Of a stretch of DNA of 35,024 bases, positions 1-35,024 are shown in pieces. The stretch's first letter is position 1; the number at the start of each line of letters is the position of its first letter. This DNA is from Mycoplasmataceae bacterium (GTDB taxonomy: Bacteria > Bacillota_I > Bacilli_A > Mycoplasmatales > Mycoplasmoidaceae): the NCBI GenBank assembly GCA_031289655.1, contig JAITPC010000023.1, positions 1-35,024 of the forward strand, given 5' to 3'. A program made the translations under genes and the position numbers. The notes under the pieces are model-generated. The model saw only the letters and a list, made by a program, of their open reading frames with translations. It was not told the origin of the DNA and ran no database searches.

Positions 1-1
1 T

Positions 2-748
2 TTATTATTTTTCATTATAGGTTTTGTGGCATTATTAACTTTTAAAATTTTAGAGGATTTGCATATTTATAGTTACCATCCTTGATGGATACAAGTTGGC
101 GTCCCTGGGTTTGCTGGAATTTGTTGTTTATATAGTTTGCTTAATTATCGCTACAGTGATAAAAGACATTATTTTATTGTTATTGCTCTATTTTTTGCAA
201 TGGTTGCTGAAATAATTAATGCTTGCGATTTAAGTTTTGGTTTATTATTTTTTACTATTACTCATATTTGTTTAACAATATTTCATTGAAAAAAATCTAA
301 GAAATTTGGAAAATTCGAGATCATAAGTATGTTAATCTTTATTTTTTTATACATTTTAATTGTTAGTTTGCTTGAATATTATTTATTTTATAATTTTGAG
401 CATTTTCAACCAATCGGGACACCAAAGGTGCCACCAGTCACATATGTGATAGTGATACCAGTTTATATGTTTGTGTTAAGCTTAATGGCTTGAAGAAGTA
501 TATGCACCTTTAGACAAAAACATAGCGGAAGAATTATTGTAGGTTCTTTATTGTTTTATTTATGTGATATTTTTATATTAGCCGAGTTGGCATCACCTTG
601 ATGGCATAATGGAAATTGAGAATTAAATTTTCAAGATCCTCCCATATATTTATTAGTTTTATCTTGAATTACATATTTGCCTTCATTGTTCTTATTGAGT
701 TGCATTGATCAGCAAATATTCATCAATAAAAAATATAAGTGATTTTAA
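2..748 (+). CDS. YhhN/TMEM86-like membrane protein (5' end outside window)
   Basis: The open frame runs in from the left edge and ends at TAA 746-748, giving 248 visible residues with several TGA-encoded Trp. It is a polytopic membrane protein with about seven or eight hydrophobic stretches. Two blocks recall the YhhN/TMEM86 (lysoplasmalogenase-like) family: an AEIINACDLSFGLLFF-type segment near residue 65, where the family has a GD..L...F..GL block, and GSLLFYLCDIFILAE near residue 180, where the family has G..LF..SD..LA. That family contains vinyl-ether lysophospholipid hydrolases of the membrane, but the activity here is inferred only. The acidic residues are partly changed (GD to AE). It is followed 21 bases later by secA, which appears to have its own promoter. 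The family assignment is moderately sure; the true start is not visible. Confidence 0.6.
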
Positions 749-769
749 TTTATAATTTATATATATACT

Positions 770-3277
770 ATGCAAAAATTAGGTATAAAACGATTTAATA
801 TTTTTTCTCCTCATAAAAAGATATTAAGGAAAGCAAAACTTATTGCTGATAAAGTTGAAGGTCTAAAATTTTCTTTTAGAAAATTATCCAATGAAGAATT
901 AAGTAATAAAACAGAGTATTTTTTAGATTTATTAAAAAAAGGTTATTCATTAGATAGTTTTATTTATGAGGCTTTTGCAACCGTTAGGGAAGCAACATAT
1001 CGTATTCATGGAATCTTTGCATATAAAGTTCAAATAATTGGATCTTGTATTTTACATTTTGGAGATTTTGCTGAATTATACACGGGTGAAGGAAAGACAT
1101 TGGTTTGTGTTATGGCAGCATATTTAAATGCTTTAACAAAAAAAGGTGTGCATATTGTTACAGTTAATGAATATTTAGCACAACGTGATGCTAAATTTTG
1201 TGCCGAATGTTTGAATCCGTTGGGAATTACTGTTGGATATAATCTTAGTTCATTTTCTCCAGACGAGAAAAGAAAAATGTTTGCTTGTGATATTACTTAT
1301 ACCACTAACAGTGAATTAGGCTTTGATTATTTAAGAGATAATATGGTAAAAAATATAGATGAAAAAGTAATTAGAGGTTTAAATTATGCTATTGTTGATG
1401 AAGGCGATTCAGTTTTAATTGATGAGGCAAGAACACCACTAATTATTTCTGGTCAACCAAAACGTGATACAAGTAGTTATGTTAATGCTGATAAATTCGT
1501 TAAAACATTAGAAAGTAACGAATATAAGAAAGATCCAGAAACAAATACAATATTTTTGAACGATGATGGAGTTAAAAAAGCAGAAGAATATTTTAAATTA
1601 AAAAACTATTACGGAATTGAGAATTCTGATTTAATTCATAAGATAAGAAACGCATTAATGGCTAATTATATTTTTCAATTAGGGGTTCAATATATCGTTA
1701 GAGAAGATGAAATAGTTTTGGTTGATCAATATACTGGTCGAATCATGGAAGGAAGAAGTTATAATGCTGGACTGCAACAGGCTATACAGGCAAAGGAATA
1801 TGTAAAAATTGAACCAGAAAACATTGTTGTCGCAACAATTACTTATCAATCTTTTTTTAGACTTTATAAAAAATTATCTGGTTGTAGCGGAACAGCTTTC
1901 ACTGAAGAGGAAGAATTTATTAAAATTTACAACATGGTTGTTGTTCCAATACCAACAAACAAGCCAGTTATTAGAAAAGATCATAACGATTATGTCTTTT
2001 CTAATAAAATTACTAAATGGCATCATGTCGTGGCAGATGTGGAAAGAATTCATGAAACAGGTCAGCCAATATTGATTGGTACAGCAAGCGTTGAAGATTC
2101 CGAAGAATTAGCAAAATTTTTGAGAAATAAAGGTATAAATTTTGAGCTGTTAAATGCCAGGAACCATATTAAAGAAGCCGAAATTGTTAAGCATGCCGGG
2201 GAAAAAGGCGCAATCACAATTTCTACAAACATGGCTGGTAGAGGAACGGACATTAAATTAGGCAAGGAAGTAAAAGAACTTGGTGGTTTATATGTTATTG
2301 GGACTGAAAAAAACGAAAGTAGAAGAGTTGATAATCAATTACGTGGTAGAAGTGGAAGACAAGGCGACATTGGTGAAACAAGATTTTTCATTTCATTGCA
2401 AGATGAATTATTTAGAAGATTTGCAATTGATAAAATTGATAAGTCAAATGATAAAATTGAAGATGATGATAAATATGATTCTTGATTTTTTAGTAAGTTA
2501 TTGAACAATGCACAAAAGAAAATTGAAGGTTTTAATTTTGATGCTAGAAAAAATTTGATTGATTATGATAGCGTTTTAGCTAGTCAAAGAGAGTTAATTT
2601 ACAAACAAAGAGATCAAATTTTAATTGGTAAGGATAATTTTTCTATACTAAAAAACATGGTTAAACATGTTGCAAGGGAAATTATTAATTTGAATATTGA
2701 TCCACATAATAATAATTTAGTTGATGGAGCAAAAATTGCAATGTTATTAAACCGTATGCTTTTTAACCAAGATCTTATTAGTCAAGAATATTTTAAAAAA
2801 AGAACATTAGATGATGCTAAAGCTATTATTGAGGAAATTATCAAAATGAGCATTGACATTAAAATTGAAAAACTTGGCCCTGAGCAATCAAAGAGAATAT
2901 TGAAAGATATTTTGTTACAAAATTTAGATTTCCAATGAACTAATCACTTAGATAAAGTGGGTAAGATTCGAGAAGGGGTTTCATTACGAAGTCTTGAACA
3001 AAAATCTCCACTTCATATCTATGTAGGAGAAGCTGATAAAAATTTTGATGAAATAAAAAAATCTATTGCAAGAAGTTGTATTTTAGCACTTCATAGAATG
3101 TATATTCCTGATTCTAATAAGATTATTAGAGAGACAATGACTAATTCGATCCCTGGTTTAATTAGAGAAGAAGCTGTTGATAAAATGCTACATCAACAAA
3201 GCATAAATAAAATTGATTTAGAAAAAATAATTGTTAAAAATGTAGCGGTTAAGAAAGAAGGCGAAAAAAGTGAATAG
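770..3277 (+). CDS. secA: Preprotein translocase ATPase SecA
   Basis: SecA is the motor that drives unfolded preproteins through SecYEG at the membrane. The frame is continuous for 835 residues when TGA at 2483 and 2936 is read as Trp. Walker A GEGKT is at residues 106-110. Motif II is at 209-214 and reads DEGDS, followed by VLIDEARTPLIISG; the family normally has DEVDS. The second ATPase half has NMAGRGTDIKLG and QLRGRSGRQGD. The wing and scaffold regions follow, and there is no C-terminal zinc-binding tail, which many Mollicutes lack. Several other normally fixed positions differ (YTGEGKT for MKTGEGKT, SGCSGTAFTE for SGMTGTAKTE), so this is a divergent but complete SecA. A TATATA lies 6 bases before ATG and a TATAAT 13 bases before it. 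The end overlaps the recR start by 8 bases, indicating coupling. Confidence 0.95.
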
Positions 3278-3866
3278 AGATTTTGATTTTTTGCTTGATG
3301 CTTTAAAATCATTGCCAGGAATTGGAAATAAGCAAGCTAAAAATATTGCTTATTTTCTTATCAATAAGGATGAAAAATTTATTAGTGATTTAGTTGAAAG
3401 AATTAAAAATATAAAAAACAATCTTTATTTTTGTGAAGAATGTAATAATATATCAATTGATAAACGATGCAAAATTTGTAATAATCCACTTAGAAATGAT
3501 AAAAAAATTTGTATTGTAAATACAACTGAAGATTTAAATAAAATTGAAGAAACTAAATCATTTGACGGGTTATACTATGTTTTAAATAATGAAATCGATG
3601 CTAAAAAAAATACTTCACTAAATTCAAAAATTATCAATAAATTAGTTGTGATGATCAATAAATATAAATTTAAAGAAATCATTATTGCAACTAATTGGAC
3701 AATAAATGGCGAGGCAACTGCGGCTTTTATTAAAAAGATGCTGAATGAGATTTTACCAACAGCTTCCATTTATCGATTAGCTATTGGTTTACCAATCAAT
3801 TCAGCACTTGATTATGCTGATAACACAACATTGAAATCTGCTATTGAGAATAAAACAAAATACTAA
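3270..3866 (+). CDS. recR: Recombination mediator RecR
   Basis: RecR acts with RecO/RecF to load RecA at gaps during recombinational repair. The 198-residue protein has the full family layout: an N-terminal helix-hairpin-helix (LPGIGNKQA, about residues 15-23), a four-Cys zinc finger (C55, C58, C67, C70) and a Toprim domain with NTTED and ATNWTINGEATA, where the family has ATNPT.EGEATA. It ends with the GLP.NS.LDYAD signature. The start is GTG inside the end of secA, with no Shine-Dalgarno sequence, so translation is probably coupled. mnmE begins 2 bases after its stop. The secA-recR-mnmE grouping looks like one transcript. Confidence 0.95.
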   Translation: MNRDFDFLLDALKSLPGIGNKQAKNIAYFLINKDEKFISDLVERIKNIKNNLYFCEECNNISIDKRCKICNNPLRNDKKICIVNTTEDLNKIEETKSFDGLYYVLNNEIDAKKNTSLNSKIINKLVVMINKYKFKEIIIATNWTINGEATAAFIKKMLNEILPTASIYRLAIGLPINSALDYADNTTLKSAIENKTKY

Positions 3867-3867
3867 T

Positions 3868-5199
3868 ATGCTAAATAACACAATAGTCGCTTTATCAACC
3901 CCACCATTCAATGGTGCCATTCATATTATTAGATTATCTGGAAATCAAGCTTATGAAATTTTAAATAAAATTATCTTAATAAAAATTAAAAAAGAATCAT
4001 ATCGAATACAAAAAAACACTATTTGTGAGAATGGCAAGAAAATTGACGAAGTATTATTGATGAAATTTGTTTCACCAAAATCATTTACAGGTGAAGATTT
4101 AATTGAAATTAATTGCCATGGCGGTATTTTCATCGCTAATAAAATTATTGAACTACTAATAAAAAATGGTGCTAAAATAGCCCAAAAAGGTGAATTTAGC
4201 AAAAGAGCATTTATGAATAAGAAAATTTCTTTAAACCAAGCTAATGCTATCAATAATTTGATTAATGCTACCAATGAGATTACCATTTCAAATGTCAACA
4301 ATGCATTAAATAAAAGATCAAATGATTTAATTGATAAATTTAGTAATGAATTATTTAAAATAATTGGACAAATTGAAGTCAATATTGATTATCCTGAGTA
4401 TGAAGATAGTTCTAATAAAAAAAACATATTAAATAATATAAAAAAGATCAATAAAAAAATTATTGCAATAATTTCACACTCCAAGATGGCAATGAAATTT
4501 AATCAAGGATTTGATATTGCAATCATCGGTAAACCAAATGTTGGTAAATCCTCGTTATTAAATGCATTTATAAATGAAGACAAGGCCATCGTTAGTTCTA
4601 TTCCAGGCACTACACGTGATGTTGTAGAAACCAAAATTAATATGAACGGCATTACCATCAATATTTTAGATACTGCTGGGATAAGAAATAAAACAAACAA
4701 TAAAATTGAAAAAATAGGTATAAATAAAAGCTATGAGGTAATTAAAAAAGCTGATTTAATATTGTTCGTGGTTGACGGCACTAAACCCTTAGATGAAAAT
4801 GATAAAAAAATTTTAAATCATATAAAAAATATGAATTTTATTATTGTCAATAATAAAGTGGATATTAAGCAATACAATAATCATTTAAATTCTATTAAGA
4901 TTAGCGCTAAGCAAAAACAAATATCTAACTTAATCATGGAAATTAAAAAAAGATTCAACACTTTATCGATTGAAAAATATGATGGCGTGATTTTGCAATC
5001 GCAACAAATAATAGGTTTGTTGGAAAATACGCTTTTATTACTTGAAAAATGTTTTGAAGATATTAAAAAAAATACCCCTATTGATTTAGTTATTGAAAAT
5101 ATGCATGAGGCATTCGAGAATATCCTAAAAATTCAAGGTAGAAGTAATGATTTCAACTTTATTGATGAAATGTTTAAAAATTTTTGTCTTGGGAAATAA
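3868..5199 (+). CDS. mnmE: tRNA modification GTPase MnmE
   Basis: MnmE works with MnmG to install the 5-carboxymethylaminomethyl group on wobble uridine of tRNAs, in the cytoplasm. I chose ATG 3868 because the product then begins NNTIVALSTPPFNGAIHIIR, matching the family N-terminus (..TI.A.STP.G.GAI.I.R); a TTG at 3844 would add 8 residues and overlap recR. The 443-residue protein has the tetrahydrofolate-binding N-domain, a helical domain and an inserted G domain: G1 GKPNVGKS at 221-228, G2 GTTRD, G3 DTAG from 268, G4 NNKVD. It ends with the diagnostic CLGK, including the catalytic Cys at 440. It follows recR by 2 bases and is probably the last gene of the secA transcript. Confidence 0.96.
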   Translation: MLNNTIVALSTPPFNGAIHIIRLSGNQAYEILNKIILIKIKKESYRIQKNTICENGKKIDEVLLMKFVSPKSFTGEDLIEINCHGGIFIANKIIELLIKNGAKIAQKGEFSKRAFMNKKISLNQANAINNLINATNEITISNVNNALNKRSNDLIDKFSNELFKIIGQIEVNIDYPEYEDSSNKKNILNNIKKINKKIIAIISHSKMAMKFNQGFDIAIIGKPNVGKSSLLNAFINEDKAIVSSIPGTTRDVVETKINMNGITINILDTAGIRNKTNNKIEKIGINKSYEVIKKADLILFVVDGTKPLDENDKKILNHIKNMNFIIVNNKVDIKQYNNHLNSIKISAKQKQISNLIMEIKKRFNTLSIEKYDGVILQSQQIIGLLENTLLLLEKCFEDIKKNTPIDLVIENMHEAFENILKIQGRSNDFNFIDEMFKNFCLGK

Positions 5200-5206
5200 T
5201 AATATT

Positions 5207-5249
5207 ATTTAGGAAATCACATCATCCTTTTAGTGTAATTATCCTAAAT
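5207..5249 (+). other. Inverted repeat downstream of mnmE
   Basis: A perfect 8-bp inverted repeat, ATTTAGGA (5207-5214) and TCCTAAAT (5242-5249), separated by 27 bases, lies in the gap between the convergent mnmE and lipoprotein genes. There is no T run, so a classical terminator is not supported. It may be a weak hairpin at transcript ends or chance in AT-rich DNA. Confidence 0.25.
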
Positions 5250-5319
5250 GCTCATTATTATAGTATTTAAACTACATACAAAATAAGTAAAATGATGGAA
5301 AATTTTGCATGTACTAAAT

Positions 5320-5958
5320 TTATTTATCAAAAACTTTGCATCAACCTCTTAGACCGGCTTCTTCTAGTGTTATATTTTTAAAATCTTTAGGAACATATTC
5401 CCCTGAAAACATAGTATAATCTTCAAAATAATTCAATGTCATTTCATTTTTTCATTCATAATTATCACTAAATTGTCAACCTCCTAAAGAACCATCATAA
5501 TAAGAATGCATTTTAGTAGTGGTTTCACTGCCTGCGGCGAAGTCGAATTTCATATCCCCAATAAAGCATCATGCTTTGGTAGAGTCACCAGCAATTGGAG
5601 TATACATTATCGTGGTTCAGAAAAGAGATGTGGCTGTGGAATCACTTGAAGCATGAAGAATTATCATTCCAACATCAGAACCTCGTGGAATACCACCTAT
5701 AGCAGTCACTCAATCAATTCCTTTATCAAATACTAATCTCTTGTTTGTCATGACAGCATCCCATGGAACATCAATTAAATCAACTCAACCTTTGGCTGGT
5801 TTACTACAACTATGCCCAATTAATATTGTGGAAAGAATTCCTCCACCTACCCCAACAGTAAACCAAGTAGCAGAAAGAGCAACCTTAACAGTATTTCTTC
5901 TATTTCAAACCTTGTGTTCTCTTTTGTTCAAAACGTTATTGTGCTTATTGTATTTCAT
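5320..5958 (-). CDS. GLRGW-family lipoprotein A, phase-variable promoter
   Basis: This predicted surface lipoprotein has 212 residues with TGA as Trp. The start is ATG 5958, preceded by TATAAT 9 bases upstream. The N-terminus is longer and more basic than in its paralogues (about 25 residues rich in Lys, Arg and His). A hydrophobic stretch with VGVGGGIL follows, ending in LIGHSC, an atypical lipobox. The mature part has NKRLVFDKGIDW near its start, IGDM in the middle and LEEAGLRGWCKVFDK at the end, all shared with lipoproteins B to D elsewhere in the window. The glycine codons in the signal peptide are mixed (no G run), so only the promoter C9 tract can switch this gene. Function is unknown; in Mollicutes such proteins are typically surface antigens or adhesins. 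It is convergent with mnmE and divergent from dnaX. Confidence 0.8.
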
Positions 5959-5967
5959 TTCAATTTA

Positions 5968-5996
5968 ATTATATATACCGGGGGGGGGAATTTGTG
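5968..5996 (-). promoter_or_regulatory. Switchable promoter of lipoprotein A (C9 spacer)
   Basis: On the minus strand CACAAA (5996-5991) and TATAAT (5973-5968) are separated by exactly 17 bases, of which nine are a C run (5988-5980). Slippage in the run would change the spacer length. The same arrangement is found at four other lipoprotein genes here. Confidence 0.7.
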
Positions 5997-6010
5997 GCGA
6001 GATTTTTTTC

Positions 6011-6040
6011 ATACAAATATATTTATATTTGTATTTTTTT
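6011..6040 (+). terminator. Intrinsic terminator upstream of dnaX
   Basis: A perfect 10-bp hairpin, ATACAAATAT (6011-6020) and ATATTTGTAT (6025-6034) with an ATTT loop, is followed by seven T on the plus strand. It would stop rightward transcripts just before the dnaX promoter, for instance read-through from mnmE that would be antisense to lipoprotein A. The stem is AT-only, so its strength is uncertain. Confidence 0.5.
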
Positions 6041-6083
6041 AAGGTGTGTTCAAAAACATAACAAATTATATAATAAACAATGT

Positions 6084-7760
6084 ATGAGTCATATTTCTTT
6101 TTATCGTAAATATCGACCAAAAAAATTTGCTGAAGTTATTGGACAAAATCACGTTGTAATAACGTTAAAAAATGAAATAAAATATAATAGAATATTTAAT
6201 GGTTATATTTTATCTGGTCCTAAAGGAAATGGGAAAACAACGATTGCTAAAATATTTGCAAAAGCAATGAATTGCTTACAACCCATTGACGGGGATTGTT
6301 GCGAAAAATGTGAAAATTGTTTATTGATTGATAGCAGTAATTGTTCTGATATCATCGAATTAGATGCCGCAAGTAACAATGGTGTAGATGAGGCTAGAAA
6401 TATTGTTAACAATATTAAGTATTTGCCGATGCAACTTAAAAAGAAAGTTTACATTATCGATGAAGCCCATATGATCACAACTCAAGGATGAAATGCGTTG
6501 TTAAAGACTATTGAGGAAATTCCACAACACGCTGTGTTTATTTTTGCTACTACTGAATTTCACAAAATTCCTGCCACAATAGTTTCACGATGTCAATATT
6601 TTAATCTAAATAAATTTAATGAACAAGAATTAGTCAATGTTATTGAAAAAGTTATCAAGACCGAACACATCAATATTAGCCAAGAGGCTAAAGTTGAGAT
6701 TATTAAGTTATCAAAGGGGCATGCCCGTGATGTTTTGACTATGTTGGAACAAATATATTCGCTTTCAAATGGAAAAGAAATTACAGTTGAAAATGTTAAT
6801 GATATATTTGGTTTGATATCGATTGATAAAAAAATTGAATTTATTAATGAAATTATCAAATGTAATGTTGAAAAATCACTTTCATTAATTAATTTTTATT
6901 ACGATAATGGCATAAATTTTGAAATTTTATGCGAAGGAATCATTACAATTTTAATTGATAAAATAATTTATGAACAAACCAATGATATTTCACTATTAAA
7001 AATTTTAACAAAAGAAAACATTAATTCTATTTTGTTGAATGTTGAGCAATTATTTTCTTTCATTAATGTTTGAGAAGAAAAAATCACTATGTTTAAAAAA
7101 AATAATAATGAAAAATTTTATTTAGAAAAAATTATTTTTGAGTCAATGAAAATATTCTCAAATCAGCAAAATAATGTTATTAACGACATTCCGACTGCTA
7201 AAATTTCAGTTGATAAAAGTAAAAATGATGAATTACCAAATGCGGATCAATTATTCTCTTTAAAAGAAATCAAAAATGAAATAAAACAAGATGTTGAAAA
7301 AGAATTAAAATTAAGTAATAACAACACCGTGTCGAATAATTCTAATTTTGATAGCATTTTTATGTCAATAGCAGATAATAGTAATCTATATCATCTTAGT
7401 GAAAGAAAAAATGATTTAGAGCTACTTAAGCAAAATAATGTGGACGAAATTAATTTTTTTGTTCTGGCAACAAAAATTGTTGTTTCGAGCGAATATGGAG
7501 CAGTCATCCAATTTGAAGATCCGATTGATGCAAAATTATTTAATAATTATTCTTTAAATGCAGATTTTATTAATAAAATCAATAAAATTATTCCAAAACC
7601 TATTATATTTATTGGTTTTACTAAAGATAAGATTAAAATTTTAGCTCAAGAATACGCTAAAAATAAAAAAAATGGGGTTAAATATGACAACATTGATATC
7701 ACAAAGTATTTTTCAAAAAATAGAATTCAAAAAGCTTATGAAGATTTTTTGAATAAATAA
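6084..7760 (+). CDS. dnaX: DNA polymerase III subunit tau/gamma (DnaX)
   Basis: DnaX is the ATPase of the clamp loader that opens and loads the beta clamp for the replicative polymerase. The frame of 558 residues includes TGA Trp codons at 6489 and 7071. The start is ATG 6084, giving the typical SFYRKYRPKKFAEVIGQ N-terminus; a GTG at 5994 would add 30 unrelated residues and lies upstream of the promoter. TATAAT (6069-6074) is 9 bases before ATG. Walker A GPKGNGKT is at 45-52, a zinc-binding Cys cluster is at about 73-87, and DEAH is at 126-129. The sensor region ATTEFHKIPATIVSRC follows. The C-terminal third is Asn/Lys-rich and poorly conserved, as expected. The 3' end overlaps the convergent NUDIX gene by 25 bases. 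Confidence 0.95.
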
Positions 7761-8233
7761 TTTCTAACTTTTTTTGATTCATTAACATTGGTGTAATAAA
7801 TACCTTTTGCATATTGTCGCAACACTTTCTTTCTATCACTAATAATATTCATTGGTAATTTTTTAATATTGAATCACTTTAGTTCACTCGCTTTTTCTGG
7901 TTCACCAATTTTTGGTATACCTTTTCATTTTGTGCACATAAAGCTAAAATTGTAATATGCGTGTTCCTTGCCACCGATAGTTTTGTGGATAACACCAATG
8001 AATTTCAAATCTCGCTCCTTAATCTTAACACATATTTCTTCAAAAGCCTCATGAATGATAGCATCAGTAGGAGACTCTCCATGATCAACATGACCGCTTG
8101 CACCAGCTTCTCACATTTTATCAGCTCACCCACCTTTTCTCCGTTGCAGAAGAACAAAAAAATTATTATTAACCTTCTTATATAGAAAAAGTTGGGAGGA
8201 AGACAAATATTGTGAATATGTTTTAGACCCCAT
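7736..8233 (-). CDS. NUDIX hydrolase
   Basis: NUDIX enzymes hydrolyse nucleoside diphosphates linked to another group, often damaged dNTPs or cofactors. The 165-residue protein has a NUDIX box GHVDHGES....IIHEAFEEICV around residues 51-75. It fits GX5EX7REUXEEXGU except that Arg is His and the last Gly is Cys. The EE pair that binds metal is intact. ATG 8233 follows TATAAT by 6 bases, so the mRNA is probably leaderless. Its -10 box overlaps that of divergent pyk in the shared ATTATAAT at 8240-8247. The 3' end runs 25 bases into dnaX. The substrate cannot be told. Confidence 0.82.
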
Positions 8234-8239
8234 AAATAT

Positions 8240-8247
8240 ATTATAAT
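8240..8247. promoter_or_regulatory. Shared -10 octamer of the NUDIX gene and pyk
   Basis: ATTATAAT reads as TATAAT on the plus strand (8242-8247, 10 bases before pyk ATG 8258) and as TATAAT on the minus strand (8245-8240, 6 bases before the NUDIX ATG 8233). Two divergent promoters therefore share four bases of their -10 boxes in a 24-base intergenic gap. Confidence 0.6.
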
Positions 8248-8257
8248 ACAATTGTAA

Positions 8258-9763
8258 ATGTCAAATATTTCTAAGATTAAAATTGTTAATACAATAGGCC
8301 CTTCGATAACTCAAAAAATATGAGACAAAGAGATTTATAAACAAAACCCTGAAATGGTTGCTAAAGCCAAAAAAATGTGCGAAGAAATTATTATTGCAGG
8401 CAGTAATGTTGCAAGATTTAATTTTTCTCATGGAAGTGTTGAAGAACACACTATTAGAATTGAACTATTGCGAGAAGCTAGTAAAAAACTTAATGTTCCT
8501 TACTCATTTCTTTTAGATACAAAAGGACCAGAAATTAGAGTTTGTAAATTCCCAGATGATGGTATTTTATATGAAAAAGGGAGCAAAATTACAATTTATA
8601 CTCTCAAAAAGAATATAGGAACCAAACAATCATTTTGTGTTTATGATGCAACTGGAAAATACAATATGGCAAAAGATGTTAAAGTCGGAAATAAAATTTT
8701 AGTAGAAGATGGAAAATTGATTTTAGTAGTAGATAAAGTTAATGTTAAAGATGGAATTATTATTGCAACAGCATTAAATAACCACGTTGTTAAAACGAAT
8801 AAAAGAATTAATCTTCCTGGAGCAACTTATACCATGCCATTTGTTAGCGCGAAGGATAAACAGGATGTTATTTTGGCTTGCAAGTTAAATTTAGACTATG
8901 TTGCGCCAAGTTTTGTTAATAATGCAAAAAATGTTCAAGAGATAAGAAATATTTTAAATAAAAATGGAGGAAAAAATATTAAAATTATCTCAAAAATTGA
9001 ATCCACAGAAGGAATTAAAAATTTAGATGAAATAATTAAGGTCAGTGATGGTATCATGGTTGCTAGAGGTGATCTTGGAATTGAAATTCCTTATTATGAG
9101 GTTCCTTATTATCAGGAGGAAATGATTAGAAAATGTAGAAGGGCTAATAAACCAATTATCGTGGCTACACAAATGTTAGATTCCATGGAAAAAAGTTTAT
9201 TAGCGACTAGAGCAGAAACTACCGATGTATATGTTGCTGGTAAATGAGGAACAGATGCGACTATGACTAGTGGTGAGACAGCACAAGGACAATATCCAAT
9301 CAACGTCATTAAAACCATGAAGAGAATTAATCAAGAATCACAAAATAATTTTTGTTATATGAATGCCATTGAAAAATTTAATGAAATGGCTTCATACACA
9401 AAATTAGACAGTAAGATCAAAAAACAATGTTTAGATATTGCCAAATTAGCTATGCCTAAGAATTCTGGCACAAATCAAGCCTTGTTTCCATACGAGTGTT
9501 TGATTATTTTTGAAAATAACGAAAAACTAATTAATGCCATTAGCAATATTAGACCAGGTGCATCGATCATCGCCGTTATTGATGATAAAAAACTTTATAA
9601 CAAATTTGGTTTAAATTACGGTATTTTTACTTACTTAGTTGAGGATTTAAAAACTGCCAAAGCAAATTATAAAAAAATTACTAAAAATGCGCTTACGCAT
9701 TATTCAATTAATTCTAAAAAATCAATCGCATATATCAATAATAAAGCCTTAAAATTAGCTTAA
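8258..9763 (+). CDS. pyk: Pyruvate kinase
   Basis: This enzyme transfers phosphate from phosphoenolpyruvate to ADP, the final ATP-yielding step of glycolysis in the cytoplasm. It has 501 residues, with TGA Trp at 8321 and 9245. The start ATG 8258 gives [13 protein letters not shown], the usual N-terminal strand. Visible motifs are NFSHG (about 55-59), DTKGPEIR (from 87), KIESTEG (246-252, with the catalytic Lys), [10 protein letters not shown] (267-276) and [11 protein letters not shown]. The C-domain is complete and there is no extra PEP-utiliser domain. Its -10 box is shared with the divergent NUDIX gene. The next gene begins one base after its stop. Pyruvate kinase fits the fermentative energy metabolism usual in Mollicutes. 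Confidence 0.97.
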
Positions 9764-9764
9764 A

Positions 9765-10637
9765 ATGCCATTAGTAGATAAAAATTTAAATAATTGGGAG
9801 ATAAATGGCAATAGCGTATGCCTGAGCCACGAATATTTAAAAAAAGGCTTAGACAAAAATAATAAATGGGGTAAATTTAAAAAAATAACCGGCACCCGAT
9901 TTAGTTCTATATTTGGTTTGAGTAAATACAATTCACCTTTCAAAACATGAATGGGTATGACAAATCTTTATAAAGATGATATGGATCCGACTCTTAGCGA
10001 GGTAGGAAATATTATTGAACCATTTTTAAGGGATTATGCTGCAAAATATTTAAATCACGATTATATCATGCATAATCCGATTGAGATTGGCTTTGATGCT
10101 TTCAGCAATAATGAAATATTCGGTGGTATTCCTGATGGAGAACCAATCAATAGCAATGGTAAGGTAGATTATTCTAACAGTTTGCCAATGTTAGAAATAA
10201 AAACTACTTCCATTGATAAACTTAGTTATAAAAGCACAAAAGGAATTATGAGGATGCAAAAGGATGAGAATAATTTACCAATTATCTCTAAGGCCGGAGA
10301 AAAGAGAAAAGAATGATTTGATAGTAATGATCATATCGTTATTCCTATTGAATATCAATTTCAATTAGCTCTATATTTATACTTACGAAATATAAAAAAA
10401 GGAATGTTCGTGATTAGTTTTTTAAAAGGTGATGATTATTCTGATCCAGGTTCATTCGAATGCGATACGCATGAAATTAGAATGGTTGAATTTAACATCG
10501 AAAGTATTGCTGGACTAGAAAAGTATATTGATAGGGCAAAAGAGTGATATTGTAAATATATTACCGGTGGAATTAGTCCCGAAATGACTAATGATGACAA
10601 AATATGATTAGAAAAAGAAAGAAAAAATTTACAATAA
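9765..10637 (+). CDS. YqaJ-like PD-(D/E)XK nuclease
   Basis: This 290-residue protein resembles the YqaJ/lambda-exonuclease-like recombinase family found in phages and in some Mollicutes. The N-terminal part has ITGTRFSSIFGLSKYNSPF (41-59), matching the family's IT.S....LGL..Y.SP block. VGNIIEPFL follows at about 80-88 (family G...EP), then D124 within GGIPDGE and the active-site pair E144-x-K146 (LEIKTT). Family members are metal-dependent exonucleases that process DNA ends. The gene starts at ATG 9765, one base after the pyk stop, with no promoter or Shine-Dalgarno of its own, so it is probably co-expressed with pyk. No phage genes lie nearby. Family fairly sure, role inferred. Confidence 0.72.
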
Positions 10638-10660
10638 TAATAATATAATATAATCATTCC

Positions 10661-11215
10661 ATGAATACTACTACAATAGATATCAATAGTACAGCAAGTA
10701 AAAAGAAGACTAATTACACAAAAAATATTGATTTATTTATTTGAATTGAAATTGTCGTTATGTTTATGTCATTGTTGCTAGAAATGATTATGTTTTGTGT
10801 AAATTTTTCTTTTACAAGTGCTGGTACTAATGTAAACAATATATCTAGTTTAGTTGTTACTAATATTATTTTTAACACTCTGTTTTCTTTAGTTTGGATT
10901 TGTGTTACTGGTTTCAATCTTTATGTATATCTTAGAGCACATGCACATAAAAAAAATGGAAAATATCTATTTTGAAATAAAGTTTTGGATGGTCCTTTTA
11001 AATTAGTAATCAATATGTCATTGATTTTATCCACTTTGGTTTTTATGTTAATTGCTTTTAATGGATATATGTTTCATGGTACACAAATAATGGGCAATGG
11101 TGTAGTTGTTATGTTCCCAATTTGAATGACATGTGTTTTTTGTTCTTTAATAGGCTCTGTTGGTATGATGATTTTAGCATATCATTATCGGAAAGAAGAA
11201 TATATTATTAATTAA
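10661..11215 (+). CDS. Four-helix membrane protein, unknown function
   Basis: This 184-residue protein has a short polar N-terminus rich in Thr and Lys and about four hydrophobic spans (near residues 25-50, 62-85, 115-135 and 148-172), with TGA Trp at several membrane-edge positions. A charged loop (RAHAHKKNGK) lies between spans 2 and 3. I do not recognise a family. ATG 10661 follows a TATAAT by exactly 6 bases, so it is probably transcribed separately from the nuclease upstream. It ends one base before the phosphoesterase start, suggesting a two-gene transcript. Confidence 0.75.
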
Positions 11216-11216
11216 T

Positions 11217-11762
11217 ATGAAAGAACAAAGGATACTAATTGTCTCTGATACTCACGGTTCTAACAATGTTGTTGCTAAATTAATTGATAAAATTAAACCA
11301 AATTTAACTGTTTGTGCAGGCGATAGCGATAATGACCAAAAATTCATCAAAAAATATTTTGATTATTTTGCTCTTGGTGATAATGAAATCACTAAACTTC
11401 CTAAATTTAAAAAAATGGTTAAGGGTGATTTTTGAGAGAAAAAAATTTATGAAGAATTTTTCAATCAAGCTCAATATTTTAAATTTGGTAATAAAAATTT
11501 TATGTTAACACATTATTATAGTGTTAAAAATCCAATTAAAACATTACAAAAAAAATACAAACAAGCCATTAAAGATAAAAAAATAGACTATATTATTTCT
11601 GGTCATACTCATGTTCCTTATATTACTAATCTGTATTATGGTTATACCATTATGAACCCTGGTAGCATTCATAAGCCAAGGGATGTTGATGCAGGAAAAA
11701 CATATATTTTAGGAATTTATAAAAATAATAAAATCAATTTTAAAATTTGCAAAGTATCATAA
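11217..11762 (+). CDS. YfcE/MJ0936-type metallophosphoesterase
   Basis: This cytoplasmic dinuclear-metal phosphodiesterase has 181 residues, with TGA Trp at 11433. Metal ligands of the calcineurin-like fold are visible in order: SDTHG near residue 10, AGDSD near 37, LGDNE near 59 (family GN), LTHYY near 97, SGHTH near 124 and the closing NPGS block near 144. The family includes phosphodiesterases active on model substrates and possibly cyclic or short nucleotides; the substrate here is unknown. ATG follows the membrane-protein stop by one base. A weak hairpin with a T run downstream may end the transcript. Confidence 0.88.
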
Positions 11763-11766
11763 TTTG

Positions 11767-11800
11767 GTAAATAAATTTGCTGAATTTACTCGATTTTTTT
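11767..11800 (+). terminator. Weak intrinsic terminator after the phosphoesterase
   Basis: GTAAAT (11767-11772) pairs with ATTTAC (11784-11789) across an 11-base loop, and a run of seven T follows at 11794-11800. The stem is short and AT-rich. The rest of the gap to 11896 holds only AT-rich sequence and a candidate promoter for the next gene. Confidence 0.35.
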
Positions 11801-11896
11801 AATTTAATTTTATGATAGTAAAACACTAAAATTTCAGAAATAAAAACGCCAAATGAAAATTTTTGCACATACTATTATATAGGGAGTAGGAAGAAT

Positions 11897-12295
11897 ATGA
11901 ATTATAATAAATGTGTGAAAATAATTAAGTGTGCATTGAAACCAAGTTTGGAGGGTGTTGATTTTGAAGCAAATATAAAACCAATAGTTTTTAAAAAAAC
12001 TCCAATTAAAACTAAAAGCTTGAAATTAAAAATAGATAAACAGCCGACACTTAGAGAATTGGTTTTAAATCTTATTATAGAAGTTAAAGAAATTAAAAAA
12101 ACTTTAAATGAGCATACTACAATACTTAATGAGCACACAGCGACACTTAACAAGCATACCATAATACTTAAGAAACATTCTGCTATACTTAAGCAGCATT
12201 CAGCAACACTTAAGGCGCATTCCATTATGCTTAAAGAGCACTCGAACATTCTTAGAAGACACTCAGATATATTTAGACGTAATAATCTTAAATAA
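11897..12295 (+). CDS. Heptad-repeat coiled-coil protein with His core
   Basis: This 132-residue protein is of unknown function. Residues 1-69 are basic and contain LRELVLNLIIEVKEIKKT. Residues 70-125 are eight exact heptads of the form L-x-x-H-(T/S)-x-(I/T/M), followed by a decayed ninth (FRRNNLK). With Leu at position a and His at position d this predicts a parallel coiled coil with a histidine ladder, which could respond to pH or metal (inference). Unlike nearly every other gene here it has a plausible Shine-Dalgarno, AGGA five bases before ATG, in a short leader after TATTAT 11873-11878. recU begins 16 bases downstream. I see no signal peptide or membrane span. Confidence 0.7.
   Translation: MNYNKCVKIIKCALKPSLEGVDFEANIKPIVFKKTPIKTKSLKLKIDKQPTLRELVLNLIIEVKEIKKTLNEHTTILNEHTATLNKHTIILKKHSAILKQHSATLKAHSIMLKEHSNILRRHSDIFRRNNLK
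12104..12271 (+). repeat. Eight tandem 21-bp repeats encoding heptads
   Basis: Each 21-base unit starts CTTAA or TTAAA and encodes one L..H... heptad. The units keep Leu and His codons while other positions have drifted, so the array is old at DNA level but maintained at protein level. Confidence 0.8.
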
Positions 12296-12311
12296 TCTTT
12301 CTATTAGTACA

Positions 12312-12809
12312 GTGACTATAAACAATAACCTAGGTATGTATGCTGAAGAAATGGTGAATAGAACGAGAATGTTTTATTTAAATTCAGACGATATTTATAT
12401 AGAAAAAAGGGAAATACCGATAAAAATTGTTAAAAAAATGAACAATAATTTTATTGTTGGCAAATTATTAAATAAATCATTCGTTGACTATTTTGGATAT
12501 TATAAAAAATACTTCTTTGAATTTGAAGTTAAAGAAACTTCTCAAGATTTCTTCAATGTCAATTTAATTAAACCACATCAGTTAGAGTTTTTAACTAAAA
12601 TAAACAAACATGGTGTTAAAACATTTATATTAGTATATTTTTCATTATATTCGGCTTTTTATTTGATAGAATATACATGATTAATGAAACAAAAGGAAAT
12701 AAGCAATAGTATTGAATATAAAAAAATTCAAAATGAATGTTATAAATTAGAAATATTTTTCCCAGGAATATTAAATTTAAAACAAGTTTTCAGCTTATTA
12801 TACATTTAG
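12312..12809 (+). CDS. recU: Holliday junction resolvase RecU
   Basis: RecU cleaves four-way junctions during recombination and chromosome segregation in Firmicutes and Mollicutes. The 165-residue product has NNLGMYAEEMVNRT near the start (family N.GM..E..IN.T), IYIEKREIPIKIVK, and the catalytic core DYFGYYKKYFFEFEVKET. The last holds the Asp and the E-x-K metal ligands of this PD-(D/E)XK family. HQLEFLTKINKHG follows, as in the family. GTG 12312 is the earliest sensible start. TGA at 12678 is Trp. The last 12 bases overlap the convergent yidC. No promoter is obvious directly upstream, so it may be read with the heptad-repeat gene. Confidence 0.88.
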
Positions 12810-13943
12810 CATTTTATCTAATTTTGATTCTAGTGTACCACCTTTTCGTTTATTTCTAATAATTACAGTGTGCATAATATATGATTGGGCAATACTAAAT
12901 AATGCAGATAAAAATCAATACACACCAACACCTGTTGCACTAAATACCACAACTCCACACATTACACACATCATTACTAATTGAATCATCTTCATTCTTT
13001 TAGCTTGTTTTGTGCCAGCATTTGAAACAGCTTGAGCATTTCTATTTCTTTTTTTAGCCCAATGTTGTGGCAATTTCATCGACAGGAATTGAAATGGTAT
13101 TATTATCAATAATAAAAAAATATATACTCATCCGCCACTACTAAAGTTTGAAAATATTTGATTCATTGGTGTTGCACCAAAATTTCAAAGATTAAAAAGG
13201 GTCGTCGCTTTCATTGGTCTACTAATACTAACAACACGATAAATAATCATAAATATTGGTAACGTTATTAGAATTTGTTCAAATGCTGCAAAAGGTTTAA
13301 CATGATTTTTTTTATAAATCTCCATAACTTCTTGACTTTTTCTTTGTCTACTGAAGGCATCATTTAACCCTTTATATTTAGCATTTATTTCGGCAATTTT
13401 TCCTTGAATCTCACTCATTTTTTCATTTTGTAATGTGGATCTTAATGAAACAAATAAAGAAAGCGTCCTAATGATTAGTAGCAATAAAAATATGGCTAGC
13501 AATACATTTGTCCCGCCCCATCAACTTTTCCCCATTCAAGAAATTTCATTTGCAAAAGCTGCTCCCGGAAGTACAAATAAACCATAAAACGGTCCATATT
13601 GTCAAGTAAAAGAATCAAATGAAAAATATCCTAGTGCACCATTAGACATTAAATCAAACCGATAATCACCTGTTGTACCGATCGCATATCCATATTCCAT
13701 CCCCTGGCCAACATACGGTGATGTTTTAATATCTGTATCCCAAACAGATTGCATACAGCCTCATAATCCCATAACAACAAAAAATATTAAAATTAATAAT
13801 TTGCTTCATTTTCATATTTGCTTGAAGACAACCTTTGCTTTATTCGGTTTTTTTACATTACCTTCTCAAAAAGGACTTGGAATTGAGGAAGTTGATATAT
13901 TATTTCCAATTTTTCCAACATTAAAAACTGGTTTAAGCCCCAT
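12798..13943 (-). CDS. yidC: Membrane protein insertase YidC/Oxa1
   Basis: YidC inserts and folds membrane proteins, alone or with SecYEG. The product has 381 residues with many TGA Trp. There is a hydrophobic anchor at about 45-60, then a Mollicute-specific extracellular domain. The conserved five-helix insertase core has a charged hairpin (KMSEIQGKIAEINAKYKG), then KPFAAFEQILITLPIFMIIYRV, and a last pair of spans. Many Gram-positive YidC proteins are lipoproteins; here no clear lipobox is seen. ATG 13943 follows TATAAT by 6 bases. Unlike the usual rnpA-yidC arrangement, it stands alone between recU and an ATPase gene. The 3' end overlaps recU by 12 bases. Confidence 0.93.
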
Positions 13944-14028
13944 AGTGTTATTATAAAGTATTTAAAAAAAATAAAGAATGGTTTATTATATCTCAATTTA
14001 ATGAATGGTTTATGAAGGTCGGATATTT

Positions 14029-14107
14029 TATACATTAGGATGCAGAATTTTTATACATTAGACATTGGAAAATTTATACATTAGGATTATGAAATTTTAT
14101 GTATTTC
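14029..14107 (+). repeat. 23-bp periodic repeats before the AAA+ ATPase gene
   Basis: TATACATTAG occurs at 14029, 14052 and 14075, exactly 23 bases apart. A decayed fourth copy (TATGTATTTC) lies at 14098 in the same phase. Flanking T runs and GGA/GAA are also partly shared. The array fills the gap between the divergent yidC and ATPase genes and ends 4 bases before the ATPase TATAAT, so it may be an operator array or a promoter duplication. Confidence 0.6.
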
Positions 14108-14122
14108 ATATATAATATAATT

Positions 14123-15355
14123 ATGGAACAAGTAAAATATAAAAGACATCTTTCAAAATTGTTAAGGGAATTATTGAAACAGTTTTCATGTGTGATGATA
14201 TCAGGACCTAGGCAAATAGGAAAAACAAGTATGGTAATTGATACAATAAAAGGTTTAGGAAAATGAAATGATGTAGATTTGAGCAAAGAAGAAAACAAAG
14301 AAAATGCTCTTAAAAATCCTATTTTATTCTTTGAGGAAAATAAAACACCGTTATTTATTGATGAAATCCAAGAAGCTCCAAAATTAATGTCCTACATAAA
14401 AAACGAAATAGATAAGACAAAAAATAATGGTATTTTTATTTTAACTGGTTCGCAAATGTTTAAATTCAATAAAGACATTAAAGAAAGACTTAGCACACGT
14501 GCTGCATTGTTAGATATGTGTCCATTATCCAACTCTGAAATACAAGGCAGGGATAATTTTCCATTCATTATTGATTCTAAACATTTTATTGAAATTAAAA
14601 AATATGCAAGTATTTCAGTTATACAAAATTTAGAGAATATTTTAAAAGGTAGTATGCCAGATATTATGAACGGTAAAATTAAAAACACCTCAGTATTCTA
14701 TTCTTCCTATATCAATAACACAATAATTAGTGATATAACGGAACATATCGCCACAATACGTGATGATACTAAATTCAATAATTTTCTAAAATCATTAGCA
14801 ATTAGGTCAGGACAAATTGTTAATTTGTACAATACTGCTCAAGATGCCGGAATTGATAATAGAACGGCGACTATTTGATTAGATGCACTAAAATCACTTG
14901 GTATAATATTTTTTGTCCATCCTTTTTCTAATAAAAAATCAAAAACCCTGCTAAAAAAACCTAAATTATACTTTTATGATACTGGACTACTATGCCATCT
15001 TTTAAAAATAACAGACGCGAAAGGTTTATATTCAAATAGTTCATATGGTAATGTATATGAAACTTGATGTGTTAGTGAAATAACTAAAACATACATTAAT
15101 GAAGGTTTAATGCCCCCTATTTCATATTTACAGAATTCTAAAGGCGAAGAAAAACTCGATGTTATTATAGAACAAAGCAATGGTGTATATTTAATAGAAA
15201 TTAAAACGTCAACAAACATCAATTCAAAGCATATTAAGGGATTTGAATTACTTGATGAAAATGTTAAAGTTTTGGCTAAAGCTGTTATTTGTCCTATTAC
15301 TCAAATATCAAGTTATTCTAAAGATATATTATTGATACCAAATACATTGATTTAA
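14123..15355 (+). CDS. AAA+ ATPase with DUF4143 (COG1373-like)
   Basis: This 410-residue protein is of the widespread COG1373 type: an N-terminal P-loop ATPase with Walker A GPRQIGKT (about 31-38), Walker B LFIDEIQEAP (about 74-83) and sensor ILTGSQ (about 107-112), then a helical middle. The C-terminal DUF4143 region has YFYDTGLLCHLL and a PD-(D/E)XK-like LDVIIEQ....LIEIKTS core. Biological role is poorly defined; relatives are often accessory or defence-associated genes, and this one stands beside an R-M locus. ATG 14123 follows TATAAT (14111-14116) by 6 bases. Trp codons are TGA, so the gene is adapted to this genetic code. The stop overlaps the end of the convergent specificity gene by 4 bases. 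Confidence 0.87.
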
Positions 15356-16299
15356 GTAGAGTGTTTCATATATTTAGTCATGAAATTTCAATCTGGTTGT
15401 TTATTTCTTACCGGTAAGTTTATTACTGTATTTCAAATTTTATCACCTTTAGGTTTTTTTCCATAATTATATTTATGTTTTTGCGTTTTTGCCAATATTG
15501 TACATATAAACAATGAGTTGTATTCATCTAATTTCTCATTAAATAAAGGCTCTACATCTACGGAAATTCCGCATGGACCTGGTTGATAAAAACAATCAAA
15601 GCATCCACCATTAGTTGAAATTGTTATACATGGAGTTGCGGTTGAAATCTTGTCACTCATTAATACGATGCCATTGTTTACAGCAGAAGACGTTATGAAA
15701 GGAATATTACCGTTAGAATCTGGTTTCTTGGAATATTTCTTAATTTTTTTTCTTTGGAAAATATCGCTTACTTTGAACCCCCCCCAGTTTTTAACGTCTA
15801 ATGGTTTGTTGGAAACAGATATATCAATTTTTACATCAATTGGCATTTTTTTTATATATTCTGTCATAAAATTTCAATCTGGCTGTCCTCTTTTATCTAT
15901 CGGAAGTTTTATTTTAATATTGGGAACCAAATCTTTATTGGAACCATTTCCACTAACATAAGTGAAATTTAATAAGGTGCATAAAAAAATTCCAATTTGT
16001 GGATTCATTTTGAACCTAGGCTGTAAAATATAAATCATCCCATCAGTTATAAAATCATTAGGTTGATAAAATGCTATTCACTTCTCACTTCATTCATGAT
16101 GAATAGTTATGACATTGCCTTTATAAAGTTTATCGTTGTTGCTAGCAGTATTCGTTATACCATTATTTGTAGCAGCACGTGCAACATATGGTATATCGCC
16201 ATCAATCAATTCTGAGCTTTTATAGCCTTTTGCTTTAGCACAAACAAATAAATCACCTATAGTAAAATATTTTTTTAAATTATTAAAATTATTCTTCAT
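15352..16299 (-). CDS. R-M specificity subunit (HsdS/BcgIB-like), phase-variable
   Basis: This subunit directs the methylase-nuclease to its DNA target. The 315-residue protein has two target-recognition halves that start alike (FTIGDLF....AKGYKSSELIDGDIPYV and FKVSDIF....KKYSKKPDSNGNIPFI). Each half ends with PDWNFMT-Y-K (140-150 and 302-312), the conserved segments that contact the methylase. ATG 16299 overlaps the methylase end by 11 bases, so the two are coupled. A G8 tract (complement of 15778-15785) encodes Trp172-Gly-Gly at the start of the second half and is currently in frame. Loss or gain of one G would stop translation within about 4 or 14 codons, leaving a single-half subunit. The 3' end overlaps the convergent ATPase gene. 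Confidence 0.82.
15778..15785 (-). repeat. G8 tract inside the specificity gene
   Basis: Eight G on the coding strand lie at the junction of the two recognition halves. Outside the lipoprotein loci this is the only G or C run of seven or more that I found in the window. Confidence 0.8.
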
Positions 16300-17930
16300 C
16301 AGTTAGTTTAAATTTGCCATTACCTTTTAAAACTTCTTCTTTCAAATCCTTGTTTATCAACATGAAATCTAGTTTAGTCTTAATGAAATCTAGTTTAGTT
16401 AATTGACTATAGTCAACCTCTTTTTCTAATAATCAATTATCTTTATAAGTAACTTGCTTAAATATTGGCTTTTGAGCAAGAAAAACCTTGGTTTTTTCTC
16501 TATTATTTTTGTCAATCCTTCCAATATGTTTTGCCACAATAAATCCATCATCGCTAAAATCATACTGTTCAATTTTTTTACTATGTTTGTTGTGAGCCTT
16601 AAACACCATAATACAAGTTGCAATCCCAGCATTAGGCTGAAATAAATCTTTTGGTAAAGTAACTATCTTTAAAAGAGTATGAAACTTTAATATTTCTTTT
16701 CTCTCTTCTTTGAATTTTGAACCAATCGCACAAGAGATAGGCAAAATGGCAGCACATAAACCATCTTTTTCACAATTATCTAAACTTTTTAAAACAAATT
16801 TCAATTCAGGAACCATTACACTAAAAGGTGGATTCATAAGAATTTTGTTGTAACAATTTTTCAGTTTTGGTAATTTTACAAAGCAGTCCATACAAAATAT
16901 GTTGGATGCTCCATCCCCATGTAACATCATATTAATTCCAGCTAACGTGGCGCTAAAATCATCTAATTCGATCCCAAATATCCTATTTTCTTTAATGTCC
17001 TTTTGCTCTTCCAAATTTTTTGTTTCACTCAACATATTTGCCAATGCATTGGTTAAGAAAGTTCCAGAACCGCATGTCGGATCTAATATTTTATCATTCT
17101 TATTGCAATTAATTATGTTATACATTAGTTGTGCAATATGATCTGGTGTAAATACTTGACCTTTTTCTTGTGCATCGGCAGAATTTCATTTTCTAAATAC
17201 TTTTAGAAAATTATTCATTGTATCATGTCCTTTTTTATCACTAACGTTTATGAAATTAAATATGGTGGAAACTTCACCAATGATATCCAATAAATCCGTG
17301 AACTTAGACTTTCTTAATGTTGAATCACCTAGCGCCGTTTTTAAAAATTCTTTTTTTTCTTTTCTATTTAATGGGTTATCACTTATTATTTCTTCGATAC
17401 CTTCCTTAATTAATCTTAGGATACCTTCAGTTGTATTGGCGATAATATTTTTTTTGAATTTTAAACATAACATGATAGCTCCAATAACAGGAACATTCAT
17501 TTGTTTATTGATATTACTATTTCTAAACATATTTGCAAGTTTTTTTGCTGAATTTTCAACAATTGAACTATTCGTTTGCTTTAAGGGTAAAAATTTATCG
17601 AGGTAATATTGAGCAGATTGTGGCGAAACCTCTTCTTTTTTTAGTTCACCTTTAACATAACATAAAAATTCATCAGCATTATATTTAAAGCCGATAAAAT
17701 TTTCATTTTTTTCAAGTTTCATGTAATCTTCTAATTGTCCTATGAATTTTTTGCCCTGGGCTTTAGCATCCAAAATAAATGTTACTCCATCTTGAAAATA
17801 GTACCCATCAGGTTTAGTACTTATGTGTTCATTCTTATTAGGTTTATATATATATAGTCCCATCTGTTTTATTTTCTAAACCAAGTATTTTAGTGAAGTT
17901 TTTTACTACTTGAAATTCCGAAAGAGACAT
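16289..17930 (-). CDS. BcgI-like nuclease-adenine methylase, frameshifted at TA repeat
   Basis: The product combines a nuclease-like N-terminus with an N6-adenine methylase, as in type IIB BcgI subunit A. ATG 17930 follows TATAAT by 6 bases and opens [20 protein letters not shown]. After 28 codons this frame stops inside a (TA)6 tract (17845-17856); one extra TA would join it to the 524-codon frame that continues to 16289. An internal ATG at 17863 is in that frame. Counting from it, PD (18-19) with D32-A-K34 forms a PD-(D/E)XK-like site. QVFTPDHIA precedes motif I DPTCGSG (261-267), and catalytic motif IV NPPF is at 344-347. No HsdR gene is nearby. It is off or reduced unless slippage or internal initiation occurs; a sequencing error is also possible. 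Confidence 0.78.
17845..17856 (-). repeat. (TA)6 tract at the methylase frameshift
   Basis: Six TA units lie exactly where the upstream and downstream frames of the methylase gene part. Seven units (or four) would give one continuous 548-codon frame including the stop. Confidence 0.7.
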
Positions 17931-17952
17931 ATGAATATTATAATCAATAATG

Positions 17953-19764
17953 CTAGGCCTTACTTCTTTTCTCTTTAATAATTTTGTAACATTGTATCAT
18001 ATCTCCGACAATTAAATCGTTTATTTTTTCTAAAGTTATACCAAATTCCATGTCTTTTTTAACTTTAGAAACTTCGTCTTTAAAATGTTTCATAGAACCA
18101 ATTTTTGTAGTATATAAAACAATACCATTTCTCAAAACTCTTGCACTATCATTACGGTTGATTTCGCCATTGATACATTTGCATCCAGCGATTGTTCCGA
18201 TTTTAGAATGTTGTCAAATTTGTTGAATTAGTGCTTCACCAGTTTCTTCTTCTCTAACTAATGGTTCTAATTCTCCAATTAACATTTTTTCTATATCTTC
18301 ATACAATTTATAAATAATATCATAAAATAGTATTTTGACTCGATTGATATCAGCAGTTTCACTAATTTGTTTTGTCGGTTTAACATTAAAACCAATAATT
18401 ATAGAATTTGATGCTTTAGCTATGCTAATATCATTGTCATTGATTCCACCAATACTATTTTTAACAATGTTCAGATTCATCCCTTCAATTACAGTTTGCC
18501 CCAACATATTTTTAATAGCTTCTAAACTACCACTTGTATTTGATTTTAAAATAATATTAAAATTCTTTTGATTAGGATTGTTAGGAATCTTGATTTTCAT
18601 CTCTTCACCGCTTTTAAGTCTATTGACTCGTTCCTCAAACTCTTTCATTTGTTTTTCATTCTCTACAGTAATAAATTTTTGTCCAGCATTTGCCGGAGTA
18701 TTCAAACCAAAAATTTTTGCTGGCTTTGATGGTTCAACCATTTTAAGTTGTTTTCCATTTTCATCAATTATACTTTTAATTTTTCCATAAGATTCTCCAG
18801 CAATAATATAGTCTCCAATTTTTAAAGTTCCAGTTTGAACAATAATGTTGTTGCTTGCACCTAAACCTTTTTCAAAACCAGATTCAATAATTGTGCCTAT
18901 TGATAATCGATTAGGGTTGGATTTATATTCATGCATTTCCGCTTGTAATAAAATTGCTTCAATTAATTGATTAACATTTAATCCAGTTAACGCTGATCCT
19001 TTAATTAAAATTGTTTCTCCACCTCATTCTTCGGGTGTTAAACTCAAGTCAGTTAATTGATTCATAATAACTTCTGGATTAACCCCTGGTTTATCCATTT
19101 TATTAACAAAAACAATAATTGGTACACCAGCACTTCTAGCTTGACTAATAGCTTCTTTAGTCTGGGCTTTGATGCCGTCATCTGCTGCAACGACTAATAC
19201 AACAATGTCAGTAATGTTAGCCCCCATTTCTCTCATTGCACCAAATGCTTTATGTCCAGGGGTATCAATAAAGGTTATTGGACTATTATTATATTTAATT
19301 TGATAAGCACCAATACTTTGAGTGATACCACCAACTTCTTTTTTAGCAAGATTACTTTTTTTGATGTAATCTAATAATGTGGTTTTGCCATGATCTACAT
19401 GTCCCATAATTGTGACAATAGGCGCACGTGGTTTCAAATCTTTTTCAGCATCATTGATCTTAATATTTTCAAAAATATTTCTTTCATTAATTTCTTTTTC
19501 TTTTTTAAAATCAAATCCATATTCTAAACACAATTCAGCAATTTGATCTTCTGATAATAAATATGATGACGAATATGTAATGTTATTATTCAGTTTGATC
19601 AATTGATTGATAACATTTTTGGTAGATTTATTTATCAATTTGGCAAACATGTCAATAGCCAGTTTATTTTTATATGTAAAAATATTATTTTTTAAGCCAA
19701 CTTCAATAGTTTTAATTTGTTCTTTAATATCATTTTTTTCTCTTTGGTCTAACTTTTTTACCAT
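17953..19764 (-). CDS. infB: Translation initiation factor IF-2
   Basis: IF-2 is the GTPase that brings initiator tRNA to the ribosome. It has 603 residues, short compared with many bacteria because the N-terminal extension is minimal, as in other Mollicutes. G1 GHVDHGKT is at 121-128, G3 DTPGH at 167-171 and G4 NKMD at 221-224. The beta-barrel domain II, domain III and the C-terminal initiator-tRNA-binding domain follow. TGA Trp codons occur near 19020 and 18213. TATAAT lies 21 bases before ATG, so this mRNA has a short leader, unlike most genes here. The R-M promoter starts just after its stop. The usual nusA and rbfA neighbours are absent. Confidence 0.96.
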
Positions 19765-19850
19765 AATTAATAATTTATTATTAATATTATAACTTTACTC
19801 CATATTTTGCCTAAAAAGAAAATAATTTTTTATAAAACAAAATTTATAAA

Positions 19851-20219
19851 TTATTTAGAATTATTATTAACTAAAAATATAATAGCAGCAACAATATTAA
19901 ATATTCCACCAAAAATAATTGCACAAACGCATAATGCAATATGTTGTTCTTTATCGTTAACACTTTTTTTGAATAACATATAAATAATAATTACTGGAAT
20001 TGGAGCAATAAGTCCGACAATTAAATATGCAATACCATAAATCATCACAACATTCCCCGTCATTCCTAAATCAACATCAATAAAAGATTTGCCAAGTGCC
20101 AACATGCATATAGCCATAACAATAAACAAACCAGCAATCACACAATTTAGAATCATACCAACCAAAGAAAATTTAACAACAATTTGTTTTGTTTGATTTT
20201 TTTTACTTTGATTAGCCAT
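19851..20219 (-). CDS. Small four-helix membrane protein, unknown
   Basis: This 122-residue protein has a basic Gln/Lys-rich N-terminus (NQSKKNQTKQ) followed by four hydrophobic spans (about 16-42, 52-60, 62-82 and 93-117). It ends in VNNNSK. I recognise no family. ATG 20219 follows TATAAT by 6 bases, which supports a real, independently transcribed gene. It lies between rplT and infB on the same strand with no functional link visible. Confidence 0.72.
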   Translation of the reverse strand: MANQSKKNQTKQIVVKFSLVGMILNCVIAGLFIVMAICMLALGKSFIDVDLGMTGNVVMIYGIAYLIVGLIAPIPVIIIYMLFKKSVNDKEQHIALCVCAIIFGGIFNIVAAIIFLVNNNSK

Positions 20220-20242
20220 ACTAATATTATAGGCATTAAGCT

Positions 20243-20270
20243 AAAACCATAAGAAAGCTATGCGGTTTTT
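20243..20270 (-). terminator. Possible terminator after rplT
   Basis: On the minus strand AAAAC and CATA pair with TATG and GTTTT around a 7-base loop, with a two-base bulge. It is placed between the rplT stop and the next promoter. The T run is only four long, so this is weak. Confidence 0.3.
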
Positions 20271-20344
20271 GAAAGATTATTTTTTTTAATCACTTTTTTG
20301 TTGCCAATAATAATGAATACAAGAGAAAATATTATAACAAAAAA

Positions 20345-20689
20345 TTATTTCATCACTTTGTCAACAATCAACTTGAATTGTTCAGGATCATTAATTGCCA
20401 TTTCTGACAACATTTTCCTATTAATTTGAATATTATTCTTTTTTAAAGCATTAATAAAGGTAGAATAATTGTATCCTAAAGCTTTAACACTCCCATTAAT
20501 TCTATTAATTCAAAGTTTTCTAAAATCCCTTTTCTTATTCTTTCTGTGGGCAAAAGCATACATTGCACTCCTAATCATAGTTTGACGTGCTATTTTATAA
20601 CTAGTATGTTTAGTGCCTCAAGCACCACTAACCCGATCTTTTACTTGTTTTCTTCTTGCTCTAGTTTTTGGTCCATTAGTCGATCTCAT
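20345..20689 (-). CDS. rplT: Ribosomal protein L20
   Basis: L20 is a 23S rRNA-binding protein needed for early large-subunit assembly. The 114-residue product shows the family hallmarks RKLWINRING and an Arg/Lys-rich N-terminus, with [12 protein letters not shown] (family GSKH.LYR.A.Q) and [17 protein letters not shown] at the end. ATG overlaps the rpmI stop as TAATG, so the pair is translationally coupled. The third usual member, infC, is not upstream. Confidence 0.96.
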
Positions 20690-20895
20690 TATTTATTCAT
20701 TCCTTTGTAAGGAAGAGCCCTACCAATAAGTTTTCTACTTGCATGATTTAAAATTGCATCTTTTCTGCTATGTCTTTTTTGTTTAGTGGTTTTGCCAAAA
20801 GCTCGGTGATTACGATTAGTGTGATGATGCTTAATTTTTCCACTACCTGTAACAATAAATCTTTTACTTACTGCCTTTTTAGTTTTCATTTTCAT
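20689..20895 (-). CDS. rpmI: Ribosomal protein L35
   Basis: This small basic large-subunit protein has 68 residues, with KTKKAVSKRFIVTGSGKIK near the N-terminus and HSRKDAIL, as in the family. The start may be ATG 20895 or ATG 20889; the family usually begins M-K-T-K, favouring the second. The nearest TATAAT lies 30 bases before the first ATG, giving a leader of about 24 bases, and no Shine-Dalgarno is seen. It is followed directly by rplT. Confidence 0.94.
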   Translation of the reverse strand: MKMKTKKAVSKRFIVTGSGKIKHHHTNRNHRAFGKTTKQKRHSRKDAILNHASRKLIGRALPYKGMNK

Positions 20896-21009
20896 AATTT
20901 CGTTTGCTTGTTAAAATTATATAAGAGAATTAAGCTGATACCTCATCTTATAAATAAGATCAAGGGAGTATACACTACTTTCTTATATGTTAATATTATA
21001 TCTTTTAAA

Positions 21010-21505
21010 TTATTCAATAATTGCTCAACCTCTTAAACCTAAGTCATCTAGGAATAACAAATCATTAGACATTTGTCAACCTCCGCTACCTTGTATTTGA
21101 CTAATTTCAACATTGGAATAGTAGTCCTCATAAAATAAATATGTACCTTTATTGTTTTTTCAACCGTTGGTAGTATTGTATAGGATGATAGAACTATCGT
21201 TCCGGGCAATTTCTGCGTAACCAACAGACAAATATCCAATATCAAAGAAAGTTGGAGTGGCTGTATTACCAATTGCGAGGAATCTAGTAGACAGTTCTGA
21301 ATTATAAAACAAATTAAGTCAATCAACACTTTTATCAAAAGTTATTGTTTTGCCTTGAATGTTGTCTCCTGCCTTTAAATCGCATAAATCTAATTGGAAT
21401 TTATCTAGTATTTTATTACAACTAACTAAACTTGTTGAAATGGTAATGCCCCCCCCCAATTAGAGCAATTCCTAATAAACCAAATCCAATTTTTGTTTTA
21501 TTCAT
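21010..21505 (-). CDS. GLRGW-family lipoprotein B, frame OFF (G9)
   Basis: This paralogue of the other lipoproteins is now out of frame. From ATG 21505 the signal peptide NKTKIGFGLLGIALIGGG is encoded through a G9 tract and then stops after 23 codons. With G8 the frame would continue as ISTSLVSC (a good lipobox) and run 164 residues to the end LDDLGLRGWAIIE, sharing CDLKAGDN with lipoprotein D and FDK..DW and GGWQ with A. Everything after the tract is intact, which argues for a switch rather than decay. TATAAT lies 6 bases before ATG and the promoter spacer is 17 bases, but its C run is broken by A residues, so only the coding tract can vary here. Function unknown. Confidence 0.78.
21449..21457 (-). 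repeat. G9 tract in the lipoprotein B signal peptide
   Basis: Nine G on the coding strand, in the Gly codons of the signal peptide. The two in-frame paralogues have eight. One deletion restores the 164-residue frame. Confidence 0.85.
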
Positions 21506-21511
21506 AACTAG

Positions 21512-21540
21512 ATTATATACAATGGTGGTGGGGATTTGTG
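21512..21540 (-). promoter_or_regulatory. Lipoprotein B promoter (interrupted C run)
   Basis: Minus-strand CACAAA (21540-21535) is 17 bases from TATAAT (21517-21512). The spacer is CCCC broken by ACCACC, so it should not slip readily, yet the 17-base length is kept. Confidence 0.6.
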
Positions 21541-21550
21541 GTGTTATTGT

Positions 21551-22207
21551 TTATTTTTTTCTTTTGAGAAATTCATTAAAAATTAATGTAACTGCTTGAT
21601 CGACATTCAAATTTGTAGTATCAACATCAAAAGCGCCAAATGCTCTCTTCATCGGTGCTTCCACTCTTTCACTATCTTTTTTGTCCCTTAATAATAACTC
21701 ATCAAGTATTTCTTCAACTGTACCAATTTTTCCATTTTGTTCTCAACGTCTTAACGCTCTAATTTTAGGATCTGCAAAAACTCAACATTTTAATATGGCA
21801 TTAGGGAAAATCATCGTTGTTGTATCTCTGCCCTCAATCGCAATATTATTTGTTTTTGCAATATTTTGTTGAATTTTTTTTACATACTCTCTAATTATTT
21901 TAATTTTTGCAATATTTGGAACTAATGCGGTAATTTTTGGTGTTCATGTCTTATCAGAAATATTTTTATCATTAAGATACATATCATCACCCTTTTGGCT
22001 GATTTTATTTAATTTTAATAGGTTTTCTATTTGATTTTCGTTATTATAATCAATGTTATTTTCTGCAATAGCTACTGCAATACTTCTAAAAATTCCACCT
22101 GAGTTAATAAATGTAAAATTTAGTTTTAAAGAAAGTTTTTTTGCAATAGAGCTTTTGCCTGCTCCTGCTGGTCCATCCATAGCAATTTGATAAAACCTTG
22201 CCATCAT
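21551..22207 (-). CDS. cmk: Cytidylate kinase
   Basis: The enzyme phosphorylates CMP and dCMP to the diphosphates in the cytoplasm, for nucleotide salvage. It has 218 residues from ATG 22207, or 217 from the next ATG 22204. P-loop GPAGAGKS is at 12-19, followed by the family's NSGGIFR (usually .TGA.YR), IAIEGRDTTTMIFP (family GRD.GT.V.P, with Gly-Thr changed), and RALRRWEQ. TGA Trp occur at 21945 and 21788. It is divergent from rplE with both -10 boxes in a 41-base gap, and is followed on the same strand by lipoprotein B. MnmE, TilS and Tmk elsewhere in the window likewise belong to core information and nucleotide metabolism. Confidence 0.92.
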
Positions 22208-22212
22208 ATGAT

Positions 22213-22230
22213 ATTATATTACTATATAAT
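22213..22230. promoter_or_regulatory. Divergent -10 boxes of cmk and rplE
   Basis: ATTATA at 22213-22218 is TATAAT for cmk (5 or 8 bases before its two possible ATGs). TATAAT at 22225-22230 is placed for rplE (18 bases before ATG 22249). Only six bases separate the two boxes. Confidence 0.5.
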
Positions 22231-22248
22231 TAAAATGTACACATTACC

Positions 22249-22791
22249 ATGACTAATTGAAAAAAGAAATATAATGATAAGATTTCTAAAGATTTGATGC
22301 AAGAATATAAATATTCTTCTATTATGCAAATTCCACGTCTGGAAAAGATAGTTATTAATGCCGGTGTTGGCGATGCCACTAAAGATGCAAAGATGATTGA
22401 ATCAATGTATAATGAAATTCAAGCAATTACTGCACAAAAACCAATTATGACAATGTCAAAAAAGGCAATTGCAACATTCAAATTAAGAGAAAATCAAAAT
22501 ATTGGTGTTAAAGTAACTTTAAGAGGAAATAAGATGTGAAATTTTGTTGCTAATTTAATTAATGTAGCTTTGCCAAGAGTTCGTGACTTTAAGGGGCTGC
22601 CGAAAAATGCTTTTGATGGTAGGGGGAACTATACAATAGGAATTAAAGAACAAATCATATTTACTGAAATTAATTTTGATCAAATCAAGAGAATTAGAGG
22701 TTTTGACATTACTTTTGTAACAAGCACTAATGATGATAAACAGTCATTTAGTTTATTAAAATCCATTGGTTTGCCTTTTGGCAAAAGATAA
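22249..22791 (+). CDS. rplE: Ribosomal protein L5
   Basis: L5 binds 5S rRNA and helps form the central protuberance of the large subunit. The 180-residue protein starts at ATG 22249 ([12 protein letters not shown]), with [45 protein letters not shown] and DFKGL, and ends with SIGLPFGKR. All of these match family blocks. TGA Trp are at 22258 and 22537. It is followed by rplX, whereas the near-universal order is rplX then rplE within the spc operon; no other spc gene is present. Confidence 0.96.
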
Positions 22792-22804
22792 ATATAATTA
22801 GACT

Positions 22805-23140
22805 ATGAATAGAATTATTAAGGGTGATAAAGTTAGAATCATTAGTGGAAAGTTTAAATCTAAGGAAGGAATAGTTTTAGCTGTATTCCCAAAAAATAAT
22901 ACAGCTATTGTTGAAGGACTTAATAAAGTTAAAAGACATCAAAAGCCTAGTCAACAAAACAATAATAAAGGTGGAATAGTTGATAAAGAGATGCCAATTA
23001 ATATGTGTAAATTAGCATTAGTTGTTGAAAAGGCGAAGAATGGTATTTCAAAAATATCTTATGCTAAAACAAAGGATAACAAAAAAATAAGAATTAGTAA
23101 AAAGACAAAAGCTGAATTAAAAAGAAGTTCTAAAAAATAA
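22805..23140 (+). CDS. rplX: Ribosomal protein L24
   Basis: L24 starts large-subunit assembly on 23S rRNA. The 111-residue protein has the KOW segment IIKGDKVRIISGKFKSKEG at the N-terminus, then VEGLNKVKRHQKP and KEMPINMCKLALV, as in the family. TATAAT (22793-22798) begins two bases after the rplE stop and lies 6 bases before ATG, so rplX seems to have its own leaderless promoter although it follows rplE closely. Its last 11 bases overlap the convergent lipoprotein C. Confidence 0.95.
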   Translation: MNRIIKGDKVRIISGKFKSKEGIVLAVFPKNNTAIVEGLNKVKRHQKPSQQNNNKGGIVDKEMPINMCKLALVVEKAKNGISKISYAKTKDNKKIRISKKTKAELKRSSKK

Positions 23141-23693
23141 TATCGAAGACCTTGCATCAACCTCTTAGACCAGCATCTTCCAAATCTTGCATTGTGATTC
23201 CACCATAGTCTGAATAACAATTCAATATATATGATTCGAAGTTTCAACAATCTAAAGTCATTCCTTTTTTTGATTTATATTTACTAGTTCAATTACCATT
23301 TTCGAAATAAGAATTAATTGGTGTCCCAACCGGCTCAAAACCAACTTCAAAGGTCATATCACCAATATATGTTCCGTTCGCGTTATCTGAGATTGTATAA
23401 GAAAAGCAGTGATTATCTATAGTAGCGGACTTAAACATATCTCCGCTTACTACTTCTAAAGCAAAATAAAAAGCATTATTATTTTTACCTATTGCATCTA
23501 ATTTGGCAGATCAATCAATTTTTTCATTAAAAACTAATCTTTTACCATACAAGTTAGTCCCTGGCAAAAAGTCCAATAAATCAATCCCGATTTCACCCTT
23601 ATTAGAACAACTAATTAAACTTGTTGAAAGACCAATGCCCCCCCCAATTAGAGCAATTCCTAATAAACTAAATCCAATTTTTGTTTTATTCAT
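23130..23693 (-). CDS. GLRGW-family lipoprotein C, double-switch, frame ON
   Basis: This predicted lipoprotein has 187 residues. The signal peptide is NKTKIGFSLLGIALIGGGIG followed by LSTSLISC, with the lipid-modified Cys at about 29. Its Gly codons include a G8 tract that is in frame. The mature region has GKRLVFNEKIDW, IGDMTFEVGFEP in the middle and LEDAGLRGWCKVFDIIF at the end, closest to lipoprotein A. ATG 23693 is 6 bases after TATAAT, and the promoter spacer holds C9. Both transcription and translation can thus be varied by slippage, and both now read as ON. It is convergent with rplX (11-base overlap) and divergent from tilS. Function unknown. Confidence 0.85.
23638..23645 (-). repeat. 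G8 tract in the lipoprotein C signal peptide
   Basis: Eight G on the coding strand encode part of IGGGIG in the signal peptide. This length keeps the frame open. Confidence 0.85.
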
Positions 23694-23699
23694 AATTCA

Positions 23700-23728
23700 A
23701 TTATATACACCGGGGGGGGGAATTTGTG
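23700..23728 (-). promoter_or_regulatory. Switchable promoter of lipoprotein C (C9 spacer)
   Basis: Minus-strand CACAAA (23728-23723) and TATAAT (23705-23700) are separated by 17 bases including C9 (23720-23712). Confidence 0.7.
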
Positions 23729-23767
23729 GTGTGAAATTGATATGTTATTATTTATAATACAAGAAGT

Positions 23768-24646
23768 ATGATAAGAAATATCTTACTTAACCAAAATAAA
23801 AAATATTTGATTGCAGTAAGCGGTGGACCAGATTCGATGTGTTTACTAAATTTATGCAAAAAAAATATCGCTTTAGTATGTCATGTTAATTACAACAAAA
23901 GAGCAAGTGCAATGCGCGATGAGAATATAGTAAAACAATATTGCAAAAAAAATAGAATAAAGTTAAAAATACTAAATGTCACAAAAATAATATACGATCA
24001 GTATAAAAAAAATAACTTTGAACATATAGCAAGAGAAATTAGGTATGATTTTTTTTACAAATGTGCTAAAGCAATTAATAATTTTAATATTTTAATTGCA
24101 CATAATCTTGATGATTTTGTCGAAACAGCAATAATGCAAGAGGAAAAAAAATCCAAATCATTATTCTATGGAATAAAACAAATTAGTTTTCATCATGGTT
24201 TAAATATTTATCATCCACTCATCAATTATCGAAAAAAAGAATTAAAAAAATATTGCATTGAACATGATATTATTTTTGGAATCGATGAAACTAACTTTAG
24301 TGATTTATTCTATCGAAACAGAATTAGAAAAGAGAATGCGAAATTACCGGCTAAAAAATTTAATGAACTTATTAGCAAATTTAATAAATATAATCAAAAT
24401 AATAGAATTTTATACCAGCAAGTAAATAAGTATTATTTAAAATGAAGACAAAAACAATATTTAGATACATATTTTCTTTCTCTAAATAAAAAATATTGAT
24501 ACCACTTGGTGTATATCTTGCTTTCTGAAAATAACATAGCAAGTATATCAAGCAATAAAATAAATGGAATCATTCAATTTATTGTTAATGGAAAAAATAA
24601 TAAATCCTATCGTATTGGTAATGAAACATTTTTGACTAAAAAATAA
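23768..24646 (+). CDS. tilS: tRNA(Ile)-lysidine synthase
   Basis: TilS attaches lysine to C34 of the CAU-anticodon tRNA-Ile so that it reads AUA, using ATP. The 292-residue protein has the PP-loop SGGPDS at 18-23, then HVNYNKRASAMRDE, FEHIAREIRYDFF and AHNLDDFVETAIMQ, and later HPLINYRKKELKKYC and DETNFSD..YRNRIR. All are family signatures. The C-terminal domain is short, as usual in Mollicutes. TATAAT (23753-23758) is 9 bases before ATG. It is convergent with sufU, with stops only three bases apart. Confidence 0.94.
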
Positions 24647-24649
24647 ACA

Positions 24650-25084
24650 TTATTCGATTGCCTTTTTAATTGCTTCAATTCCGATTTTGGCACATTTAAT
24701 TCGATTCATTTGCCTATTGACATTTTCAAAAATTATCAATTCATTAAATTTATCTTTTTTAATACTCTTCCCATCAATCATGTCTAAGTATGAATTGATA
24801 TAATTTTTAGCTTTTTTAACATCCATACCTTTAAGTTGATTTGCCATGATGTCTGTTGAACTTGTTGCAATCGCACAGCCCAAGCCATTAAATTTGATAT
24901 CAATAATTTTATTGCTTTTTGTCTTTACAAAAGCAGTGATATTATCAATACAACTATTTGAACTAATGTTAGCTTTTTTATAACCTTCTATTTTTTTAAC
25001 CTCTATTTTATTATTAGGGTTTTCATAATGTTCTAAAATCAATTCTCGTCGATAATCTAAATTGTCAAGCATGTTCTTCTTCAC
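24650..25084 (-). CDS. sufU: Iron-sulfur cluster scaffold SufU/IscU-like
   Basis: SufU either scaffolds or relays sulfur from a cysteine desulfurase during Fe-S assembly. The product has 144 residues. Three Cys expected in the family are present: SNSCID (about 42, in place of the usual NP.CGD), GLGCAIATSS (about 68) and RIKCAKI (about 131). The first motif has lost Pro and Gly, so metal binding may differ. I chose GTG 25084 over ATG 25072 because TATAAT (25096-25091) lies exactly 6 bases before the GTG, the spacing seen at many genes here. No desulfurase gene is in the window. It is divergent from tmk. Confidence 0.85.
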   Translation of the reverse strand: MKKNMLDNLDYRRELILEHYENPNNKIEVKKIEGYKKANISSNSCIDNITAFVKTKSNKIIDIKFNGLGCAIATSSTDIMANQLKGMDVKKAKNYINSYLDMIDGKSIKKDKFNELIIFENVNRQMNRIKCAKIGIEAIKKAIE

Positions 25085-25090
25085 AGTAAA

Positions 25091-25113
25091 ATTATATTAT
25101 ACTATAGTATAAT
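25091..25113. promoter_or_regulatory. Symmetric divergent promoter of sufU and tmk
   Basis: ATTATACTATAGTATAAT at 25096-25113 is a perfect 18-bp palindrome carrying TATAAT outward on both strands. The right box is 6 bases before tmk ATG 25120. A second minus-strand TATAAT (25096-25091) is 6 bases before sufU GTG 25084. Confidence 0.6.
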
Positions 25114-25119
25114 TTAACT

Positions 25120-25761
25120 ATGAGTGGAACATTTATTACATTTGAAGGTCCAGATGGCAGCGGGAAATCAACCATTATAAAAAAAATTTATGAACAATTA
25201 TTAATTGATTTTCCTAAAAAAAAAATTGTTTTAACTAGAGAACCAGGAGGAACAAATAATAAAATTGCTGAGGACATAAGAAATATACTATTAAATAAAA
25301 TTGATTATAAAATTGATTATCATGCTGAAGCGTTATTATTTGCCGCAAGTCGAGCTCAGCATGTGCATGATTTTATTGAACCTAATTTAAAACAAGGTAA
25401 CATCGTTCTTTGTGATCGTTACATTGATTCTTCTATTGTTTATCAAGGATATGGGAGAAAACTAGGAGTTGATAATATATGAAATATTAACAAGTTTGCA
25501 ATGCATGGTGTATTGCCACATTTAACTCTTATTCTCATGATTAAACCAGAAATAGGATTGGCAAGAATTAATGCAAATGCTAATCGTGAAGTTAATCGAA
25601 TGGATAAAGAAAAACTTGTAATGCATCAACAAGTTTATAAAGCATATTCCAGTATTATTAAAGACGATAAAACTAATCGTATTAAGTCCATAGATGCTAG
25701 TAAAAGCATTGAGAAAGTATTTAATGAATGCTATAGGAATGTTAGGACTAAAATTAAATAG
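25120..25761 (+). CDS. tmk: Thymidylate kinase
   Basis: The enzyme converts dTMP to dTDP for DNA synthesis. It has 213 residues, with TGA Trp at 25480. P-loop GPDGSGKS is at 10-17, TREPGG at 39-44 and DRYIDSS at 99-105, followed by the YQG segment; the dTMP-binding residues sit in these blocks. ATG 25120 is 6 bases after TATAAT. The promoter of lipoprotein D begins 3 bases after the stop, so the lipoprotein has its own signal but may also receive read-through. Confidence 0.95.
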
Positions 25762-25764
25762 CAC

Positions 25765-25793
25765 CACAAAATGCCCCCCCCCCGGTATATAAT
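25765..25793 (+). promoter_or_regulatory. Switchable promoter of lipoprotein D (C10 spacer)
   Basis: CACAAA (25765-25770) and TATAAT (25788-25793) are 17 bases apart, with C10 at 25774-25783. The tract is one base longer than at A and C, and the flank is shorter by the same net amount, so the spacer is still 17. Confidence 0.7.
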
Positions 25794-25799
25794 CCAGTT

Positions 25800-26216
25800 A
25801 TGAATAAGACAAAAATTGGATTTAGTTTATTAGGAATCGCTCTAATCGGGGGGGGTATTGGTCTTTCAACAAGTTTAACTAGTTGTAATAATGTAATCAA
25901 AATACCGCTTTTATTCCCGCTAGATTTATGTGATTTAAAGGCAGGTGACAACATTCTTTCACCTTTTTCTTTGTATATAAACAGTAGTGTTGCTTTTGGC
26001 GGTGGATGAATTGGATATAACGATAAAGCAAGTGATATCTTTCTTTTTTACTCTAATGCATGAATTACAAACAGTTATGTTTTAGACGCTGATTGCTACT
26101 CAGATGTTAAAATTGTTCAAAGATCACCGTCAGGAGCTGATGAGGATAATATTTCCATATACAATCTTTTATTTCTAGCCGAATCAGGTCTAAGAGGTTG
26201 AGCAACTATTTCTTAA
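25800..26216 (+). CDS. GLRGW-family lipoprotein D, double-switch, frame ON
   Basis: This short lipoprotein has 138 residues. The first 27 residues are almost identical to lipoprotein C (NKTKIGFSLLGIALIGGG, LSTSLTSC). The signal-peptide codons include an in-frame G8 tract (25848-25855). The mature part shares CDLKAGDN with lipoprotein B and ends LAESGLRGWATIS; it lacks the central region seen in A and C. Trp codons are TGA. ATG 25800 is 6 bases after TATAAT, so the predicted transcript begins at or next to the start codon. It follows tmk and is convergent with the dehydrogenase gene. Function unknown; a surface role is inferred from the lipobox and the switching. Confidence 0.85.
25848..25855 (+). 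repeat. G8 tract in the lipoprotein D signal peptide
   Basis: Eight G in the Gly codons of the signal peptide. This length keeps the frame open. Confidence 0.85.
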
Positions 26217-26242
26217 TTGTTTACAATTATGGTGTTGTATAT

Positions 26243-27016
26243 TTATACCAATGTATATCCACCATCAATTAATATGTGTTGTCCAGTTACATAACTAACA
26301 GCATTAGAAGATAAATATAAAACAGTTCCGCTTATCTCACCTTGATTTCCAGGCCTTCCAACAGGACACATCATACTATATCAAATGATAAATCTTCTAT
26401 CTAATAATTCTTGTGTCATGTTTGTTTTAAAAAAACCTGGTCCAATAGAATTAACCATAATTCCAAATTGTGCATATGTAGCAGCCATAGCAATAGTTAT
26501 ACCTCTAACAGCACCTTTTGATGTGTTATAAGCGTGTCTTGCATTTTCTTCATTCTTTACGCCGGTAATAGCTTCAATGGAAGCTACATTAATTATTCTT
26601 CCTCATTTTTGTTTCTTCATATGAGGAATAACATATTTTGAAACTAAAAATACTCCATCCACATTAATTCCCATTAGTTTTTTTCATTGCGTGGATGTAT
26701 AATTTTCAATTGTACCACCTATTGCAACCCCCGCATTATTAACTAAAATATCAATTGTTTTATATTTTTTAATAATTTCATTAATGCATTTTTTAACACT
26801 ATTTTCATTACTGACATCGCAAACAAGTCCGATAATATCATTTTTATATTTTTCTTTAATATATTTTATTTCCTTATCAATTTCATCTTTTTTTAGATCG
26901 CAAAATGCTACTTTACATCCTGCCTGACTATATGCTTCTACTAGTTGTGCTCCCAACCCATTAGCTCCGCCTGTAATAAAAGCAATTTTGTTATGAATGT
27001 TAAAAATATCGTTCAT
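26243..27016 (-). CDS. Short-chain dehydrogenase/reductase
   Basis: This 257-residue NAD(P)-dependent oxidoreductase has the classical Rossmann motif TGGANGLG at 15-22, NNAG at 93-96, the catalytic Ser146 (NVAS) and Y163-x3-K167. GPGFFKTNMTQELLD and IDGGYT near the end recall gluconate 5-dehydrogenase or 2-deoxy-gluconate 3-dehydrogenase relatives more than FabG, and no fatty-acid synthesis gene is nearby. The substrate is not determinable. ATG 27016 is 6 bases after TATAAT, which overlaps the stop codon of the upstream permease. It is convergent with lipoprotein D. Confidence 0.85.
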
Positions 27017-27023
27017 ATTTATA

Positions 27024-28457
27024 TTATATTTTATGCCTTTTTTTATTTATTCAGATTTGATTGATTAAAGTTAAAAGAATAAAAAAAATAATTGTAATTC
27101 AAAATACCAAACCGTCTAAAATATTATTAATTCCTTGATTTTGATAAAATATCCCAGATACACTTTTGCCATATGGATCGTTACAAATTTCAGCAATAAA
27201 ATCATAAAAAATTGAATATATAGCAATGATAAAAACGCAAATACCAGAAAAAATAATGATAGCTAAATTATGAAATTTAATTTTTATATTGATTTTTTTT
27301 TTAAAATATTTAATTAAAAATCCTAGAAACAAAATTCCACATAACATGAATGTGATAAATGTTCCTACATTCGATGATGAATCAAAAATCGCATCAGTAT
27401 CGAGAATAATACTTGGAATGGAAAAAATAATAAAATATAGCACAAATAATAAATAATTTAACGTCAATGAACCTAGCCCACTTTTTTTATTATCTAATTT
27501 ATTTAATAAAACACTGCCAATAGTTTGTTTGAAATTTATTGCTTCATCAACAGTGTTAAAAGAAACAGCATTAAATAACACTACGGACCCTAGTGAAACA
27601 ATGAATAAGACAATAGACATTAACGTTTTTCCTAATCCTTCGCCAAAGATATTTAATATTATTCCTCCAGTGGCACCATTAACAATAAGCGTGATTGAAA
27701 TAGTTATATATATCCCAATGATGATTGAATTGGCTATACTCATGGCTCGTGGCACAGTTTTTTTTGGATCATTAATTTTATTTACTAAATTTCCAACAAC
27801 TAAATAACCATTATATGCGAATAATATAGCGGGGATAGAGTTGAATACTCCCGAAAAGGAAAGTTTGCCCACATCTTTGCTAATAAATAAATTATCATAT
27901 TCTAAACCGTCAATACCTTTTCCGGTGCAAGCTACAATAATGGCTGCAACAACGCAAAGAATCATTGGCACAAATTTGATAGCACCAATATAGTGTGGTA
28001 GTTTAACCATTACAGTGCGTTTAACCATATTCAAATAAGTTATAAGTAAGCAAACAATGAAGGATGTAATAAATATTATTCAAATATCACCATGATAATT
28101 AAAACTTTCGAAGATTGCTTCTAAACAAAAAACACTAAGCATAAAGGTAACAGAAGAAAAAAATAATATTTGCCTAAAAAAATATGACATGTCACCAAGC
28201 GTTTTGCCGCATGACGTATTAATTCATTGGCTAAATCCGTTAATAAAATATTTTTCCTGCTTAGTTCTGGACAATTGTGTGATAGATAATCCGGCAAATA
28301 AGGTTAAAATTCCACCAATTAATCATGATAATATTATCCCTATAGGATTATTGTCATTACTTTCAAAAATTCCATGACTTTTGAAAAATAATCCAATACC
28401 AATAGTTTGACCAATAATAATTAACACGGCTCCCATCAATGAAATTTTCTTAGTCAT
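27024..28457 (-). CDS. APC-family amino acid permease
   Basis: This cytoplasmic-membrane transporter, probably for amino acids, has 477 residues and about 12 hydrophobic spans. The N-terminus MTKKISLMGAVLIIIGQTIGIGLFFKS matches the G.GIG.G.F helix 1 of the APC superfamily. PAILFAYNGYLVVGNLVNKINDPKKTVPRAM is the typical helix 6 and following loop. Fermentative Mollicutes import most amino acids, which fits. ATG 28457 has one TATAAT 3 bases and another 9 bases upstream; the second fits the pattern of the window. leuS ends 23 bases before it on the same strand. Specificity unknown. Confidence 0.85.
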
Positions 28458-28480
28458 AGTATTATAATTATAACTTAGTG

Positions 28481-30913
28481 CTATGTTATAAAATTTAATA
28501 TTTTATTTTTCACATAAATTATTTTTTTGTATCCTTGCTTAATATATTTTTCTAATTGTTCTTCCTTTAATGCTATTTCAATGATTTTTTTTTCATCAAT
28601 ATCTTTTTTAATCTCAATTGTATGTCGTAGTTTCCCATTTATTTGAATTGGTAAATTAATTGTTGACTTTAATGTTAATTTTTTATCATATTTTGGTCAT
28701 TTATATTTGGTAATTGAAATTTTTGATTTTAAAATAGTTGCATTTAATTCTTCCGCAACAAAAGGTGCAAAACAACTTAGACATACCAAAAAACTTTGCA
28801 AATGTTGTTTGTATAAAATCTTGTTTTCATAACATTCATTAATGTAAATCATCATGTCACTAATAGCTAGATTTTGTTTTAATCCTTCCATATTATTGGT
28901 AATATTTTTTGCAAAAACATTAAATGCAATGTTTAGATTTTCGTTAATATCATTAATATTTTCACTAATTCTAATATTTTTGTTATTAAAAATGTTGAAT
29001 ACTCTATCTAATCATTTCCGGCACCCATCTAATCCATTAGGATTTCATGGAAATGTTCCATTAACTGGACCAATAAAAGCGGCATAAACTCTAAAAGCAT
29101 CACTTCCGTGGGTTTTATTTATTTCGTTTGGATCAATGACGTTTCCCCACCTTTTACTCATTTTTCTCCCATCGGGAGCTAAAATCAAACCATGATCAAT
29201 TAATTTAATAAATGGCTCTGGTGCATCGATTATATTAATTTTGTGTAAGAATTTATGTCAAAATCTTGCATACAATACATGACCTGTGGCATGTTCGGTC
29301 CCACCAACATATAAATCAACTGGCATTCATCTTTTAAATCTCTCCTTAGCAATTTTGCTATCAATTGGTTCATAGCTACCATCAGAATTTTTAAGAATAT
29401 ATGCTAAAAAATATCAGGAAGAACCAGCACTGCCAGGCATTGTGCTAGTTTCTCTTCTAAATTTTTTACCATTTTGTTTTATTTCTACCCATTCCTTTGC
29501 ATGACCTAGTGGATTAATATATTTTCCACTATTTTCAAACCGATAATCCCTTAATTCTGGTAAAACAACTGGTAAATCATCGTAAGGGACTAAATGAGGT
29601 TTATTTTTTTCGTCAAAAATAATAGGAAACGGTTCACCCCAATATCTTTGTCTGCTAAATGTCCAATCATGTAATTTTGTGGTAGTTTTTTTTATACCGA
29701 TTTTATTTTCAACAATTTTTTCAATTATTTTTTTGATCGCCTGGTTTTTATTAAGTCCATTCAAAAAATCAGAATTAATGTGAACGCCATCTTCTGTATA
29801 TGCTTTATCTTTAATATTTCCACCCTCAATAACGGGTGAAATGTCAATTCTAAATTTTTTTGCAAATTCATAATCACGTTGATCGTGTGCTGGAACACCC
29901 ATGACCATACCTGTTGCATAATTATTTAAAACATAATCTGAAACATAAATTGGGATTGATTTTTTATTAAAAGGATTGATAGCGTAACTTCCACTAAATA
30001 CACCTGTTTTATTTTTGTCTTCTTTTCTTTGCAATTCTGTTTTAGCTATAGCTAAGGCGATATATTCATTAACTTTTTTTTCATACTCTTTTGTTGTTAA
30101 TTGCTTCAATCATTTATTTTCAGGAGCAATAGCCATAAAGGTAACACCAAAAATAGTATCGGGCCTTGTGGTAAACACTTCAATATCTTGATTTGCTGAA
30201 GTTTTAAAAGTAATTAATGCTCCCTCGCTAATTCCTATTCAATTTTTTTGTGGCATTTTGAATGAATCATCTCAATCAACGCTTTCTAGTCCTTTGTCCA
30301 ATAACTCTGCATAGTTAGTTATTTTTAAAACTCATTGTTTCATTGGTTTTTTTATAACAGGATACCCACCTCTTTCACTAAACATTTTTCCGTCTTTAAT
30401 TTCAATTTCATCATTGGCTAATACAGTTCCTAATTCTTCACATCAATTAACTTCTATGTTTTCTAATATAGCTAAATTATTTTCAAATAGTTTTGCAAAT
30501 ATCCATTGGGTCCAATGATAATAGTTAGGATCAGTCGTGTCAATTTCATAATCATAATCATAATAAAATCCTAAATTTTTTAATTGTTCCCTGAATGTTT
30601 CAATGTTTTTTTTATTAAAATCAATGGGGTTTTTATTATGTGTTATTGCAAATTGTTCACTAGGCAAACCGAAAGCATCTCATCCAATAGGGTGTAGAAC
30701 ATTGTACCCTCTTGCTAATTTATATCTGGCAAAGAAATCACTTAAAGCAAAAGATCTGCCATGGCCAATATGCAAGGCTGAACCACTTGGATAAGGAAAC
30801 ATATCCAAAATATAATATTTATTCGGATTCTTGTCATCATTAATAAATTTATTAGTTTTATTCTTCGCTCAATACTCTTTTCATTTTTTCTCAACTAAAT
30901 TATGATTATACAT
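28481..30913 (-). CDS. leuS: Leucyl-tRNA synthetase
   Basis: This class I synthetase charges tRNA-Leu. It has 810 residues with many TGA Trp. The HIGH motif is at 48-51 within [12 protein letters not shown]. The editing domain has TTRPDTIFG, and [15 protein letters not shown] matches the family. The KMSKS loop reads [10 protein letters not shown], with Arg at the last position. The C-terminal anticodon-binding and tail domains are complete. ATG 30913 lies 9 bases after minus-strand TATAAT (30928-30923), inside the 15-base gap to grpE. Its -35 region would therefore fall inside the grpE coding sequence. Confidence 0.96.
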
Positions 30914-30928
30914 TATAATAATATTATA
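30914..30928. promoter_or_regulatory. Interlocked divergent promoters of leuS and grpE
   Basis: The whole 15-base gap reads TATAATAATATTATA. The left TATAAT (30914-30919) serves grpE and the right box serves leuS on the other strand; each is 9 bases from its start codon. Each -10 box sits at the other promoter's expected start site, so simultaneous occupancy seems impossible. Confidence 0.6.
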
Positions 30929-31540
30929 ATGAGTGAAAAATTAAAGGACAAGGAAGAACAAATTGAAGAGAAAATTGAAAAGGTTGAAAGTAACAATGAG
31001 GAGTTATTGGTGAAGATAGTGAATCTTGAACAGGAAATTGTTAAAAATAATACTAAAATTGGTAATTATGAAAAGCAGATAGCGGAGTTTAATAAAGAAT
31101 ACGCTAGTAAAATTATGGAAAAAGCTGAAAAAGCTAATAAAATGGTTCAAGAAAAAATTAAGGAGATTGAACAAAAAAACACTGAGTTCATTAATCATGC
31201 TAAAAAATATGGTACCGAAAAAATAGCAAGTAAATTAGTAGAAATTATTGATCAATTTAAAAAAGCTATTAATTTTGACACAGATGACGCAAAGGTAAAA
31301 AATTTTTTATCTGGTTTTAAAATGTTTTCTTCTATGTTCGATAATCTTTTGAATGAAATGAATGTTAAAGAAACTATTGTGAGTGTTGGTGATGAATTTG
31401 ATCCGAAGTTTATGGATGCATTTGACACTACTAATGACAATAAATTCGCTGATAATAAAGTTACATTAGTTATTTCAAATGCTTATTTATTACACGATCG
31501 TGTAATAAAGCATGCTATAGTTAAAGTTAATAAGAAATAG
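30929..31540 (+). CDS. grpE: Nucleotide exchange factor GrpE
   Basis: GrpE releases ADP from DnaK in the chaperone cycle. The 203-residue protein has a long N-terminal Glu/Lys coiled coil (about 1-100) for dimerisation. The compact beta domain contains FDPKFMDAF (family F.P..H.A) and ends with HAIVKV, close to the usual R.A.V.V. ATG 30929 was chosen over the upstream ATA/ATG-like codons because TATAAT lies 9 bases before it. There is no CIRCE element or other heat-shock operator in the tiny gap to leuS. Its end overlaps the convergent methyltransferase by 14 bases. Confidence 0.9.
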   Translation: MSEKLKDKEEQIEEKIEKVESNNEELLVKIVNLEQEIVKNNTKIGNYEKQIAEFNKEYASKIMEKAEKANKMVQEKIKEIEQKNTEFINHAKKYGTEKIASKLVEIIDQFKKAINFDTDDAKVKNFLSGFKMFSSMFDNLLNEMNVKETIVSVGDEFDPKFMDAFDTTNDNKFADNKVTLVISNAYLLHDRVIKHAIVKVNKK

Positions 31541-32144
31541 GTTTTACTATGGCTATTCCATCATCAATATCAATAATTTTGCAATGATAGTTTTTATTAT
31601 TGATTAGTCAATGTCTAAATTTGTTGACTTTGTCAACCAAAGTTCTTTGATTTTTCGTCAATTTATTTTTTGTATTACCAAACTTCTTTAGAAAAATATT
31701 ATCAATAAAAATTATTCCCCTTTTTTTTAAAAATTTTGCATATTTATCTAGTAAAATATCTTGATGGGATTTTGGTCCATCTATTAAAATAATATCAAAC
31801 TTATTTTTTGTTTGATATTCAAAAGCATCAGCGTTTATTAATTTGATTTTTTTGTTCTTTTTTAAAAATGAAAGTGCAATATTAAAATTATCATTTTTTT
31901 TCTCTAAAGAAACAACTTTTTTAATATTATCTATTTTCGCAATTTCATTCGCACTGTAGCCATAAGCTGTACCAATTTCTAAATAAGAATTGTATTTATA
32001 TTTAATAACGATAGATTTTAATAAGTTCAATGTTTTGTTTCTTAACAAAGGTATGTTATTTTTAATAGATAATGATTTAATAGATATATTCACTTGATGA
32101 TTATATTGATCTAGATTGAATAAAATGATATATCTATATACCAT
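31527..32144 (-). CDS. SAM-dependent O-methyltransferase (YrrM/TrmR-like)
   Basis: This 205-residue protein has the SAM-binding motif YLEIGTAYGYSA (about 58-69), VVSLEKK at the end of the second strand, and the metal-site-like LIDGPKSHQD. It ends with IFIDNIFL and GIAIVKPI. These are typical of the cation-dependent O-methyltransferase family that includes YrrM/TrmR, which methylates 5-hydroxyuridine in tRNA; the substrate here is inferred, not shown. Start ATG 32144 was chosen; a TTG two codons upstream is possible. Only a weak -10 (TAATCT, 6 bases before ATG) is seen. It is divergent from lipoprotein E, whose promoter overlaps its upstream region. Confidence 0.82.
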
Positions 32145-32159
32145 TAACAAAGATTACAC

Positions 32160-32188
32160 CACAATTCTCCCCCCCCATGAAATATAAT
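32160..32188 (+). promoter_or_regulatory. Switchable promoter of lipoprotein E (C8 spacer)
   Basis: CACAAT (32160-32165) and TATAAT (32183-32188) are 17 bases apart and include C8 at 32169-32176. The -35 differs by one base from the other four copies. Confidence 0.65.
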
Positions 32189-32197
32189 TAATAATAT

Positions 32198-33291
32198 ATG
32201 ACTAGAAATAAAATGCTTACTTTAAAATGATTTTTAATATTGGAAGGCGGAGGAATAATTACTTTAGCTACACCAATTACAATGACAGCTTGTGCTGACG
32301 AAGGACCCGTTATTCACGATTTAATACAAATGAATGCAGATCTTCTGGCTAAAAATTTTATCTTTGTAAATAATGCTGTATTAAGTATGGAATGTAGTTT
32401 TTTTAATAAAAACTTTTATGATATTAAAGTCTCTTCTACATTGCAAGGAATAAAAGGAGCAAGTAACATTTGAAACGGTATTGCTTTTCAACACGATATT
32501 TATTCACCTAATGGCGAAACTATGATAGAGGCTTCGGGCATTCCAGCCAATATTTATAATAGCACTTTATTCATAAGCTTGGGGGGGTAGTAAGTTCATG
32601 TAATTTTATTGTTGCTGGACCTGAAATTTTAACAATGCACCAAAACCCTGATACTTTCGCTAATTTTACGGTAAATAGTGCAATTCCTTCCAATACAACA
32701 ATGGTTCTTGGCAGTGCTGATTATTTTTATAGTACTGCAACTTCTATGACTATGTCATGTAGTTTTGGAGATAATAGTTTTACTTTAGGCAATACTTGGA
32801 ATGGCATGACAACACAAGCAAAAATTTCAACTGGCTATGCCGATGAAGGAAAACAATTATCTATTATAGGCGCTGGTACTCCTATAAATGGCTATCATGA
32901 CATTTTATGATTTAGTATTAGCGGAATAAAAAAATCTGTATCAGTAGATATTAGGTATAATAAAAATGGATGGACACAATATGGATCGATTTTACCCCTT
33001 GTATTAGGAACAACATACGCTCAATGAACTAGTTTTGTTAGTATTGACATTTACAACAATTGTATACCAACTAATTCATATGATGTTTCTATTGCTTTCA
33101 TGGCTGGCGAAATTAAAGGATCATATACTAGTGCTTATCATGGATGTCACTTTAAAGCATTTGTTGATTATGATCAAAATTGTTACATAGGTGTTAGAGG
33201 GGTATGCGGAAATCCACCTAATGTTACTAGAAATCTATCTTTTAAAATTAATAATTATGCACATATTTTTCAAGTTGTAGTTAAATATTAA
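32198..33291 (+). CDS. Large predicted lipoprotein E, frame OFF at G7 tract
   Basis: ATG 32198 lies 9 bases after TATAAT. The first 130 codons have a signal peptide with LILEGGGI and a lipobox TMTAC (Cys about 32), then stop at TAG just after a G7 tract (32581-32587). One extra G (G8) would continue the frame for a total of 364 residues to TAA 33289-33291, with no other stop. The distal part is rich in Ser, Thr, Asn, Tyr and Trp, with segments such as SMTMSCSFGDN and YDVSIAFMAGEI, and ends in VVVKY, suggesting a beta-rich extracellular domain. It lacks the GLRGW end of lipoproteins A to D but shares their promoter type. Function unknown; an off-phase surface protein is inferred. Confidence 0.75.
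32581..32587 (+). repeat. G7 tract that closes the lipoprotein E frame
   Basis: Seven G directly precede TAG. G8 (or G5) would join both halves of the gene into 364 residues. Confidence 0.75.
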
Positions 33292-33310
33292 TAGTCAATT
33301 TCATTGAATT

Positions 33311-33385
33311 TGGTTGGAACAGTTAGATTCGAACTAACGCATACTTGATTCAGAATCAAGAGCCTTACCGCTTGGCTATGTTCCA
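33311..33385 (-). tRNA. tRNA-Gln (anticodon CUG)
   Basis: This 75-base tRNA includes an encoded CCA end. The acceptor TGGAACA/TGTTCCA pairs over 7 bp. The D arm is GCC/GGC with AAGCGGTAA, the anticodon stem CTTGA/TCAAG encloses TTCTGAA, and the T arm GTTAG/CTAAC encloses TTCGAAT. The anticodon CTG and the Gln-like D arm identify tRNA-Gln reading CAG. The gene starts immediately after the lgt stop codon, and its TATAAT lies within the last lgt codons, 9 bases before the mature 5' end. Confidence 0.93.
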
Positions 33386-34498
33386 CTAAAAGTTATTATA
33401 TCAAAAGATTTCATTTTCTTCTCTAATAAATTTCTTTTTATCATTATGATATTTATTTATTAAAATATTATTATTTTTTCTAAAAAATCTTTTAAAAAAG
33501 AATGTGATAGATATAAAAGAAAGATAAATTACTCGTTTGTTTCTTAAATATTTAGGGAATATAAATGTATTTAGCAATAGAAAAATGAAAGCAAAAACTA
33601 TTCAACAAATGGTAATAATTAGGTTCATTTCTTCTCCGCCGCTTCCTCCACTTGCACTACCTTGCATTCTTAGTGGAGTCATAATTATTCTAACAATTCC
33701 GTATCATAGAAAATAAGAAATAGCTAAAGTACCGGCTTTTCTTATTCTATTACTTTTAATTATTTCACTAACAAAATAAATTAAAAATAAACCAATGATG
33801 TTTCCTATTTGTTCATAGAAAAATGTTGGCTGTCTTCATACATGACTAGAATCTTCCATTCAAGGGAAAAATATTTTTAAAAAATTGATAGTGCTAGCGT
33901 CATTAATAACTCCACCATAGACTTCGTGATTGAAATAATTACCAAATCTACCAATAATTTGTCCAATAAATATTGCAGGAGCTATACAATCAAGATATAC
34001 CCACATACTTATTTTTCTCATAACTATTTTTTTATTTGTTTGATCTTTAACGAAATATTTTTCATTTCTTAGTATCAATGGAAAGTAGATTAATGCAACG
34101 ATGACAACCAACATCACACCCCACTCAATTGCTAATCCTTGACCAAAAGTTTTAAAATAATCTTCTCATTCTGTTTGTCCAATAAAACAAGAACCCATTC
34201 TTGCACCAATGATTGCCACCGGCACACCAATAAAACAAAAAAAATAGAATGGTTCACTACTGATGCCATATTTATACATTTTTAAGCAAGAAAGTATAAT
34301 AGCACAAACAAAACCTATTGCAATAAAAATTCCATATCATGCAACTTCATTTCCAAATAGAGTGAAAGCAATTTTATATTTTTCGTCTCATACACCTCTA
34401 CATAGTGTACAAACTAAAACATATAAAATGGTAATCACTCCAAGTGCTAGTGCAAGGGAAGACAACAATCAAATTTGATTCTTCTTATCAGTTTTCAA
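33386..34498 (-). CDS. lgt: Prolipoprotein diacylglyceryl transferase
   Basis: Lgt adds diacylglycerol to the lipobox Cys of prolipoproteins in the membrane, the first step of lipoprotein maturation. It has 370 residues and about seven spans, with a basic C-terminal tail that is long for the family. NEVAWYGIFIAIGF (family YG), ARMGSC, the signature GRFGNYFNHEVYG at 183-195 and RQPTFFYE (family HPT.LYE) are all visible. The start is TTG 34498: it is the first start-like codon in frame, and TATAAT lies exactly 9 bases upstream. TGA Trp includes one five codons before the stop. The stop abuts tRNA-Gln. The lipoproteins in this window would be its substrates. Confidence 0.93.
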
Positions 34499-34507
34499 TA
34501 TACATTG

Positions 34508-34517
34508 ATTATATAAT
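34508..34517. promoter_or_regulatory. Overlapping -10 boxes of lgt and lysS
   Basis: ATTATATAAT contains TATAAT on both strands, overlapping by two bases. Each box is 9 bases from its start codon (lgt TTG 34498, lysS ATG 34527). The gap between the genes is 28 bases. Confidence 0.55.
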
Positions 34518-34526
34518 TTATATATC

Positions 34527-35024
<498 letters not shown>

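Follow-up and report, generated by a model that had tools for sequence, protein, structure and literature searches.

Specificity (S) genes in which a poly-G tract switches the target of a restriction-modification (R-M) system are already known, BcgI-like systems included. The closest precedent for the locus described here is HpyUM032XIII, a BcgI-like Type IIG system of Helicobacter pylori UM032, whose half-S methylates the palindromic sequence CYAN7TRG while the fused form methylates CYAN7TTC (PMC4450513). NgoAV, a type I system of Neisseria gonorrhoeae that an earlier note on this DNA had rightly named as a precedent, recognizes the symmetric site GCAN8TGC with truncated S and the asymmetric site GCAN7STCA with fused S (PMC9577141). 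The BcgI-like pairs HP1471/HP1472 and JHP1364/JHP1365 of H. pylori have a G tract of variable length (13/14) within S, and the effect was described there as a loss of full translation; as repaired HP1471/HP1472 of H. pylori 26695 showed no methylation (PMC3936762), not every member of the family is active. For the Type IIB enzyme BsaXI, which forms an (RM)2S complex, an engineered TRD1-CR1 fragment (TRD, target-recognition domain) together with RM was found to cut the symmetric sequence AC N5 GT (PMC9159934, PMC11997821). Among Mollicutes, repeat lengths at HsdS loci of Candidatus Mycoplasma girerdii vary in a living population; these loci were reported as type I with dinucleotide repeats, and the effect on specificity was left open (PMC5476646). 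Repeats in type I hsdS genes have also been catalogued, with a share of 7.9% of hsdS genes (PMC7394358).

The window, by which we mean the whole analyzed stretch of 35,024 nucleotides, is contig 14 of a Mycoplasmataceae metagenome assembly (572 kb, 43 contigs, 85% complete) whose family relatives include Ureaplasma canigenitalium (G085 = NZ_KL544010.1). With HpyUM032XIII its R-M locus shares an RM fusion with S encoded separately, a G tract between the TRDs, and slips of this tract that yield either half-S or full S. It differs in the length of the tract (G8 compared to G12/G11), in coming from a Mollicute with TGA = Trp, and in having its own (TA)6 repeat in RM; also, the tract of H. pylori-type alleles ends 19–22 nt before TRD2, whereas the tract in the window overlaps the first TRD2 codons. 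NgoAV is a type I parallel whose specificity gene likewise has a central poly-G run, but it has separate HsdM and HsdR subunits, whereas RM of the window is one protein. The likeness to HP1471/HP1472 and JHP1364/JHP1365 lies in a BcgI-like RM and an S with a G tract, of variable length in the H. pylori pairs, and the likeness to the Candidatus Mycoplasma girerdii loci in Mollicute specificity genes with repeats. BsaXI, in contrast, was truncated by engineering, without a repeat tract, and has longer conserved helices and extra knob/paddle domains.

The S gene and its G8 tract

Reading the window genes requires TGA = Trp (code 4). The features of the S gene are as follows, with TRD borders taken from a profile built on related TRDs:

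15352..16299, minus strand: ORF of the specificity (S) subunit with two TRDs, 315 aa, frame intact in the assembly
15847..16272, minus strand: TRD1, from the TRD profile; model residues 5-151 with high pLDDT; ends in PDWNF and a short helix
15790..15846, minus strand: inter-TRD linker, residues about 152-170, pLDDT under 50 at 155-164
15778..15785, minus strand: G8 tract (C8 on the plus strand), coding for Trp172-Gly173-Gly174
15358..15789, minus strand: TRD2, from the TRD profile; model residues 172-314; missing from slipped forms

Pfam Methylase_S matches two stretches of the S protein (9.7e-19) and the PADLOC model Specificity_II spans it from end to end (1.8e-28). A comparison with the sequences of solved structures gave no match for S; in the fold search, type I S subunits rank first and BsaXI S lower. 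Since the profile puts TRD2 at 15789-15358, the G8 tract overlaps the first TRD2 codons, and both the ORF coordinates and the position of Trp172-Gly-Gly at the second recognition half, as given in the earlier note, agree with the frames and the profile. The codons TGG GGG GGG TTC read W172 G173 G174 F175; in the first S alignment, which comprises eight proteins, W172 and F175 never vary, whereas the two codons that separate them are variable, usually KE, KI or KY, and it is these that the tract replaces.

Reading the frames, we found that loss of one base (G7) leads to a stop after 176 aa (WGGSK) and gain of one base (G9) to a stop after 186 aa, matching the expectation of about 4 or 14 further codons. 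The truncated forms had been described as half-subunits with the PDWNF segment, and indeed both retain TRD1 and PDWNF (residues 140-144). The AlphaFold model of S shows both TRDs with confidence (mean pLDDT 88.5), residues 155-164 disordered and no defined arrangement of the two halves relative to each other (pTM 0.53); no long conserved-region helix between the TRDs is predicted in this model. According to the profile borders and the model, slipped S thus consists of the whole TRD1 module and the linker, and the gene carries an inter-TRD simple repeat whose slips yield half-S or full S, as in a repeat-driven specificity switch. The slipped forms are unlikely to yield TRD2 on its own here, as there is no in-frame ATG, GTG or TTG between the tract and the TRD2 start; such a start codon is present in a few split relatives.

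Long G/C runs are abundant in the window (28% GC): we observed 8 runs of at least 8 nt compared to 0.037 expected from first-order base frequencies, and the whole genome contains 123 overlapping G8 matches compared to about 0.6 expected runs. S is the sole R-M gene among the window genes bearing such runs, the others being located within or just 5' of small lipoprotein or surface-protein genes. These runs of 8-10 nt (5980-5988, 21449-21457, 23638-23645, 23712-23720, 25774-25783, 25848-25855 and 32169-32176) lie just 5' of small lipoprotein/surface genes that belong to no Pfam family, and inside their signal peptides; across the genome, many G/C runs form opposite-strand pairs about 75 bp apart. 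These surface genes look like a large phase-variable repertoire. A further G7 tract (32581-32587) sits at the end of the surface-protein ORF 32198-32590, where its length decides on read-through into ORF 32635-33291. The convergent neighbour of S (14099-15355, plus strand), which overlaps it by 4 bases, encodes an AAA+/DUF4143 ATPase with a strong match to the PADLOC candidate defence model PDC-S01 (1.7e-81). We found no second genome of the same species for a comparison of tract length.

The RM partner and its (TA)6 repeat

The partner gene, which combines a nuclease-like segment with an N6-adenine methylase, has the following features:

16289..17863, minus strand: RM ORF, 524 aa from an internal ATG, 11-base overlap with the start of S
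17723..17812, minus strand: PD..DxK..QxxxY nuclease-like motif of RM; D19, K34, Q43 and Y47 invariant in 13 relatives
17845..17856, minus strand: (TA)6 repeat in RM; first 28 codons in another frame than the rest, RM frame-broken in the assembly
17844..17930, minus strand: 5'-terminal part of RM; its translation is homologous to the N-termini found in intact relatives

RM is matched by REase_MTase_IIG (5.6e-51, the best PADLOC model) and N6_Mtase (2.2e-29), and in PADLOC S fits Specificity_II far better than the type I models. The N-terminus of RM contains PD-x12-DAK and QxxxY; as no Pfam nuclease family model matches this N-terminal segment, we read the nuclease from its motifs. The predicted RM structure resembles type I M and BsaXI RM, with structural matches mainly at residues 94-486 and the nuclease part scarcely covered. 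Of the two activities that BcgI-like systems unite in one polypeptide, the methylase is certain and the nuclease is putative, recognized by its motif, in an RM whose frame is broken near the start; the separate two-TRD S is encoded directly beside RM, the two genes overlapping. The locus is flanked by infB and the DUF4143 ATPase and contains no HsdR; the source genome's own HsdM/HsdS/HsdR set sits together on contig 37. The classification as type I, which the earlier note had implied, is therefore rejected: methylase and nuclease-like segment are fused, type IIG and type II models fit the two subunits best, and HsdR is found elsewhere. Judged by these sequence features, the locus is best classed as a BcgI-like Type IIB/IIG R-M system. 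The type I S gene of the source genome carries (AG)7 in the central region between its TRDs (L099:6438-6451), so that both S genes found in this genome bear a junction repeat.

The (TA)6 repeat in RM had not been mentioned before. Intact N-termini are found in the relatives L083, L084 and L085, and the internal ATG at 17863 is still located 5' of the PD..DxK motif. Because of the frame break at (TA)6, the present output of the locus could be low or altered, whatever the state of S; should the assembled frame of RM be truly broken, a silent or altered locus may persist until (TA)6 changes. In several relatives, the 5' part of RM or the DNA immediately preceding it contains a repeat, namely (GA)9, (AT)7, (TA)10, (GA)7 or (AG)8, and some have (AT)8-9 between the nuclease-like part and the methylase. 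Two sequences from the window's genus, L092 and L093, are 98.8% identical over 3.5 kb and differ by a single indel that shifts the RM frame, (AT)9 versus (AT)8; repeat slippage is thus directly visible within the genus, in RM and not in the S tract considered here. These AT repeats are found at L092:1791-1808 and L093:1756-1771, one RM being fused and the other split, with a methylase-frame ATG just 5' of the repeat. Such a repeat could separate nuclease and methylase.

In the closest RM relatives (50–64% identity), which occur in assemblies of Mollicutes, Helicobacteraceae, Campylobacter, Rickettsiales and Bacteroidales, a single TRD was detected, and the four of them from the window's family are RM-TRD fusions. 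One TRD per RM is therefore normal in this lineage. The spread of five relatives with 53–61% identity (L101, L105, L107, L108 and L109) over Rickettsiales, Helicobacteraceae, Campylobacter and Bacteroidales assemblies suggests either cross-phylum transfer or misbinned contigs.

Repeats at the TRD junctions of related S genes

We collected S genes from the window's family, a GTDB-wide scan with the RM alignment, Clostridia, Campylobacterales and further stretches; the group names Clostridia and Campylobacterales were inferred from the loci used as search centres. In the 137 genes with two or more TRDs we counted G/C runs of 8 or more and dinucleotide repeats of 6 or more units. The junctions, which make up 11% of the sequence (15,906 nt), contain 40 of the 41 long repeats, compared to 1 within the TRDs (127,083 nt). 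Only 0.225 junction repeats would be expected from a Markov model trained on TRD sequence (binomial 2.6e-37, a value that treats homologues as if they were independent), and with looser thresholds the counts are 44 junction repeats and 8 others. No repeats were counted in the 90 nt 5' of TRD1 in the 137 S genes. The junction repeats consist of G, AG/GA, AT/TA or CT units and belong to 35 genes from Mollicutes, Campylobacterales, Clostridia, Rickettsiales and others. Flanking TRDs lie in different frames at 18 of 40 junctions with a repeat but at only 4 of 108 without (Fisher P 6.6e-9); as the genes are related and do not represent independent counts, the P-values of this survey overstate the significance.

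H. pylori-type S alleles, which we recognized by their QCRLAELE central repeat, a feature described for H. pylori (PMC3077401), are more than 90% identical and have tracts of G8, G9, G13 and G16, with both frames represented. In a smaller sample, for which S genes of the window's family were sought with the general Pfam S model, 27 multi-TRD loci that are probably mostly type I had 11 repeats at junctions and 0 in TRDs. The occurrence of different units at one place argues for repeated origin. In Mollicutes, Campylobacterales, Clostridia, Rickettsiales and others, including three-TRD arrays that have a repeat at each junction, unrelated units are found within one common stretch of about 100 nt, and we see roughly even chances that this reflects a convergent cross-phylum design for slippage-driven change of specificity. 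A search of the open-licence literature retrieved no description of the junction as a near-exclusive repeat site across phyla.

One of the three-TRD S genes (L090:191-1777, minus strand) reads in one frame and has repeats at both junctions, (AG)7 and (GA)9; arrays resembling it are also present in Clostridia and Campylobacterales. In four S genes (L007:1960-1977, L088, L089 and L090) the (AG)n junction repeat codes for Arg-Glu-Arg-Glu directly after PDWxYMxxYI; L088, from the cultured Ureaplasma canigenitalium ATCC 51252, is a naturally split allele. A change of (AG)n by three units would add two residues to the linker without a frameshift, and might alter the spacer length as in EcoR124I.

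Probable switching of specificity and alternative explanations

Switching of specificity at this locus appears likely from our analysis. On balance we favour the more detailed reading that the G8 of S is a slippage-prone tract switching the specificity of a BcgI-like system, with (TA)6 as an on/off or dosage switch. With G8, full S (TRD1 and TRD2) would guide (RM)2S to a bipartite site that is asymmetric. With G7 or G9, translation would end just past the linker and leave a complete TRD1 module, and two copies of this half-S would come together in the RM complex and address a symmetric site of two TRD1 half-sites. As (TA)6 near the RM start would turn the system on or off or set its dosage, two small tracts together could give off, symmetric and asymmetric states. 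This reading presupposes slippage of the tract within the population, a stable and active half-S, and different sites for the two forms, all of which we infer. The location of the tract at the first TRD2 residues, the frame outcomes, the disordered linker 155-164 between folded TRDs, the one-TRD RM relatives, the survey of junction repeats, the differing tracts of H. pylori-type alleles, the AT slippage between L092 and L093, and the half-S experiments with HpyUM032XIII and BsaXI all argue for this reading, while the broken RM frame at (TA)6, the lack of a predicted long inter-TRD helix, the unmethylated result for repaired HP1471/HP1472 and a nuclease read from motifs speak against it.

Among the alternatives, plain on/off phase variation ranks highest, although we consider it rather unlikely. 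Here, the slipped half-S would be unstable or inactive, and the linker, being the least ordered part of the S model, would merely tolerate a repeat and the variable peptide it encodes. Ordinary on/off tracts are common in R-M genes, and for BsaXI, expression of TRD2-CR2 by itself failed and activity suffered from deletions in CR1 (PMC9159934). However, half-S is active both in HpyUM032XIII (PMC4450513) and in BsaXI (PMC9159934), and a repeat near the gene start would serve an on/off switch equally well or better, yet the region before TRD1 was free of repeats in all surveyed S genes. Also, the nearest RM relatives are natural one-TRD RM fusions.

Ribosomal or transcriptional slippage on G8, which would produce full S and half-S from one genotype in a fixed ratio, ranks next and seems improbable. 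GGGGGGG is a slippery sequence in principle, and G8 ranks among the shorter of the observed tract lengths; but close alleles in relatives differ in tract length and frame, and the same junction also harbours dinucleotide repeats, on which ribosomes slip poorly. More improbable still is a chance or artefactual origin by a low-complexity linker, a homopolymer error of the assembly or a decaying gene. The fragmented and incomplete metagenome assembly and the broken RM frame would fit such an origin, whereas the excess of G8 and longer runs over expectation, an S frame open over 315 codons, the conserved W172 and F175 framing the tract, and the recurrence of junction repeats across phyla do not.

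If the favoured reading of a slippage-driven specificity switch holds, a switch demonstrated for a single enzyme each from the gonococcus and Helicobacter now extends to a wall-less bacterium. Our data further suggest that 'split' S genes, which are usually read as broken or off, often encode working half-subunits with another target, which could be tested simply by comparing the motifs methylated under naturally split alleles with those under fused ones. If true, the half-subunit reading would change the genome-based view of methylomes, phage resistance and phasevarions in several phyla.
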